64,000 bases of DNA from Thiomicrorhabdus sp. 6S3-12 (GTDB lineage Bacteria; Pseudomonadota; Gammaproteobacteria; Thiomicrospirales; Thiomicrospiraceae), in NCBI RefSeq assembly GCF_017571475.1, contig NZ_JAGETW010000001.1:434001-498000 (forward strand), given 5' to 3'. This document shows, one piece after another, positions 1 through 64,000 of the stretch. The translations under genes were made by a program, and so were the position numbers. The notes under the pieces are model-generated. The model saw only the letters and a program-made list of their open reading frames with translations, searched no databases and was not told where the DNA came from. Each line of letters opens with the position of its first letter. Position 1 is the first letter of the stretch.

Positions 1-665
1 ATTGGAAAATATTCTTTTGCTGGATCAAAGATAACGCAATCAACCATTCCTCTAAAAAAATATTCTCTTTCATTTAAACTCAATTCATTTTTAATTAAAT
101 TGAAATCTAGAATCGCATTTAAAGCCACATTTGGATAAGGGAAAAATGATGGAAACACATTTTTTACCGCTTGAAAAAAATTTTTCTCTTGTTGCGACTT
201 GAACAGCTTAATTACTTTTGAAGTATCTGTAACAGTAGTTGACGTTTGTTTAATATTTGCCAAACCATCGTTATAGTAATTCTGTTTGCGAGCCCGAGTC
301 ATTATCTTCTTAGCCAACTCAAGCCTATGCTGGTGTTCTTTAGCTAGATCCACCGCCAACTCAAAATTTAAATTCAGTAAAGCTTCTAGTCTTGCTATCA
401 AAACATTATCGGCAAATTCTTGATTAAAAGGATTTCCTTGAATCACCACTAGTTGTGATGGCCATTTGAGCAATACTTCTTTCTCTTCATCAGTTTTTGT
501 ATTAATGTCATTAATAAATTGTTCTTCAAAAACTTTAATTGCTTGAGCTATTAAAGGGTCTGAAGTTGTCATAACTTCTTTAGAGTTTTGATACATGAGT
601 TCAGCAAACGCCTCCCAGTCTTTATCAAAGACCAAACCATACAAATATTCTCTATCCAACATCAT
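1..665 (-). CDS. Partial DUF2726-like protein, C-terminus cut by window edge
   Basis: An open frame of about 221 codons runs from a double ATG (665 and 662) off the start of the window. AAAAGG lies just upstream of the first ATG. Residues 1-150 are helical and charged, with no motif I recognise. The last 60 residues (FFQAVKNVFP, YPNVAL, then RGMVDCVIFDP) resemble the start of DUF2726 nuclease-like domains, where a VDFVLVDP-type strand leads into the catalytic core. That core would lie outside the window. No signal peptide or membrane segment is seen. The gene is much richer in A+T than everything after 930, which suggests acquired DNA. The frame is certain; the family assignment is tentative. 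Confidence 0.6.
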   Translation of the reverse strand, partial: MMLDREYLYGLVFDKDWEAFAELMYQNSKEVMTTSDPLIAQAIKVFEEQFINDINTKTDEEKEVLLKWPSQLVVIQGNPFNQEFADNVLIARLEALLNLNFELAVDLAKEHQHRLELAKKIMTRARKQNYYNDGLANIKQTSTTVTDTSKVIKLFKSQQEKNFFQAVKNVFPSFFPYPNVALNAILDFNLIKNELSLNEREYFFRGMVDCVIFDPAKEYFP

Positions 666-855
666 TAAACCTTTTTAAGACAAACACGAATAATATACAT
701 CATATAAATTACTGCATTATGTACTAGTCCAATAAACGCAGAACCTGGTTGGAGCAAAGTAGAAAGTTAATAAAAGAACGAGTGCAATAACGAACCTCTA
801 TCGGCATCAAAATTTCAGAAAAACGACTTATAACGCCCATTAAACCTACTTGTGC

Positions 856-866
856 GACAATTTGTC
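856..866. promoter_or_regulatory. Small palindrome upstream of the copper receptor gene
   Basis: GACAA-T-TTGTC is a perfect 5-bp inverted repeat, extended imperfectly outward by TGTG and CACA. It lies 66 bases before the receptor start, with a -10-like TACAAT at 892-897. It could be an operator for a metal or redox regulator. The spacing does not fit CRP or FNR. Low confidence. Confidence 0.25.
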
Positions 867-931
867 ACAGGCAATTTTGCTCGTCTCCCGGTACAATTCC
901 GCCATCTGATTAAACTTACCGAAAAAAGACG

Positions 932-3136
932 ATGAAAAAAAAGTTACTCGCTTCCCTGATTCCTTCTTTAATGGCGACTTCGGCCTTTGCTGCGCAGGAT
1001 CTGCCGGCAATCACCGTTGTTGAATCCTCAGAAAATTCTGAAATCAACCAGAGCAATATTTCCAAAGAAGCCATTCAATCCGGCATCAGTTCCAGCAGTG
1101 ACCTGACTGATATTCTGAGCGAATCGCCAAGCGTTTCGGTCAATCAGGCCGGCGGTATCTCTGGCTTCCCGGTCATCCGCGGCATTGCCGACAACCGCTT
1201 GAACGTTCAGTTAGACGGTATGCAGCTTGTCGCTTCGTGCCCAAACCATATGAACACGCCTCTGTCTTATGTCTCTCCGACACAGGCGGAATCGATTGAA
1301 ATCTATCCGGGAATCACCCCGGCCAGCGTCGGCGGCGACAGCATCGGCGGAAGTATTCTGGTCAAAACCGAAGACCCGGTATTCGCTCCGGCCGGCGAAC
1401 AGATCACCCAGGGTGAATATGGCGGTTATTTGCGCAGTAATGGTCAGGCGAAAGGCGCAAACCTGACTGTAACCACCGCCAGCGACAAACTGAATCTGAC
1501 CTACAAAGGCTCTTACGCGGAGTCGGGCAACTACGATGCGGCGAGTGATTTCAAAACTTTCACGACCACAACCAACCCGGCTGCCGGCACCCTTTTCACA
1601 TCCGGCACCGAGGGCTCAACAACCGATAAAGACGAAGTCGCCGGAACGGCCTACAAAGTCATGAACCACAAATTCAGCATGGCCTATAAAGGCGATGACA
1701 GCCTGTTGACCGCAAGTGTTACCAAACAAAACACGCCTTATGAGCAGTATCCTAACCAGCGTATGGATATGACGGCCAACGATAGCACCAAACTCAATGT
1801 CTCTTTCGACAAATCCCTGAACTGGGGTGAAGTTCATTTGCAAGCCTATAACGAACAGGTCGATCACGAGATGGCGTTTATGGATTATAAAATCCAGACC
1901 CAGATGCCGATGGTGACGGAAAGCACGACTAACGGTTTCAAACTGTCTGCCGACCTGCCTTTAAGCGCAAGCAGCGACCTGATTGTCGGTACCGAAATCC
2001 AGCAGTTCGCTCTGGATGACTACTGGGATCCGAATCCTGCCTCAGCGGGGATGAGCCCGAATACGTTCTGGAACATCAACGACGGTACCCGCGACCGTTA
2101 CGCGCTTTTTGCAGATTGGGAAAAACAGCTTGATAGCGCATGGAAAACCCGTCTCGGAGCACGTTTCGAGCAGGTTCTGAGCGATGCCGGCGATGTTCAG
2201 GGTTATCATGACAGCGATACCTTCACCAAACCGAACAACCAGGTTGTGACCACCAATGAACTTACGGAATCCGAAGTATTCAATGCCTCCGACCGTTCCA
2301 AAACCGATAACAACCTGAACCTGACGGCTCTGGCCAGCTATCAGCACAGCGATACCTTTGATCTGGATTTCGGTCTGGCACGTCAGGTGCGTTCGCCTAA
2401 CCTGTATGAACGTTACACCTGGTCAACCTGGACCATGGCGGCAGTCATGAACAACTTCGTCGGAGACGGCAACGGCTATGTCGGTGACATCAATCTGAAA
2501 CCGGAAGTCGCCTATACCGTCAGCGCCAATCTGGACTGGCATGCAGCAGACCGTAGCTGGAGCCTGCAGGCTATGCCGTATTTCTCCTATGTTGAGGATT
2601 ATATCGATGCGCTGGCGCTTACCAGTTTCGATGGTTTTAACGTTCTGCAATACACCAACCAGACCGCGCGTATTTACGGCGTCGATATCGCTGCAAACAC
2701 CCATATTGGCAAAAATTCATATGGTGACTGGAGCGCGAAAGCGAAAGTGAATTACGCGCGCGGCGAAAACCTCGACAGCAACGACAATCTGTACAACATT
2801 ATGCCGTTGAATGCGACGGTGACACTGATGCAGAAAATCAACCGTTGGAGCAATGCGCTTGAAGTGGTGATGGTGGATGCCAAAGACAGCGTTTCGGATG
2901 TCCGCAACGAACTTGATACTGCGGCCTATACGCTGGTAAACCTGAAACTGAGTTATTCGGTTAAACGTTTCCGCTTCGATATTGGCGTCGATAACCTGTT
3001 CGACAAGGCCTACGACCTGCCGACCGGTGGTGCCTATACGGGTGAAGGTAAAACCATGTCGATCAGCGGTGTTCCGATGTTAGCCGTACCGGGCGCAGGA
3101 CGCAGCCTGTATCTCGGGTTTAATGCCAAATTCTAA
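932..3136 (+). CDS. TonB-dependent receptor, OprC/NosA-like (probable copper uptake)
   Basis: A 734-residue TonB-dependent outer-membrane receptor. Signal peptide: residues 1-20 (MKKKLLASL... to SAFA). Plug: about 45-150, with PVIRG and the LDGMQ segment. The rest is the 22-strand barrel, ending in phenylalanine. The plug has C103-P-N-H-M107, a CxxxM motif, and the barrel side has H312-E-M314, an HxM motif. In Pseudomonas OprC the copper site is exactly a CxxxM plus HxM pair at similar spacing, so copper is the best-supported substrate; NosA-type receptors are close relatives. The gene stands alone and is followed by a terminator at 3181-3210. A siderophore substrate is less likely given the conserved metal-binding motifs. 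Confidence 0.85.
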   Translation: MKKKLLASLIPSLMATSAFAAQDLPAITVVESSENSEINQSNISKEAIQSGISSSSDLTDILSESPSVSVNQAGGISGFPVIRGIADNRLNVQLDGMQLVASCPNHMNTPLSYVSPTQAESIEIYPGITPASVGGDSIGGSILVKTEDPVFAPAGEQITQGEYGGYLRSNGQAKGANLTVTTASDKLNLTYKGSYAESGNYDAASDFKTFTTTTNPAAGTLFTSGTEGSTTDKDEVAGTAYKVMNHKFSMAYKGDDSLLTASVTKQNTPYEQYPNQRMDMTANDSTKLNVSFDKSLNWGEVHLQAYNEQVDHEMAFMDYKIQTQMPMVTESTTNGFKLSADLPLSASSDLIVGTEIQQFALDDYWDPNPASAGMSPNTFWNINDGTRDRYALFADWEKQLDSAWKTRLGARFEQVLSDAGDVQGYHDSDTFTKPNNQVVTTNELTESEVFNASDRSKTDNNLNLTALASYQHSDTFDLDFGLARQVRSPNLYERYTWSTWTMAAVMNNFVGDGNGYVGDINLKPEVAYTVSANLDWHAADRSWSLQAMPYFSYVEDYIDALALTSFDGFNVLQYTNQTARIYGVDIAANTHIGKNSYGDWSAKAKVNYARGENLDSNDNLYNIMPLNATVTLMQKINRWSNALEVVMVDAKDSVSDVRNELDTAAYTLVNLKLSYSVKRFRFDIGVDNLFDKAYDLPTGGAYTGEGKTMSISGVPMLAVPGAGRSLYLGFNAKF

Positions 3137-3180
3137 AGCAGGTTTCGGATGAAACCTCTGAGGAAATAAAAGCACAAACA

Positions 3181-3210
3181 AAAAACGGCACTTCATGTGC
3201 CGTTTTTTTT
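3181..3210. terminator. Bidirectional Rho-independent terminator
   Basis: AAAACGGCAC-TTCAT-GTGCCGTTTT: a 10-bp stem with runs of A before it and T after it. It can stop the receptor gene on the plus strand and the glycerate kinase gene on the minus strand. Confidence 0.85.
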
Positions 3211-3260
3211 GTTTTCGTTGACGCGGAAATTTTCGCCGCACCCGATGCACAGTATCCGAT

Positions 3261-4391
3261 CTACTTTAGATTCATTAAAGGCAGCAAATTCTGCAGGCAT
3301 GCGGCAAAAAGCGGTTGGGCATTCGTCATCGCATCCACTTCATGCATCGGCGTATTGACGATACTGAACAGCGAGGTAAAAGCCTCCAGCTCACTGACCC
3401 CGAGACTGCCGCAGATACCGATACACGGAATATCCCGTTCCTTAGCCATTTCGGCAATTCGCATCGGCAGCTTACCGTAAGCGGTCTGCTCGTCAATCCG
3501 TCCTTCGCCGGTAATAACCCAGTCAATCGCTTGACCGCCTACGGCTTCCATCGCCTGGTCAATCTGCAAACTCTGCCGCAAGACCTCGAAACCCGGTTCG
3601 ATTCTGGCATCAAGAAGACCGATAAAACCGGCGGCCATCCCACCGGCTGCGCCCGCTCCCGGAAGATCGCGAACATCTCTGCCGGTCTTATGCTGAATAA
3701 CATTCGCCCAGTTTTCCAGCCCTTTTTCCAGAATATCGAACTGCTGCGGCTGCAACCCTTTTTGCGGGCCGAAAACTGCCGTCGCGCCCTTGTCGCCTAA
3801 AAGCGGATTGGTGACATCGCAAGCCAGTACCCACTCAATCTCCAGAAGATGCGGAGGAATGTCGCCGACCTCGGCAACCTGTCCGAGCCCTTGCCCGCCA
3901 AGCATCACTTCCTTGCCCTTGGCGTCAAAGGCGGAAATCCCCATAGCGCTTAAAGCCGCGGCGCCGCCGTCGTTGGTCGCGGAACCTCCCAGACCGAGAA
4001 TAATCCGTTTCGCTCCCTGCTTGATGGCCGCCAAGATCAATTGCCCCGTTCCCAGACTGTGGGTCTGTAAAGGATTACGCTCGTCCGGACGAATTTTCGG
4101 CAGACCGCTGGCCTGCGCCATTTCGATAATCGCCGTCTGTGTTTCCTGCTGCCAGCCATAGGCCGCTTTGATTTTACGCCCCAGAGGATTGCTGACCCAG
4201 AGCGTTTCACGACTTGCCAGACCGGCGGTCACATAAGCATCGACAAACCCTTCTCCGCCATCTGAAAGCGGCAGACTGATCACTTCGGTCTGCGGCGCGT
4301 AAGCTTCGATCACCTGAGTGGCAATCTGACAGAATTGCGTGGCGCTCAGAGAACCTTTAAAACTATCCGGCGCCAGTAGAATTCGACTCAT
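3261..4391 (-). CDS. Glycerate kinase (GlxK/GarK family)
   Basis: A 376-residue protein matching the PF02595 glycerate kinase family in length and motifs: APDSFKGSLSA at the N-terminus, PLSDGGEGF near residue 45, LGLGGSATNDGG near 130 and ITGEGRIDEQT near 290. It phosphorylates glycerate, feeding it into lower glycolysis. It is the last gene of the minus-strand operon, 21 bases after the phosphorylase gene. Glycerate released from glucosylglycerate by that enzyme is its obvious substrate here. The family can give 2- or 3-phosphoglycerate; the sequence alone does not tell me which. Confidence 0.92.
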   Translation of the reverse strand: MSRILLAPDSFKGSLSATQFCQIATQVIEAYAPQTEVISLPLSDGGEGFVDAYVTAGLASRETLWVSNPLGRKIKAAYGWQQETQTAIIEMAQASGLPKIRPDERNPLQTHSLGTGQLILAAIKQGAKRIILGLGGSATNDGGAAALSAMGISAFDAKGKEVMLGGQGLGQVAEVGDIPPHLLEIEWVLACDVTNPLLGDKGATAVFGPQKGLQPQQFDILEKGLENWANVIQHKTGRDVRDLPGAGAAGGMAAGFIGLLDARIEPGFEVLRQSLQIDQAMEAVGGQAIDWVITGEGRIDEQTAYGKLPMRIAEMAKERDIPCIGICGSLGVSELEAFTSLFSIVNTPMHEVDAMTNAQPLFAACLQNLLPLMNLK

Positions 4392-4412
4392 GTATCCCGT
4401 AACTCCCTTTGT

Positions 4413-6206
4413 TTAACTCGTTGAGAGTGCCCAAAGTGCACTTTCTCCGTCTATCTGTTCCGGCATCAACCATAACGACTGATAAGGCTGTAGAACGAAC
4501 TTGTCGCTCTGCGACTCGACCATTGTCGCATCCAGCAGATTGACCCAGACCGGGTGTTCGTTAAAGCCGTTGATCTGCGAAAGATCGAGCATCTGAATAT
4601 CGGATGTCAGGTTATGAATCGCCAGTATCGGGAATTTTACGTCATCTCCGGCGCGCCACAAGGCAAAAAACTCTTTGCCGAGATCCAAAATCTGTTGCGG
4701 CGTATTCGGATCAAAGGCTTTGTGTTTTTTACGCAGGGTCAGCAGTCGGGTCAGACGCTTGATCACTTCGGCATTCGAACTGCGCCCGCTGTCGATCAGC
4801 GCCTGCAAATAAGGGTATTCCCATTTTCGGCGGTTAATCGAGCGTGTTCTTCCGGTTTTTTCGACCCCTTCGTGGTCGTTCGGTGTCGCCACCAGTGAAT
4901 GGATATAAAACGCCGGAACCCCTTGCAGACACATCATGATGTTCTGCGAACAGATGAAGCGCTCCACCTGCCACTGATCAGGTCCGTTACTGTTATGCGT
5001 CTCGCGCAAAGCGCTGAAATAGGTGATATTGATCTCGTACGGACTCTGGCTGCCGTCCGGATTACTTTTCATCGAAACGAAGCCGCCGAGACGATGCATA
5101 TTGGTTACCAGATCCTCGACCTCTCGCTGCGGCAGGATACCCTCTACCGGACGCAGACCGATCCCGTCGTGGGAGGCGGTGAAATTCAGAAAAGTACAAC
5201 CTTCCGGAGGCGGTTCAAGATTGAACGCCCAATCGGTCAAATAATTTCCGTCACCACGGTGCAGCGCATGCAGAATCAGCGGCGCCAGACTGAATTGATA
5301 GACCATATGTGCCTCGTCCGACTCCCCGAAATAGGAGAGGTTTTCAATATGCGGCACATTGGTTTCGGTCAGAATAATCGCATCCGGCGCAACCATCTCG
5401 ACCAGATCGCGCATCAGCTTGACCGCCTCGTGTGTCTGCGGCAGATGGATACAGTTGGTGCCGATCTGTTTCCACAGGAAAGCGATCGCATCCAGACGAA
5501 TAATCCGCGCGCCCTTACTGACGTAAAACAGCAGAACCGAAAGCATTCTCAGTAATACCAGCGGATTGGCAAAGTTCAGATCGATCTGGTCGGCACTGAA
5601 AGTCGCCCAGACCTTTTTGCGTCCGCGATGAGTATAGGCGGGAACCAGCAGCGGGGTATTCCGCGGCCGCGTCACCTGCGACAGATCCGGCTCGCCTTCG
5701 ACTTCGATAAAGAAATCGGTATAGGGTGAATTATTGGCCTTGTAGTCGGTAAACCACAGACTTTCGCGCGAAACATGATTGATCACCAGATCGAACATCA
5801 GATTATATTGCTGACTGATCTCGTCGACATGTTCCCAGTCGCCCAGATCGGGATCAACCATACAGTAATCGATGACCGAAAAGCCGTCGTCGGAGCTGTA
5901 CGGAAAAAACGGCAGTATATGCACGCAACTGATCGCACCTTTAACATGCTCGTCCAAAAAACGCTGCAAAGTCGTTAAAGGCATCTCGCCTTCCTGTAAG
6001 AAGGTATCTCCGTAGGTAATCAATACCGCATCGGTCTGATCCCATTTCGCTTCTTTGTGCGGGGTTCTTTTGGCCTGCTTGGCCAATAGCTCGATAATGC
6101 CTTTATAAGCAATCTCGACCTTGACAGAGTCTTGATAAATCGCGTCCAGACGTTTTTTGATCCGGTCCAGACCGGAATCTGCGCTGAGGTCTCGAGGTTC
6201 TGTCAT
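4413..6206 (-). CDS. GH13 subfamily 18 phosphorylase, probably glucosylglycerate phosphorylase
   Basis: A 597-residue alpha-amylase-superfamily phosphorylase of the sucrose phosphorylase group. The barrel motifs are present: FDLVINHVS, IIRLDAIAFLWK (nucleophile Asp), ILTETNVPH (acid/base Glu) and NFTASHDGIG (third acidic residue). The family includes sucrose, glucosylglycerol and glucosylglycerate phosphorylases. The neighbours (GpgS, an MPGP-type phosphatase and glycerate kinase) argue for glucosylglycerate plus phosphate giving glucose-1-phosphate plus glycerate, as in E. coli YcjM. AGGTGGG precedes the ATG. Plain sucrose phosphorylase is the main alternative; specificity is inferred from context. 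Confidence 0.85.
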   Translation of the reverse strand: MTEPRDLSADSGLDRIKKRLDAIYQDSVKVEIAYKGIIELLAKQAKRTPHKEAKWDQTDAVLITYGDTFLQEGEMPLTTLQRFLDEHVKGAISCVHILPFFPYSSDDGFSVIDYCMVDPDLGDWEHVDEISQQYNLMFDLVINHVSRESLWFTDYKANNSPYTDFFIEVEGEPDLSQVTRPRNTPLLVPAYTHRGRKKVWATFSADQIDLNFANPLVLLRMLSVLLFYVSKGARIIRLDAIAFLWKQIGTNCIHLPQTHEAVKLMRDLVEMVAPDAIILTETNVPHIENLSYFGESDEAHMVYQFSLAPLILHALHRGDGNYLTDWAFNLEPPPEGCTFLNFTASHDGIGLRPVEGILPQREVEDLVTNMHRLGGFVSMKSNPDGSQSPYEINITYFSALRETHNSNGPDQWQVERFICSQNIMMCLQGVPAFYIHSLVATPNDHEGVEKTGRTRSINRRKWEYPYLQALIDSGRSSNAEVIKRLTRLLTLRKKHKAFDPNTPQQILDLGKEFFALWRAGDDVKFPILAIHNLTSDIQMLDLSQINGFNEHPVWVNLLDATMVESQSDKFVLQPYQSLWLMPEQIDGESALWALSTS

Positions 6207-6245
6207 AGGCCCACCTTATCCTTTATATGCAATGAAAATCTGCGG

Positions 6246-7457
6246 TTACTGGTTATCCAATTCAACCGCTTCGTAAAGTTCTTCCAGAATGGTCGGACAG
6301 GCACTGGTTACCCGGTTCCAGTTCGGCAGGAATGGTCGTTCCTCGGTGTTATCTAGGAATATATCTCCCGCAGCAAGAATACTGCGCGCAAACAGTTCAA
6401 TCGCTTGCTCTTCGGCATGCAGATCGAGCGCCAGACCGTTCATCTCCGCATCAAAGGCATAGCTTTCCAGCTGATCCAATGCCGTACGCAGATAAACGGC
6501 GCGCACCGAACGCATGGTTCCGCGCGAGAAGACATGCCCGCGTGTCGCCAATTTTCTGAACAGCGACTTGGCAATGTCCTGACTCATTCGCGCCAGTCCC
6601 TTATTCTGATCATCCAGCGACAGTTCCTGATGCTTGTGATCGTAAACATCGGCAATATCGACCTGACAGATGCGGCGGTTGGAGAAATTACGGCGCATCT
6701 CCGCCAGCACACCCATTTCCAGACCCCAGTCGGCCGGAATACGCATATCCTTCAGTGCATGCGTATGAATGGCAAATTCGCCCGCCAACGCATAACGAAA
6801 ACTATCCAGATAAACCAGCAGCTCGTCCGGCCCTAAAACATCCTCCAGCGCGCGCAAAAGCGGCGTTACCAGCAATCGCGCTACGCGTCCGTTCAATTTG
6901 CCTTCAGCGTGTCGGGCATAGAACCCTTTGGAAAAGACAAAATTAAACGTGGGATGCGCGACGGGGTAGAGGAGACGTGCGAGTAGGTCACGTTGATAAG
7001 TGATAATGTCACAATCGTGTAACGCAACCACATCCACCTGCTTTGCCGCCAACACATAACCATAACACCCCCAAACATTGGTTCCTTTTCCAGGTTCGGT
7101 CGGTGCCAACTCCATTGCCTTGAGCTTATTCATGACCTTTTGCAAGCGCGGTCCGTCGTTCCATAAAATCCGATGCTCCTGTCCCAGGTCGGCAAAAAAG
7201 CCTTTGGCAAACTCAAACTGCTTTTTGTCGGCCCGATCCAGACCGATGACGATCTGGGAAAGGTAAGGAACTTTAGAAAGTTCACTGACGATGTTTTTTA
7301 AAGCGGGTGCTTCTAATTCACTAAATAAGGAAGGCAAAATCAGCCCCAGCCGATTCTGTTGAGAAAACTTTAGCAAATCCGATTCCAACTCTTCGATTTT
7401 ACGGTCGGTTAAGTTATGGAAAGTGGTTACTGTTCCGTTTTGAAAAAAATCACTCAT
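6246..7457 (-). CDS. gpgS: Glucosyl-3-phosphoglycerate synthase
   Basis: A 403-residue retaining GT81-type glycosyltransferase that joins glucose from an NDP-glucose to 3-phosphoglycerate, the first step of glucosylglycerate synthesis. A GT-A domain holds the metal-binding HDCDI motif, the VFSKGFYAR segment and NGRVARLLVTPL, a signature of GpgS/MpgS proteins. The C-terminal 150 residues are helical. The phosphatase gene upstream ends 2 bases before this start, so the two are very probably co-transcribed. A mannosyl donor cannot be excluded from sequence, but the phosphorylase next door fits glucose. Confidence 0.9.
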   Translation of the reverse strand: MSDFFQNGTVTTFHNLTDRKIEELESDLLKFSQQNRLGLILPSLFSELEAPALKNIVSELSKVPYLSQIVIGLDRADKKQFEFAKGFFADLGQEHRILWNDGPRLQKVMNKLKAMELAPTEPGKGTNVWGCYGYVLAAKQVDVVALHDCDIITYQRDLLARLLYPVAHPTFNFVFSKGFYARHAEGKLNGRVARLLVTPLLRALEDVLGPDELLVYLDSFRYALAGEFAIHTHALKDMRIPADWGLEMGVLAEMRRNFSNRRICQVDIADVYDHKHQELSLDDQNKGLARMSQDIAKSLFRKLATRGHVFSRGTMRSVRAVYLRTALDQLESYAFDAEMNGLALDLHAEEQAIELFARSILAAGDIFLDNTEERPFLPNWNRVTSACPTILEELYEAVELDNQ

Positions 7458-7459
7458 AG

Positions 7460-8341
7460 CTATTGCCTCTCAAGCTGGCTGTTTAATGGAATTAACAGGT
7501 GCTGCTGAACGACCTCCGCCCAACCCTCAGGAGCGGGATTATCGGCCTCAAAAGCACCTTTTTTATCAATTTTCAGGGTATTTCCTTTGTGCGCCGGAAG
7601 AATCAGACTTAAATCGGCCTCTTCCAGCATGCGTCGATCATTCTCTCCGTCACCCAAAGCGACGATATAAGGCGAACGACCGAAGACATTGAATGCCGTG
7701 TTCTGCACTCCGCTCTCAAATGGCGCTTTTCGGGCGCTTTCGCTGCTTTCGATGACCCATTTAAGTGCGCTTGCCTTATCATGGTGCGACATCACATGAT
7801 AAAAACGTCCGCCTTTCAGCAATCGCAGACCATGCTCCTCTAATGCCTTTTTAAATTTTTCCAGATTCGCTTCACTGTCCTGCCAGCTGATCGGCTCGCT
7901 TACCGCGCGACGCTTCGCCATCGCGGCCGATTCGTAATCCAACGAAGTGGAAGCCATGACCTCTTCGACCGAGCAGTCGCCGAACCCGGTAAAGCGCCAG
8001 CGGTATTGCTCGCGAATCTGCCCAAGAATTGTGCGAATCTCCGCGTAATCTCGACCCAACAGATACTTCTGTTGCGGGTCCTCTTTGGAGAAATAGATCA
8101 CCCCGCCATTCTCCGCAATAAACGGCGGCTGCAGATCAAGACGATCGAGCCATTGGCTGATTTCGGCAAAGGTTTTACTGGAATTCAAGATCAGCGGAAT
8201 CCCGAACTGTTTAAGCTGTTCGATCACCGGCAGAACAGGGGCATATTGATAGTCGTGGTGCCCCAGTAAAGTTCCGTCCAGATCGGTAAAAACATAGACG
8301 CCGCTTTCGGAAATGGAATTTACATAATTAAACTGATTCAT
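7460..8341 (-). CDS. HAD phosphatase, MPGP type (probable glucosyl-3-phosphoglycerate phosphatase)
   Basis: A 293-residue HAD-IIB hydrolase. Motif I is FTDLDGTLLG (nucleophile Asp), followed by LILNSSKTFAEI (motif II) and VALGDGENDRRML (motif IV). This is the mannosyl-3-phosphoglycerate phosphatase family, which also acts on glucosyl-3-phosphoglycerate. It would complete osmolyte synthesis with GpgS. I start it at the ATG at 8341; a TTG at 8353 gives four more residues but no better ribosome site. It is the first gene of the osmolyte operon. Confidence 0.88.
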   Translation of the reverse strand: MNQFNYVNSISESGVYVFTDLDGTLLGHHDYQYAPVLPVIEQLKQFGIPLILNSSKTFAEISQWLDRLDLQPPFIAENGGVIYFSKEDPQQKYLLGRDYAEIRTILGQIREQYRWRFTGFGDCSVEEVMASTSLDYESAAMAKRRAVSEPISWQDSEANLEKFKKALEEHGLRLLKGGRFYHVMSHHDKASALKWVIESSESARKAPFESGVQNTAFNVFGRSPYIVALGDGENDRRMLEEADLSLILPAHKGNTLKIDKKGAFEADNPAPEGWAEVVQQHLLIPLNSQLERQ

Positions 8342-8656
8342 AGCCGAACCCAAGCAGTAGCCATGCCATAAATTTCGATATGCCCGGAACCGCAGCTTTA
8401 AATAGGTGCAAAACGCCTGTTTTTGGTGCGCAGCAGAGGCATTGATTTTTACACTCTAACAGATTCGCGAGATAAAAAGTCATCAGGAAGAAAACTATCT
8501 TATGGCTAAGCGTTTCTGTCATTTTACTGTTACCTAAGCTTCACTCGATATTCACTTATCCCGCCGGTCGACCTCCTAACATAAGCTTGGATTTTTCAAG
8601 ACAGTGCAAGTACACGGAAAAATCCTCTCCGAGAGGCACACAATGCAAGGCTAGCT
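8342..8656. other. Divergent intergenic region with Pho box
   Basis: This 315-base region separates the osmolyte operon (minus) from the lipid-remodelling operon (plus). It holds the Pho box at 8516-8533 and a small hairpin (CCTCTC-C-GAGAGG, 8624-8636) in the btaA leader. I found no convincing promoter for the minus-strand operon and no hidden gene. Confidence 0.6.
8516..8533 (+). promoter_or_regulatory. Pho box (PhoB-binding site) upstream of btaA
   Basis: CTGTCAT-TTTA-CTGTTAC is two 7-bp direct repeats 11 bases apart. It matches the PhoB consensus (CTGTCAT, four A/T-rich bases, CTGTCAC) at all but one position. A weak -10-like GATATT follows at 8547-8552. The orientation and distance fit activation of the btaA operon when phosphate is scarce. 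Confidence 0.85.
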
Positions 8657-9913
8657 ATGACCAGCACCACTATCGACAAACCAATCAAAACCAAATCGCT
8701 TTTGAGAAAAGCCGTCGTCAACAGCTCCGTATTCAGTCGTAAAGGTTTGCTTGACCGACTTTTTACCGCCTGGTTTGACCGTCTTGTCTATCCGCAGATC
8801 TGGGAAGATCCCGAAGTCGATATCGCCGCACTTGAACTGGATCGAAATTCAAGCGTTTTCACCATCTCTTCCGGCGGCTGCAATGCCTTGAACTATCTGA
8901 CCGAAGATCCTGCATCGGTTACGGTGGTGGACTTAAACGAAGCACATATCGCGCTGATTCAGCTCAAAATCGCCGCACTGCGTCACCTTCCGGATGCGGA
9001 AAGCTTTTATCAGTTTTTCGGCCGAGCCGATACGCCCGAAAACATGGAACTTTACCGGCGTTACATCCGCCCTTATCTGGACAATAAAACGCGCTCTTAC
9101 TGGGATAAAAGAACCGGTTGGCGCCGTCAGCCGCGCATTGCGATGTTTAGCAAAGGCTTTTACCGCTTCGGATTGCTCGGGCAGTTCATCGGCTTGATTC
9201 ATTGGCTCAGCAGACGTCTCGGATATGACATCAGCCTCGTTATGCAGGCTCGAAACCGTACCGAGCAAAGAGAGTTGTTTGAAAAACACGTCGCGCCGGT
9301 TTTCGACACCCGTCTTTTACGCTGGTTGAGCAATCGCCCGATGGTGCTTTACAGTCTTGGCATCCCGCCTTCGCAATTTGACGAAATGGCGCAGGATTCC
9401 AAGCAGCAACAGCAAGGAATGCACGAACTGCTTAAGGATCGCGCCCGCAGTCTGGCCTGCGACTTTGCATTGGAGGAAAATTATTTCGCCTGGCAGGCTT
9501 TCGCCCGCGAATACGATCACGAAAAACGCATTGCGCTTCCCCGCTATCTCAAGGCGCAGCATTTCGAACACCTGAAAAGGGCTTGCCAGAAAATAGAGGT
9601 CTACCACCAGTCCATGACCGAACGGCTGCAAGCCATGCCGAATCAGAGTCTGACCTCCTACCTTCTGCTGGATGCACAGGATTGGATGAATGCACAACAG
9701 GTGAACGCTTTATGGCAGGAAATCACGCGCACCGCCAAACCCGGTGCGCGTGTGGTGTTCCGTACGGCGGCAACGTCGTCGCCGCTGGAGGAAAAACTTG
9801 ATCAGCAGCTGCTGCAACAGTGGCAGACCGACGCACAGAAAAACGCTGACTGGACGCGCCGCGATCGCTCGGCGATCTACGGAGCAGTTTTCGTTTATCA
9901 CAAACAGGCCTGA
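8657..9913 (+). CDS. btaA: BtaA-type SAM:diacylglycerol 3-amino-3-carboxypropyltransferase
   Basis: A 418-residue DUF3419/BtaA protein, the usual length of bacterial BtaA. Recognisable pieces are YPQIWEDPEVD (about 51-61), the SAM-site strand FTISSGGCNAL (about 74) and VVDLNEAHIAL. BtaA moves the aminocarboxypropyl group of S-adenosylmethionine to diacylglycerol, giving diacylglyceryl-homoserine, the precursor of the phosphorus-free betaine lipid DGTS. It is the first gene behind the Pho box, with AAGG a few bases before the ATG. The N-methyltransferase BtaB, normally next to it, is not in this window. Confidence 0.88.
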   Translation: MTSTTIDKPIKTKSLLRKAVVNSSVFSRKGLLDRLFTAWFDRLVYPQIWEDPEVDIAALELDRNSSVFTISSGGCNALNYLTEDPASVTVVDLNEAHIALIQLKIAALRHLPDAESFYQFFGRADTPENMELYRRYIRPYLDNKTRSYWDKRTGWRRQPRIAMFSKGFYRFGLLGQFIGLIHWLSRRLGYDISLVMQARNRTEQRELFEKHVAPVFDTRLLRWLSNRPMVLYSLGIPPSQFDEMAQDSKQQQQGMHELLKDRARSLACDFALEENYFAWQAFAREYDHEKRIALPRYLKAQHFEHLKRACQKIEVYHQSMTERLQAMPNQSLTSYLLLDAQDWMNAQQVNALWQEITRTAKPGARVVFRTAATSSPLEEKLDQQLLQQWQTDAQKNADWTRRDRSAIYGAVFVYHKQA

Positions 9914-9937
9914 CATCCCCAACAGACAAAATCCGTT

Positions 9938-11032
9938 ATGAGCATTCAACCACAAGATTTTCATACATTGCGTTTTGTGCAGCTATACAACAGCTTTGAT
10001 CCGGGACAGGCGATCCGCAACGTACAAACCGAGCTGGACATTTTCCATCACGAAAACCTTCTGTTTCCGGTCAGCTATAACGAAAGCGAGTACCATAACA
10101 GCTACATCTGCTCCTTTCATACCGCCTATATCGACTATGCGCGGGAAGAGCTGCAACTGATCAAATCACCGGTACAGAGATGGCTGCTGCACAAAGCCTC
10201 CTATCTGGCGTCCGTCTGGTTGAAAATGGCGCATATCAACCACAGCGTCTGTCTCAACAACTGGCTCTTTTCGACCAACCCCCTGCCGTCGCTTTCGGCT
10301 CAGGAAGTTTTTGCGATTACCCATAAACTGGTGCTGCAAAACCCGTTTCATAATCTGACAATCCGCTCTCTGAATGCAAAGCACAATGGCGAACTGATCG
10401 AGCACCTCACAGCCCAAGGCTGGCTGATGCTTCCGGCGCGCCAAGTGTATCTGTTCCCCAAAAACGGCGACTGGCAGAAACGGAATAATGTCAAAAACGA
10501 TCAACGACTGCTGCGTAAAACCGCGCTAACCCTGCTTCAGCCGCAAGAACACTGCAAAGCGGATTTCAAAGAAATCGAACAGTGTTTTCACCGCCTTTTT
10601 ATCGACAAGCATTCGCAGTTTAATCCGCAATACAGCGCACAGTATCTGTGGATGCTGCACCGACAAAACCTTATGGAATTTTTCAGTTTTCGGGACAGTG
10701 CCGGGAGAATTCTGGCCACTCTGGGCGTTTTTACCGAAAACGGCGTAATGACGGCTCCGATCGTCGGCTATGACACCCATGCGCAGAAAAAGCTCGGACT
10801 CTACCGTCTGGTCATTGCACAACTGTGCAAACTCGCCATGGAACGGCAACTCGATCTGAATCTGAGTTCCGGAGCCGGAGAGTTCAAACGCAACCGGGGA
10901 GGTGAAGCGACGATGGAATACACCGCTCTATACTGCCGCCACCTGCCTTTTAAACAGCGTTGGCTGCTGCACAGCTTCAGCAAACTACTGAACCGCTACG
11001 CCCCTAAACTGTTTACCGAAAACCAAATCTAA
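9938..11032 (+). CDS. GNAT/FemAB-like acyltransferase in the btaA operon
   Basis: A 364-residue cytosolic protein with no signal peptide or clear membrane span. The C-terminal half looks like a GNAT fold of the Acetyltransf_6 type: IVGYDTHAQKKLGLYRLV, then LNLSSGAGEFKRNRGG, where an FKR-RGG segment is typical. The N-terminal half (1-190) is probably a degenerate second GNAT lobe. It lies 24 bases after btaA and 24 before the phosphoesterase gene, so all three are one operon. Substrate unknown. It sits where btaB would be expected; modification of the free amino group of diacylglyceryl-homoserine is an attractive guess, not a demonstrated role. Confidence 0.65.
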   Translation: MSIQPQDFHTLRFVQLYNSFDPGQAIRNVQTELDIFHHENLLFPVSYNESEYHNSYICSFHTAYIDYAREELQLIKSPVQRWLLHKASYLASVWLKMAHINHSVCLNNWLFSTNPLPSLSAQEVFAITHKLVLQNPFHNLTIRSLNAKHNGELIEHLTAQGWLMLPARQVYLFPKNGDWQKRNNVKNDQRLLRKTALTLLQPQEHCKADFKEIEQCFHRLFIDKHSQFNPQYSAQYLWMLHRQNLMEFFSFRDSAGRILATLGVFTENGVMTAPIVGYDTHAQKKLGLYRLVIAQLCKLAMERQLDLNLSSGAGEFKRNRGGEATMEYTALYCRHLPFKQRWLLHSFSKLLNRYAPKLFTENQI

Positions 11033-11056
11033 TTTCAGCTTTACGAGAGCCCGCTT

Positions 11057-11947
11057 ATGACACAGTCGCAACAAACCGATACTCCTCTCGACAGAGAACA
11101 TTGGCTCGCTTCGGCAATGGCCGAAGAGCCGCGCACGGAAAACCTCTCCGACGAGCCGACACGCTACCGGACGATCTGGATTTCCGACTGCCACCTCGGC
11201 TCCAAAGGCTGTAAAGCGGACTTTCTCAGCGACTTTTTGAAACAGCACGACTGCGAGAAACTGATTCTCAACGGCGACATCATCGACGGTTGGCGCATGC
11301 GCAAAAAGATTCACTGGCCTCAGGCGCACACCAATGTCATCCGCCGCATTCTTACGCGCGCCAAACGCGGCACTCAGGTGATCTATATCACCGGAAACCA
11401 CGACGATATGCTGCGCCGTTATTCCGGCATCGATTTCGGCAACATTCATCTGGTCGATGAACACGTCCATATCACCGCCGACGGCAAAAAACTGTGGTGC
11501 GTTCACGGCGACCAGTTCGACGGCGTGATCCAGTGCCATCGCTGGCTCGCCTTTGTCGGCGATTTTCTGTACGAGACTGTCCTGACCTGGAACCGCTGGT
11601 TCAATAAAGCCCGCGCCCGTCTCGGCTTCGGCTACTGGTCTTTATCGGCTTATCTCAAACACAAGGTCAAACGCGCGGTAAACTTCATCTCCGACTTTGA
11701 ACACGCCGTCGCCAAAAGCGGCAAACAGAAAAAAATGGACGGCGTCGTCTGCGGCCATATCCATCATGCCGAAATCCGTGAGATGGAAGACGGCGTGATG
11801 TATTTCAACAGCGGCGACTGGGTTGAATCCTGCACCGCGCTGGCGGAGGATTTCGACGGCAAGATCCACCTGATCCGCTGGATCGATATCGATCATCAGA
11901 GCGCCAAACAGCTCACTGCACAACAGACTTCCGTCGAAGCGGCTTAG
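11057..11947 (+). CDS. plcP: PlcP/LpxH-type metallophosphoesterase (probable phospholipase C)
   Basis: A 296-residue calcineurin-like phosphoesterase with all metal-site motifs: SDCHLGS (D, H), NGDIID (D), GNHDDM (N, H), VHGDQFD (H) and CGHIHHAEI (GHxH). Such proteins are often labelled UDP-2,3-diacylglucosamine hydrolase, but the longer, soluble relatives include Sinorhizobium PlcP, which splits phospholipids into diacylglycerol and phosphorylated headgroup under phosphate starvation. Its place behind btaA and a Pho box favours PlcP: it would supply the diacylglycerol that BtaA uses and free phosphate. The LpxH role remains possible. Confidence 0.82.
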   Translation: MTQSQQTDTPLDREHWLASAMAEEPRTENLSDEPTRYRTIWISDCHLGSKGCKADFLSDFLKQHDCEKLILNGDIIDGWRMRKKIHWPQAHTNVIRRILTRAKRGTQVIYITGNHDDMLRRYSGIDFGNIHLVDEHVHITADGKKLWCVHGDQFDGVIQCHRWLAFVGDFLYETVLTWNRWFNKARARLGFGYWSLSAYLKHKVKRAVNFISDFEHAVAKSGKQKKMDGVVCGHIHHAEIREMEDGVMYFNSGDWVESCTALAEDFDGKIHLIRWIDIDHQSAKQLTAQQTSVEAA

Positions 11948-12005
11948 TCTTCGGCGGAAATTGCTTGCAGCAGAAGCGAATTCAGATAATTTTTGCACGC
12001 CAGAC

Positions 12006-12014
12006 TGTTAGAAT
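12006..12014 (+). promoter_or_regulatory. Extended -10 promoter
   Basis: TG-T-TAGAAT 39 bases before the exonuclease ATG; no good -35 box is needed for this promoter type. Confidence 0.5.
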
Positions 12015-12052
12015 AGGGCCTTTGTTTTAAGTCACTACAAATCGCTATCCAA

Positions 12053-13132
12053 ATGAGCAATGCACAACTAATCCTGATTGATAAACGTAACCAACCGCTC
12101 AAAGAGTATATTGTTGCGGTTGCCGCATCCGACGGCCTGAATATTAAAGGCGTGGAAATTATGGCTTCGCCGGCCAAAGGCGAAACCTCTTTGCTGAATG
12201 CACAGGTGATTATCCCGCCTCTGGAACAGCACGACTTTAATCTGAAAAAGCTGGTTAAAGAAACCTTGAAAGCCGTCAGCGTCAAAGACGAAATCATGGA
12301 CATCGATACCTTTATCGAGCGTTGCTCGGAAGATGAAACGGTGCGCGCGGCTCTGAAACGCTCGGTTTCAAAACTGAGCAAAAAGATCGAAGAACTGCTT
12401 AAAGAATTCCTCGATTCCGAAGTGATCCCGTTGATTCTGGAACGCCGTAACGATGCACTGTACAAGCTCAAAGAGCATGCCGAAGAACTGAAAGGCAAAA
12501 AAATCGTCTGCATCGATATTGAAGCGACCAATATTTCGACCGACCCGGAAGCGGACATTATTCAGCTTTCCGCCTGCGACGGCGAAGGTAAAGAGCTGTT
12601 TAACCAGTTGATCAATCCCGGCTACGATATCCCGGAGAATGAGAAACACAATATCACCACGGAAATGGTCGTCAACGAACCGCTTCTGGCTCAGGTCTGG
12701 GATCAGATCCATGACACCTTGCGCGATGCTGATGTAGTTCTGGCGTACAGTACAGAAAGCGATTTCATGTATCTGGAGAAAAGCGCCGAAAAGAAAATGC
12801 TGCGCTTTGAACTGGACTACAACACCTGGCTGGATGTCGCCGAGCTGAGCCGCGACCTGAACGGCGCCATTCGCTGGCACTCCGAACGTATGTACTGGTT
12901 CTACAAAACGCCGAAACTGACCGACGCTTACGAAAAAGTGCTCGGCAAGCCTTTCCCGGGTGACGCACACGATGCACTGGCGGATGCTCAAGCAACCGTC
13001 GATCTGTTCAACGCCATGCTGGACAAAGGCCGTAAATCGCAGATCGGCGAGAAGAAAAAACCGAAACAGGTTAAGCAGGAAATCACCAACAATCCGTTTG
13101 CCGCCGCTTTCGCGAACGCCAAACGCAGCTGA
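12053..13132 (+). CDS. DEDDh 3'-5' exonuclease with N-terminal extension
   Basis: A 359-residue protein. Residues 150-340 form a DnaQ-like exonuclease: CIDIEAT (D155, E157), a middle block with AYSTESDFMYLE (Asp), and GDAHDALADA (His and Asp of DEDDh). Residues 1-150 have an N-terminal beta-rich part and a charged helical stretch (about 100-150) that I do not recognise; family members usually lack it. It probably degrades DNA or RNA from the 3' end, or supplies proofreading in trans. hisI follows after 14 bases and may be co-transcribed. Confidence 0.8.
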   Translation: MSNAQLILIDKRNQPLKEYIVAVAASDGLNIKGVEIMASPAKGETSLLNAQVIIPPLEQHDFNLKKLVKETLKAVSVKDEIMDIDTFIERCSEDETVRAALKRSVSKLSKKIEELLKEFLDSEVIPLILERRNDALYKLKEHAEELKGKKIVCIDIEATNISTDPEADIIQLSACDGEGKELFNQLINPGYDIPENEKHNITTEMVVNEPLLAQVWDQIHDTLRDADVVLAYSTESDFMYLEKSAEKKMLRFELDYNTWLDVAELSRDLNGAIRWHSERMYWFYKTPKLTDAYEKVLGKPFPGDAHDALADAQATVDLFNAMLDKGRKSQIGEKKKPKQVKQEITNNPFAAAFANAKRS

Positions 13133-13146
13133 TTTCAGGAACCGTT

Positions 13147-13587
13147 ATGAGTGATATCAATTTCAAGCAACTTGAAAAAGCCAAAATGGGCGAGCACTTC
13201 GACTGGCAGGATCTGAAAGACAAGGTCAAATTCGATCAGGACGGCTTGATTCCGGCCATTGCCCAGCAGTACGACAGTAAAGAAGTACTGATGATGGCGT
13301 GGATGAACGAGAAGTCTCTACAGGAGACTCTGCAGACCGGCCGCGTCTGTTACTGGTCGCGTTCGCGCCAGAATTACTGGCGCAAAGGGGAAGAATCGGG
13401 ACAGATTCAGGTATTGAAAGAGCTTCGCTTTGATTGCGACGGCGATGCCATCCTGATGCTGGTCGACCAGACCGGGCCGGCCTGCCATACGGGCCGCCGC
13501 AGCTGCTTCTATACGTTGGTGGAAGGCGATCAGGCAACCATCACTTCCGAACCGCTGATCGCGCCGGAAGATCTGTATAAGAAATAA
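13147..13587 (+). CDS. hisI: Phosphoribosyl-AMP cyclohydrolase
   Basis: A 146-residue monofunctional HisI, the third step of histidine synthesis (opening the adenine ring of PR-AMP). Diagnostic motifs: VLMMAWMNEKSL, CYWSRSRQNYWRKGE, FDCDGDAILMLVDQ and GPACHTGRRSCFY, which hold the Zn/Mg-binding Cys and Asp residues. HisE is not fused. The gene is away from other his genes, 14 bases after the exonuclease, and is closed by the terminator at 13621. Confidence 0.95.
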   Translation: MSDINFKQLEKAKMGEHFDWQDLKDKVKFDQDGLIPAIAQQYDSKEVLMMAWMNEKSLQETLQTGRVCYWSRSRQNYWRKGEESGQIQVLKELRFDCDGDAILMLVDQTGPACHTGRRSCFYTLVEGDQATITSEPLIAPEDLYKK

Positions 13588-13620
13588 TTGAAAACAGTCG
13601 CCAATAATCTCTGCACATAA

Positions 13621-13648
13621 AAAAAGCCGCTATTTTGCGGCTTTTTTA
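13621..13648. terminator. Bidirectional terminator between hisI and truD
   Basis: AAAAGCCGC-TATTTT-GCGGCTTTT with A and T runs on either side; it lies between the convergent hisI and truD genes. Confidence 0.88.
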
Positions 13649-13650
13649 TT

Positions 13651-14793
13651 TTAAGCTTCGGCGGATTGCTCGTTGTCGTTATAGACGCGCACAGGTTCTT
13701 TGGCAATCAGTAACTCGCGCAAAACCATAGTAGCGAAAGCCCCGGCCGGCAGAATAAATTCCAATTGCAGATCCAGACTTTGTTCGCCGTTTTGCGAATT
13801 GACCGGCAGCCACTGCCACTGCAGTTCCTGCGGCATCAAGCGCAGAGCACGCCGATCCGCCTTCACGCCCATTTTAGCCAGACCTTCGCTCCAAAGCGCA
13901 AAATCCGCCAGCCAGTCCGTCTGCATCTGCAGAACCTCTCCCTGCGGCTGCAGGAGCCCTTTCGCTTCCTGACCGATCAGCAGACCGCTCGGGTGAATAT
14001 CGCCCTCCGCAAGACGCTGCGGCAGATTGTCCGTGCCGTCATCCGCAAAACAGCGACTGGATCCCTCAAGTTGAAACACATCCCCTGCCAGATAACGGTT
14101 CCAGTTTCCTTGTTCGACACGTTCGCTTACATAGCAGTTAAAGGCCCATGAGCGCAGCGCCGAAAGATAGAGGCTCTTCTTATGTCTCGGCACCCTCTGG
14201 CCGCCTTCAATCATCTGTAATGCTCCGGGAAGGTTGTTGCCGTTTTTGCCGAAACGCTGCGGGCCGAAATAGTTAGGGACGCCTTCGCTCTTAACGGTTT
14301 CCAGACGTGCGCTCAGTTCATCGATTATCTGTCCCAGATCCTGCTCGCCAAGCGATTGCAGGTCACGCAGGCGGATAATAAAACGATTACCGCTAAGCCC
14401 GCCTTTTTGCAGTTTGCGATTATGCCGCGAGGATTTAATCAATTGCACCTGAGGGTGCGGCCACTCAGCCCAATCCGGATCGCTTTTGCCCGGTAAATGC
14501 ACGCTGAGCCACTGTCGGGTAACAGCATGCCGATCCTTCTGTCCGGCCATTCCGACCGCTGAACGGGATACGCCGGCCCATCGGGCGATTTCTTTAGCCA
14601 GCCATTCGCTGTTCTCGCCGGTTTTCTGCAAGTAGAGCCACAGATGCTCGCCTTCACCGCTCAAAGTGTACGGATTCATTTCCTGAACCTGGAAATCATC
14701 CGGCTGTTGTTTAAAAACCGCCTGCTGCTGCGGAGGTGAAATTGCATAGGCGAGCCGGGAAAAATCGGCCTGGTCAATCGTTGGCTTACTCAT
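13651..14793 (-). CDS. truD: tRNA pseudouridine(13) synthase
   Basis: A 380-residue TruD making pseudouridine 13 in tRNA-Glu. MAGQKDRHAVTRQW carries the catalytic Asp, and GVPNYFGPQRFG and GNRFIIRLRDL are family signatures. The length is slightly above the E. coli enzyme (about 349). I chose the ATG at 14793 (AAAGAAAG upstream) because the longer frame back to a TTG at 14841 would run into the terminator of the upstream lipoprotein gene. Confidence 0.94.
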   Translation of the reverse strand: MSKPTIDQADFSRLAYAISPPQQQAVFKQQPDDFQVQEMNPYTLSGEGEHLWLYLQKTGENSEWLAKEIARWAGVSRSAVGMAGQKDRHAVTRQWLSVHLPGKSDPDWAEWPHPQVQLIKSSRHNRKLQKGGLSGNRFIIRLRDLQSLGEQDLGQIIDELSARLETVKSEGVPNYFGPQRFGKNGNNLPGALQMIEGGQRVPRHKKSLYLSALRSWAFNCYVSERVEQGNWNRYLAGDVFQLEGSSRCFADDGTDNLPQRLAEGDIHPSGLLIGQEAKGLLQPQGEVLQMQTDWLADFALWSEGLAKMGVKADRRALRLMPQELQWQWLPVNSQNGEQSLDLQLEFILPAGAFATMVLRELLIAKEPVRVYNDNEQSAEA

Positions 14794-14810
14794 AATTCTT
14801 TCTTTACTCA

Positions 14811-14852
14811 AATAAAAACCCCGGACGTCTGGGGCTACCAAAAGTCCGGGGT
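14811..14852 (-). terminator. Terminator after the lipoprotein gene
   Basis: Stem CCCCGGAC (14819-14826) with GTCCGGGG (14844-14851). Read on the minus strand it is followed by TTTTTATT. It ends the 14882-15334 gene just before truD. Confidence 0.8.
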
Positions 14853-14881
14853 TGTATTTTAAAGCTTAAAGGCCGACCGGC

Positions 14882-15334
14882 TTAGAGATTATTGAATACC
14901 TTTTCGGCAATCGGCGGTTCTTTGCCTTGCGGCTTTTCGTTATAGATCTGAATCAGCAGCTGGCGTACATTGCCCGGCACCATATAATCCTTAATTAAAG
15001 CCCGCGCATCGATCGGAGAATCTTTATTGATATACAGATAAAGATTGCGTACATAACAGGGGTTATCCGGATCGGACGCCATAGGTTTAAGAAGCCCGTC
15101 GCCTTCGAGCTTAAGGTTCTCCTTAGAGATAATCACCATCTTGTGATAGTAGGTTGACGTCAAAGGTTTATCGAAACAGACTTCAAACAGACGGTCGAAA
15201 TTACCGGAGCCGCGATCCATCGTATCAACCATTTTGGCGCTGACAATTTTGACCGGTTCTTTCGAACATGCAGTCAAACCGACCACCCCCAAAATAAAAA
15301 GCGCACCGATCAGCCATCGTTGGGAAAGATGCAT
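14882..15334 (-). CDS. Small lipoprotein, function unknown
   Basis: A 150-residue protein beginning with a lipoprotein signal peptide whose lipobox is GLTAC (Cys near 23). The start is the ATG at 15334, directly behind a strong GGAGGGGG site; the frame stays open upstream but nothing there looks coding. The mature part has a few conserved-looking hydrophobic strands and one cysteine pair candidate (CFDKPLT, CYVRNL). No domain is recognised. It is bounded by terminators on both sides, so it is a single-gene unit. Confidence 0.75.
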   Translation of the reverse strand: MHLSQRWLIGALFILGVVGLTACSKEPVKIVSAKMVDTMDRGSGNFDRLFEVCFDKPLTSTYYHKMVIISKENLKLEGDGLLKPMASDPDNPCYVRNLYLYINKDSPIDARALIKDYMVPGNVRQLLIQIYNEKPQGKEPPIAEKVFNNL

Positions 15335-15387
15335 ACCCCCTCCTGATTTTTCAAATAAACACGCTAGCATTTTACGGCCTGCAAAAT

Positions 15388-15420
15388 AAAAAAGCCTTAA
15401 AACGTATTTTAAGGCTTTTG
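15388..15420. terminator. Bidirectional terminator
   Basis: AAAGCCTTAAAA-CGTA-TTTTAAGGCTTT: a 12-bp perfect stem flanked by A and T. It ends the Tim44-like gene on the minus strand. Confidence 0.85.
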
Positions 15421-15446
15421 CATAAGAGGGGTAAATCGGCTGCGGA

Positions 15447-16415
15447 TTAGCGAGTTTCCTGCTGAATCCCCGCGACCTGCCAATTGCCTTCACCCTCCTG
15501 TAAACGGCGAATGTGCCATACTTCGCTGAAGGCGTGCGCCCCTTCACCGGCGCTTTCTTCAATAAAGCCACTGTAACGTACGCTGACAATAAAATAATTG
15601 TCCTCAATCACCTTATCGGCAATTTCGGCGTAGACTGAATCGACACCCGTCTGATTATCACCCGGCTGAACACCTTCCAACTCTTCGCTCAAAGCCTTAA
15701 ACAGTTCAGGCGTACAGTAACTCTCAAGCGCCGCCATATCAACGTCGTCCCAGGCCTTTTGCAGCGCGATAAAATGGTCTTTAGCCGCTTCGATAAAGCC
15801 TTGCTCGTTAAACCATTCCGGCATCTCCGTCACCGGCTGCGCTTTATCCGATGGCGCTTCTCCACTCAAACCTGAGCCGATAATCGAACCGCCGGCATTC
15901 GGGTCATAAGGAGCATGGCTGTCACGCTGTTGAGTCTGCATTGATGATTCCGGTTGCGCAGGCTGTTGCGGCTGATATTGGTCACGCTGATAGCTTTCAT
16001 AAACAGGCTCTTGCTGGGCCTGCTGCTTTTTACGCGCGAACATCTGAAACAGAATAAACGCGATCAGCGCAAATAGAAGAATATCCAGAATCTGGATACC
16101 TTCAAAGGCGTCACCGAAGATCATCGCCGCCAACAGGCCGCCAACCGCCAGACCGGCAAGCGGACCCAACCATTTGGCAGCGCCGGATTTTGCAGCCGTC
16201 GTGCCCGCAGCAGCGCCTGCGGTCGTGCCGGCAGTCTGAGTGGTTTTGCTGTCGGTCGTGGATTTCTGAGTATAAGACTTCGGTGTAATCTGTTTGCTGT
16301 AGCCCAAACTTTTACTGCTTCCCAGACGTTTCGCTTCCGCCGTTTGACTGATCGCAAACAGCAGTGCGAATACGCTTATCATCACCAACCAAAAACGTGT
16401 ACCGCTCGTACTCAT
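15447..16415 (-). CDS. Tim44-like domain inner-membrane protein
   Basis: A 322-residue protein with a cleavable-looking N-terminal hydrophobic segment ending AEAKR, an Ala/Thr-rich linker (about 35-80), two hydrophobic stretches (about 85-130) and a Gln/Pro-rich linker. The C-terminal Tim44-like domain (about 205-320) has WFNEQGFIEAAKDHFIALQKAW and ends WQVAGIQQ. Bacterial Tim44-like proteins are membrane-anchored and poorly characterised. The start is taken at the ATG at 16415 with GGAG six bases before it; the ATG at 16427 has no ribosome site. Confidence 0.82.
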   Translation of the reverse strand: MSTSGTRFWLVMISVFALLFAISQTAEAKRLGSSKSLGYSKQITPKSYTQKSTTDSKTTQTAGTTAGAAAGTTAAKSGAAKWLGPLAGLAVGGLLAAMIFGDAFEGIQILDILLFALIAFILFQMFARKKQQAQQEPVYESYQRDQYQPQQPAQPESSMQTQQRDSHAPYDPNAGGSIIGSGLSGEAPSDKAQPVTEMPEWFNEQGFIEAAKDHFIALQKAWDDVDMAALESYCTPELFKALSEELEGVQPGDNQTGVDSVYAEIADKVIEDNYFIVSVRYSGFIEESAGEGAHAFSEVWHIRRLQEGEGNWQVAGIQQETR

Positions 16416-16529
16416 CAAGAACTCCATTTAAAATTTTTATGAACTTACCTTAATGGCATTGTACTTAATTTTATAAGGATTTCATCAAATTCTATAAACT
16501 CAGTTTATTACAACGCCATCACGGGTCAT

Positions 16530-17936
16530 TCAAGCAAATTTAAAACGGTTTTTGCCGGCCTGCTTCGCGGCATACATTGCCTGATCGGCAAGCTTAAGAA
16601 GCGTTTCCGGATCGGACGCATTCAGCGGATAAAGGGCCACACCGAGACTGCATGACAACTTGATCGTATGTGAATTGAGCACAATCTCGTCCTCCATCTC
16701 CTGCAAAACCCGTTGCAAATAGGGTTTAAGCTGCGCTTTATCTTCGAGATCTTCAATAACCGAAATAAATTCATCCCCGCCCTGGCGGACAACGGCATTT
16801 TCACGCCGCGTGATATTCCGCAGACGGTCAGCCAGAATCTTCAACACTATATCGCCCGAGTCATGTCCGTACAGATCATTAACCTCTTTAAATCCATCCA
16901 GATCGATAAAGCAGACGGCGACCAATTTATCATGCCGCCATGCTCGTGCCAGCGCTTCGAGAATTTTCTGTTTCATGGCGTTACGGTTGAACAAACCGGT
17001 CAAAGGGTCATACAGCGCCATTTGCGAAAGCAGGCGCTCGCTCGCCCTTCTCTCTTCGAAGAGCACTCCGAGAATCAGCGCCAGAAGAATTAAAGAAAGC
17101 ACAAAATAATTCAGTTCGACCAACTGCTCAAAACTTCCTTCTTTAAAAGGCCCGAAACCTTGATATGTCTGATACAGAATGGTCACTGTCAGCACATTTA
17201 CGGCAAACCCCGACAGGGCCACGCCTTTCTTAGCGGCAATCAGAATGACCAAAGGCGTCATCAACGCCAGTATCAATACAAAATTGGACGCAATTTCATA
17301 ACGGGTAAGCAGGTAAGTCGTCGCAGCGAAAAACACGCCGATTGCCGCCAACTCGATTCCCTTATGCCGGCCACCTCCCGAACTGAAGGCAAGCAGCATG
17401 GGCACGAGCAGAATTTGCCCCATGGCATTCCCGAACCACCAGGACAACCAACTTACCGGATAGCTGTCCCAGAATAAAACGCCGCTGGAGACTAAAGAGA
17501 GCGTTCCGAGAGTGGCGCTAAAAGGCTGCAGGACAAAAAGGATCAACAGCAGAATGCCACCCAGATCGCGCATGGTTTCCATCTTGCGATCAAGTTTCAG
17601 CAGCTGGAACAGAGCGATCGCAATCCATGCTTCCAGGGTATTGGTAATCGAGACGGCAAGACAGGTTTCCGGAAGCAGGCCGTTATGCCAGGCAAGTGCC
17701 AATTGCCCGAAGAATATTCCCGGAAGAATGCGCTTCCCGAAAATCAGCGCGCCGGCCAGAGCAAACCCTTCTGCGGCAAAGATGACAATCGTAATAATGC
17801 TGTGTTCGTACGAGAAAGCAAAGCTGAGTTTACCGGAAACAAAATAGGTCACCGCCATCAACAGATTTAAAACCAGCAAACTGTAAACCGGTTTATCGCT
17901 TCTGTTACCGATCAGGCCTTGAACTGCTTTTAACAC
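16530..17936 (-). CDS. MASE1-GGDEF diguanylate cyclase
   Basis: A 468-residue protein. Residues 1-300 are a multi-span MASE1-type membrane sensor (about eight hydrophobic helices). The C-terminal 165 residues are a GGDEF domain: DPLTGLFNRNAM, CFIDLDGFKEVND (metal Asp) and RQGGDEF (active site). It makes cyclic di-GMP, so it may control the biofilm and polysaccharide genes found elsewhere in the window. The RxxD inhibition site before GGDEF reads RREN, so product inhibition is probably weak. The start is GTG (17936) behind AAGGTGGG. Monocistronic. Confidence 0.9.
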   Translation of the reverse strand: MLKAVQGLIGNRSDKPVYSLLVLNLLMAVTYFVSGKLSFAFSYEHSIITIVIFAAEGFALAGALIFGKRILPGIFFGQLALAWHNGLLPETCLAVSITNTLEAWIAIALFQLLKLDRKMETMRDLGGILLLILFVLQPFSATLGTLSLVSSGVLFWDSYPVSWLSWWFGNAMGQILLVPMLLAFSSGGGRHKGIELAAIGVFFAATTYLLTRYEIASNFVLILALMTPLVILIAAKKGVALSGFAVNVLTVTILYQTYQGFGPFKEGSFEQLVELNYFVLSLILLALILGVLFEERRASERLLSQMALYDPLTGLFNRNAMKQKILEALARAWRHDKLVAVCFIDLDGFKEVNDLYGHDSGDIVLKILADRLRNITRRENAVVRQGGDEFISVIEDLEDKAQLKPYLQRVLQEMEDEIVLNSHTIKLSCSLGVALYPLNASDPETLLKLADQAMYAAKQAGKNRFKFA

Positions 17937-18167
17937 CCACCTTTCTCCCGCTTCGAGACAAATAAAAAGTCTAGCACTGCCTATTTGACTGTACTCTATT
18001 TACAATCAACAAAAATGCACTTATTTATCGGCAAAATCTAAAGATAAATAAACTTCGCGCACACAACAAATACGTAAATCCAGTCGATTTTTGCTTGAGT
18101 TTATCGGAATTAACGGCAATGATTCTATAAGCGAAGAGATCACAAATGCGCTCATAGGAGGGGTTAC

Positions 18168-19214
18168 GTGTTATCAAAAAAACATTCTTTAATTAGAGGT
18201 CTGGTTTCGACGGGGCTGTTAATCTCTCTTGCCGGCTGTGGCGGCGGTGGTGACGGATCGTCTTCGATTGCCATACCGACCTCGGCGGAAGTAATCATCA
18301 CCTATGAAAACTCCGAAGCCGTCGCCAGTTCGGCACTCGATGCGACTTATGGCACAGTGGAAGTCTCCGGAACCTACGGCGACTTGATTCCTGTCGGCGC
18401 AGAAGTCCAATCCAGCGAAGAGAGCGTTGAATTCAATACCAATCAGGAACTCTACAAACTCTTTAAACTGACTGCGGAAAAAGCCAACTTGCCAAGCAAT
18501 TCCACTGCCGTCGGCGGAGAGGTTTCGAACATCGATAACTGTGACAGCGGCTATATCAGTGTCAGCGGGTATGTGGCCGACGACACCTATCCGTTCGAAA
18601 CGGCCGGCGATTATGCCTATGCAACTTTCAATAACTGTTATTTCACCGACTTCGGAACCTATAATGGCGAACTTTATTTCAGACTGGACAGCTATTCAGA
18701 CAGTCTGATCGAGCTAAGCATGGAGCTGACGGACTTCAGTTTTGAAGATGATCTGTATAACTTCAGATTGCAATCCGGCAACCTGTTCACGCAAACCGCA
18801 CTTTCCCATTTTGACGATTATGGCGATCCGGGCATCATCAACTCCACGGCGACCGGTGACCTAAGCGTTACTGAAGACGGCCTGACACACACTCTGGCCC
18901 ATAACGACTTTCTGACTATTTACGAAGACGGCGTCACTCTCAACGAAGCCTTTTATGCCCGATACAGTGCCTACGGCCTGACCTCCTACATGCTTAACGG
19001 TCAGGGCATTGGAGCGATTGATATCAATACCCTGATTCCTTTCGAAGAGGGGTACGATTATAACTACCCCATTCAGGGACAAGCCGAGATTTACGGAGCC
19101 TTGGGACAAATGCTGATGACCGCCAATCCCGACGGAACCATCACGCTTGATATCGATTCGGACGATGACGGCTTCTATGAAACGACTAAGACCGTCAATT
19201 GGGAAGTTCTATAA
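18168..19214 (+). CDS. Outer-surface lipoprotein, function unknown
   Basis: A 348-residue lipoprotein: signal peptide with lipobox SLAGC (Cys about 24), then a GGGG-D-GSSS linker. The mature part is very rich in Asp, Glu and Tyr, apparently all beta, and ends in DIDSDDDGFYETT, which resembles a calcium loop. The start is GTG behind an AGGAGGGG site four bases away. Its stop overlaps the next gene's ATG (TAATG), so the two are translationally coupled. No family recognised. Confidence 0.75.
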   Translation: MLSKKHSLIRGLVSTGLLISLAGCGGGGDGSSSIAIPTSAEVIITYENSEAVASSALDATYGTVEVSGTYGDLIPVGAEVQSSEESVEFNTNQELYKLFKLTAEKANLPSNSTAVGGEVSNIDNCDSGYISVSGYVADDTYPFETAGDYAYATFNNCYFTDFGTYNGELYFRLDSYSDSLIELSMELTDFSFEDDLYNFRLQSGNLFTQTALSHFDDYGDPGIINSTATGDLSVTEDGLTHTLAHNDFLTIYEDGVTLNEAFYARYSAYGLTSYMLNGQGIGAIDINTLIPFEEGYDYNYPIQGQAEIYGALGQMLMTANPDGTITLDIDSDDDGFYETTKTVNWEVL

Positions 19215-20014
19215 TGCGGCACTCTCCCGGCCACACGAAGGTGTATGTGGCCAAACGCTTTAAAGTGAAGCACTTATTTTACGGCTTCCTGCTTGCATTA
19301 AGCGCCTTTCCGGCACGAGCGGAAGTTCAAATCGGCCCTGCCCTGCAGTATTTTCATCTGGAAGAAAGGGACGACGACGGACATTTTCTGGACAGCGAAA
19401 AAGGCTTTTTACCGACAATCGATCTCTCGATGCAGACCGAGAGCCTCGTCGTCAAAGCCTCCTTTGCAAAAGCGGACATCGACTATTCCGGCCAACTGCA
19501 AAACGGAACGCCCTATTCAACCGATACGGAAACGACCCTTTTTGATATCGCCGTGCTCTATAAACTCCCTATCGCCTGGAAAGCGGACTATGCTTTACAT
19601 GCCGGAATGGGATACGCGTTTTGGAAAAGAGACATCACCTCAAGCCGAGAGAATGTTCTTCCGCTCTACGAAGAATACCGCAATCCATATCTCAACCTTT
19701 CGGCGCGGATTCCGCTCAAAAATATAGCTCTCAATTTGGGAATAAAGCACCATTTCAACGCCGAAATGGCTTTGGAGATACCGGACACAGGACGTGCCGA
19801 TCTGGATTTACCCGACAGCAATGAACTGATTATCGGACTCGATTACAACATCGCAGCGCAATGGACGCTGTTTTCGCAATACAGCTATCAGCTCGTATCC
19901 CGTTCGCAAGCCTTCCCGCTCAAAAACAACGCGGGAGAGGTCATCGGCCTGGCGACCGAGCCGGAACACGATCTGCAGAAATTTCTGATCGGCGTGAAGT
20001 ACGCATTTAAGTAA
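19214..20014 (+). CDS. Outer-membrane beta-barrel protein
   Basis: A 266-residue protein with a long N-region signal peptide (cleavage after FPARA, about 36). Alternating strands follow in which nearly every second residue is hydrophobic. It ends FLIGVKYAFK, close to a barrel C-terminus. About ten strands are likely. I use the ATG at 19214 that overlaps the lipoprotein stop; an upstream TTG at 19199 is less likely. Coupling to the lipoprotein suggests the two work together at the cell surface. Confidence 0.72.
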   Translation: MRHSPGHTKVYVAKRFKVKHLFYGFLLALSAFPARAEVQIGPALQYFHLEERDDDGHFLDSEKGFLPTIDLSMQTESLVVKASFAKADIDYSGQLQNGTPYSTDTETTLFDIAVLYKLPIAWKADYALHAGMGYAFWKRDITSSRENVLPLYEEYRNPYLNLSARIPLKNIALNLGIKHHFNAEMALEIPDTGRADLDLPDSNELIIGLDYNIAAQWTLFSQYSYQLVSRSQAFPLKNNAGEVIGLATEPEHDLQKFLIGVKYAFK

Positions 20015-20131
20015 AAGCGAATAAGAGACCTTTTCTTCGCAAAAACCCGCAACCCACTTTTAACATACCTCTCTTTTCGGCGCGTGGAGCGCTCAAAGGA
20101 GACGCTCGCCCGTGCACCGTCGGCAGTCGAT

Positions 20132-20716
20132 TCAGGATTCTTTAACACATCTGGAGATAGTGTAGTCCTTGCCCTGCTTAACTTTCTCGTAGTTACCGAA
20201 AACTTCCTTGAAGTTACGCTTCATATAGTCGCGCAATCCGTTGATAGTGACCACGACCAGTTGTCCACCCGGGGCCAGCTGCTGATGAATATCGTGCAAC
20301 ATAATGCTCAGCATTTCTTTGCCGACCTTGGCCGGAATATTGGAAATCACCGTGGTGAACTCCAAATCCTTGGGCACATTACTTAAACCGTTGGACAGAT
20401 ACGCCTTAGCGTGGCTAAGGTGGTTCAATTCGGCATTCTTATTGGCATATTCGACCGCGACAAAGTCCTTATCCACCATATGCACCTCGCCTTGTGGCGC
20501 ACTGGCGGCAATCGCCAACCCGATCGGCCCGTAACCGCAACCGATATCCAGCGCAACTTCATCTTCCTTGATCTCCAGATAGCGCAATAGCAAATCCGTC
20601 CCGGAATCAATTTCACGCGGGCTGAAAATTCCCCAGGTGGTGGCAAACTTCAAAGGTTTGTCCATCAGCTTCGCTTCAATATGTAAGTCCTGTTTGAGTT
20701 GTTCGATTGTTGCCAC
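20132..20716 (-). CDS. RsmC-like class I methyltransferase
   Basis: A 194-residue SAM-dependent methyltransferase with the small-methyltransferase (MTS) fold: WGIFSPREIDSGTDLLL, motif I ALDIGCGYGPIGLAIA, an acidic motif II (VHMVDKD) and the substrate-site motif SNIPAKVGKE in place of NPPF. It resembles the catalytic half of 16S rRNA G1207 methyltransferase RsmC, without that enzyme's N-terminal domain. The start is GTG with AGGA upstream. Target uncertain. Confidence 0.8.
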   Translation of the reverse strand: MATIEQLKQDLHIEAKLMDKPLKFATTWGIFSPREIDSGTDLLLRYLEIKEDEVALDIGCGYGPIGLAIAASAPQGEVHMVDKDFVAVEYANKNAELNHLSHAKAYLSNGLSNVPKDLEFTTVISNIPAKVGKEMLSIMLHDIHQQLAPGGQLVVVTINGLRDYMKRNFKEVFGNYEKVKQGKDYTISRCVKES

Positions 20717-20775
20717 GGTGTCCTATCCTAAATGTTTTTTTCGCGCCGAATATTCAAGGCGGTTCAGAGAAAATT

Positions 20776-20784
20776 TGCTAGAAT
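20776..20784 (+). promoter_or_regulatory. Extended -10 promoter of rep
   Basis: TG-C-TAGAAT, 88 bases before the rep ATG. Confidence 0.5.
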
Positions 20785-20871
20785 ATTGTACTCTTTATTT
20801 CCCAACTGTGCCTGCGGCTTAAGCGCGACGGCACGGCAATTCCGACAACCATCACGATTACTGTTTTTCAG

Positions 20872-22908
20872 ATGCACGGATTAAACGACAGACAATTACA
20901 AGCGGTACTGCATATTGATACGCCGGCACTGGTTCTTGCCGGAGCCGGATCCGGAAAAACTCGCGTTATCACCGAGAAAATCGCGCACCTGATCCGCAAG
21001 CATGATTACCAGCCGCATCACATTTATGCGGTGACCTTTACCAACAAATCCGCCAAGGAGATGAAGGAACGTGTCAGCAAACTGCTCAAGGACGACAACA
21101 GCAAGGGGTTGAATGTTTCGACCTTCCATAACCTGGGGCTGAATATCATCCGCCGCGAATATAAAGCGCTTGGTTATAAATCCAACTTCAGCATTATGGA
21201 TGCCGCCGACGCGGGCCAGATCCTCAAAGAACTGATGCACAAACAGAACATCGATCCGGAAGTGGTTGACGGCGTGCAGTGGGATATCTCCAACTGGAAG
21301 AATGCCCATATATCGCCGGAAAAAGCGCTGGACATGGCCGAAGACAATCAACAGCAGGCGCGAGCCATCCTTTATCAGGTATACCAGAAACAGCTAAAAG
21401 CCTACAACGCCGTGGATTTCGACGATCTGATCGGCCTGCCGGTTAAACTGTTCAACGAGCAGCCACAGATTCTCGACAAGTGGCAAAACCGTGTCCGCTA
21501 TCTTCTGGTGGATGAGTATCAAGATACCAATGCCGCACAGTACGAGCTGGTCAAACAGCTGGTCGGAATTCAAGCGCGCTTCACGGTGGTAGGCGATGAC
21601 GATCAGTCAATCTACGCTTGGCGCGGTGCCCAGCCGGAGAACCTGGCGCTGCTGAAAGAGGATTTCCCGTCTCTGGAACTGATCAAACTGGAACAGAATT
21701 ACCGCTCCAGTAACCGCATCCTGCAATCAGCGAACAAACTGATCGCCAATAATCCGCACGTGTTCGATAAAAGCCTCTGGTCCGAAATGGGCCAGGGCGA
21801 CCATTTGCGCGTTATCTCCTGCGCCAACGAAAATCAGGAAGCGGAACGTGTGGTTTCGGAAATCATCCTGCACAAATTCAAACACCGCACCAAAAACCGC
21901 GATTACGCGATTCTATACCGCGGCAATCATCAGGCGCGACTGATCGAGCGCGCACTGCGCGAGAATAATCTGCCGTACGTCATTTCCGGCGGCAAATCCT
22001 TCTTTGACCACGCCGAAATCAAAGATGTGATGTCGTATCTAAAGCTGATCGTCAACCCGGATGACGACGCGGCATTCCTGCGCGTGATCAATACACCGCG
22101 TCGCGAAATCGGCGCCTCGACGCTGGAAAAACTGGCGACCTACGCAACCAACCGCGGCATCAGTCTGTTTGACGCAACCCAGGAATTCGGTCTGACCAAT
22201 GTCCTCGCCGACAAACCGTTGCGCCGAGTACAGCTCTTCGGCGAACAGCTGATGAAATGGATCAAGGAAGCCGACGCCGCCCAAGGCGAAGAAGTCGTGC
22301 ATTTTGTACGCGGCCTGATTGAAGAGATCGAATACGACAATTGGTTGCATGAAACGGCCACCACGCCGAAAGGTGCGGAAAAACGCATCAATAATGTCCG
22401 CGACCTGATTCTGTGGATCGAACGGATTATTAACAAAGCGTTGGAAGAGGACGGCGAAGAGAAACGGCTGTCGACCATCGTGACCCATATGACACTGATG
22501 GACATGATGGAGCGCAACGAATCCGAAAAAGAACATGACATGATCAGTCTGATGACCTTGCACGCCTCGAAAGGCCTGGAATTCCCGCACGTTTTCCTGA
22601 TCGGCATGGAAGAGGAACTTCTGCCGCATAAACAGAACCTGGAATCTCCGGGGCTGGAAGAGGAACGTCGTCTGGCCTATGTTGGCATTACCCGCGCCAA
22701 ACAGACGCTGACCATGACCTACGCCAGCAAACGGCGAAAATACGGTGAAGACATGGCCTGCGAACCGAGCCGGTTCCTGCACGAACTGCCGCAGGAGCTG
22801 CTGCATTGGGAAGGCAAACCGGGTGTCGTGATCAGTGAAGAGGAAAAACTCAAACACGGTAACGAAAATCTGGCCAGCTTAAGATCCATGCTCTCCGGCG
22901 GCGCTTAA
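20872..22908 (+). CDS. rep: ATP-dependent DNA helicase Rep
   Basis: A 678-residue SF1A helicase (E. coli Rep is 673). Motif I AGAGSGKT (about 25), Ia TFTNKSAKEMKERV, II LLVDEYQDTN, III VVGDDDQSIYAWRGA, IV LEQNYRS, V LMTLHASKGLEF and VI RLAYVGITRAKQ are all intact. Rep moves 3' to 5' and helps forks through bound proteins and transcription. The acidic 2B region and the C-terminus are shorter than in the window's UvrD (44860-47118), which separates the two paralogues. Confidence 0.93.
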   Translation: MHGLNDRQLQAVLHIDTPALVLAGAGSGKTRVITEKIAHLIRKHDYQPHHIYAVTFTNKSAKEMKERVSKLLKDDNSKGLNVSTFHNLGLNIIRREYKALGYKSNFSIMDAADAGQILKELMHKQNIDPEVVDGVQWDISNWKNAHISPEKALDMAEDNQQQARAILYQVYQKQLKAYNAVDFDDLIGLPVKLFNEQPQILDKWQNRVRYLLVDEYQDTNAAQYELVKQLVGIQARFTVVGDDDQSIYAWRGAQPENLALLKEDFPSLELIKLEQNYRSSNRILQSANKLIANNPHVFDKSLWSEMGQGDHLRVISCANENQEAERVVSEIILHKFKHRTKNRDYAILYRGNHQARLIERALRENNLPYVISGGKSFFDHAEIKDVMSYLKLIVNPDDDAAFLRVINTPRREIGASTLEKLATYATNRGISLFDATQEFGLTNVLADKPLRRVQLFGEQLMKWIKEADAAQGEEVVHFVRGLIEEIEYDNWLHETATTPKGAEKRINNVRDLILWIERIINKALEEDGEEKRLSTIVTHMTLMDMMERNESEKEHDMISLMTLHASKGLEFPHVFLIGMEEELLPHKQNLESPGLEEERRLAYVGITRAKQTLTMTYASKRRKYGEDMACEPSRFLHELPQELLHWEGKPGVVISEEEKLKHGNENLASLRSMLSGGA

Positions 22909-22924
22909 TCCAGGAACAGAATAA

Positions 22925-24130
22925 ATGAATGCACAACCGATGATCTCCCCTTTCGAATACGCTCCGATGCCGCACCTGTATTTCGGCTGGGGAATTCGCC
23001 AGCAATTTTTGGCTTCGGCTAAACAGCAATACCACCGAAGCGTCGTGCTTATCAGCAGCCGCTTTCTCGCCAAACCGGGACAGTTTGCCGCTCAAATTAA
23101 AGAGGAACTCGGCCAGCAATGCCAGGTACAACTGTTCGAAGTCAGCGGAGAACCTTCTCCAGAGTTGGTTGATCGGATCGTCAGCCAGTGCCCGCGCGAT
23201 TGCGAGGCCGTTATCGCCATCGGCGGCGGCAGCGTATTGGACGCAGCCAAAGCCGTAGCCGGATTGATTCCCTCACAAACCAGCGTAATGGATTATCTGG
23301 AAGGCGTCGGTGCCGGCAAACCATTTAACGTTGAGGTCTGTCCATTCGTCGCGATTCCGACCACTGCCGGAACCGGCAGCGAAACGACCAAAAATGCCGT
23401 TTTGTCGCGCATCGGAGAATTCAAAAAGTCGTTCCGCGATAATAAACTGCTGGCCAAACAAGCCTGGCTCGATCCGGAACTGCTACAGACCTGTCCCAAA
23501 GAAATTCTGTACGCCACCGGCATGGACGCCTTTACACAACTGCTGGAAAGCTATGTCACCCTCAAAGCCAATCCGATTAGCGATGCACTGGCCTGGCAAG
23601 GCATGCAAAAGTTTCTCGGCGCTTTCGAAATGATCGACCATGGCAACGAGGAACAGCGAAAAAGCGGCTATGGAAATCTTATGCTGGCCGCAACCCTCTC
23701 TGGAACCACCTTAGCCAACGCAGGTCTGGGAGCAGTCCACGGACTGGCCGGACCGATCGGCGCCTTTTTCGAAGCGCCACACGGAATCGTTTGCGCCAAA
23801 CTGCTAAACCCGATTACCCGGGCCAATATTGAAGGCCTGCAACAGCACACGTATCAAAGCTTTAGCCGGCCGATTCTGAGCAAATACGCAGCAGTAGGAC
23901 GCCTGGTAAGCCGAAACGCCGACTTGAAAGATGATTCGGCACTGGAATCTCTGCTTAATTATCTGCAGACCTTAAGTGACACCTATGCGCCGCAAGGCTT
24001 AAAACAATATGGATTGAACAGCCAAAACATCGATCCGGTTCTGGCCAATTGCCGCAGTGGAAGTATGCTCGGCAACCCCTTGGAATTAACGGACTCAACC
24101 CTGCGTCAGGCAATAATCAACAGTTTATAA
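22925..24130 (+). CDS. Iron-containing alcohol dehydrogenase family protein
   Basis: A 401-residue group III Fe-ADH. The NAD site is AIGGGSVLDAAKAVA; PTTAGTGSETT follows. Metal-ligand histidines lie in GLGAVHGLAGPIGAFFEAPHG. It oxidises or reduces an alcohol/aldehyde; the substrate cannot be told from sequence. It begins 16 bases after rep and may be co-transcribed with it. The C-terminal part differs from the well-known butanol and propanediol enzymes. Catalytically intact as far as I can see. Confidence 0.85.
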   Translation: MNAQPMISPFEYAPMPHLYFGWGIRQQFLASAKQQYHRSVVLISSRFLAKPGQFAAQIKEELGQQCQVQLFEVSGEPSPELVDRIVSQCPRDCEAVIAIGGGSVLDAAKAVAGLIPSQTSVMDYLEGVGAGKPFNVEVCPFVAIPTTAGTGSETTKNAVLSRIGEFKKSFRDNKLLAKQAWLDPELLQTCPKEILYATGMDAFTQLLESYVTLKANPISDALAWQGMQKFLGAFEMIDHGNEEQRKSGYGNLMLAATLSGTTLANAGLGAVHGLAGPIGAFFEAPHGIVCAKLLNPITRANIEGLQQHTYQSFSRPILSKYAAVGRLVSRNADLKDDSALESLLNYLQTLSDTYAPQGLKQYGLNSQNIDPVLANCRSGSMLGNPLELTDSTLRQAIINSL

Positions 24131-24193
24131 ACTCGCCTTATCCTATTTAGAATTAATTTTTTTCTAAAAAGGGCTTTTGTTACATAACAGACT

Positions 24194-24223
24194 TTGCGTT
24201 TTAAACAACAAAACGTGTATGAT
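24194..24223 (+). promoter_or_regulatory. Sigma-70 promoter of the OmpA-type gene
   Basis: TTGCGT (24194-24199), 18-base spacer, TATGAT (24218-24223). It leaves a leader of about 85 bases. Confidence 0.6.
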
Positions 24224-24316
24224 GGTTAGAAATTAAGATTCTATACCTGTATACGTAAAAAAATTAAACACTATCACTATATTATCTAAATCTAACAAAT
24301 TGAGAGACGGATACTC

Positions 24317-25039
24317 ATGAAAGTTCAGAAAAACGCATTCAAACTTGGCCTTATCGCAGCGGGCGTTGCGTTTGCTACGGCATCTTATGCCGAGGGCAAT
24401 GCCATGAAAAGCTTAAACAGTAATGACGTTGAAGCCATGGTTCAGTTCTATGACGATATGGATCAGGATGGCGTCAACGACGCGCAGGATCATTGCCCGA
24501 ACACTGCGATGGGCGCATCGGTTGATGCCAACGGTTGTACTCCGGTCGCGCAACCGGAAATGAACACCGTCATCGAAGAAGTCACTATCTACGAGCCGGT
24601 TGTTGCCGAAAAAATTGAAGCTCCGTTACCTGAACCGGTATTCACTATGAGCAGCACTTTCTTCGACCTGGATAAAGCAACTCTTCGCGCCGACCAGATT
24701 GGTGAACTGCGTGCGAATTTGAGCAAACTGAACAGCATGAAACCGACCGACAATCTTCTGATTATGGGTCATACCTGTGATCTTGGTCCGGATGCATACA
24801 ACATGCGTCTTTCATGGCGTCGAGCCAACACGGTTCAAAAATTCATCACTGCTGAAATGCCAAATCTTGCAGATCGCATCTATATTGTCGGCCGTGGTGA
24901 AAAAGAACCAATGGTTGCCAACACCAGCGAAGCAAACCGCAAACAGAACCGTCGCGTCGAATTGCGCGTCCTTCCAGGCAATCAAATCCTGCCTTCGGAT
25001 GCAACGAAAATGATGCCGTCATCCATGGCGAAACGTTAA
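24317..25039 (+). CDS. OmpA-family peptidoglycan-binding protein with TSP3-type repeat
   Basis: A 240-residue periplasmic/outer-membrane protein. Signal peptide 1-25 (cleavage near SYAEG). A calcium-type TSP3 repeat follows, DMDQDGVNDAQDHCPNT (about 47-65), then a short acidic linker and an OmpA_C domain (about 115-225) with FFDLDKATLR and MRLSWRRA. The usual GHTD of the domain reads GHTC-D, so the diaminopimelate-binding Asp is shifted. A terminator follows, and the type I secretion operon begins 290 bases further on. It may help anchor that machinery or the cell wall, but it is a separate transcript. Confidence 0.85.
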   Translation: MKVQKNAFKLGLIAAGVAFATASYAEGNAMKSLNSNDVEAMVQFYDDMDQDGVNDAQDHCPNTAMGASVDANGCTPVAQPEMNTVIEEVTIYEPVVAEKIEAPLPEPVFTMSSTFFDLDKATLRADQIGELRANLSKLNSMKPTDNLLIMGHTCDLGPDAYNMRLSWRRANTVQKFITAEMPNLADRIYIVGRGEKEPMVANTSEANRKQNRRVELRVLPGNQILPSDATKMMPSSMAKR

Positions 25040-25062
25040 CATTTTCTTGTACAAATAAGCAG

Positions 25063-25099
25063 AAAAAAGCCCCGAAACAAGCGTCTCGGGGCTTTTTTT
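25063..25099 (+). terminator. Terminator after the OmpA-type gene
   Basis: GCCCCGA (25069-25075) pairs with TCGGGGC (25086-25092), followed by seven T. Confidence 0.88.
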
Positions 25100-25237
25100 A
25101 TTTGAAGGCATCCAGTTATTGCACCCCTATCAAAAAAATCAATATTTGATATAGCAACATAAAGTTAATTAATCGCAAAAAAGCGTCGTAAAAGTTGCAA
25201 CTATTCCTCTTACATCTCTTTTCCTGCGCCCTTAATT

Positions 25238-25246
25238 TGCTATACT
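25238..25246 (+). promoter_or_regulatory. Extended -10 promoter of the type I secretion operon
   Basis: TG-C-TATACT, 82 bases before the ABC transporter start; the rest of the 288-base gap is AT-rich with no gene. Confidence 0.6.
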
Positions 25247-25327
25247 TGCCTGCATAATAAAAATAAATGCAAGCTTGACTCGATCAGGCTTCTATCATTC
25301 CTTATCCGATAAGAAAGACATTATCCC

Positions 25328-27526
25328 ATGACAATAAATTCAGAGGCTAAGGCGACAAGCGAAGCAGCAAACGCATCGCAGCAAACTAAAATTAACGCCA
25401 CTCACATTGAACTCAAGAGCCCTCTTCTAGATTGCTTGGTCATATACACCAAACTCAATCGCAAACCTTACACTAAAGATGCTCTGATCTCGGGCCTTCC
25501 GATCAAAGACGATAAAGTTACTCCGGAAATTTTTCAACGTGCGGCCGAACGTGCCAATCTGAATGCCGCTTTCAAACAGCGTCAGCTTGAAGACATCTCC
25601 AATTTGGTTCTTCCGTGCATTCTGATTCTCAAAGATAAGCAGGCGTGCATACTCGAAAGCATCGATCCGAATAAAGGGCTGGCAGAAGTTATACTTCCGG
25701 ATGCAGACCATGGTAAAACCGAAATCGATCTGGAAAACCTGAAAGCCAACTACACCGGCTATGCTGTGTACCTGACCAACCGTCACAACTTCGATAAGAA
25801 GCAGGAAAACCTTCTCGGCTTTGAAGAAGGCCACTGGTTCTGGAGCACAATCTGGAAATCCAAATCCATTTACCGCGATGTATTGATCGCCTCCTTCCTG
25901 ATCAACCTGTTTATTATCGCCACCCCGCTATTCATCATGAACGTCTACGACCGTATCGTGCCGAACAATGCGGTTGAATCCCTCTGGGTTCTGGCAATCG
26001 GTATTTCGGTGATCTACCTGTTTGACCTGACGCTCAAATACTTGCGCTCGTACTTCCTCGAAGTCGCTGGCAAGAAAAGCGACATCCTGATGTCCTCCAA
26101 ACTGTTCGAGCAGACACTAGGGTTGACCATGCCGAATCGCGTCGGCTCCATCGGTGCGTTTGCCAATATCCTGCGCGAGTTCGACAGCATTCGTAACTTC
26201 TTCACTTCTGCGAGTGTGACCGCCATTATCGACCTGCCGTTTGTCGTCATATTCCTGCTGGTCATCTATTACATCTCCGGCTGGATCGTTCTGGCCCCGA
26301 TCGCCATCATCACCATTATTATGATCTACAGCTTTATGATGATGGGGCCGATCCAGCGCAGTATCGAAGCGACCTACGAGGCCAATAACGAAAAAAACGC
26401 CATTCTGATCGAAACCTTGACCGCAATGGACACCATTAAATCGATGGGTGTTGAAGCCCGATCGCAGTGGCAATGGGAGCAAGCCGTCGGCGAAATCGCC
26501 CGCGTCAGCTTGAAATCCAAAATGCTGCAGGCCTCAATCGGCCGTGCGACAGAGTTTTTATCGCAGCTCAGTACCGTCGTCATCATTATCGCCGGCGTTT
26601 ATATGATCACTGAAGGCGATCTGACAATGGGTGGACTGATCGCGGCCGTCATGCTGAGCCAGCGTGCTGTCGGGCCGATGGGACAGTTTGCTAATTTGGC
26701 GACCTCCTACCAACAGACTCGCACCGCACTGAACTCTTTGAACAGCCTGATGGAAAAAGAGATCGAACGTCCGCGCAACAAACGCTTTATTCAGCACTCG
26801 AAGTTTGAAGGAAAAATCGAGTTTATTAACGTCACTTTCACCTACCCTGGCGATAGCAAACCAGCCTTGAGCAATGTCAGCTTCACCATTCAGCCCGGCG
26901 AACGCGTCGGGGTGATCGGACGCATCGGCTCCGGAAAATCGACGATCCAGAAGCTGATTCTCGGCTTTTATCAACCGAATGAAGGAAGCATTCTGATTGA
27001 TGGCATTGATATCACCCAACTCGACCCGGCTGAGTTGCGTCGCAATATCAACTATGTTCAGCAGGATGTCACACTGTTCAGCGGCGATGTTCGCGACAAT
27101 ATCGCATACCGCGCGCCTTTTATCGAAGACAGCCGAATTATCGAAGCAGCCCGCATTGCCGGTGTGGATGATTTTGTCAAACGCCACCCGGCCGGCTACA
27201 GCATGAAAATCACCGAGGGTGGGAAATCGCTCTCCGGCGGTCAGCGTCAGAGTATCGGCGTTGCGCGCGCACTTTTGGTTGATGCACCGATCTATATGCT
27301 CGACGAGCCGACCAATGCAATGGATGCGAAATCCGAACAGATTTTGATCGAACGTTTGAAAGAAAACCTATCCCAAAACACCCTGATGGTCGTTACTCAT
27401 AAAATGAGCATTTTGCAATTGACTGACCGATTGATGGTTATGGAAAACAGCAAACTGGTTGCTGACGGTCCGAAGTCAACCGTTCTTGAAGCGCTTAAAG
27501 CGGGCAAAATACAGAAGAGTAGCTAA
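25328..27526 (+). CDS. Type I secretion ABC transporter (LapB/LssB family)
   Basis: A 732-residue permease-ATPase. Residues 30-170 are a C39-like domain lacking the catalytic Cys (a binding module, as in HlyB/LapB). Residues about 180-470 contain the six membrane helices. The ATPase has Walker A GRIGSGKS, signature LSGGQRQ and Walker B YMLDEPTNAMD. This subfamily typically exports large acidic calcium-binding adhesins. The stop overlaps the next ATG (TAATG). The neighbouring HlyD and TolC genes complete the system, but no RTX substrate is adjacent. Confidence 0.92.
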   Translation: MTINSEAKATSEAANASQQTKINATHIELKSPLLDCLVIYTKLNRKPYTKDALISGLPIKDDKVTPEIFQRAAERANLNAAFKQRQLEDISNLVLPCILILKDKQACILESIDPNKGLAEVILPDADHGKTEIDLENLKANYTGYAVYLTNRHNFDKKQENLLGFEEGHWFWSTIWKSKSIYRDVLIASFLINLFIIATPLFIMNVYDRIVPNNAVESLWVLAIGISVIYLFDLTLKYLRSYFLEVAGKKSDILMSSKLFEQTLGLTMPNRVGSIGAFANILREFDSIRNFFTSASVTAIIDLPFVVIFLLVIYYISGWIVLAPIAIITIIMIYSFMMMGPIQRSIEATYEANNEKNAILIETLTAMDTIKSMGVEARSQWQWEQAVGEIARVSLKSKMLQASIGRATEFLSQLSTVVIIIAGVYMITEGDLTMGGLIAAVMLSQRAVGPMGQFANLATSYQQTRTALNSLNSLMEKEIERPRNKRFIQHSKFEGKIEFINVTFTYPGDSKPALSNVSFTIQPGERVGVIGRIGSGKSTIQKLILGFYQPNEGSILIDGIDITQLDPAELRRNINYVQQDVTLFSGDVRDNIAYRAPFIEDSRIIEAARIAGVDDFVKRHPAGYSMKITEGGKSLSGGQRQSIGVARALLVDAPIYMLDEPTNAMDAKSEQILIERLKENLSQNTLMVVTHKMSILQLTDRLMVMENSKLVADGPKSTVLEALKAGKIQKSS

Positions 27527-28911
27527 TGATGAAAGTAACCGATATTAAGAACGCTCTCAAAGCCGTCAAAAAGGATAAACCTCTGAAGGACGAAATTCAG
27601 GAACAGGACATCGAATTCATGTCCAGCCTGAGCCAGGCCAGCCTGGAAAAACCGACGATACGCTCCCAGCTGGTCGTTTGGATCATGCTTCTGGTTGTCA
27701 TCTGGCTCATTGTTTGGGCTAGCTATGCAGAACTGGACAAAATTGTCCGTGGTGACGGCAAAGTCGTACCGTCGACTCAGATCCAGGTAATACAGAACTT
27801 GGAAGGCGGTATTGTCGAAGACCTTTTCGTTCATGCCGGTGATAAGGTTGAAAAAGGGCAAACCCTTTTGAAGCTGGATAACACTCAGTTTGCCAGTTCG
27901 TTCGGAGAAAGCGAAATCCGTGAAGGACAACTGGTCGCTCGTGCCCAGCGTCTCGCTTCGGAGGCGAACGACAAAGAGTTTCAACCACCGCAAAGTTTCA
28001 GCAATCCGAAAGTACAGAAACTTTTTGAACGCGAATACGAGCTTTATAAAGCACGGCAGAAACAGCTCAAAAGTAACGACACCATTATCGTCGAGCAGAT
28101 CGAACAGAAAAAGTTCGAGCTGCGCGGCGCACTTGATCAGCGCTCACAGCTTAAACGCTCTTTGGAACTGATTACCAAAGAAGTTAACCTGATGCGCCCA
28201 CTGGTTAATCAAGGGGTCGCATCCGAAGTTGACCTGCTGCGTATGCAGCGCGATCAGAATGAAGTACTCTCCAAGCTGAAGGATGTCGAAAGCTCTATTC
28301 CTCAGTTACGTTCGGTGATTACCGAATACAGAGCGAAACGCGTAGAAGCCAAAGAAGACTTCATGAATCAGGCTCAGGAAGAGCTTAACGACGTGCTTGC
28401 CGAAAAAGCGCAGCTGGAAGAATCCAAAATCGCCCTTGCCGACAGAGTTAAGCGCACCGACGTCAAATCACCGGTACACGGAACTATCAAGCAGCTGTTT
28501 GTTAACACGATCGGCGGAGTAGTACAGCCGGGGAGCGATATCGTTGAGATCGTTCCGGACGACGACACTCTGGTTCTGGAAACGAAAATTTCGCCGGCGG
28601 ATATCGGTTTCCTTTATCCGGGGCTGCTGGCCAAGGTGAAATTCACGGCTTACGACTTTGCCATCTATGGCGGCCTGGATGCCAAGGTAATCAGTCTTTC
28701 AGCCGATACCATCACGGACGAAGAAGGCAACAGTTTCTATCTGGCAAAGATCGAGACCGTACGTAACCACCTGGGAAGCGAGCAAGACCCCTTGTATCTT
28801 CTTCCTGGTATGACTGCCAATGTCGATATCATCGTCGGGAAGCATACTGTCCTGGATTACATTCTTAAACCAATTATCAAAGCAAAAGATCTGGCATTAA
28901 GAGAGTCATAA
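27526..28911 (+). CDS. HlyD-family membrane fusion protein
   Basis: A 461-residue adaptor of the type I secretion system. One N-terminal membrane helix (about 49-66), the lipoyl halves around VIQNLEGGIVEDLFVHAGDKV and VKSPVHGTIKQLF, a long coiled coil (about 140-310), and a C-terminal beta domain. It bridges the ABC transporter and TolC. Translationally coupled to the ABC gene; after it the strand is non-coding for 172 bases. Confidence 0.92.
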   Translation: MMKVTDIKNALKAVKKDKPLKDEIQEQDIEFMSSLSQASLEKPTIRSQLVVWIMLLVVIWLIVWASYAELDKIVRGDGKVVPSTQIQVIQNLEGGIVEDLFVHAGDKVEKGQTLLKLDNTQFASSFGESEIREGQLVARAQRLASEANDKEFQPPQSFSNPKVQKLFEREYELYKARQKQLKSNDTIIVEQIEQKKFELRGALDQRSQLKRSLELITKEVNLMRPLVNQGVASEVDLLRMQRDQNEVLSKLKDVESSIPQLRSVITEYRAKRVEAKEDFMNQAQEELNDVLAEKAQLEESKIALADRVKRTDVKSPVHGTIKQLFVNTIGGVVQPGSDIVEIVPDDDTLVLETKISPADIGFLYPGLLAKVKFTAYDFAIYGGLDAKVISLSADTITDEEGNSFYLAKIETVRNHLGSEQDPLYLLPGMTANVDIIVGKHTVLDYILKPIIKAKDLALRES

Positions 28912-29083
28912 TGTTTTACTAGTAAATTAAAAATCCAGAAAATATGCTTATTAATAGATTCAATTAGTGATTTTGCTTGATAAAAGATAACATCCATTAA
29001 CTCTGGGTTTAAAATCCGGTTGCATATGGCACAATTTTACATTTAGAATAACTTACATCATATTATTGGCGACCAATTGATAG

Positions 29084-29680
29084 ATGAAACCTCTATTGCT
29101 CTATATAAAAGATAAAAATGCGCTAGAAAATTGGGTTTCAACTTGTTCCGGAGAATGTTTAACCTTAAACAATCTAGATGAAATAGTTGACTTTCCAGCA
29201 CAGGATCAATTAATTTTTATCCAGATTGATGATACGGCGCCAACTGATGAAATCATCAGATTAGCCAAACAGGGATACGGAGTGGTTGCCTTGAGCAATA
29301 CCCCGAATGATGCGGAAGGCATTAAGTTATTCCAGAACGGCATAAGAGGTTACGCCAACACTTTTGCCGCGAAACAAAGAATTGAACAAATTGTTGCGAC
29401 GGTAAAAGCCGACAGCGTCTGGCTGGGACCTTCGATCATGCAGGCGATTTGCCAATCCCTGATGGTCAATCAGGAACCGAAGGACGAGTGGAAAGATCCG
29501 CTGACCGAACGTGAGATTGAAACCACCGAATTGGTGTTACAGAGCAAAAGCAATCGTGAAATTGCTGAACAACTTGGGATTACAGAAAGAACCGTTAAAG
29601 CGCATTTGCGTAATGTTTTCGAAAAATTAGAGGTCACGGACCGACTTTCTCTGGTTTTGAAAATTAAAAACTGGCCTTAA
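29084..29680 (+). CDS. LuxR-type transcription regulator with degenerate receiver
   Basis: A 198-residue protein. Residues 1-115 have a receiver-like alternation of strands and helices but no recognisable phosphoacceptor Asp in the expected place. Residues 135-195 are a LuxR helix-turn-helix: PLTEREIETTELVLQ, SNREIAEQLGITERTVKAHL. It resembles regulators of surface adhesin and curli genes (CsgD/BfmR-like). It sits between hlyD and tolC on the same strand and may control this operon. It lacks a partner kinase here. Confidence 0.82.
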   Translation: MKPLLLYIKDKNALENWVSTCSGECLTLNNLDEIVDFPAQDQLIFIQIDDTAPTDEIIRLAKQGYGVVALSNTPNDAEGIKLFQNGIRGYANTFAAKQRIEQIVATVKADSVWLGPSIMQAICQSLMVNQEPKDEWKDPLTEREIETTELVLQSKSNREIAEQLGITERTVKAHLRNVFEKLEVTDRLSLVLKIKNWP

Positions 29681-29718
29681 ACATTTTTAAAGATTTTGCA
29701 TTGATAGAGACGATGACT

Positions 29719-31038
29719 ATGAACAAACGCTTTCCTAAACTACTTGTCGCGCTAAGCAGCGCTCTTGCCCTCAACAGCTTTGCAACTTCAGCGCAGGCAA
29801 TCGAGCTGGTACCAACGGTTGAAGACGCAATTTTGCACAGCCCTGAATTCAGACAGCAAGTCAAAGAAAAACAAGGTGTTGAAGCTGACTTAAGAGGCGC
29901 TGAAGGCGGTTGGTTGCCATCTGTAGACCTGGGTGCCGGTATCGGTAAGGAAAAACTGGAAATCGAAGGCCAGGAAGAAACCGACCTGGATCGCAAGGAA
30001 GCCTCGATCAGCCTGACCCAAAACCTATTTGAAGGTTTCGGTACACAAAATGAAATCAAACGTCAGGAAGCGCGTTTGGAGTCATCTAAATTCGCAACCA
30101 AAGCGGCTGCTAACAAAGTCGCTCTGGATATGGTTTCAGCTTATATGAACCTGCTTAAAGAACAGCAGCTTCTTAACCTGGCCGAAGAAAACAAACTGAC
30201 GCACGAGCGTATTCTGGATCAGATCGTTCAGCGCAGTCAGGCCGGTGTCGGAAACCAGGTTGAAGTCGATCAGGCAAAAGCCCGTCTAGCCTTGGCTAAC
30301 GCTAACGTTACCGCAGCTAAAAATAACTATCAGGATGTACTGACTCGTTTCCACCGTGTTCTTGGCCGTTTCCCTGACAGTGACCTGATCAAACCAAACA
30401 TGGACATCACGATTCCAAACACGTTGGAAGAAGCGATTAACACCGCTCTAATGCAACATCCTACGTTGCGTTCAGCCAATGCCGACATCACCAGCGCACG
30501 CGCTCAGTATGCTACGGCTCAAAAACTTTACTACCCTCGCGTAGATGTCGAAGTCATGCAGACTTTCGACGAAAACATCAACGGTATCGAAGGGAAATAT
30601 GAAGACTTTCAGGCAATGCTTCGCGTTCGTTACAACCTGTTTAACGGTGGTAAGGATCAGGCAGTTGTCGACCGTGCAGCGGCAGACATTTACCAGTCTG
30701 CAGAAGTACGCAACAATACACGCCGTGAAGCGATCGAGAACCTTCGTTATGCATGGGAAGCAACAAACTTCCTGGGCGAACAGCTAATCTTCCAACAACA
30801 ACAGATCGATTCCACTCTGGAAACATTGAAAGGTTACCGCCAGCAATTCAGCTTGGGTCGTCGTTCTCTGCTTGACCTGTTGAACACTGAAGACGAATAC
30901 ATTCGCGCTAAAATTGCCCTTGTTACCAGTGAAAACGATTACATGATCGCAAAATACCGAGTTCTGAACGGTATGGGTTCATTGGTTGAAGCCCTAGGCA
31001 TTCAGTTGAACTACGAAAAGGCTCCTGAACAGAAATAA
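29719..31038 (+). CDS. TolC-family outer-membrane channel of the type I system
   Basis: A 439-residue protein with signal peptide 1-27 (SAQA) and the two TolC repeats (helical hairpins LNLAEENKLTHERIL... and LIFQQQQIDSTLETL..., strands between). LapE/BepC-like ending RVLNGMGSLVEALG. It supplies the outer-membrane pore for the ABC/HlyD pair. The start could be the ATG at 29713 or 29719; I use 29719. A terminator follows at once. Confidence 0.9.
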   Translation: MNKRFPKLLVALSSALALNSFATSAQAIELVPTVEDAILHSPEFRQQVKEKQGVEADLRGAEGGWLPSVDLGAGIGKEKLEIEGQEETDLDRKEASISLTQNLFEGFGTQNEIKRQEARLESSKFATKAAANKVALDMVSAYMNLLKEQQLLNLAEENKLTHERILDQIVQRSQAGVGNQVEVDQAKARLALANANVTAAKNNYQDVLTRFHRVLGRFPDSDLIKPNMDITIPNTLEEAINTALMQHPTLRSANADITSARAQYATAQKLYYPRVDVEVMQTFDENINGIEGKYEDFQAMLRVRYNLFNGGKDQAVVDRAAADIYQSAEVRNNTRREAIENLRYAWEATNFLGEQLIFQQQQIDSTLETLKGYRQQFSLGRRSLLDLLNTEDEYIRAKIALVTSENDYMIAKYRVLNGMGSLVEALGIQLNYEKAPEQK

Positions 31039-31057
31039 TTCCTTTCTGTCAGGACAA

Positions 31058-31087
31058 TAAAAAAGCCCTCATATGAGGGCTTTTTTA
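31058..31087. terminator. Bidirectional terminator after tolC
   Basis: AAAAGCCCTCAT-ATGAGGGCTTTT, a near-perfect palindrome followed by T. Confidence 0.9.
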
Positions 31088-31164
31088 TTTGTCAGAATTG
31101 TCTTCTGCTCCGATCGCTGAACCAGTCGATGACTGATGCAGCGCATAAAAGCAGTGGCAATAGC

Positions 31165-32271
31165 CTATAACGAACGCGCTTTCAGGAAAGCCCCTTCAGA
31201 TACGGCCGTCCATTGAGAAACCTGCTCCTTAAAGGCTTTCTGCGAAGCCCAGACTTTCTCTGACAACGCATCCGTCTTGGCGGCTTCCTCAATCACCTGT
31301 TCGGAAATTTTCTTCAACTCGATAAGCACTTCATCCGGGAAGTGGCGCAGTTCAACCTTATGCTTATTAATAAGCGTCTGCAACGCCTGCTGGTTACGTG
31401 CCGTATATTCAGCCAGCATATCGGCATTAGCCACCTTAAGCGCATTGCGCACGATGCTTTGAAGATCTTCGGGCAATTCGTTGAATGCTTTCTCGTTAAT
31501 CATGCACTCCATCGTCGTCCCCGGCTCGTGCCAGCCCGGAGTGTAGTAATATTTCGCCACTTTATAGAGCCCGAACGCCAAGTCATTGTATGGTCCGACC
31601 CACTCGGTCGCATCCAAAGCACCGGATTGTAATGACGGGAAAATCTCACCGCCCGGCAAAGTGACCGGAATGCCGCCGGCTCGCTTCAAGACTTCGCCAC
31701 CCAGTCCCGGCATACGCATTTTCAGGCCTTTCAAATCCGTAAGAGAATTGATTTCTTTGTTAAACCATCCACCCATCTGAGTCCCGGAATTGCCACCCGG
31801 ATTCGGAATCAGACCGAAAGGTTTATAGGCTTCTTCCCAAAGTTCCATACCTCCGCCGTAGTATAGCCAGGCATTCATTTCCTGAGCCGTCAGACCGAAA
31901 GGTACTGACGAGAAGAAAGCCGCTGACGGAATTTTTCCTTTCCAATAGTATGCGCCGGCATGACCTAACTGGGCATTGCCCTGGGAAACCGCATCGAAAA
32001 CCTCAAAAGCGCCAACCAGCTCGCCGGCCCCGTAAACTTTAACCTTGATTCGGCCTCCGGACATCTCGTTAATCAGCTTCGCGATATTATTAGCGCCGGT
32101 TCCCAGCCCCGGAAAGTTTTTCGGCCAGGTGGTAACCATTTTCCACTCATAGGTTTTCTGTGGCTGCATCGCCTGAGCAGCCTGAGTATTTTCATCACCA
32201 GAACCACAAGCCGTTAACGCCGTGGCAGCAGTTGCGCCCGCCACAGCACCTAAAAACTCTCTACGTTTCAT
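31165..32271 (-). CDS. TRAP-type solute-binding protein (DctP/TakP-like), Tat lipoprotein
   Basis: A 368-residue periplasmic binding protein. It starts MKRREFLGAVAG, a twin-arginine motif, followed by a lipobox ALTAC (about 22), so it is probably exported folded and lipidated. The mature part (TTWPKNFPGLGTGANNIA, GGEIFPSLQSGALDATEW) matches TakP, which binds 2-oxo acids with Na+. The membrane components DctQ and DctM are not in the window, so this is an orphan. It is divergent from a chemoreceptor gene. The start at 32271 has AGAGA upstream; the longer frame has no export signal. Confidence 0.87.
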   Translation of the reverse strand: MKRREFLGAVAGATAATALTACGSGDENTQAAQAMQPQKTYEWKMVTTWPKNFPGLGTGANNIAKLINEMSGGRIKVKVYGAGELVGAFEVFDAVSQGNAQLGHAGAYYWKGKIPSAAFFSSVPFGLTAQEMNAWLYYGGGMELWEEAYKPFGLIPNPGGNSGTQMGGWFNKEINSLTDLKGLKMRMPGLGGEVLKRAGGIPVTLPGGEIFPSLQSGALDATEWVGPYNDLAFGLYKVAKYYYTPGWHEPGTTMECMINEKAFNELPEDLQSIVRNALKVANADMLAEYTARNQQALQTLINKHKVELRHFPDEVLIELKKISEQVIEEAAKTDALSEKVWASQKAFKEQVSQWTAVSEGAFLKARSL

Positions 32272-32366
32272 GTGTTTCTCTACCTTTTTATCAAAAATCA
32301 ACCGTGCCATTTTAAGCAAAAAAATAAGGTGAAATAAGTTTTTTGGCTTTGTTACCACTCAGCCCA

Positions 32367-32395
32367 TTAGCGTAGTTGTTCGAAAGACATATAAT
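32367..32395 (+). promoter_or_regulatory. Sigma-70 promoter of the chemoreceptor gene
   Basis: TTAGCG, 17-base spacer, perfect TATAAT at 32390-32395; 33 bases before the ATG. Confidence 0.6.
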
Positions 32396-32428
32396 AACCA
32401 TACTTTTAAAAATGGATTGGGCATCACT

Positions 32429-35122
32429 ATGAAACTGCTCCCAAAACTGATCATCAGCTTCCTTCTTATCGGTTTAATCCCTCTGTTTATTTTCGCTTCT
32501 CTGGCCATCCACAAAGCCGATCAGGGACTAAACACTCTCGCGGTCCAACAGCTTGAATCGGTGCGAGATAACAAGAAAGCTTCCGTTCAAAGATACTTCG
32601 AAACCGTCCGTCGTGAGGTGCTGACCCTTGCCGATACACAGGTTATTCTGCAAGCGATGTTTTATCTGCCCCCCCAGGTCAAAAGCTATCAGGCGTTGGC
32701 CGACGGCCTGAGCGACAACGACAAACAAGCTATTCGCGAGAAACTAAGCGCTAAACTCTCTTCGGAAGCAGACAGTGATAAAGATAAAGCCTGGCTTAGA
32801 AGAGCGGTTTCTCAACTTGATGATATTGCCCTGTTGATGCAGGGCGACTATATCGCCGGCAACGAAAACCCCAAAGATCAACGCTGGAAACTGCTGAAAG
32901 GAGCCAGCAAGTCCGCCTACCACGCCATTCACGCATCAATGCAGCCGGTGGTGCACAAATTCATCACCAACAGCCACTTCAACGATCTCTACCTGCTTGA
33001 TAAAGACTCTGCCCGCGTGCTCTATTCCGTCAGCAAACAGGGCGACTTCGGGATCGATCTGCAACAACCGAACTGGCAAGCCTCCGCACTGGCCCAAGCG
33101 TGGCAAAAAGCTCGCAATCTGGGCGAAGGCCAAACCACTTTTATCGATTTCAGTCAATACGCCCCGGCCGGCAAAACGCCTGTTGCATTCATGGTCGCAC
33201 CGGTCGTATTTGAAGGGAAAAAAATCGGCCTGCTTGCCGTTGAGTTTACCTATGAGGAACTCAATGCCATTATGAGCGATCGTTCGGGAATGGGCAGCAG
33301 TGGCGACAGCTTTATTATCGGCAGCGACGGACTGATGCGCACCGATGCCAGCCTCGACCCTAAACACAGCGTGCTCCATGCCTTTACCCATCAGAATGAA
33401 ACCGGCGCTCACCATACTCTTAAGTCCGCTTTGCAGGGCGGCAGCGGCGTACAAACCGGCAGCAGCTTTCAAGGCACCGAAGTCATCAGCGCCTACGCGC
33501 CTCTGAAAATTGAAGAGACTCAATGGGCACTGGTCACAGAGATGTCGCAAGAAGAAGCTTTTGCCAGCTCGGAAGCGCTACAGAAATCGACTTGGTGGAT
33601 GGTTATTGTCGGCCTATTGCTTATCAGCATTGCGGCCTACCTGATTGCCCGCAGCATTTCGCGTCCGGTGCAGGATTTGGTCGAAACCATGAAAAATATC
33701 CAGCAAAGCGGTGATTTCAGCCAACGCCACCCGGTATCCGGTAAAGATGAAATTGCCGAAGCGGCTCAAGCACTGAATCATCTGATGCAGAGTCTGGATA
33801 TGGCCTTCAAAGAAATCCGTCTTGTCATGCACTCCATCAGTCAGGGGCAATTCAATCTACGGGTCAACAGCGACCTGCATGGCGATTTGTCGGATCTAAA
33901 AGAGGATATCAACCTCTCAGCGCAAAGCGTGGAAATAACCATGCAAGCCCTCTCGGAAGTCATGCTCGGTATCGCCGAAGGCGATTTCTCGGTACGTTTG
34001 GATCAAAACGTAAAAGGAGAACTTAAACAACAGGTTGATAACGCGATGCAGCAGATGGATGTTGCCGTGAATACGATTTCCGAAGCGATGGAATTCGCGG
34101 CGAAAGGCGAGTTTTCGCACCGCGTAACCGGTGATTTGAAAGGCGACATGGAGAAGTTAAAACATTCGGTCAACGCCTCACTGGAAGAAATAGAAAAAGC
34201 GATTGATGAGATCACTCAGTCGGCAAAAGCCATGTCGGAAGGCGATCTCACCCGCATGGTCGAAGGCCAATATGACGGCGAATTGCAGGAACTGCAAACG
34301 GCATTGAATCACTCTATCGACCACTTGTCAGAAATGGTCGCAACCATCCGCAACGCCTCCGATGAAGTCACCCGTGGCGCAGACCAGATCTCTCACGGCA
34401 GTATGGACCTGAATGAACGCACGCAAAACCAGGCCGCCGCACTGGAACAGACCGCGTCATCAATGGAAGAGATGACCTCTTCGGTGCGCAGCAACTCGGA
34501 CAGTGCGCAACAGGCTTACCAATTGGCTGAAAAAGCGCAAGACAAAACCCAGCAAGGGGTTTTGATCATGAATCAAACCATTGAAGCGATGCACGGTATC
34601 GAAAGTGCCAGCGAACAGATCAGCAATATTATCGGCCTGATAGACAGCATCTCTTTCCAGACCAACCTGCTGGCGTTAAATGCCGCGGTTGAAGCTGCCC
34701 GAGCCGGTGAAGCCGGACGCGGTTTTGCCGTCGTCGCCGGAGAAGTCCGCAATCTGGCAGGAAATTCGGCCGATGCCGCCAACCAGATCAAACAGCTGAT
34801 CGACAACACCGTAGAGCAGATTCACAAAGGAACCGAACTTGCCGGACAGTCCAGCGAAGCCTTACAGGACATCCGCTCGGCCATTCACGAGGTCAACGAG
34901 CTGATTGCCAGAATCAATCAATCCAGCTCGGAACAGGCGACAGGCATTACCCAGGTCAATCAGGCGATCAGCAATATCGACCAGACAACCCAGCAAAACG
35001 CCCATCTTGTCGAATCACTCTCGGAGTTCTCCGGCGATGTCGACCGCCAGTCCAAAGCACTGCAGCAGACGGTTTCCGGCTTTGCTATCAATCTAAACCG
35101 CCGCCTTCCGAACAAGTCGTAA
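32429..35122 (+). CDS. Methyl-accepting chemotaxis protein with HAMP array
   Basis: An 897-residue receptor: TM1 (5-27), a large periplasmic Cache-type sensor (about 30-388), TM2 (about 390-410) and a canonical HAMP. Then come four further HAMP-like units marked by repeated patterns such as GDLSDL, GELKQQ, GDMEKL and GELQEL. The signalling domain follows, with its hairpin tip [20 protein letters not shown] (about 743-762). Most receptors have one or two HAMPs. It ends with a terminator at 35137. The divergent binding-protein gene suggests a shared ligand, but that is inference. A TTG at 32417 would add four residues. Confidence 0.92.
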
Positions 35123-35136
35123 AAAAGCGCTGCACA

Positions 35137-35174
35137 AAAAAACGCACACCAGACTCTTCCGGCGTGCGTTTTCA
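35137..35174. terminator. Bidirectional terminator
   Basis: AAAACGCAC...GTGCGTTTT with a 16-base loop, between the convergent chemoreceptor and J-protein genes. Confidence 0.8.
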
Positions 35175-35199
35175 CTCAAACAGAAGCGCGCAACAGTAA

Positions 35200-36129
35200 T
35201 TACACTGACGACACATCCTCTTCTCGAGGGTTAAATGCCATAACCTCAGCCATCTGCTCATACAACGCTTTGGCCTGCTCTGAATCCGCCGGCGGCGTAT
35301 GAATTTGGATCACCACATACTGGTTTCCCGGTTCCTTGCCTAACCCGCGACCTTTCAAGCGCATTTTCGCCCCCGACTGCGTGCCCGGTGCAATCGACAT
35401 CTTGACCTTTCCTTTCAGAGTCGGAATTTCCACCTTGGCACCCAAAGCGGCCTCCCACGGGGTAACCGGAAGATCAACAATTACATCTTTGCCGTCCACT
35501 TTAAAACTCGGGTGCTTCTGCAGATTGATTTCAATAATCACGTCACCGCGCGGACCGCCATTCACGCCCTGAAAACCTTTTTCCTTAACGCGTATCTTCT
35601 GGTCTTGCAAGACTCCGGCCGGAATACGCACCTTAATCGGCTTGGTATCATACGAATGACTGCGCGAGCTGGAGACGCCGGTTTCGACGTTGATTACACG
35701 CTCACAGCCTTCAATGGCCTCCTCCAGACTGACCATGACTTTAGCGACCTGATCATCTCCTTTACGAGGACGCGCCTGACGCTGGCCGCCAAAGCCGCCC
35801 GCACCACCGAAACCACCGGCACCGCCGCCGAACATATCGCCGAAGATATCACCGAAGTCGGCCCCGCCGAATCCACCTTCGCCACCGAAACCGCCGCCAA
35901 AACCTCCGGCACCGGCCTGCTGATAATTCGAACCAAACTGATCGTACATATTACGCTTTTCCGCGTCGCTCAAAGTTTCGTAGGCTTCGGAGATTTCCTT
36001 AAACTTGGTTTCATCCCCGGTCTTCTTATCCGGATGGTATTTCGCCGCCAGCTTACGATAGGCTTTTTTGATTTCCGCATCACTGGCCGCACGCGACACA
36101 CCTAAAATCTGGTAATAATCCTTGCTCAT
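35200..36129 (-). CDS. CbpA-like J-domain co-chaperone
   Basis: A 309-residue class B J protein. J domain 1-70 with the HPD motif (KYHPDKK), a Gly/Phe linker of tandem GGFGG-type units (about 71-120), and two beta C-terminal domains. The zinc-finger CxxCxGxG repeats of DnaJ are absent, as in CbpA. It stimulates DnaK ATPase. The start has AAGGAG six bases before the ATG. Single gene. Confidence 0.9.
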
Positions 36130-36306
36130 TCAAGCTCCTTAACGAATTCTTTTTCTGCCCGCATATATAAGGACTCTCTAAACAAATTTCAAGGATTCTG
36201 TTCTACTGGCATCAATATTGCGTTAACAATCATAAAACATTCACAAAATGTCAGTAAAATTCAATCCAATTTGCCTGAGATCCACTTCTTTTTTCAGGAG
36301 GCGTTT

Positions 36307-36492
36307 ATGTCAAACCCCAATTATATCCTGATTGCCAGAGGCCGTAAGCACCTGACTTTTAAAGCAACCCACTCCAATTACCAGTATCTTGAGGAAATCG
36401 GAATCTTAATATTGAAACAGCCAAAAAGCAGCTACTTGCGATATGACATTTTCCAAACAGAAAACGCCACACTTGCACTAACTTCTGCATAG
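36307..36492 (+). CDS. 61-residue hypothetical protein
   Basis: A short frame starting MSNPNYILIARGRKHL behind a perfect AGGAGG seven bases away. It is basic in the middle and probably a small beta-sheet domain (NYILIAR, EIGILILKQ). No signal or membrane helix. The frame could begin earlier (36271) but without a ribosome site. The strong site is the main evidence that it is real. Function unknown. Confidence 0.6.
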   Translation: MSNPNYILIARGRKHLTFKATHSNYQYLEEIGILILKQPKSSYLRYDIFQTENATLALTSA

Positions 36493-36512
36493 TACGCCTC
36501 TTTTTTGGGCAA

Positions 36513-36546
36513 TAAAAAACCCCGGAGCGAAATCGCACCGGGGTTC
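36513..36546 (-). terminator. Terminator of the zinc-receptor operon
   Basis: AACCCCGG/CCGGGGTT stem with a 12-base loop; on the minus strand it is followed by TTTTTTATT. It can also stop the small plus-strand gene. Confidence 0.85.
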
Positions 36547-36568
36547 AAAGTAAATCTACAAGACTTTT

Positions 36569-38752
36569 TTAGAAATCCACGCGCAGATTCAACTTGAAGT
36601 TTCGTCCTTGGGCCAGAGTATACCCTTTATAGGTATCCAGGAAATCCACATAGGACTTATCAAACAGATTCTCGACCGCCAGATTCATATACAGTTTCTG
36701 GTTCTGCGAACCTTTAATCATCGCCGAGTAACGCAGATTCCAAAGAGCATAGGCATCGGTTGAAGCTCGCCCGATCGACATATTGTCGAACTGCGAGAAA
36801 GGTTCATAAGCACCGGCCGAGTCTTTATCCGCCACCAGCTTGGTTTCCACAGTCCATTTCTGTCTGGTAAAGCCGTTCCAGTCCGCCGGTAGATAACTGT
36901 TCTGAACCAGCATATTATGCGCCGGAATCAGAGGAAGATCGCGAGAATTGTCTTCATCGCGCCCCTGAATCCACTCCAAAGCCAAAGACGACTGCCACTG
37001 CTTGTTCCAGCGGTGATCAATATTGAATTCAAAACCGCGAATAACCGCATCCGTCTGCTGTGCCTGCATTTCCGGCAAAGCGCCGCCCGAATCACAGGCG
37101 ACGATTTCACCTTCATTTGGCGAACCTTCCGACCCGCGACACAACCCGGTATTTGCCAGATAAATATAATTATCGACCCAGTTCTGATAGGCTGTCGCCA
37201 CCATACGTGTGGCGCCGTTGTCCCAGCGTAAAGACAGATCGGTATTCAAAGCAGTCTCTTCTTCCAACTCAGGATTCCCGATCTGATACGCCTGAACGCC
37301 TCCGTGCTCACCGCCGGCATAGAGTTCGAAAATGCTCGGCGCACGGAAACCGCGGGCAATATTCCCGGCCAGACTCCAACTATCGTCCAATCGGTAGGTC
37401 GCACCGAGAGATCCGGACCAGACGGCGAAATCACGTTCATTATTGGACTCGTCAAAAATCCCCGCTTCTTCGGTAAAGTGTTCATTATTACCGTCTACCG
37501 GCGCATACACATGATGCCAGTCGTAGCGCGCACCGATCTGTACCAGCCAGCGGTCGTAATCAGCCTCTTCAAACAGATACACCGCCTGCTTGCTGACATC
37601 GGCGCTCGGCGTCAAATGCCCGGATAACAGACGTTGCTCTTTTTCACTGAATTCGACACCGATCTCACCCTCAAAATCACCGAATGACGGGTGCTCGGCA
37701 GCCATTTTCAAGTCATGGCGTTTTACTTCCAGATTGAGGTAATGGTCTTCGCCTTCATCCTGAGCCATGGTTTCATACGGCAAATCATGCGCCGCTTCAC
37801 GCTTGTTAAGCGTATAAACCCAGGATGGCTTTAAAATCCAGTCACCGGAAAAAATTTCCGCGCTCAACTGGGTTTCCTGATTGCTCAACTTCTGTCCGGT
37901 CGGCAAAGCCTCAAATGCACTATTCGGCCCGTCCGCCTCAATACCCAAATAGTTCTGCTTCGACTGCCAAAGCTGGTGACGTAAAGTGATTTGCCCCCAC
38001 CCCTGACGCCAGCCTAAACCGATATTCGCTGCCCGGTTTTCGAAATTGGTATAGGGGACCGTACCGACAAACAGTGGACGATCGTCGGCCGGCGAGGCCG
38101 GAGTCGGACTGACAGCAGTATCCGCATTCGGAACTTTGAAATCGTCCGCTTTGCGGATACTGGCACCGGCGCTGATGGCAAAATCACGCGAGCCGGCACC
38201 GACTTTGGTTCCGACATGCATCTCGTCATTATTACTATTGAGTTCAAAGTCCACTTCACCGTGCTGTTCCTGCTCGAACGGCAGCGGGTCGGACAATACA
38301 TTGACCACGCCCCCCAAGGCTTCCGAGCCGTAAAGGACACTTTGCGGCCCGCGGATCACCTCAATACGCCCGGCAAGGTAAGGATCGACATTCGGCAAAT
38401 GACGTGTTCCATACGCTTGATAGTCGGTGCTGCTCCCGTTCGACAAAACTTTTACGCGCTCACCGGTCATGCCGCGAATCACAGGCTTGCCCGACTGTGG
38501 GCCGGCCGACAGGTTATTCACCCCCGGCGTCTGCGACAGCATTTCACCTAGAGAGCCGCTTTGCAAAGCACGTTTCGTCTCTTCATCCACTGCATCAATC
38601 TGTGACGGCACTTCAAAAGCCTCATGCTCATGAATCGGTGACGCCGATACGGTAATGTTTTCCAGAATGGTGTTGATTGCCTGATCTGCATAGACAGACA
38701 CAGGCATGCCGCCGGCCACCGCAATGGCCAGCGTTAATCGATTTAATCTCAT
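36569..38752 (-). CDS. TonB-dependent receptor, ZnuD-like (probable zinc uptake)
   Basis: A 727-residue receptor with signal peptide 1-22, plug 45-155 (LSQTPGVNNLSAGPQ, PVIRGMTGERVKVL, VIRGPQSVLYGSEALGG) and a barrel ending LNLRVDF. The plug segment around RGMTGERVKVL is similar to Neisseria ZnuD. A His-rich extracellular stretch (HEHEAFE) lies after the signal. Zinc is favoured by the preceding gene, whose product resembles small zinc-uptake partner proteins. The start has AGGAAACG upstream. Metal specificity is inferred, not proven. Confidence 0.82.
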   Translation of the reverse strand: MRLNRLTLAIAVAGGMPVSVYADQAINTILENITVSASPIHEHEAFEVPSQIDAVDEETKRALQSGSLGEMLSQTPGVNNLSAGPQSGKPVIRGMTGERVKVLSNGSSTDYQAYGTRHLPNVDPYLAGRIEVIRGPQSVLYGSEALGGVVNVLSDPLPFEQEQHGEVDFELNSNNDEMHVGTKVGAGSRDFAISAGASIRKADDFKVPNADTAVSPTPASPADDRPLFVGTVPYTNFENRAANIGLGWRQGWGQITLRHQLWQSKQNYLGIEADGPNSAFEALPTGQKLSNQETQLSAEIFSGDWILKPSWVYTLNKREAAHDLPYETMAQDEGEDHYLNLEVKRHDLKMAAEHPSFGDFEGEIGVEFSEKEQRLLSGHLTPSADVSKQAVYLFEEADYDRWLVQIGARYDWHHVYAPVDGNNEHFTEEAGIFDESNNERDFAVWSGSLGATYRLDDSWSLAGNIARGFRAPSIFELYAGGEHGGVQAYQIGNPELEEETALNTDLSLRWDNGATRMVATAYQNWVDNYIYLANTGLCRGSEGSPNEGEIVACDSGGALPEMQAQQTDAVIRGFEFNIDHRWNKQWQSSLALEWIQGRDEDNSRDLPLIPAHNMLVQNSYLPADWNGFTRQKWTVETKLVADKDSAGAYEPFSQFDNMSIGRASTDAYALWNLRYSAMIKGSQNQKLYMNLAVENLFDKSYVDFLDTYKGYTLAQGRNFKLNLRVDF

Positions 38753-38845
38753 CTTTCGTTTCCTGAATCAGTTGATTTTGTACGCAATCCTCCCTGAACG
38801 ATACTGCCTCAGGTGCAGCAGAACGGGGTCTTTACGTGTGAAAAA

Positions 38846-39172
38846 TTACGGATTCAGGCGTGGTGGCGCGCGGACGGAATAGGAGGCATAAGCCCTAATT
38901 TGAACGACAAACGAATAGAGCGTCGGAAGATATTCCGGCGTCGAAAAGCCGGGAGCCAAGAAACTGAAAAAGGCACTGTGAACTCGCGGTTCGGAAGCCT
39001 GATCGAAGGCATCGCAGTACGCAGAGTGCTCATGGAAAGGATGAACCTCGGCGTGAATAACCGCCGCAGTCTGCGCCAATACAAATAGCAACAAAATCCA
39101 TTTCCAAAAACGGAATGGATTTAAGAAAAATCGCGATTGCAGCGTTGGCGAAGCGGCTTTAGAGAGTTCCAT
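38846..39172 (-). CDS. Small His-rich periplasmic protein, zinc-uptake partner-like
   Basis: A 108-residue protein with an N-terminal membrane or signal helix (about 24-40, LLLFVLAQTAAVIHA). It continues with HPFHEHSAYCDAFDQ, a histidine/cysteine cluster. The end is VRAPPRLNP; a RAPP-type tail is typical of small proteins annotated as zinc-uptake chaperones beside ZnuD-like receptors. It lies 93 bases upstream of the receptor on the same strand. Metal binding by the His/Cys cluster is plausible. The family match is by memory and moderate. Confidence 0.6.
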   Translation of the reverse strand: MELSKAASPTLQSRFFLNPFRFWKWILLLFVLAQTAAVIHAEVHPFHEHSAYCDAFDQASEPRVHSAFFSFLAPGFSTPEYLPTLYSFVVQIRAYASYSVRAPPRLNP

Positions 39173-39540
39173 TCTTTGGATTATAAAGGAATCTTTGTTA
39201 AAAGCAGCCCCGTAATCTGCAGAAACCGCCTTTCACTGCCTACAGAAATTTATCCTCTGAGAGGATGTTTATAAAAAAAACTAATTATCCAAGAAAAATT
39301 TTAAAAAATCTTTTCACTTCCTGAATATAGATAAAACCATCCTTAGCCTTTACTATGCCCTACGGTAAGCAAAGCTTACTAGTAAGAAATATCACCTTTT
39401 ATTTTTTTCATTGGGTGGCCAGAATTTTATTTCCGGCGCTTTCTTCACGGCAAGTTTGCGAGCCCTAAATCGGCAAACGATTTAGAAAATATATCAATAA
39501 CTTATTAACAATAAATAATACAGACGAAGGATAATAAACC
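39173..39540. other. Intergenic region upstream of the acidic protein gene
   Basis: These 368 bases separate divergent genes. They hold three inverted repeats: ATCCTC-TGA-GAGGAT (39252-39266), GTAAGC-AAA-GCTTAC (39365-39379) and CTAAATCG-GCAAA-CGATTTAG (39465-39485). The first may be an operator for the zinc operon; the last is in the acidic gene's leader. No gene and no clear sigma-54 or sigma-28 site. Confidence 0.55.
39465..39485 (+). promoter_or_regulatory. Perfect 8-bp hairpin in the leader of the acidic protein gene
   Basis: CTAAATCG-GCAAA-CGATTTAG, perfect 8-bp arms, 55 bases before the ATG. It may be an operator or an mRNA-stabilising hairpin. Confidence 0.45.
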
Positions 39541-40704
39541 ATGGCAATGCTATTTACAGGCACTCCATTTGAAACAGAAACTCCTGAAGGAACGTTTTTT
39601 AACAATTTTCCCGGTGAAGCAGCCAATCCGCTTGGCGGGTTGGGAATGCTAACCGGCCTTATCACTTCAGGTATCGGTGAGTCACCTTTCTCAGGCTTCG
39701 GAGAGATGCCAACACCGTCCATTCCAGGAATGGATGGTGCCGGGCTTCCTGGCCTTGATTCTCTGACCGAAGCTGGACTGCCGACAGCAGCCGAACTGGG
39801 AGACAGTATTCTGTCGGGTGTGACCGGCGGCTTCGATCAGGCACTGGCGACTTTCAACGGAGATGTACTGGGAGCGGTTACCGGCGGCATTTCCCAAGGG
39901 GCTGCAGCCTTTGCCGGAGGACTTGAGGTACTGAACACCGAGGTTATCGGCGCAATTCCGGGTGCGATTGAAACACTGAGCGAGAATATGGGACCTTTAC
40001 AGGAAGCTCAAACAGCCCTTCTAGGCCTTCCTGCTCAAGGAACAGGTATGTTTGTGGAAGGCATCAGCAATGCAGCGGGAACCATCTCCTATGCCGCAAC
40101 GGCCGTTGGAAGCCTTCCGCAAATCGCTAGCTCCGTTATCGGTTCAGTAATCTCCACAGAAGACGGTTCGGCACTGCCGCAAATGGTTAACGCCGCAAAC
40201 GAAATCGTGACTACGGCAGCAACAACGTCTGGATCCATTGCGACACTGACCCAAACACTGTTCGACGCATCCGGCATGATCGATGTCCAAGGCACGCTAA
40301 CCGGCATTACCGAGAGTTTTGATCCTGAAACCGTCGCAACCGCATTTCAAGATTCTGCGACAGCCGTAGTCACCAGTCTGGAAGGCCTGGCAAGCATGCC
40401 TGAAAGCATGGCAGGCTTCGGTCAGGAACTGATCGCCAGCTTTCAAGAAACCGGCGGCTATTTAAGCGATGAATTCTTTAGCGGAATTATTGATCCAGAA
40501 GCACCTGAATCCGGATTGATCGGCAGCTTCATCGCAGAGGCAACCGCGCCGGCACAAGCATTTATCGAAGGGATGAACCCGATGGCGTCCGCACCTGGCG
40601 ATATGGGCAATCCTCTGGAAGGACTGATGGGCGCATTCGACGGTTTACAGCCACCTCAAGGCTTCAATCCGGCTCAATCTTTCCAGGACTTCTTCGCCGG
40701 CTAA
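39541..40704 (+). CDS. Unrecognised acidic protein with no Lys, Arg or His
   Basis: A 387-residue protein of unknown family. It has 28 Glu and 15 Asp and not one Lys, Arg, His, Cys or Trp. The N-terminal third is Gly/Pro-rich (GLPGLDSL, GMDGAGLPG). From about 80 on it is Ala/Gly/Thr/Ser-rich and probably amphipathic, ending in a Phe-rich tail (NPAQSFQDFFAG). No signal peptide, lipobox or RTX nonapeptide. AAGGA precedes the ATG, and a strong terminator follows. High acidity, absence of Cys and an amphipathic C-terminus suit type I secretion cargo, and a type I system lies 9 kb upstream, but that link is inference. Surface or storage-granule roles are equally open. Confidence 0.7.
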   Translation: MAMLFTGTPFETETPEGTFFNNFPGEAANPLGGLGMLTGLITSGIGESPFSGFGEMPTPSIPGMDGAGLPGLDSLTEAGLPTAAELGDSILSGVTGGFDQALATFNGDVLGAVTGGISQGAAAFAGGLEVLNTEVIGAIPGAIETLSENMGPLQEAQTALLGLPAQGTGMFVEGISNAAGTISYAATAVGSLPQIASSVIGSVISTEDGSALPQMVNAANEIVTTAATTSGSIATLTQTLFDASGMIDVQGTLTGITESFDPETVATAFQDSATAVVTSLEGLASMPESMAGFGQELIASFQETGGYLSDEFFSGIIDPEAPESGLIGSFIAEATAPAQAFIEGMNPMASAPGDMGNPLEGLMGAFDGLQPPQGFNPAQSFQDFFAG

Positions 40705-40731
40705 TATTTAAGCCTTAGAGAAGACGTTCAG

Positions 40732-40760
40732 AAAGGCGTAATTTCATATTACGCCTTTTT
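40732..40760 (+). terminator. Terminator after the acidic protein gene
   Basis: AAAGGCGTAAT-TTCAT-ATTACGCCTTT, 11-bp stem, then T-run. Confidence 0.9.
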
Positions 40761-40771
40761 ATGCTATCTAG

Positions 40772-40813
40772 CGTTTAAGTAATACCTTATCGAGATATGG
40801 CATTACTTAAACG
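40772..40813 (+). repeat. 12-bp perfect inverted repeat upstream of the repeat-bearing gene
   Basis: CGTTTAAGTAAT (40772-40783) and ATTACTTAAACG (40802-40813) are perfect inverted copies with an 18-base loop. It sits just after a terminator and 45 bases before the next ATG. It has no U-run, so it is not another terminator; an operator or leader structure is likely. Confidence 0.7.
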
Positions 40814-40858
40814 TTACAACGACGCCATGTCGATTAGACCACTCAACCGGACATTACT

Positions 40859-41851
40859 ATGCCGACAGCCATTTTGAACCAAAATATCGCCGCGGTCTCG
40901 GAGCTTTTCGAGAGACATCTGAATAACCTGCAAAACACCGAACTGCTGGAAAATCATTTACGCAACCTGCAAAACACCGAACTGTTAGAACGTCATTTAG
41001 ACAATCTGCACAGTCTGCTTCCTTCCGAAATGGAGCCACCTTCCGACCTGCCTTCCTTTGACACACTGATCGAACCGTTGAATAAAGCACCGGAAACACT
41101 TGTCTCTCTGGCTGAGGCGGTATCTGCTGAAGCTTCGAACATTCTGGGTGATAAAACGGATCCACAAACCGTAACTGAAGCGCTTAACCAGCTGGGCGAA
41201 ATCAACGGGCAAGCAATGGAAGCAATCCAATCGGGAATCGGTTACTTCACGCAAATACTCAATCCGATGAGCGCCGCTTTAATCGACATTGCCAGAACCG
41301 ATCTTAAAACGGTACCGGTATTAATTGATGAACAGATTACGCCGCAGGTGACACAGGTATTCGAAGTCTTAAATGAGCTTGCCCCCGAATTCCAGCAGAG
41401 CCTTCTTTCATTATTCTCGGCAATCCGTACCAGTACTGCCGACTTTCAGCAGGCCGTTGAAACAGGCTTAATCACTTTGCCGCAATCGATCGCCAAAGAG
41501 TCTGTCGCAATGCTCGAAACAGGTCTGCAATCGGTCGATTTCATCGGACAACAAATGCTGCCCGTAGCGAATGCAGCTTTGCAGACTATGCTATATGAAT
41601 CAACCGAACCGACGGCGGCTTTTATTGACAACCAGCTGAATCTGATTGACGACACCGCAGGTGTACTGGTAACAGATGATGTTTTACAGGCGCTGGAACC
41701 CCTTCCGGGGCAGGAATTATCCTCGTTTATTACACAGGATAATGGGTTTAATAATGCCGCTGCCAAACTTTCAAGTCCCGCAGACGCAGGCGAATTTTTA
41801 CTGCTGGCGAGTCAAGCACACACTCCGGTTTGGGAAGCGCTTATCAATTGA
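40859..41851 (+). CDS. Unrecognised acidic helical protein with 13-residue N-terminal repeats
   Basis: A 330-residue protein, predicted mostly alpha-helical, without Cys, signal peptide or membrane helix. Residues 15-53 are three tandem 13-residue repeats (ELFERHLNNLQNT, ELLENHLRNLQNT, ELLERHLDNLHSL). The rest has phasin-like helical text (AMEAIQSGIGYFTQIL, DFIGQQMLPVANAALQTM). Phasin-type granule binding is possible, as is secretion. It follows the acidic protein gene after a terminator and an inverted repeat, and shares its Gln/Thr/Ala style. No function claimed. Confidence 0.65.
   Translation: MPTAILNQNIAAVSELFERHLNNLQNTELLENHLRNLQNTELLERHLDNLHSLLPSEMEPPSDLPSFDTLIEPLNKAPETLVSLAEAVSAEASNILGDKTDPQTVTEALNQLGEINGQAMEAIQSGIGYFTQILNPMSAALIDIARTDLKTVPVLIDEQITPQVTQVFEVLNELAPEFQQSLLSLFSAIRTSTADFQQAVETGLITLPQSIAKESVAMLETGLQSVDFIGQQMLPVANAALQTMLYESTEPTAAFIDNQLNLIDDTAGVLVTDDVLQALEPLPGQELSSFITQDNGFNNAAAKLSSPADAGEFLLLASQAHTPVWEALIN
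40901..41017 (+). repeat. Three 39-bp coding repeats
   Basis: Three in-frame 39-base units encode the ELxExHLxNLQNT repeats (residues 15-53). They are alike in protein but diverged in DNA, so the duplication is not recent. Confidence 0.75.
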
Positions 41852-41880
41852 GAAAACCTCTGCGATGGAGCATTTCGTCT

Positions 41881-43143
41881 CTATGGACGTGCCGAGACTG
41901 AAGCTTGCTGCAACAGCTCTTCGAGTTTGTGCAAGTGATGCTCGGCCTGCCAATCAGTACCACCGAAAAGCGCAAAACGGATAATGCCCTCGGCATCGAT
42001 TAGGTAACTGCTTGGATAAGCAAAGACTTTCCAGTCTTTTACCGCCTTTCCTTCAGGGTCGAGCAGAATAGGGAAATTCAACTGATGTTGACGGTTGAAA
42101 GCCTGCACCGTTTCGCGGTCTTCTCCCAGATTGACCGCGAGAATTTCAAAAGGCCGGTTTTTCAGCTGTTGTTTCAAGGCCGCCATCGACGGCATTTCAT
42201 GCACGCAAGGCGGACACCAGCTGGCCCAGAAATTCAGCAAAACAACCTTGCCTTTAAGCTGCTGCAAATCGACCGTCTCGCCCTGCAGACTTAGCAGCTG
42301 TAACGGCAGGTTCTGAGCACCCTGATAAACACTTAACTCCAAGGAACGCGTTGCTTGCGGGAGAGCCTGTGCACTTGCTTTATGAATCTGTCGGGACTCG
42401 GCCAGATAAGGAAGCTGCCAATGCATGGCATCGATCAACTGTTCGGCGAGCCGATCCGCTGCCTGCTTCTCGCGCGGCAAGGCATCCGGGCGGAAATAGA
42501 AACGGTCTCGCAACTCCGGCATCAACTGAATAAAAACATCGCTGCCCTGAAGACTTAGTGTCTCCTGCAACTCCAGCAGATGCCAACGCCACGGAGAGAG
42601 TTCCGCCTGCAATACCGATATGGGTAAATTCGCATTGCTGACCTGCGGCCAGTAATCGGCCGATTTCCCCGGTTCCGGCGTATTGAGATAGAGGTTGGGA
42701 TTGATCAGCAACAGACCGACCTGGCTGAGCGGCTCGGCACGCTGATAAGCTTCCAAAGCCTTTAATGCTAGGATACCGGCCCGGTTCGGGGCAAGAATCC
42801 ACAAAGGTTTCTGCTCGTCATGCAAGCGCTCGATCAGAATTCTGATCCAATCCGCCGGTATTTTCTCGAACGCGCTGGGGGTCGGCGAGAGGAACAGCGC
42901 TTCATAAGGATCCAGCATAGTCACCGCAAATCCTTTGTCCGCCAGTTGCTCGGCGATTTTTCGTTCCTGACTCAGAACGCCGTATTCCGACGGCAACCAC
43001 AGGATCTGCGCCTGAGCGTCCTCCGGACGCAATTCGAAAAGCGGGATTTCCGCATCGCCTATCTGCTCAAGACGTCCCTGCCAGTCGGCCGCCTGAGACG
43101 CCCCCAGCCAAAACAAACACATGAACAGATAAACGATACGCAT
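41881..43143 (-). CDS. Fusion of hydrolase-like domain with TlpA-type thioredoxin
   Basis: A 420-residue periplasmic protein. Signal peptide 1-18 (GASQA). Residues 20-235 resemble a DUF3530 alpha/beta-hydrolase fold, but the nucleophile elbow reads APNRAG, so it lacks the catalytic Ser. Residues 275-410 are a TlpA/ResA thioredoxin with NFWASWCPPC. It probably reduces or isomerises disulfides in the periplasm, perhaps in metalloprotein maturation. It is last in the fetAB operon; its ATG directly follows the fetB stop (TAG-ATG). The fusion partner may be a peptide-binding module. Confidence 0.82.
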   Translation of the reverse strand: MRIVYLFMCLFWLGASQAADWQGRLEQIGDAEIPLFELRPEDAQAQILWLPSEYGVLSQERKIAEQLADKGFAVTMLDPYEALFLSPTPSAFEKIPADWIRILIERLHDEQKPLWILAPNRAGILALKALEAYQRAEPLSQVGLLLINPNLYLNTPEPGKSADYWPQVSNANLPISVLQAELSPWRWHLLELQETLSLQGSDVFIQLMPELRDRFYFRPDALPREKQAADRLAEQLIDAMHWQLPYLAESRQIHKASAQALPQATRSLELSVYQGAQNLPLQLLSLQGETVDLQQLKGKVVLLNFWASWCPPCVHEMPSMAALKQQLKNRPFEILAVNLGEDRETVQAFNRQHQLNFPILLDPEGKAVKDWKVFAYPSSYLIDAEGIIRFALFGGTDWQAEHHLHKLEELLQQASVSARP

Positions 43144-43953
43144 CTATTTTTTCGCCTTTTCAAGAACACTCAAGTGTAAGCGCTGGCGCTCGTCAAACAG
43201 CTTTTTGGCCGCCATCTCTACCGCAATCAAAGTCCCTGCTGCCGTCGATGTCGCGATCAACAGCATGATCATAATCTGGTATTTGACCGCTTCCATCGGA
43301 CTGGCTCCGGCAAGGATCTGCCCGGTCATCATGCCCGGCAGAGAAATGACCCCGGCCGCGACCAGCATATTGATCACCGGAATCATCGAAGCGTGCAGAC
43401 TTTGCTGCTTAATAAACTTCATCGACTCTTTGGCACTGTAACCCAATGCAAGTTGCGCCTCGATCTTATTTTTAAGCTGTTTGGTATTACGGGTCAAGTT
43501 ATCCAGACCGACGCCGATCGCCGTCATGCTATTACCGAGCAGCATCCCGAGAAGCGGAATGGCGTATTGCGGCTGATACCAGGGATCGGGCTGAATGACC
43601 AGAGTCAAGACGGCGACCAGCAATACCAGTGCGGTAACGGAAAGGGACATAAGCCCGATAAGAATGCTGCTGTACTTCTGAAAACGGTACTGCTGCCGCT
43701 TGGCAATCTCATAACCGGCCGCCAGCAGCATAATCAATCCCACCAGCGCAACCCAGATCGGATTATCGGCATAAAATACCCAGGTAAGCCAGACCCCCAT
43801 AAAAGAGAGCTGCGCCACCGCCCGCACATTGGCCCAAAAATATTGACCGACATGGGTAAACCCCTGCAACCATAAGATACCGCCCATCAATGCTACCAGC
43901 ACGGAAAGCATGGCCAGATCCCAGTAACTGATCAGAATCATCTGCGTTTCCAT
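43144..43953 (-). CDS. fetB: FetB-type ABC permease
   Basis: A 269-residue UPF0014/YbbM permease with seven or so membrane helices. The signatures are PLLGMLLGNSMTAIGVGLDNL and VISLPGMMTGQILAGASPMEAVKYQIMI (shown in parts). In E. coli FetAB exports iron and protects against peroxide. The start at 43953 has GGAGG seven bases upstream; an earlier start has none. It is two bases after fetA. Confidence 0.88.
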   Translation of the reverse strand: METQMILISYWDLAMLSVLVALMGGILWLQGFTHVGQYFWANVRAVAQLSFMGVWLTWVFYADNPIWVALVGLIMLLAAGYEIAKRQQYRFQKYSSILIGLMSLSVTALVLLVAVLTLVIQPDPWYQPQYAIPLLGMLLGNSMTAIGVGLDNLTRNTKQLKNKIEAQLALGYSAKESMKFIKQQSLHASMIPVINMLVAAGVISLPGMMTGQILAGASPMEAVKYQIMIMLLIATSTAAGTLIAVEMAAKKLFDERQRLHLSVLEKAKK

Positions 43954-43955
43954 AC

Positions 43956-44579
43956 TTAAGCCTCCTGCGCCTGCGGTGACGTTTTCTGCAGTTCTTCGAT
44001 GGAACAGCAATAGGTCGGACAAGCCAACCGGTCTCTTTGCGCCTGATCGTGACTGATCCAGATCGCGGCTCTTTGCCCCTGCTGCAAGTAGTCCTGCAAA
44101 AGCGTTTCCACCTGCAAAGTACTGTCCGGATCCAGATTGGCACTGGTCTCATCCAAAAGCAAGACTTTCGGTTCAAATGCCAGCCCTCTCAGCAACGCCA
44201 AACGCTGCTTTTCGCCACTTGAAAGCTGATCCGGATGCTGTTGCAGAATCGTGTCATTCAAGCCGACTTGCTGCAGAGTCTGCGCCGACGGCGATTGAAT
44301 AAAATGCTCACCGACCGTTTCCATCCACCAGGCCGTTTCCGCCGAAAAATACATAACCTGACGTCGCCAAACCGGGGCCGGCATAGAATCGGCCGCCAGC
44401 TCCTCAAGCAAAACCTTGCCATCATGCTCGATCAGATCGGCCATCGCTTTCAGCAATTGCGATTTACCGCTGCCGGAAGGCCCGTACAGCAACCATAGCT
44501 GCCCGGCGCCAATCCGCCAGTTAACCGGCTGGCGCATTCCCGGCGCCTGTAAGTCAGCGATTTCCAATAAAGCTTGCAT
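43956..44579 (-). CDS. fetA: FetA-type ABC ATPase
   Basis: A 207-residue ATPase with Walker A GPSGSGKS (about 34-41), signature LSSGEKQRLALLRG and Walker B VLLLDETSANLD. It pairs with the downstream permease. First gene of a three-gene operon with the thioredoxin fusion; in E. coli fetAB also sits beside a thioredoxin-like gene (cnoX). ATG at 44579 with GGGA nearby; a TTG one codon earlier is not needed. Confidence 0.88.
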   Translation of the reverse strand: MQALLEIADLQAPGMRQPVNWRIGAGQLWLLYGPSGSGKSQLLKAMADLIEHDGKVLLEELAADSMPAPVWRRQVMYFSAETAWWMETVGEHFIQSPSAQTLQQVGLNDTILQQHPDQLSSGEKQRLALLRGLAFEPKVLLLDETSANLDPDSTLQVETLLQDYLQQGQRAAIWISHDQAQRDRLACPTYCCSIEELQKTSPQAQEA

Positions 44580-44597
44580 CAATTTCCCACTTTATTT

Positions 44598-44643
44598 AAT
44601 TCTAGAACACTTTGAAGTTTAGCTAATCAAGGCGCTCGGAGCG
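44598..44643. repeat. Intergenic repeat, copy 1
   Basis: A 46-base unit starting AATTCTAGAACAC and ending in the palindrome GCGCTC-G-GAGCGC, repeated at 44755-44800 with five mismatches. Confidence 0.75.
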
Positions 44644-44754
44644 CGGTTTATAAAGCACATCCATGTGCTTTACCCCTTTGGGGCTTACGTTCAAAACCGT
44701 TCCAGACGTTTTTGCAGTCACTCTAAATAAGCGACGAGCAAAACCAGACCTTAA

Positions 44755-44800
44755 AATTCTAGAACACTCTGAAGTTTTGCTAATCAAGGCACTTGAAGCG
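44755..44800. repeat. Intergenic repeat, copy 2
   Basis: 46 bases, 41 identical to copy 1. An inverted partial copy (CTAGAACTTC...GAAGTTTTGCTA on the minus strand) lies at about 44835-44862 and overlaps the uvrD stop. The two copies with their inverted partner could fold and protect the fetA or uvrD message end, or form a REP-like element. Confidence 0.75.
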
Positions 44801-44859
44801 AAGTTTAGCTAGACTAAATGAGCGCCAAGTAACACAGAGTAGCAAAACTTCAGGAAGTT

Positions 44860-47118
44860 CTAGCGTTTTTCCAGGCGGGCGTAAGCCAATACCAGCCACT
44901 TGCTACCGAACTCGGTAAAATTCACATGAATCCGCGCATGCTCACCGCTGCCTTCGTAATTCAGCACGATGCCATCCCCGAATTTGGCGTGGCTGACTCT
45001 TTCACCGATCTGAAAACCGGTTTCATTTTGTCTTGCACTCGAAGTAAAACCGGCTGAACCTTCACGCTCCATCGTCGGTTGCACGCGTCCGGAAAGACGC
45101 ACTTCCTGAATATACTCCGGCGGAATCTCTTTAATAAAGCGTGACATCACCGGGAAAAACTCGGAACCGTGTAAACGGCGGCGCTGGGCAAAGGTCATAA
45201 TCAGCTGTTTCTCGGCACGGGTAATACCGACGTACGCCAGACGACGCTCTTCTTCGAGACGCGCCGCATCCTCCTGCGACTGCTGTGACGGGAAGAGGCC
45301 TTCTTCCATACCGATCATAAACACCAGTGGGAACTCCAATCCCTTGGCCGAGTGCATTGTCATCAGTTGCACGCAAGACTCCCACGCATCTGCCTGCTGT
45401 TCACCCGCTTCCAGTGCCGACTGCGCCAAGAACTCTTCCAGAGTACTCTGTTCGGGATTATCAATAATGGTGTTGCCGTCCAACTGGACGGACTCATCCT
45501 CGGCGGCCATAACAGCCTCTTCCGTATTGATTCCCGCAGCCGTCTGCTGTTTGGCACGATTGTCGAATTGCGCGGCGGCGCTGATTAATTCATCAAGGTT
45601 TTCCAGACGGCCCTGCCCCTGCTCCGATTGATCTTTTTCAAAGTGCGCCTGCAATCCGGACAGAGAAATGGTTTTGACGAACTGCTGCTCAAGATCCTGT
45701 TCGCGCAAAGCGTCCTGGAGCTGCTCGATCAGATCAATAAAACCTTGAACCGCCGTCTTTGCTCGCGCTTTTAAACTGTTATCAAGCAGCATTTGAGAAG
45801 CCTGCCACAGCGATATCTGCTGATCGCGAGCCACCTGCCGGATCGAATCGGCGGTTTTCTGACCGATACCGCGCGGCGGGTGGTTATAGACACGTTCGAA
45901 AGCGGCATCGTCTTCACGATTCACCACCAGACGCAAATACGCCAGTACATCCTTAACTTCGGCTCGGTCATAGAAACGCAAACCACCATAAACACGGTAC
46001 GGAATCTGCGCCTGCATCAATGCCTGCTCAATCATCCGCGATTGCGCATTGGAACGGTACAAAACCGCGATTTCATCACGCTGTCCACCCTGTTCGACCC
46101 AGTTTTCAATCCGCGACGTCACATAGCGTGCCTCGTCAAACTCGTTAAACGCCTCATACAGAAGGATCGGATCCCCCTCTTCGCCGGCACTCCATAACTG
46201 TTTGCCCATACGGCTGTCGTTATGCGAAATCAGTGCATTGGCCGCTTTCAGAATCGTGCCGGTCGAACGGTAGTTCTGCTCCAGACGGACCATCAGCGTG
46301 CCGGCAAAATCCTGATCGAACTGACGGATATTTTCTACCCGCGCTCCGCGCCAGCCGTAGATCGACTGATCGTCGTCGCCGACCACAAACAGCTTGCCGC
46401 TGGCTCCGGCCAGAACCCGCAGCCAGGCATATTGAAGCGTATTGGTGTCTTGGAACTCATCAACCAGAATATGCCGGAAACGCGCCTGATAGTGGCCAAG
46501 GATATGCGGCTTCTTCAACCACAGTTCATGCGCACGCAACAGCAATTCGGCAAAATCCACCAGACCGCCGCGCTGGCAGAGTTCTTCATACTCCTTATAA
46601 ATTTCAACCAGTTTGGCGACATAAGGGTTATGACCGATTTCGATATGATGCGGGCGGCGCCCCTCTTCTTTTTCACCATTAATAAAAGCCTGCACCTGTT
46701 TGACCGGCCATTGCGTCTCGTCCAGATCCATTGCTTTCAAAAGCCGCTTCAAAACACGCTTCTGGTCGTCGGCATCGAGTATCTGGAAATTATTCGGCAG
46801 ATTCGCGTCCTGATAATGCTGCCGCAAAATTCTATACGCAATGCCGTGAAAGGTTCCCATTGTCAGACCACCGGCCTGCTGTCCGATCAGGTTTTCGACA
46901 CGCCCGCGCATTTCGTTGGCGGCTTTATTGGTAAAGGTCACTGCCAGAATATTGTACGGAGAGTAGCCCATAACTTTGGTCAGCCAGGCGATGCGATGCA
47001 CCAACACCCGTGTTTTTCCACTGCCCGCTCCGGCCAGAATTAAACCGTGACTTTCATCCAGCGTCACCGCTTGACGCTGGGCATCGTTTAAATCATCTAA
47101 AATAAAGGAGATATCCAT
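44860..47118 (-). CDS. uvrD: DNA helicase II UvrD/PcrA
   Basis: A 752-residue SF1A helicase with all motifs: AGAGSGKT, TFTNKAANEMRGR, ILVDEFQDTN, VVGDDDQSIYGWRGA, LEQNYRSTG, TMHSAKGLEF and RLAYVGITRAEKQL. A C-terminal tail has a Tudor-like end, KFGDGIVLNYEGSGEHARIHVNF, typical of UvrD. It works in mismatch and excision repair. The N-terminal sequence and the tail distinguish it from Rep at 20872. Single gene. Confidence 0.95.
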   Translation of the reverse strand: MDISFILDDLNDAQRQAVTLDESHGLILAGAGSGKTRVLVHRIAWLTKVMGYSPYNILAVTFTNKAANEMRGRVENLIGQQAGGLTMGTFHGIAYRILRQHYQDANLPNNFQILDADDQKRVLKRLLKAMDLDETQWPVKQVQAFINGEKEEGRRPHHIEIGHNPYVAKLVEIYKEYEELCQRGGLVDFAELLLRAHELWLKKPHILGHYQARFRHILVDEFQDTNTLQYAWLRVLAGASGKLFVVGDDDQSIYGWRGARVENIRQFDQDFAGTLMVRLEQNYRSTGTILKAANALISHNDSRMGKQLWSAGEEGDPILLYEAFNEFDEARYVTSRIENWVEQGGQRDEIAVLYRSNAQSRMIEQALMQAQIPYRVYGGLRFYDRAEVKDVLAYLRLVVNREDDAAFERVYNHPPRGIGQKTADSIRQVARDQQISLWQASQMLLDNSLKARAKTAVQGFIDLIEQLQDALREQDLEQQFVKTISLSGLQAHFEKDQSEQGQGRLENLDELISAAAQFDNRAKQQTAAGINTEEAVMAAEDESVQLDGNTIIDNPEQSTLEEFLAQSALEAGEQQADAWESCVQLMTMHSAKGLEFPLVFMIGMEEGLFPSQQSQEDAARLEEERRLAYVGITRAEKQLIMTFAQRRRLHGSEFFPVMSRFIKEIPPEYIQEVRLSGRVQPTMEREGSAGFTSSARQNETGFQIGERVSHAKFGDGIVLNYEGSGEHARIHVNFTEFGSKWLVLAYARLEKR

Positions 47119-47509
47119 TAATCTTTATCGTCCGCTTGGAAGCTTTTTTACCCGTTTATCGGGTTGTTTGAATAATTCGTATATCCTACGCCAATTTGAT
47201 CCATTTTTCCGCCTTACTCTGTGCAAATACACCTTAATAAGGAAGCGTAGAAAATGCCCGCAAACAGCAAAAAAATTCCAACGATATCTCTTGCTATTTA
47301 ATTTTAAATAATGTAATAATTAACAAATTCAAAAAACTTCATTGATTCAGAGACTCTAAAAAACGCTCGTCTTTGAGTCTTTTTAAGTCATTTCAGACAA
47401 AAAAGCTCCGCAACTCTTTCCCCTATTTTGCTTTCAAAACCAAAAATTTTGGGCGAGGTGTATTTGCGCAAGGAGCTAAATAAAAGTATGCAAGAGAGAA
47501 GGAGAAAAC
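47119..47509. other. Intergenic region between uvrD and trxA
   Basis: A 391-base AT-rich gap between divergent genes. A 15-base inverted repeat (one mismatch) flanks it: TGTGCAAATACACCT at 47220-47234 and AGGTGTATTTGCGCA at 47456-47470. No ORF longer than a few codons and no convincing promoter seen; trxA has a good AAGGAG site. Confidence 0.6.
47220..47470. repeat. Inverted repeat flanking a 221-base core
   Basis: TGTGCAAATACACCT (47220-47234) and its inverted near-copy AGGTGTATTTGCGCA (47456-47470). These could be paired regulator sites or the ends of a small inserted element. Confidence 0.45.
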
Positions 47510-47824
47510 ATGATTTCTACAAGCGACGCGAACTTTGAAGCGGAAGTGCTACAGTCAGACGTACCGGTACTGGTCGACTTTTGGGCAGAATGGTGTGGCC
47601 CGTGCAAAATGATCGCGCCAATTTTGGATGAAATTTCCACTGAGTTTGAAGGTCGAGTAAAAGTTGCCAAACTGAATATCGATGAAAACCCGACAACTCC
47701 TCCTAAATACGGTGTACGCGGTATCCCGACCTTAATGTTGTTCAAGAACGGTGAAGTGGACGCAACTCAGGTCGGCGCACTATCAAAATCTCAACTGGTT
47801 AAATTCCTAGACGATAACCTATAA
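47510..47824 (+). CDS. trxA: Thioredoxin 1
   Basis: A 104-residue classical thioredoxin with the active site [11 protein letters not shown], cis-proline segment GVRGIPTLM and full length. General cytoplasmic disulfide reductase. AAGGAG seven bases before the ATG. rho lies downstream, an arrangement seen in many proteobacteria. Confidence 0.97.
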
Positions 47825-47942
47825 GAATTTTCTTGCACTTCCGGGCACCGCTCGGGAGTGAACCCTTCACAGACACATCCTATACGACTGCGACTGCAGC
47901 TTCCCAGCTACACGCTCACAATTAAACAATCGAAATTGAAGT

Positions 47943-49199
<1,257 letters not shown>

Positions 49200-49264
49200 T
49201 TGTCGAAAAACCGCCTCATGGCATCTAAGCCGTTGATTCTTTTTACTTAAACTAAAAAAGAAAC

Positions 49265-49292
49265 TTGCATTTACGGATTGAATCCATATAAT
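49265..49292 (+). promoter_or_regulatory. Sigma-70 promoter of rpmE2
   Basis: TTGCAT, 16-base spacer, perfect TATAAT (49287-49292), 41 bases before the ATG. Confidence 0.75.
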
Positions 49293-49332
49293 GCATTTTT
49301 CTTTCGAAATTAACTATTAATGGACCGTCATC

Positions 49333-49587
49333 ATGAAAGCAGACATTCATCCAGAATATAAGGACGTAGTTTTCCAGGACATCTCTACTGGTGAGACTTT
49401 CGTTACTCGTTCGACTATTGAAAAAACTTCTGGCGAAACCATTACTCTAGACGGTAACGAATATCCGCTAGTTCGTATTGAAGTTTCTAGCGCTTCTCAC
49501 CCTTTCTACACTGGTAAGCAGACTCTTGTTGATACCGAAGGTCGTGTTGAGAAGTTCAAACAGAAGTTTGGTCGTCGTCGCGCTTAA
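49333..49587 (+). CDS. rpmE2: 50S ribosomal protein L31 type B
   Basis: An 84-residue L31 of the cysteine-free type [37 protein letters not shown]. It lacks the CxxC zinc ribbon of type A, so it works without zinc. In many bacteria this form is used when zinc is low; whether a type A copy exists elsewhere is unknown. Strong promoter and terminator. Confidence 0.95.
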
Positions 49588-49612
49588 TCGCCGAAACGAT
49601 TCGACTTTTGTC

Positions 49613-49640
49613 AAAAGCGCGGTTTATACCGCGTTTTTTT
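49613..49640 (+). terminator. Terminator of rpmE2
   Basis: CGCGGT-TTAT-ACCGCG followed by seven T. Confidence 0.88.
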
Positions 49641-49737
49641 ATGCCTGCAATTTCGCAAACCGGCATGCAAAAGTGGCAAAAGGCCCAAAAACTGCTTAAA
49701 GTAACAGCACTATTGAAATGAATTCACCAGGTTGAAA

Positions 49738-50568
49738 ATGCACACGAAACCAAGGTTTACCAATCGTCTTCTGCTGACGTCATTACTGCTCTTCACTTTT
49801 CTGCTGACCAATCAAGCCAGCGCACAGGAAAACTGCCGAAATTTTGAGCCGGATGTCTGGGTGGAAGCGCAATATGCCATCAACGGCTCGACCATTATCG
49901 TCCAGAATCAACGCGTACACCTGATCGGCCTGTATGCCCCGCAAAAAGCGCGCACCTATAAATTTCACACCCCCGGTGAACCGCTCGCCAAGGCGGCTCA
50001 GGAACATTTGAACACCCTGCTGGCCAACCATGATCTGCAGATCGGAGTGGTCTACGATAAAAATCAGGTCGACAAGAATCGTATTCAGCAGGCTCACGTC
50101 TTTTTCAAAAACGGCAACAGCCTGAATCAAGCGATGCTCCGTTCCGGGTATGCCATCAACCGTACGCAAAACGACAACACCCGTTACGCCGACTGCTATT
50201 ATGCAGCGGAGCAGCAAGCCCGCCAGGAAGGTTATCAACTCTGGGATCAGCTTAAGAAAAATCCGGACAGTCACTTTCCTCTGGTCAAAAGCAGCGAGAT
50301 CACCGATCAGGACCAGGGCTTTCGCATCGTTCAGGGCAAAATTCTTGAAGTCAGCCAGTCATCGACAAATTACATCCTGAATATGGATACCACCGGCATT
50401 CGTATTCCGAAAAAAGCCTGGGACAAATTCGACTACGCCAAGCTGCAGGCGCTCAAAGGGCAAACCGTTGAAGTGCGCGGCTATGCTTACCTCTATAAAG
50501 GCCATATGTATATGGTGATTGACCACCCCTATGCCTTTGATGTCTTCAGCCCTCTTAAGCAATCTTGA
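49738..50568 (+). CDS. Secreted SNase-like protein with degenerate active site
   Basis: A 276-residue exported protein (signal about 1-30, ASAQ). Residues 40-170 follow the staphylococcal-nuclease fold (VHLIGLYAPQKA, then YDKNQVDKNRIQQAHVFF, LRSGYAINR). The catalytic positions are changed: where active nucleases have R-x4-D-x2-E (RLLLVDTPE type), this reads H-LIGLY-AP-Q. The last 85 residues form a second beta domain (NYILNMDTTGIRIPKKAW, QTVEVRGYAYLY) like a nucleic-acid-binding OB fold. Likely binds rather than cuts. ATG at 49738; a TTG at 49732 is possible. Confidence 0.75.
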   Translation: MHTKPRFTNRLLLTSLLLFTFLLTNQASAQENCRNFEPDVWVEAQYAINGSTIIVQNQRVHLIGLYAPQKARTYKFHTPGEPLAKAAQEHLNTLLANHDLQIGVVYDKNQVDKNRIQQAHVFFKNGNSLNQAMLRSGYAINRTQNDNTRYADCYYAAEQQARQEGYQLWDQLKKNPDSHFPLVKSSEITDQDQGFRIVQGKILEVSQSSTNYILNMDTTGIRIPKKAWDKFDYAKLQALKGQTVEVRGYAYLYKGHMYMVIDHPYAFDVFSPLKQS

Positions 50569-50677
50569 GCGCAAACGCCAGCGATCGCAAACCTCCACAC
50601 TATCTAAAGTTTTATAACAGCGCGCTTTCGGCTAGAATAGTCTGATTTTCAAACAGATACAGAGAAAGGGCCTAGCA

Positions 50678-51742
50678 ATGGCAGAACTACAAAACGACCG
50701 CTTCTTACGTGCTTTATTAAGAGAACCTGTTGACCGCACACCGGTATGGATGATGCGTCAGGCAGGTCGTTACCTGCCAGAATACCGCGCAACGCGTGCC
50801 CAGGCAGGTTCGTTCATGGATCTGTGCCGCAATGCCGAACTCGCCTGCGAAGTGACGCTTCAGCCGCTGGAACGCTTCCCGCTGGATGCCGCGATTCTTT
50901 TCTCGGATATTCTGACCATTCCGGATGCCATGGGCCTCGGGCTGCGTTTTGAAACTGGCGAAGGTCCGGTTTTCGACAAGCCGGTTCGTTCGATGGCGGA
51001 TGCCAAGAAATTGTATGTTCCGGACATGGGATCGGATCTGGGCTATGTCATGAATGCCGTCAGCACCATCCGCAAAAACCTCAACGGCCGCGTGCCACTT
51101 ATCGGTTTCTCCGGTAGCCCTTGGACGCTGGCGACCTATATGGTTGAAGGCGGATCAAGCAAAACCTTCTCGAAAATCAAAGCGATGATGTATGACGAGC
51201 CGGCGACACTGCACCACATTCTGGACGTTCTTGCCGAATCGGTTATCCAATACCTGAACGCACAGATTGAAGCCGGCGCCCAGGCAGTACAGATTTTTGA
51301 TACTTGGGGCGGCGTACTGACCCCACGTGATTACAAAGAGTTCTCACTGCAATATATGCACAAGATTGTTGACGGCCTGAAACGTGAAAACGAAGGTCGC
51401 AAAGTGCCGGTAATCCTGTTCACCAAAGGCGGCGGACAATGGCTGGAAGATATGGCTGCGACCGGCTGCGATGCACTGGGGCTGGATTGGACCACCGATA
51501 TCGACGTTGCACGTGAGCGCGTTGGCGACAAAGTTGCCATCCAGGGGAATATGGATCCGTCCATGCTGTATGCTTCACCGGAACGCATCCGCGCGGAAGT
51601 CGGCTTTATTCTAGAGAAGTACGGTAAAGGCTCCGGTCATGTCTTTAACCTCGGGCATGGTATTCACCCTGAAGTCAAACCGGAACATGCCGAAGCCTTT
51701 ATTAAAGCGGTGGTGGAGCTATCCCCTCAATATCACAAATAA
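50678..51742 (+). CDS. hemE: Uroporphyrinogen decarboxylase
   Basis: A 354-residue HemE making coproporphyrinogen [19 protein letters not shown] (N-terminal signature), [12 protein letters not shown] (catalytic Asp), [13 protein letters not shown], and [14 protein letters not shown] at the end. AAAGGG before the ATG and a TAGAAT -10 at 50633-50638. Single-gene unit ending at the terminator at 51794. Confidence 0.97.
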
Positions 51743-51793
51743 GTTAGACAGAGATTGCCGTCCTCGTGACGCTTTCAGTTTGCCTAAAATAAA

Positions 51794-51827
51794 AAAACGC
51801 CCGAAGGATTCATCCAACGGGCGTTTT
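51794..51827. terminator. Bidirectional terminator
   Basis: AAAACGCCCG...CGGGCGTTTT with a 14-base loop, between hemE and the YggX gene. Confidence 0.88.
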
Positions 51828-51851
51828 GCATTTTGCCGTAGTGATTCAGTC

Positions 51852-52121
51852 TTATAAGGCCTTGAATTCCTCTGGCATATCAACATCTTCATCGTTGAAG
51901 AGAAACTTCTGCATCTCTTCCATCAGGAAGCTGCGCGCTTTCGGATCCAGACTCGACAGACGGTATTCGTTAATCAGAATCGTCTGCTGTGCTAACCATT
52001 GCTTCCAGGCTTCTTTGGAAACACTATCAAAAACTTTCTGTCCCAATTCGCCCGGAAACGGCGGAAAGTCCAGACCATCCAATTCTTCACCCAATTTGAC
52101 ACAATGTACTTTGCGAGACAT
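51852..52121 (-). CDS. yggX: Fe(2+)-trafficking protein, YggX family
   Basis: An 89-residue YggX: MSRKVHCVKLGEELDG, PFPGELGQ, WKQWLAQQTILINEYRL. It protects Fe-S clusters from oxidation. It follows mutY by about 20 bases, the usual mutY-yggX order. The AGGAG site suits the second of two adjacent ATGs (52121). Confidence 0.95.
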   Translation of the reverse strand: MSRKVHCVKLGEELDGLDFPPFPGELGQKVFDSVSKEAWKQWLAQQTILINEYRLSSLDPKARSFLMEEMQKFLFNDEDVDMPEEFKAL

Positions 52122-52142
52122 CATTCTCTCCTAATTTAAAGC

Positions 52143-53222
52143 TTAATAATTCTGCAATTGCGCAACCAATTTCTGCACCGGAGCCGGCAGGCCGATCTTC
52201 TCCTGAGCCAGCTCTTCGAGCCTGACCCAGCGACCGGCCCCTCCTGCCGGATAATCGCCCTCCGTTTCACCGACCGCCAGTTTTTGCTGAGCGAAAACCG
52301 GCGTAATATCCAGGTGATAATGCGAAAAGGTATGCCTGAATGGTTCCCATTTTAACAAACTTGTCTGCGAACCGAGCCGGCTTTGCGCTTTGTCTTCACA
52401 CGCCTGCCAGCTTTGCATTTCCGGAAAAGACCACAGGCCGCCCCAGATCCCCTTTTGCGGGCGCTCTTCCAACCATAAACTACCGTCGGATTTTTGCAGC
52501 ATCACCAGATACGCCTGCTTGACCGGCTTCTCTTTTTTCGGCTTTTTCCCCGGATAGTCGGTGACATTACCGGCCTGCAAGGCGCGACAGCCTTCGGCGA
52601 CCGGACAGATTTCACACTGCGGTTTGGAACGGGTACAGAGGGTTGCACCGAGATCCATAATCGCCTGAGTATAATCGGCAAAACGCTCTGCCGGCGTATG
52701 CTCATCGGCTTTGTGCCACAACCAGTTTTCGGTCTGCTTCTCGCCCGGCCATGTTTCCAGTGCATAGAAGCGTCCCAGAACCCGTTTGACATTGCCGTCA
52801 AGAATCGGATGTCGCTCCCCGAGTGCAATCGATAAAATTGCACCTGCGGTGGAACGACCGATACCCGGTAACGCCATGACCTCTTCCAGAGTAACAGGAA
52901 AGGCTCCGTCATACTGTTCCACGATCAATTGCGCCGCCTTATGCAGGTTGCGGCCGCGCGCGTAATAGCCCAAACCGGCCCAGTGCGCCAGTACAGTTTC
53001 CTGCTCGGCGGAGGCAAGCGCCTGTACCGTCGGAAAACGCTGCATGAACTTTTCATAGTACGGAATCACCGTTGCTACCTGAGTCTGTTGCAACATGATT
53101 TCCGATACCCAGACACGATAAGGGTTGATCGCTTTCTGCCACGGCAGGTCGTGACGGCCATAGACGTCAAACCATTCCAGTAAACGTCGGCTAAACGCCT
53201 GCGACTCAAATGCGTCAGTCAA
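52143..53222 (-). CDS. mutY: Adenine DNA glycosylase
   Basis: A 359-residue MutY that removes A opposite 8-oxoG. HhH-GPD region LPGIGRSTAGAIL with the catalytic DGNVKRV Asp. [4Fe-4S] loop CTRSKPQCEICPVAEGC (C-x6-C-x2-C-x5-C). NUDIX-like C-terminal recognition domain. I start at TTG 53222, which has GGGAG five bases away and gives the family's usual start. A longer TTG start (53258) has no ribosome site. yggX is in the same operon. Confidence 0.93.
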   Translation of the reverse strand: MTDAFESQAFSRRLLEWFDVYGRHDLPWQKAINPYRVWVSEIMLQQTQVATVIPYYEKFMQRFPTVQALASAEQETVLAHWAGLGYYARGRNLHKAAQLIVEQYDGAFPVTLEEVMALPGIGRSTAGAILSIALGERHPILDGNVKRVLGRFYALETWPGEKQTENWLWHKADEHTPAERFADYTQAIMDLGATLCTRSKPQCEICPVAEGCRALQAGNVTDYPGKKPKKEKPVKQAYLVMLQKSDGSLWLEERPQKGIWGGLWSFPEMQSWQACEDKAQSRLGSQTSLLKWEPFRHTFSHYHLDITPVFAQQKLAVGETEGDYPAGGAGRWVRLEELAQEKIGLPAPVQKLVAQLQNY

Positions 53223-53305
53223 ATGTTTTCTCCCGTTTTCGGCTATACTATGCGGCAATTAAAACAGCGCTATTGTAAAGCACCTTTCTTTTAGGAATCA
53301 GAAAG

Positions 53306-54052
53306 ATGAGCAAAGAGACTGAAAACCAAAATACCGAAACAGACCAGCAACAGACGACAGAAAATGCCAAACCGGAAAAATACTCCACTCGCATCCGCAG
53401 TTTTGCCCTGCGCCAGGGCCGTCTGACCGCCTCCCAGGAAAAAGCTCTGAATGAACACTGGCCGGAGTTCGGCCTGGAAGTGAAAAACGGCATGCTGGAT
53501 TTTACCGAAGTATTCGGTCGCCAGGCACCGACCATTGTCGAAATCGGTTTCGGCATGGGCAAGAGTCTGGCGGAAATGGCTGAGGCCAATCCGCACAACA
53601 ACTACATCGGTATCGAGGTGCACAAACCGGGTGTCGGCGCTTTGCTGAAACTGATCGAAGAGAAACAGCTGAGCAATGTCCGCATCTTCAATCATGATGC
53701 AATCGAAGTGCTGGAGCAGTGCATTCCAAAGGACTCGTTGGACGGCGTTTACCTGTTCTTCCCGGATCCTTGGCACAAGAAGCGCCATCACAAGCGCCGC
53801 ATCGTCCAGCCGGCATTTGCCGCCACCATTGCCGAACACCTGAAAATCGGCGGCCAGTTCCATATGGCGACCGACTGGGAAAACTATTCGGAACATATGA
53901 TGGAAGTCATGTCGGAAGCGCCCGCTTATCGCAATGTCAGCGGCGATGGCCAATTTACTCCGCGTCCGGACTACCGCCCCCTGACCAAATTCGAACAGCG
54001 CGGTCACCGTCTCGGCCACGGCGTCTGGGACCTCATCTTCGAACGCATCTAA
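53306..54052 (+). CDS. trmB: tRNA (guanine-N7)-methyltransferase
   Basis: A 248-residue TrmB making m7G46 in tRNA. Motif [12 protein letters not shown], substrate loop [15 protein letters not shown], and the C-terminal [19 protein letters not shown]. The first 28 residues are a Gln/Thr-rich extension. Divergent from mutY by 83 bases. Confidence 0.95.
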
Positions 54053-54063
54053 TCGTGCCTAAT

Positions 54064-54091
54064 AAAAAGCCAGCTTGTATGCTGGCTTTTT
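54064..54091. terminator. Bidirectional terminator
   Basis: AAAAGCCAGC-TTGTAT-GCTGGCTTTT, between trmB and the ligase/polymerase gene. Confidence 0.9.
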
Positions 54092-54096
54092 AGTCT

Positions 54097-55449
54097 TTAC
54101 GATCTCCGTCTTCTTGGCGAGAGATGGGTATAAGAGAGCAAGGAAATTGCGCACACAGCCATAAACGTCAATGCATTGGCCGGTATGTGCAGATTAAAAT
54201 CGGTTAATGAATGTATCAGTATCCCCAGAATCGCCATAGAACTGCCAAAACCGATACCGCTACGGTAATAGGAGCGGCGGTTTCGTAAACTCTTTATCCC
54301 ATACCAGAACGATAATAAAACAAAGGTCATCAGCGGCAAGGCGCCGAATAAACCATACTCAATCAAAAACTCCAGATAATCATTATGGGCATGGTCAACA
54401 CGCCCACCGAAGTTTGGGCCCGCCAGCGGGGTAAACGCCGTCTCGTAACTTCCTGCGCCAATCCCCACAAGCGGTGATTCTTTGAGAAGCGCGACACTTT
54501 TCTGAAAAATCGGGCTGCGCAGATCATTAATATCCACCAGCATTTTCCCTTCCTGCTCAGTGAGGGAAATTTCCGTATGCAACAGGCGCTCTTTCAGTCG
54601 CTCAAGTCCGAAATACTGACTGATAATAATCAGATCGATCACCACAAAACTGATCAGTAATAAACTGTTTCTTAACCGGTGCTCACGCAGAGTAAAAATA
54701 AACAGAGAACCTATGATCACCAACCCGACAAAAAACGCCGTATTCCCCATTCTTGAATGCGACATGACAAGCCCGATTACCATAATGACCAGTGCCAGAC
54801 GAATTTTCATTTTTGAACTCACCAGAAGCGCCATAAAATTGCGCCAATTCCAGGCTCGTCCATCGCGAAAAGCCAGCATCAGACCGATCCCCAACGAAAT
54901 CGTCATCACCAAATAGCCCGCCAGATGGTTGCGATTTACAAAGCTTCCCGATGCATCATGCAAGTAATAGGCTTTGGAATAAAACAGACTGTCCATTGCC
55001 CCCAGTACCATACTGGTTCCGTAAAAAGCCTGGAATACCCCGCTGATGACAATCACTGCGATCAGCTTTGTTAGAGCATTTCGTTGATAAAAGTGCGCTA
55101 ATAAAAGGATAAAAAACAAGCTATAGCTGATCCCAAGCAGCAAATACTCGAAATGCTGAGCAGGATCATACGACCATCCCAGCGCCCACTGTAAAGCGAC
55201 CCATAATTGAGTCAGGGCAAGCAAAGTTCCCAACACCTTAGCCGGAGAACGCAGTGAGAGAGGAGAAGAGGTTCGCAGTCGATCAAGCGACCAGATCAAT
55301 GCCACGCCACACACCCAAAAGATCAGAAAAGCCGCAGCCCAACCGGAGTTACTGCCCTGCGGTAAAGGAGCCCATAACAGTAACCCCAATAAAAGCCACT
55401 GATTCAACCGAAAAAGCCGGCTTTCGTTTTGAAGAACATCCGAATTCAA
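54097..55449 (-). CDS. O-antigen ligase/polymerase family membrane protein (Wzy/WaaL type)
   Basis: A 450-residue protein with about ten to twelve membrane helices and the PF04932 motif: SHSRMGN, then a large periplasmic loop with GIGAGSYETAF and DHAHNDYLEFLIEYGLFG. The family polymerises or ligates undecaprenyl-linked glycans. Last gene of the polysaccharide cluster, probably the polymerase. It starts with TTG behind AAGGG. A 195-base gap before it may contain its own promoter (TTGTCA). Confidence 0.88.
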   Translation of the reverse strand: MNSDVLQNESRLFRLNQWLLLGLLLWAPLPQGSNSGWAAAFLIFWVCGVALIWSLDRLRTSSPLSLRSPAKVLGTLLALTQLWVALQWALGWSYDPAQHFEYLLLGISYSLFFILLLAHFYQRNALTKLIAVIVISGVFQAFYGTSMVLGAMDSLFYSKAYYLHDASGSFVNRNHLAGYLVMTISLGIGLMLAFRDGRAWNWRNFMALLVSSKMKIRLALVIMVIGLVMSHSRMGNTAFFVGLVIIGSLFIFTLREHRLRNSLLLISFVVIDLIIISQYFGLERLKERLLHTEISLTEQEGKMLVDINDLRSPIFQKSVALLKESPLVGIGAGSYETAFTPLAGPNFGGRVDHAHNDYLEFLIEYGLFGALPLMTFVLLSFWYGIKSLRNRRSYYRSGIGFGSSMAILGILIHSLTDFNLHIPANALTFMAVCAISLLSYTHLSPRRRRS

Positions 55450-55644
55450 TCTAATCCCTTTGTAAAATCTCTATTGACAACTTTTGAGTCTAGGCAAGCA
55501 CACTAAATAAATGGCTAGAATTCCTGTACAACACGCAGAGAATATCGTTTTGCATATGAAACAACTCTTTCGGTTTCAATTTTGCAGACAAAAGTTACTT
55601 CTCATTTCTACTGGGAAAGCATAAGGATGCAGAATCAAAAAGCC

Positions 55645-56355
55645 TTAATTACAGATTTTCTCAACCACCGGATGCTCAATTCGAACCCACTGACTGTAGC
55701 GGCAGAAGTCAGGCCTTGCATCACTTTCTTTAACCAGTTCGACTATAAGATTCATCGCATGAAAATGTGTTTGCAACAGCCATTTAAGATCGGTTAGAAG
55801 CCAGGCTCTCTGCCTTAGTGAAAGGTTTTTCCAGTAAGGAATCATTAATTTCAGCTTCTGTAAACGAAGACGGGTGTTCTGCCCCTGCAAGCGGTTCAGG
55901 TTTTCAAAGGCTTGAATAAACTGAATATCATACTCTTGGAGTTGCAACTTGGTTTCCATGAAGCTAAGCCAAGCATAAGGTCGTTTTGGCTCCTGCCGTA
56001 ACTGTTTTTGATAAGCGTTTTGCGCCTGCTCCAAAAACACCGATATCTGTACCGGGTTCTGTCCACCGACTTGCAACACATAGGATTTCCACTGATACAA
56101 CTTACCTAGCATGCCGTATACTTTTGGATTATCGACCGGTAGCCAGAGCGTGGCTGATTTTAACAGCTGTTCTGTAGAGTTCAGTGTCCGGGCGGAGGGT
56201 AAAGAATCCACGCTCCAACTCTGAATTTGCTTGTCCGCAGAACTCAACATTGCCGAGGCAATCAAATAGTGAAAAACCACTAGCATCAATCCGCACAGAA
56301 TCATAAACAGCAACCCGTTTCGTAACAGGCCGCTCGTCACCCTAAATCTTCGCAC
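55645..56355 (-). CDS. Membrane-anchored helical protein of the polysaccharide cluster
   Basis: About 236 residues. One N-terminal membrane helix (about 10-30, GLLFMILCGLMLVVFHYLIA), then a helical, TPR-like periplasmic domain (NSTEQLLKSATLWLP, LEQAQNAYQKQLRQEPKRPYAWLSF). No family recognised; the position suggests a role like VpsP. The frame extends further up into the phosphatase gene, but the likely start is GTG 56355, 22 bases after that gene. Start confidence is modest. Confidence 0.65.
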   Translation of the reverse strand: MRRFRVTSGLLRNGLLFMILCGLMLVVFHYLIASAMLSSADKQIQSWSVDSLPSARTLNSTEQLLKSATLWLPVDNPKVYGMLGKLYQWKSYVLQVGGQNPVQISVFLEQAQNAYQKQLRQEPKRPYAWLSFMETKLQLQEYDIQFIQAFENLNRLQGQNTRLRLQKLKLMIPYWKNLSLRQRAWLLTDLKWLLQTHFHAMNLIVELVKESDARPDFCRYSQWVRIEHPVVEKICN

Positions 56356-56377
56356 TCTATATTTCCATCCAGAATGC

Positions 56378-57109
56378 CTAAAGACCGGAAAATTTTTCGC
56401 GGCTAATCTTTTTGGGATTGCTGTAAAGCAATTTTTCGACGCCTTCATTTCCGACCAGCGTCTTTGCGTACTTAATCGCCTCGCTGAAAACCGGGGGCCG
56501 GTAGCGGATATTATGTGCATCACTGGCCATCACAGTGATTTTATCTTCCATTAGAAAACGAGCCGCAGTCTCCTTGACCTTGGTACCGAACTGACCGGTA
56601 ATCGCCGTCGCAGTCAGCTGAGTTAAACAGCCTAAATTAAGAAACGTATCCAAAAGAGCAGGGCGCTCAATAAAACCTCGGTTTCTTTCTGGATGGGCTA
56701 TCATCGGCACATAATTCTGATCCAACAGCCACTCAATCATGGCAATAGCACCATGCGGAACCCGATCCGATGGAAACTCAATCAGCAACACCTCCTGGTT
56801 CTCCCAGTGACCAAGCACCGGTAGCTGTTTCTGTTTAACCAAAGGAATAATTTCTGCAGCGAGACGGATTTCAGCGGCAGCCGCAACCTTTAAAGGAATC
56901 GTTTTTTCTTCAAGTCCTTTACGAAACTTCTGCAGGGCATCTGAAATAGAAGCCTGATCATTATTAAACCGTCCGATATGAATGTGTGGCGTACACACCA
57001 TATGAGTGATACCACAATTGACAGCCTGTTCCGCCATCTTCAGAGCATTCTTCAGATCAATGGCTCCGTCATCGATTCCCGGTAACAAATGGCTATGCAG
57101 ATCGTACAT
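56378..57109 (-). CDS. CpsB/CapC-type tyrosine-protein phosphatase (PHP family)
   Basis: A 243-residue PHP phosphatase: MYDLHSHLLPGIDDGA (DLHSH metal site), CTPHIH, MIAHPERN, VMASDAHN. It removes phosphate from the tyrosine-rich tail of the autokinase encoded just upstream, setting chain length. I start at ATG 57109, which matches the family N-terminus. A GTG at 57124 overlaps the kinase stop (GTGA) and is possible. Confidence 0.9.
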   Translation of the reverse strand: MYDLHSHLLPGIDDGAIDLKNALKMAEQAVNCGITHMVCTPHIHIGRFNNDQASISDALQKFRKGLEEKTIPLKVAAAAEIRLAAEIIPLVKQKQLPVLGHWENQEVLLIEFPSDRVPHGAIAMIEWLLDQNYVPMIAHPERNRGFIERPALLDTFLNLGCLTQLTATAITGQFGTKVKETAARFLMEDKITVMASDAHNIRYRPPVFSEAIKYAKTLVGNEGVEKLLYSNPKKISREKFSGL

Positions 57110-57120
57110 TCTTCTGCCCG

Positions 57121-59502
57121 TCACGCGTTACTGCTGTAACCGTAATAATCATAATAGCCACCGTAGTAGTCACCCTGTTTTTGCGACTTCTTAATATCAA
57201 CTTGGTTCAAAACCACTCCCTTAAGCGGAGCATTATTCTGCAGTAGTTGTCCGACACCTTTCGTGACGATATCCACAGGGGTTACTCCTCCTTTAATCAC
57301 ATAAATCATCTTGTCGGCATAACTTCCCAACACCAGAGCGTCACTGACGGCCTGAACAGGCGGGCTATCGATGATAATGCGCTGATAGGTTTCACTTAAC
57401 TGATCAAGAGTGGTTTTAAAGCGATCATTCATCAGCAACTCAAGAGGATTCGGCGGCACATTCCCAGCCGGCATCACATCCAGACCGTCAATCGGATAAA
57501 TGGTCTCTTCGAGTTCAGAAGTGCCCGCCAACAGGTTTGCCAGCCCCGCTGCCCCGACTTCCAACCCCAAATGTTTGCCGATATTCGGACGACGCATATC
57601 CGCCTCAATCAGCAGTGTTTTTTCCATGTGACTGATCGCAAATGCCAGATTTGCCGCCGTAGTGGTTTTCCCTTCTCCCGGAATCGAAGAAGTCACAACA
57701 ATCTTTTTATAATCGTGTTTCAGGGAAGAGAGCATGACTCCGGTGCGTAAAGTATTAACCGACTCGGAGTAAATGCGATTCTGTTCTTTATTGTAAAGCT
57801 GAACCAGCGGATTGTGCTTACGCCCGGTTTTGACCAGTGGTAAAACGCCCAGAACCGGAAGATTCAGTTTGGCTTCCACTTCTTTTGTCGTTTTGAAAGC
57901 GTTATTTAACATCTTTAATAGCAGAACCAAACCGCTAACCAACATCAAAGCAAGCAAAGCTGCAGTCACCACAATAAGCTTTTTCTTCGGTTTAACCGGA
58001 GCGGACGGCGTCAGGGCTTTATCAATAATATGCGCCCGCACATCCAGCTGCATATCCGACGTTGCAGAAGTCTCCTTCAATCGGGTCAAAAAAGTGTTAT
58101 ACAAAGCTTGATTGGACTCCACTTCGCGCTTCAATTCGTTTAATCGGTATTCATTGGCCGCTACTTTTTTAATTTGCGCCTTATTGGCCCAAACGGCTCT
58201 AGCCAATGCCTTCTCATTGGCTCGGGCTACTTGGTAATTCTTCTCAATTCCGGCGACAATCTGTTCAACCTTTAGTTTCAGCGCCGATTGTGCTGATTCG
58301 AGTTCTTTTTGTGCAGCCTTCATTGCCGGGTGTCTGCTACCATATCGCTCCGATAACTCGGACACCTTGGATTTGGCCTTAACCTCTTCTGCAATAAAGT
58401 TCTGAATCAGCGGATGGCTCAGCACCGCGGGAATTGATGCCAGCGCTTCCCAACCCTGAGATTTGGTATCGCGCACCTGAATATACTGGCTTTCTGCTTC
58501 GGCACGAGCAGCTTTGGCCGCCACCAATTTTGAATTCATTCCGGACAATTCATTGGCGGAAACGGTTACGATTCCGTCCAGATCAATCAACCCCTTCTCT
58601 TTTTTAAAGGCTTGAAGCGCACCTTCGGATTTTGACAGTTTTTCTTTCAATTCCACCAAGCGTTCATTCATCCAGCGGGTTGCTTCGGTAGCCGCATTCA
58701 TCGCCGCATCCATTTGGCTATTGATATAACTTTCCGCAACCTTATTTGCAGCCAGTGCCGCGGTATGTGGATCACTCATCTCGACACTGATATCGACCAT
58801 CTGGCTTTTTTTAACCGGTGCGACCGAAGTGCGATTCATAAACGCGGTCACGACTCTTTCAAAAATTTCCGAATCGGTCATCGGCTTTGGCGGTGCAACG
58901 AAACTCAATAAAAACTGATCTTTCCAAGCAATCAGACCGCCCCACATAGTAACGGCTTCCTGCTCTGCCGCCTCTCCCTCTATAAATACAATGTCATCAG
59001 GAGCAAAATTCTCCTCAGAGGCAATCGGTAAATTTCCGTCAAAACTCTCCAGTGCAGCATCCGAAACCAGCCAGTTCAATACAAAACTGTGCCAATTAAA
59101 CAGAGACTTCGGTCGCTGCGTCGGATCAAACTCTCTGTGTTTAACCAGGTTCAGTTCACGTACGACCCGCTCGGCAACGCCTCTGGATTTAATTAATTCG
59201 AACTGTGTATTGAGATACTCGCTACTTTGATCAATTCCATATAACTCTTCAATCGATACGACCTGAGATTTTTTCTGCTCGATCTGCACTGTCACCGTCG
59301 CCTGATAGACCGGTTCCATTTGCGAAACAATCAATATCGACAAAACAGTAATTAACAGGGTAAAAGAGACAATCGTCCAGCGTCGCCCCCAGAGAGTTCG
59401 CCAAAGCCCCTGTAAATCAATGGCATCCGCTGGATAGCCATTAAAACTTTGCGGCAATTCGTTAAGATTTGTTTGCTGTAGAACGGATGAGGTTTGATTC
59501 AT
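57121..59502 (-). CDS. Polysaccharide co-polymerase and tyrosine autokinase (Wzc type)
   Basis: A 793-residue BY-kinase. Wzz domain with TM1 (about 38-58), a large coiled-coil periplasmic domain (about 250-450) and TM2 (about 500-520). Kinase with Walker A SSIPGEGKTTTAANLA, A' TLLIEADMRRP, B IIIDSPP. The tail has at least seven Tyr (GDYYGGYYDYYGY). It regulates length and export of a capsule or exopolysaccharide. Confidence 0.93.
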   Translation of the reverse strand: MNQTSSVLQQTNLNELPQSFNGYPADAIDLQGLWRTLWGRRWTIVSFTLLITVLSILIVSQMEPVYQATVTVQIEQKKSQVVSIEELYGIDQSSEYLNTQFELIKSRGVAERVVRELNLVKHREFDPTQRPKSLFNWHSFVLNWLVSDAALESFDGNLPIASEENFAPDDIVFIEGEAAEQEAVTMWGGLIAWKDQFLLSFVAPPKPMTDSEIFERVVTAFMNRTSVAPVKKSQMVDISVEMSDPHTAALAANKVAESYINSQMDAAMNAATEATRWMNERLVELKEKLSKSEGALQAFKKEKGLIDLDGIVTVSANELSGMNSKLVAAKAARAEAESQYIQVRDTKSQGWEALASIPAVLSHPLIQNFIAEEVKAKSKVSELSERYGSRHPAMKAAQKELESAQSALKLKVEQIVAGIEKNYQVARANEKALARAVWANKAQIKKVAANEYRLNELKREVESNQALYNTFLTRLKETSATSDMQLDVRAHIIDKALTPSAPVKPKKKLIVVTAALLALMLVSGLVLLLKMLNNAFKTTKEVEAKLNLPVLGVLPLVKTGRKHNPLVQLYNKEQNRIYSESVNTLRTGVMLSSLKHDYKKIVVTSSIPGEGKTTTAANLAFAISHMEKTLLIEADMRRPNIGKHLGLEVGAAGLANLLAGTSELEETIYPIDGLDVMPAGNVPPNPLELLMNDRFKTTLDQLSETYQRIIIDSPPVQAVSDALVLGSYADKMIYVIKGGVTPVDIVTKGVGQLLQNNAPLKGVVLNQVDIKKSQKQGDYYGGYYDYYGYSSNA

Positions 59503-59547
59503 ATTATGTATTCGTTATTTGAGTCTTTGCCAAAGTGCAAGGCAAGA

Positions 59548-60312
59548 TTAAAAGAAGCCTTCACCGACAGTAATGGAATCGCCCGGTTGAATCGGATCGT
59601 TCATTCGAATCCAGTATGCGGTTTTAGTCTCATCGCTGTCATGAATCACACTGATTTTGCTCTCTGAGGCGCGTTCCGTCAGACCACCGGCCAGAGCCGC
59701 TGCCTGTGCGACCGTCAATCCCGGTTGAAACGGATAACTTCCGGGCTTCTCGACTGCGCCGGTAACAAAGATTTTCTTGTATTCCAGAACCATAATATTG
59801 TCGCCAGGACTGACAACAGTATCCATGGAGGCTTGAATTTCCGTCTGACTGAGATCCGTCTCACTGATAACAGTAATCCGGTCTTCGGAAGCAAACTCGT
59901 TCAGTCCTCCCGCCAGAGTCGTTGCACGGCGCACAGTCATGCCCGGCTGATATGGGTAACCGCCTGGCCCATTGACGGCTCCGCTCACATAAATCTGCCG
60001 ATACTCCTTAATACTTACGGTGATTTTCGGATCTTTCAGAAACCCGTCTTTTAACATTCGAATCAACTCCTGCTGGAGCTGCCTAGCGGTCAGTCCCGCC
60101 GCATCGACATCCCCTATAAACGGATAGGCGAACTGGCCTTTTTCATTTAACTTTAAAGCGTCAAAACTTAAATCTTTTTCCCCAAAAACACTGATGGAAA
60201 TTACATCTCCGGATCCCAGATTATAATCCGCACTAATGCTCTCACTGGCTTGAGATAAAATCGAAACGCTCAGGCCAATTAAAATCATCAGGAATTTAAT
60301 AAACTGATTCAT
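59548..60312 (-). CDS. Polysaccharide export protein (Wza/GfcE type)
   Basis: A 254-residue periplasmic protein: signal peptide 1-22, Poly_export domain (LGSGDVISISVFGEKDL, FLKDPKITVSIKEYR), two SLBB repeats (VSGAVNGPGGYPYQPGMTV, VTGAVEKPGSYPFQPGLTV). It lacks the lipobox Cys and the C-terminal membrane helix of E. coli Wza, so it may use the adjacent beta-barrel as its outer-membrane part. ATG 60312 has GGGGAAAG upstream. Confidence 0.9.
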   Translation of the reverse strand: MNQFIKFLMILIGLSVSILSQASESISADYNLGSGDVISISVFGEKDLSFDALKLNEKGQFAYPFIGDVDAAGLTARQLQQELIRMLKDGFLKDPKITVSIKEYRQIYVSGAVNGPGGYPYQPGMTVRRATTLAGGLNEFASEDRITVISETDLSQTEIQASMDTVVSPGDNIMVLEYKKIFVTGAVEKPGSYPFQPGLTVAQAAALAGGLTERASESKISVIHDSDETKTAYWIRMNDPIQPGDSITVGEGFF

Positions 60313-60390
60313 GCTTTCCCCATAGCTAAAAAAGTTCGAAGCTACACTTTGCAAGGCAACCTCTTCCCCTTCATCAAGATCAAAAAACAA

Positions 60391-61530
60391 TTAAAATGAA
60401 GCGCTAAGACCTGCAAATACCTGTTCTCGATCGTAGTCATAATCAATATCCGATGAATTCTGATCGCTAAAGATATAGCCGATGCCGATATCCATCCAGC
60501 GACGAACCTGATAATCCAGACGGATGCTGAAATTACGTGCATCGTCATTACGACCATTAGAATATTCTTTGCTGCTGTATGCAGCCATTACATTAGATTG
60601 GATCCGGTTCCCCCAGTCATGCCGCCAATCCAGAGAGTTTTCTCTGACATCGACCGAGCTAGCGCCATAATTACCTTCATCAATGCGTTGTGATGAACTC
60701 AAAGTAAAGGTCGAGTAGGTTCGCGGCTGCCAAGTAATCTGCGCTGCCCAATTCACCAGTTCGCTTCCATCCATTGCGGAATCATCAAACTCTTTACGCT
60801 CATAACCAATCTTCACTTCACCGCTTGTCTTAGCGGTCGCCTCCCAGCGAACACCAATACGGCCTGTATAGTTTGCACCGTCTTTATAACCGGCAGAAAT
60901 ATAATGGTGCTGTACTATTTGCGCTTCAGCTAACAGCCGCGTTGTACCAGCTCCGCGCACAGAAAACAGTAAATTCGCTGCACCGGAATCTCTTTCCAAA
61001 GCCGCATTAATCTGGTCTTGAGCACGAATATTGTCCATACTCAGACCGAATTCCAAATTCCCCGTAGCACTTGGCGCACCGTAAACATAAACGGCACCGA
61101 GGTTAAAGTTTTTCATCTTATCTGTCTCACCAACCTGAGTCGCATTCGCAATATTTTCAGTTTTATTCAAGCCGGTACTGACTTTCAGATTGTTCCGCAC
61201 ATCAAAGGCATAGGTGGAATTTGCGCTAAACGAGTAGTCCGTTAAAGGGTCAACCGAATCTTCTTCGTAAATACGACGACTGTAGGAATAAAGTGCACTG
61301 AAAGTCGATTTTGCCGAATCCATATTCAAGGCGAGCTGCGGATTAATCGTTGTGACTTTTGATGACAGTGCATTTTGCGTTGCGCGTATATTATCGTCGT
61401 ATAGATAGGACAGATTTAATGTCGGTGTAAAAGAGACACCGCTGGATCCGAATGACGCCGGCTCCAAAGCGTAAGAATGGCTGCTGGCAAACGCGCAAAC
61501 AGCCAAAGCCAAAGGTTTTTTTAAGAACAT
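60391..61530 (-). CDS. Outer-membrane beta-barrel of the polysaccharide cluster (BBP2 type)
   Basis: A 379-residue exported barrel: signal peptide 1-25, FTPTLNLSYLYDDNIRAT (a start typical of BBP2/exopolysaccharide barrels), then about 16-18 strands to FAGLSASF. It probably forms the outer-membrane pore for the polymer together with the Wza-type protein, 78 bases downstream. ATG at 61530; a GTG at 61539 is possible. Confidence 0.85.
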   Translation of the reverse strand: MFLKKPLALAVCAFASSHSYALEPASFGSSGVSFTPTLNLSYLYDDNIRATQNALSSKVTTINPQLALNMDSAKSTFSALYSYSRRIYEEDSVDPLTDYSFSANSTYAFDVRNNLKVSTGLNKTENIANATQVGETDKMKNFNLGAVYVYGAPSATGNLEFGLSMDNIRAQDQINAALERDSGAANLLFSVRGAGTTRLLAEAQIVQHHYISAGYKDGANYTGRIGVRWEATAKTSGEVKIGYERKEFDDSAMDGSELVNWAAQITWQPRTYSTFTLSSSQRIDEGNYGASSVDVRENSLDWRHDWGNRIQSNVMAAYSSKEYSNGRNDDARNFSIRLDYQVRRWMDIGIGYIFSDQNSSDIDYDYDREQVFAGLSASF

Positions 61531-61627
61531 AGAGAGCACCCGATATACAAAAAAGCCACCACCTTCACCCGAGAGTGACTTTTTAATCTATTTAATTTTT
61601 TCTTAATTTCTTAACAGAACAGTTAAG

Positions 61628-62161
61628 TTAGTTAGGACTGACGGCTCCACCGCCTCCTCCAATACTAGGAGGATTCACAACGGCAACAACACTATTTGCC
61701 GGACCGGGGTTTTGAGAAGGAGCATCCTGTGCAGGCGTCTCCTGAGCCTGTTCCGCCGGATTGACCTCTGCCAGAACTTCTTGCGCCTGCTCAGGACCGG
61801 CTGCAGTAGGATCGGCTTCAATTGCAGCCGTCGCGACGGCGATTTCCATTTGCGGAGCCGCCTGAACAATCGCTAGAGAAATCTGTTGAATCAGATCAGG
61901 CTTGGCCTTTGCGATCGCTTGGACAATTGCCTGAACCTGCGCTTCAGCACGATCCTGTCCCTGCTGTTGCGCAATCGATTGTGCAATGGCCGCCATCACA
62001 TCCGCAAGTTGCTCGTCTGACGCACCTTTAACCTGATTCGCCTGTTCGGATGTCAATTCGACACCGGCATTCTGTAAAGCAGAAAGAGCTGCTTCATCCG
62101 CCATAACCGGATTGGAAAGCAACATTAAACCTAATGCCGCACTTAAAATTGTTCTTCTCAT
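61628..62161 (-). CDS. Small secreted Ala/Gln-rich protein with glycine tail
   Basis: A 177-residue protein. Signal peptide 1-21 (VMA-DE). Residues 22-110 are helical and Ala/Gln-rich; residues 110-150 are a Glu/Pro/Ala linker. It ends VVNPPSIGGGGGAVSPN. No Cys. It heads the polysaccharide operon with its own promoter. Function unknown: a matrix protein or an export-complex component is plausible. Confidence 0.72.
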   Translation of the reverse strand: MRRTILSAALGLMLLSNPVMADEAALSALQNAGVELTSEQANQVKGASDEQLADVMAAIAQSIAQQQGQDRAEAQVQAIVQAIAKAKPDLIQQISLAIVQAAPQMEIAVATAAIEADPTAAGPEQAQEVLAEVNPAEQAQETPAQDAPSQNPGPANSVVAVVNPPSIGGGGGAVSPN

Positions 62162-62223
62162 CCTTCACCTCTGCCATTCAGACTTTCAATAGGGTTCAAC
62201 AATATAAGTAGATATGAATACGA

Positions 62224-62251
62224 ATTATATACGTAAATTTATTTTACTCAA
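62224..62251 (-). promoter_or_regulatory. Sigma-70 promoter of the polysaccharide operon
   Basis: On the minus strand: TTGAGT, 16-base spacer, perfect TATAAT. An imperfect palindrome (TACG-N9-CGTA) overlaps the -10, a possible operator. Confidence 0.65.
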
Positions 62252-62333
62252 CAAGAGAGTAAAAAATTTCACATTTTTTTAACCTATTGAAAACACATCA
62301 TTTTTGACATGCAGAGATTTCTGTTCATTTTCA

Positions 62334-63488
62334 TCAGGACTCAGGAACTGTTAAGGCTTCGGGCTGATATGGTTCGATCAAGATCTCCTCGCCTATCCAG
62401 CTCCAGCGGAATTCGCCGTTCACCTTCTGCCATTTCGGATCGTCTTTCTGAGCCAGAGGCAGGGCCAGATGTTTGGACCACAACGGCAAATCAATCTCTT
62501 TGGCTTTCAATTCGCCTGTAATATCCAGGGCCGCTCCGAAGCGTCCGCTGAAATTGGTCTGCAGTTTACCGTTCAGCCCTTCGAGATTAAGCTGCTCCAT
62601 CTGCACCCGCTTCTGAGCCAGATCGACTTTCATCGCTGAACCGGATGTCGTCAAATGCGCTTGCGGTACTGCAAACTCTTCCGGCAATGAAACCGTGACA
62701 ACGCCCTGCCAGTCGGAAAACAGATAATTCTGCAACTTCTGATCCATCTCGAAATTCGACGTTATGCGAAAATTCACCGTTCGCGGCGACAAACTGTGGT
62801 GATACTGAAAATCGCTGCGAACTTCAAACGGCTTGTTTGCCTGAAGATTGAGTGCAAACAGATTTACTTTCTCCAGGTTCATTCGATAGTTTTCCTGCTG
62901 CTCACTCAGGTTAATACAGCCGTCACTGATCACCAGACTCTGCAGACTCCATGCATCCGTGTCGCTCTGTGCCGAAGCATTCGGTGTAAAGAACGCATTC
63001 AGCGGCAATGGTTGCACGCCGTTATCAGAAACTTGGCGCTGAGCAGGTAACAGCGGAAGCAGATTCGACAGAGCCGGAAGATCCGACCAGTTATCCTGTC
63101 CGTCAGCGTTACGTAGCAGATTCAGCGTTGGTCCGACCAGCTCGACACTCAGAATTTCCAGTTTCTTATGCAGCAGCAGAGACCACATCGACAACTCGAC
63201 TTCGACACTTTTCATGCTGAACTGAGGAGTTTCGGGATCAAAGCCCTGCGGCTGCGCCAGAGAGGCCTTACCGACCGAAAAAACAAACGGCATTACAGAA
63301 ACGTCAATACTTCCCTCGATCTTGAAATTCCGACCTGTGTAGTCGGAGACCTCTTTTTCGATTTGCGGTTTATAGCCGTTGAAATCGATAAAGTTGATCG
63401 CCCCCAAAAACGCCAGAAAGATTAACATCGGAATAATCGCCAGTATCAGTACCAGACGTTTAAACCATTTTCTTGCCATTGCAGTCAT
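62334..63488 (-). CDS. AsmA-family protein
   Basis: A 384-residue inner-membrane-anchored protein: one N-terminal helix (LVLILAIIPMLIFLAFLGAI, about 10-30), then an AsmA N-terminal domain (FNGYKPQIEKEVSDYTGRNFKIEGSI) and a short C-terminal part. Relatives are mostly longer, with the second AsmA domain that is missing here. Proposed role in lipid transport to the outer membrane. ATG 63488 has GAGG five bases away. Confidence 0.83.
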   Translation of the reverse strand: MTAMARKWFKRLVLILAIIPMLIFLAFLGAINFIDFNGYKPQIEKEVSDYTGRNFKIEGSIDVSVMPFVFSVGKASLAQPQGFDPETPQFSMKSVEVELSMWSLLLHKKLEILSVELVGPTLNLLRNADGQDNWSDLPALSNLLPLLPAQRQVSDNGVQPLPLNAFFTPNASAQSDTDAWSLQSLVISDGCINLSEQQENYRMNLEKVNLFALNLQANKPFEVRSDFQYHHSLSPRTVNFRITSNFEMDQKLQNYLFSDWQGVVTVSLPEEFAVPQAHLTTSGSAMKVDLAQKRVQMEQLNLEGLNGKLQTNFSGRFGAALDITGELKAKEIDLPLWSKHLALPLAQKDDPKWQKVNGEFRWSWIGEEILIEPYQPEALTVPES

Positions 63489-63542
63489 ACAGCCCTCATG
63501 TTCCTGTGTTTTTTTATTTAGATGCACTTTATTATGCCGAAA

Positions 63543-63569
63543 AAAAAGCCATGCATTGCATGGCTTTTT
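63543..63569. terminator. Bidirectional terminator-like hairpin
   Basis: GCCATGCA-T-TGCATGGC with A before and T after; it ends the last gene on the minus strand. Confidence 0.75.
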
Positions 63570-63591
63570 ACGCTCAAGGAAGATTCAATCC

Positions 63592-64000
63592 TTAGAAACC
63601 GTAATAGACACCGATTTTGGTAAAGAAACCGTGACCGTAGTCAGGTTTATCATTAATCAGGTCTGCTGTTTCGCCCTTACCGGTTGAGCCCAGAGCAAAA
63701 CGCGCCATCCAGTTTTTCTGGTCGCTGAATCCGAAAGGCACATCCAGGTTCATCTGACCGAAAAGATTGGTGGTCGCATCTGCAGTCGAGATATCGTCCG
63801 CTTTATCCATATATTCCAGACCAAGGGTCGCGTTCATGGTTGCAAAACCACCCAGATCGGCCAAGGTACGATTCACACCAAGAGAGTAGCTCTGATAAGG
63901 ATGCCATTTGGAATCTTCGCCCGCCAAAGCCCCTTCGATATAGTTGGTGTGCGCACCCAGCTCGACACCGTAAAGACTATTAATGCGGTAGTGATATTTA
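63592..64000 (-). CDS. Outer-membrane protein, C-terminal part only (window edge)
   Basis: An open frame reaching the window end; 135 C-terminal residues are visible. Alternating strands (YHYRINSLYGVELGAHTNYI, MNATLGLEYMDKAD) end in FFTKIGVYYGF with the terminal Phe of barrel proteins. It may be a TorF-type porin, but too little is visible to be sure. The visible portion starts inside the gene; the true start lies beyond 64000. Confidence 0.75.
   Translation of the reverse strand, partial: KYHYRINSLYGVELGAHTNYIEGALAGEDSKWHPYQSYSLGVNRTLADLGGFATMNATLGLEYMDKADDISTADATTNLFGQMNLDVPFGFSDQKNWMARFALGSTGKGETADLINDKPDYGHGFFTKIGVYYGF

Follow-up and report, generated by a model that had tools for sequence, protein, structure and literature searches.

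Here we report that the second enzyme of the btaA operon has been exchanged in Thiomicrorhabdus sp. 6S3-12 and its relatives, in which a double-GNAT transferase lies in the slot held elsewhere by BtaB. We interpret the locus as a phosphate-starvation lipid-remodelling operon whose exchanged enzyme would most likely carry out aminoacyl-tRNA-dependent aminoacylation of diacylglyceryl-homoserine (DGHS), a reading to which we assign a probability of about 0.48.

Organisation of the btaA operon

The window, that is, the whole stretch of 64,000 nucleotides analysed, contains three genes on the same strand and a Pho-box-like site upstream of them:

8516..8533, + strand: Pho-box-like site CTGTCATTTTACTGTTAC, upstream of btaA, 13 of 18 positions matching the consensus
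8657..9913, + strand: btaA (DUF3419), 418 aa, PF11899 at 360 bits
9938..11032, + strand: double-GNAT, FemX/MprF-like transferase in the btaB slot, 364 aa
11057..11947, + strand: plcP-like metallophosphoesterase, 296 aa, PF00149

The first-pass annotation had described a 364-residue gene between btaA and plcP with 24-base gaps, and the coordinates and both gaps (btaA/transferase and transferase/plcP-like, 24 bases each) agree with this description. A profile search revealed that btaA was the sole DUF3419 match in the genome. Two aligned pieces, together covering 97% of the length of btaA, were 45% identical to a region of Sinorhizobium meliloti pSymB, and a class I (btaB-type) methyltransferase gene follows this region directly. 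With this identity and its PF11899 score, the gene encodes a homologue of the BtaA of the betaine-lipid (DGTS) pathway, predicted to be the S-adenosylmethionine:diacylglycerol 3-amino-3-carboxypropyltransferase that makes DGHS. The plcP-like protein is LpxH-like, yet far below LpxH cut-offs, and in eight other genomes the btaA-btaB loci that were fetched contain genes 45-54% identical to it. Its product is predicted to be a phospholipase C that frees diacylglycerol from phospholipids under phosphate starvation.

The upstream site was scored against what we take to be the Pho box consensus. Among named relatives, 18 of 20 loci had a usable upstream stretch, and the btaA upstream region reached a score of at least 13 in 13 of these 18, compared to 3 of the 116 other upstream regions in these loci and 6 of 364 stretches of the window. 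The remaining five scored only 11 or 12, which counts against our reading. One sigma-70-like site was detected, on the minus strand, against 2.8 in shuffles, and the number of terminator-like sites was within background.

The transferase replaces BtaB beside btaA

Sixty genomes of the family to which the window belongs, counting that of the window, were compared: 32 carried both btaA and the transferase and 28 carried neither, with no discordant genome, while within the genus the pair was patchy (20 of 32 genomes). This co-occurrence without exception, together with the patchiness within the genus, indicates that btaA and the transferase gene are retained or lost as a pair. The locus was fetched for 30 of the 33 relatives with DUF3419 (not for G004, G049 and G060). 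The transferase was the same-strand neighbour of btaA in all 30 and BtaB was present in none, showing a conserved link between the transferase family and btaA, the absence of which would, by the first-pass annotation, have refuted its proposal. Co-occurrence and same-strand adjacency of this extent ruled out a chance neighbour. Similarly, an artefact or misassembly was ruled out by the same arrangement in the named isolates Thiomicrorhabdus marina, T. chilensis, T. arctica, T. heinhorstiae and T. cannonii, as well as in two Hydrogenovibrio strains.

Outside the family, BtaB adjoined btaA in 46 of 47 full-length loci (18 of 19 at class level and 28 of 28 at phylum level, one of the latter on the opposite strand), and the transferase adjoined it in one. 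The proposed displacement of btaB from the operon is thus borne out. The class-level survey included 30 genomes with a DUF3419 match; in 20 of them, among which is the window's, the match was full length. Seven genomes whose DUF3419 genes are divergent (202-247 bits) and lack both BtaB and the transferase in the 1.5 kb that was fetched were not counted, and a fragmentary row (G296) and two rows under the cut-off (G237, G247) were left out besides. The phylum-level survey included 32 genomes with a DUF3419 match, from which 28 new full-length loci were counted after leaving out G617 and G463 (weak or partial), the window itself and a repeat of L152. In a scan of named genomes, 89 candidates encoded a relative of the transferase; 80 were kept and 22 of these had btaA adjoining. 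A single Ralstonia assembly contributed eight of the 80 as contigs, and the neighbour survey left out seven of these. Viral contigs scanned with the window transferase yielded no relative.

No match to S. meliloti BtaB was found at E <= 1e-10 in the 32 btaA-positive family genomes. Using a BtaB profile, to which left-out true BtaBs scored 187-270 bits, the best match in the window's genome reached 42.5 bits and corresponded to UbiG (278 bits to TIGR01983). Hence, the genome search that the first-pass annotation had suggested found no recognisable BtaB, as the DGTS pathway would have, either beside btaA or elsewhere in the window's genome. Altogether, co-occurrence, adjacency and the low BtaB-profile scores show that the conserved exchange of the second enzyme is real.

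Predicted reaction of the transferase

In the pathway that we propose, PlcP would cut phospholipids to give diacylglycerol, onto which BtaA would transfer the 3-amino-3-carboxypropyl group of S-adenosylmethionine, forming DGHS. The double-GNAT transferase would then form an amide bond at the free amine of DGHS, replacing the three N-methylations of BtaB. Judged by the fold class of the transferase, the donor would most likely be an aminoacyl-tRNA, with Lys317 putatively in the role of FemX Lys305. This would yield aminoacyl-DGHS, an aminolipid free of phosphorus, with acceptor, donor and amino acid all being inferred.

The transferase model (pLDDT 93.6, pTM 0.90) adopted a double-GNAT fold. 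Using VIA-align 2, its best solved relative was FemX (4ii9; Z 16.9, rmsd 3.7, 273 aligned), followed by Sbb17 and Sba18 (Z 16.8 and 16.6), with MprF at Z 14.7, and the model of a sister-group homologue gave Sbb17 (16.7), FemX (16.4) and MprF (15.1) as top relatives. Aminoacyl-tRNA enzymes took the first 16 places in the list for the window model and the first 12 in that for the sister-group model. CoA-dependent double GNATs interleaved with the lower MprF and FemA chains, VipF at Z 13.6 (14.7 against the sister-group model) and N-myristoyltransferase at 11.7. A shared fold does not show the function of the transferase; as modelled, it speaks more for an aminoacyl-tRNA donor than for transfer of a fatty acyl group.

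At the sequence level, the window transferase matched PF13480 (Acetyltransf_6) with 19.3 bits, below the curated cut-off of 22. This domain was detected at E <= 0.1 in 22 of 30 members of the transferase family, among them that of the window (best 2.8e-7), and with 32.3 bits in the sister-group homologue of L149. PF02388 was absent from the window protein at E <= 1 and from all 30 members at E <= 0.1, PF09924 was absent from the window transferase at E <= 1 and from the whole genome at E <= 0.001, and PF04339 (FemAB_like) matched one of the 30 members weakly (0.015). The hhalign comparison of the transferase profile with FemAB was insignificant (probability 0.12%, E 0.46), and a PDB sequence search with the window protein retrieved nothing at E <= 1. 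When the profile was used, the best PDB match (E 0.13) was an unrelated flavoprotein and was discarded as not credible. By sequence, the GNAT match is thus weak and no significant FemAB match was found; the fold of the model is double-GNAT.

The main alternative, which was the version of the first-pass annotation, is that DGHS is N-acylated by the transferase, with CoA or ACP supplying a fatty or short acyl group and an N-acyl-homoserine glycerolipid as the product. This chemistry resembles that of OlsB on ornithine and of LuxI on S-adenosylmethionine. We consider it unlikely, although the GNAT fold of the model, the VipF and N-myristoyltransferase matches and the existence of OlsB/GlsB N-acyltransferases that build other aminolipids (PMC6298996) speak for it, since aminoacyl-tRNA enzymes fill the top structural rows for both models. 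OlsB-, LuxI- and NodA-type acyltransferases were not among the Pfam, NCBIfam and listed structural matches, which excludes nothing.

The P-loop bears on both sides of this question. CoA-using GNATs carry Gln/Arg-x-x-Gly-x-Gly/Ala, according to PMC4964394, and the window transferase, with Lys-x-x-Gly-x-Tyr, lacks this full motif. Its first part is mostly retained among 70 members (Gln/Arg in 42 and Gln/Arg/Lys in 58 at the first position, Gly in 59), as N-acylation would have it; the last position is Tyr instead of Gly/Ala in 70 of 70, which argues against it. Atypical P-loops exist in genuine acetyltransferases, as PMC4964394 indicates, so the departure from the motif does not rule out CoA.

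Residues invariant in the 70 members include S112-T113, R143, R168, D188, T272, P274, G277-Y278, Y289, F316-K317, R320-G321 and E327 (the transferase tree had 69 rows and excluded short pieces, copies, L079, L143 and L150). F304 and K305 are essential in FemX (PMC4964394), and in DhpH-C Lys329 is essential and Phe328 contributes (PMC12945691). That F316-K317, kept in 70 of 70, is the counterpart of FemX F304-K305 is only a suggestion, as the pairing comes from the insignificant hhalign alignment. Moreover, the contributing Asn325 of DhpH-C, four residues before the Lys, corresponds by count to Ala313 in the transferase, which counts against it. The second domain is basic, with a net +10 in the window transferase, and residues 180-196 likewise form a basic segment. 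We favour aminoacylation of DGHS over fatty acylation, with a putative donor and acceptor and a predicted product. Tentatively, DGHS bearing on its amino group an amino acid from aminoacyl-tRNA could be a phosphorus-free membrane lipid for which we found no description. The titles and abstract openings listed from the open-licence PMC literature contained no pointer to a btaA-linked GNAT gene.

Sister group and remaining alternatives

The transferase family is not confined to btaA operons. A sister group occurs in a different cluster without btaA (KASIII/ATP-grasp/F390/Rieske, names that rest on one representative protein each), indicating that DGHS is not the general acceptor of the family. 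In addition, in one MAG (L085) a gene of the btaA-linked group lies in a locus that lacks btaA, and another contig carries BtaA and BtaB as a pair. Both observations would fit DGHS being the final lipid, with the transferase modifying another operon product or another phosphorus-free lipid, but the transferase occurs strictly together with btaA, beside it on the same strand and at the position that BtaB occupies elsewhere, which makes this improbable. Least probable of all is that DGTS is still made by an unrecognised methyltransferase elsewhere, the transferase being an add-on. Class I methyltransferases are many, and 58 of 60 genomes had some BtaB-profile match at E <= 1e-6, which speaks for it; against it, none scored like a BtaB, the best match being UbiG in the window's genome, and the highest scores among the 23 family genomes with btaA in that search being 63 and 58.5 bits.

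Genome and metagenome surveys take btaA as a sign of DGTS production. The conserved exchange in sulfur-oxidising Thiomicrorhabdus and relatives predicts a different membrane lipid. Should the operon yield another product than DGTS, some of the btaA signal coming from sulfur-oxidising Gammaproteobacteria is being misread, and culturable species may contain an unrecognised headgroup. A widespread transferase family, to which we found no function assigned, would also gain one, and with it would come a way into the uncharacterised cluster of its sister group. If DGHS does receive an amino acid from aminoacyl-tRNA, lipid aminoacylation that depends on tRNA would be tied to remodelling under phosphate starvation, by an enzyme whose sequence shows no recognisable relationship to MprF.

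Comparison with known systems

The operon shares BtaA, a PlcP-like phosphoesterase, a compact layout and a Pho-box-like site with the BtaA-BtaB DGTS pathway (plcP, btaA and btaB in the type 1 arrangement, as outlined in PMC4796936), from which it differs in that BtaB was found in neither operon nor genome and the double-GNAT transferase takes its place. In its predicted model, the transferase has the same double-GNAT fold, over most of the chain, as FemABX (FemX, FemA) and the streptothricin enzymes Sbb17/Sba18, and an invariant Phe-Lys in the second domain may be a further FemABX-like feature. In contrast to these enzymes, to which it shows no significant sequence match, its genomic link is to lipid synthesis rather than to peptidoglycan or antibiotic. 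The MprF/LysX lipid aminoacyl transferases (Lys-PG, Ala-PG, Lys-DAG) have the same synthase-domain fold (Z up to 14.7), and the predicted activity would likewise place an amino acid on a lipid; unlike them, the transferase has no PF09924 and, at 364 residues, is too short to include a flippase domain, and its predicted acceptor is the DGHS amine. Finally, OlsB and GlsB (ornithine and glutamine lipids) are N-acyltransferases of phosphorus-free aminolipids, according to PMC6298996, whereas the acceptor of the transferase would be a diacylglycerol-based lipid.

The btaB position is occupied by a transferase gene

An ORF check confirmed the first-pass annotation on all three ORFs, with their lengths and the gaps of 24 bases between them.

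8516-8533: Pho-box-like site CTGTCATTTTACTGTTAC upstream of btaA, by likeness to the Pho-box consensus
8657-9913, + strand: btaA
9938-11032, + strand: transferase gene (364 aa, double-GNAT protein)
11057-11947, + strand: plcP-like gene

The first gene encodes BtaA (PF11899 match, 360 bits) and is the sole DUF3419 match across the 2.55-Mb genome. Over 97% of its length, in two pieces, the protein shared 45% identity with a region of Sinorhizobium meliloti pSymB, directly downstream of which lies a class I methyltransferase gene. The only Pfam match of the middle gene was a weak one to PF13480. The third gene encodes an LpxH-like calcineurin-type phosphoesterase that scored far under the LpxH cut-off (38.9 vs 134 bits), and eight other genomes had genes 45-54% identical to it inside their fetched btaA-btaB loci, the same placement described for plcP (PMC4796936).

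At the class level, BtaB adjoined btaA in 18 of 19 full-length loci besides that of the window and the transferase in one (G116, a genome from another family, where the gene was cut by the contig end). At the phylum level, BtaB adjoined all 28 further loci (on the opposite strand in L208) and the transferase none of them. Since BtaB stands beside nearly all outside btaA loci, the family of the window, Thiomicrospiraceae, carries a swapped second gene in a locus that is standard in other respects, and the transferase does occupy the expected place of btaB. Separately, seven divergent Gammaproteobacteria DUF3419 genes (L171-L177, 202-247 bits) had no BtaB and no transferase within 1.5 kb.

The annotation had also claimed that the transferase replaces BtaB, and no btaB was recognised elsewhere in the genome. 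Searching the 32 transferase/btaA genomes with S. meliloti BtaB gave no match at E <= 1e-10. A profile built from 20 BtaBs, to which left-out members score 187-270 bits, was then searched in 60 genomes, 23 of them btaA-positive family members. The best match in the window's own genome (42.5 bits) was UbiG (278 bits to TIGR01983). Among the 23 family genomes, the top matches reached just 63 and 58.5 bits (G010 and G024); they were closest to the BioC and UbiE models, yet below the cut-offs of those models. BtaB-like scores were likewise absent from G116 (46.0 bits) and Vogesella (40.8 bits).

The transferase is linked with btaA

Of 95 genomes, comprising the window's own and those of its relatives, 32 carried the transferase and 33 a DUF3419 gene, including all 32 with the transferase; the remaining one (G060) carried a distant DUF3419. 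In the 60 genomes of the window's family, 32 had both genes, 28 neither and none was discordant (Fisher p 1e-17), and at the genus level 20 had both and 12 neither (p 4e-9), these trials not being independent because the genomes are related. The transferase lay 3' of btaA on the same strand in 30/30 fetched btaA loci of these genomes, which bears out a conserved link between the two genes. In named genomes, the pair was present in 22 of 80 kept loci, mostly from Thiomicrorhabdus, Hydrogenovibrio, Thiomicrospira or Thiotrichales MAGs; the betaproteobacterium Vogesella oryzae also carries it.

Sites were scored against the Pho-box consensus. Scores of at least 13/18 were obtained upstream of btaA in 13/18 named relatives, against 3/116 other genes of the same loci and 6/364 window stretches (Fisher p 1e-11 for the enrichment, the genomes again being related). 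The five remaining btaA upstream regions scored 11 or 12, and comparable sites did not rise above shuffled sequence. Immediately 5' of btaA, a perfect 9-base inverted repeat (GGATTTTTC/GAAAAATCC, arms 19 bases apart) lies at 8589-8625. Further upstream, three genes stand in a row on the - strand (4413-8353): one of the alpha-amylase family, one of 403 aa lacking a Pfam match and one for a HAD phosphatase. They resemble sucrose-phosphorylase-like and glucosylglycerate-type osmolyte genes.

A sister group belongs to a different gene cluster

In a 69-row transferase tree, rooted at its midpoint and with a long Vogesella branch, 21 btaA-linked proteins plus L085 were split from the other 47 rows with branch support 99/96. 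The non-btaA side was largely found within a different, recurrent cluster. Across 73 loci surveyed, with families named from one representative protein each, we counted an ATP-grasp protein (30), an OleD-like reductase (28), a Rieske oxygenase (27), a lactonase-like metallo-beta-lactamase-fold protein (24), KASIII (20) and an F390-synthetase-related adenylating enzyme (19). We know of no function for this cluster. Because the sister group resides in another cluster, the chemistry of the transferase family is wider than diacylglyceryl-homoserine (DGHS).

The uncharacterised cluster, seen at L149:1394-8066 and at similar loci (L112, L118, L142, L144, L151), combines varying sets of these six families and a transferase relative, and occurs in Proteobacteria, Cyanobacteria, Bacillota, Bacteroidota and Verrucomicrobiota. 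L085:5896-7101 encodes a transferase of the btaA-linked group in a locus with no btaA (the contig ends soon after), and the same MAG, labelled Synechococcaceae, encodes a divergent pair of BtaA and BtaB on a separate contig (L257); mis-binning is possible. Shewanella surugensis carries two diverged family copies at one locus (L115:5896-9283).

Fold and motifs of the transferase

The AlphaFold2 model of the window transferase (pLDDT 93.6, pTM 0.90) gave Sbb17, Sba18 and Pseudomonas MprF/A-PGS, all aminoacyl-tRNA-dependent, as its top five Foldseek matches (E 3e-10 to 7e-9), the sixth being a protein of unknown function. In VIA-align 2, FemX (Z 16.9, rmsd 3.7, 273 aligned), Sbb17 (16.8) and MprF (14.7) ranked over the acetyl-CoA enzyme VipF (13.6, rmsd 6.5) and N-myristoyltransferase (11.7), rows whose Z values differ by less than one counting as ties. 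For the sister-group protein L149 (pLDDT 94.6), the values were 16.7 for Sbb17, 16.4 for FemX, 15.1 for MprF and 14.7 for VipF, so that MprF and VipF were tied, their gap being under one unit. Lower MprF and FemA chains interleaved with VipF for both models, which are not independent tests because they are homologous and have some alignment rows in common.

The 70 family members shared 18 invariant columns, including F316 and K317. F304 and K305 are essential in FemX (PMC4964394), and for DhpH-C an essential Lys329 and a contributing Phe328 are described (PMC12945691). Alignment of the family to 17 FemAB proteins with hhalign paired F316-K317 with FemX F304-K305, a hint rather than proof given the probability of 0.12% and E of 0.46. 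The final position of the CoA P-loop consensus, Gln/Arg-x-x-Gly-x-Gly/Ala (PMC4964394), was Tyr in 70/70 members; its first part was mostly retained, with Lys there in the window protein. Positive charge sits in the second domain (+10, against -1 in the first). An acyl-CoA or acyl-ACP donor is a possible alternative; aminoacyl-tRNA is favoured as the putative donor because of the fold rank, the Phe-Lys pair and the altered P-loop.

A betaine-lipid operon with an altered gene set

Its gene content marks the operon as a new version of the betaine-lipid pathway. As a limited test, nothing in the titles or abstract openings of papers listed by searches of the open-licence literature pointed to it, and a search there for betaine lipids in Hydrogenovibrio returned no paper. 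In the proposed route, PlcP would yield diacylglycerol, BtaA would convert it to DGHS and the transferase would amidate the amino group of DGHS. LysX, described as joining lysine to diacylglycerol (PMC10580965), is a precedent for such tRNA-dependent modification of a neutral glycerolipid.
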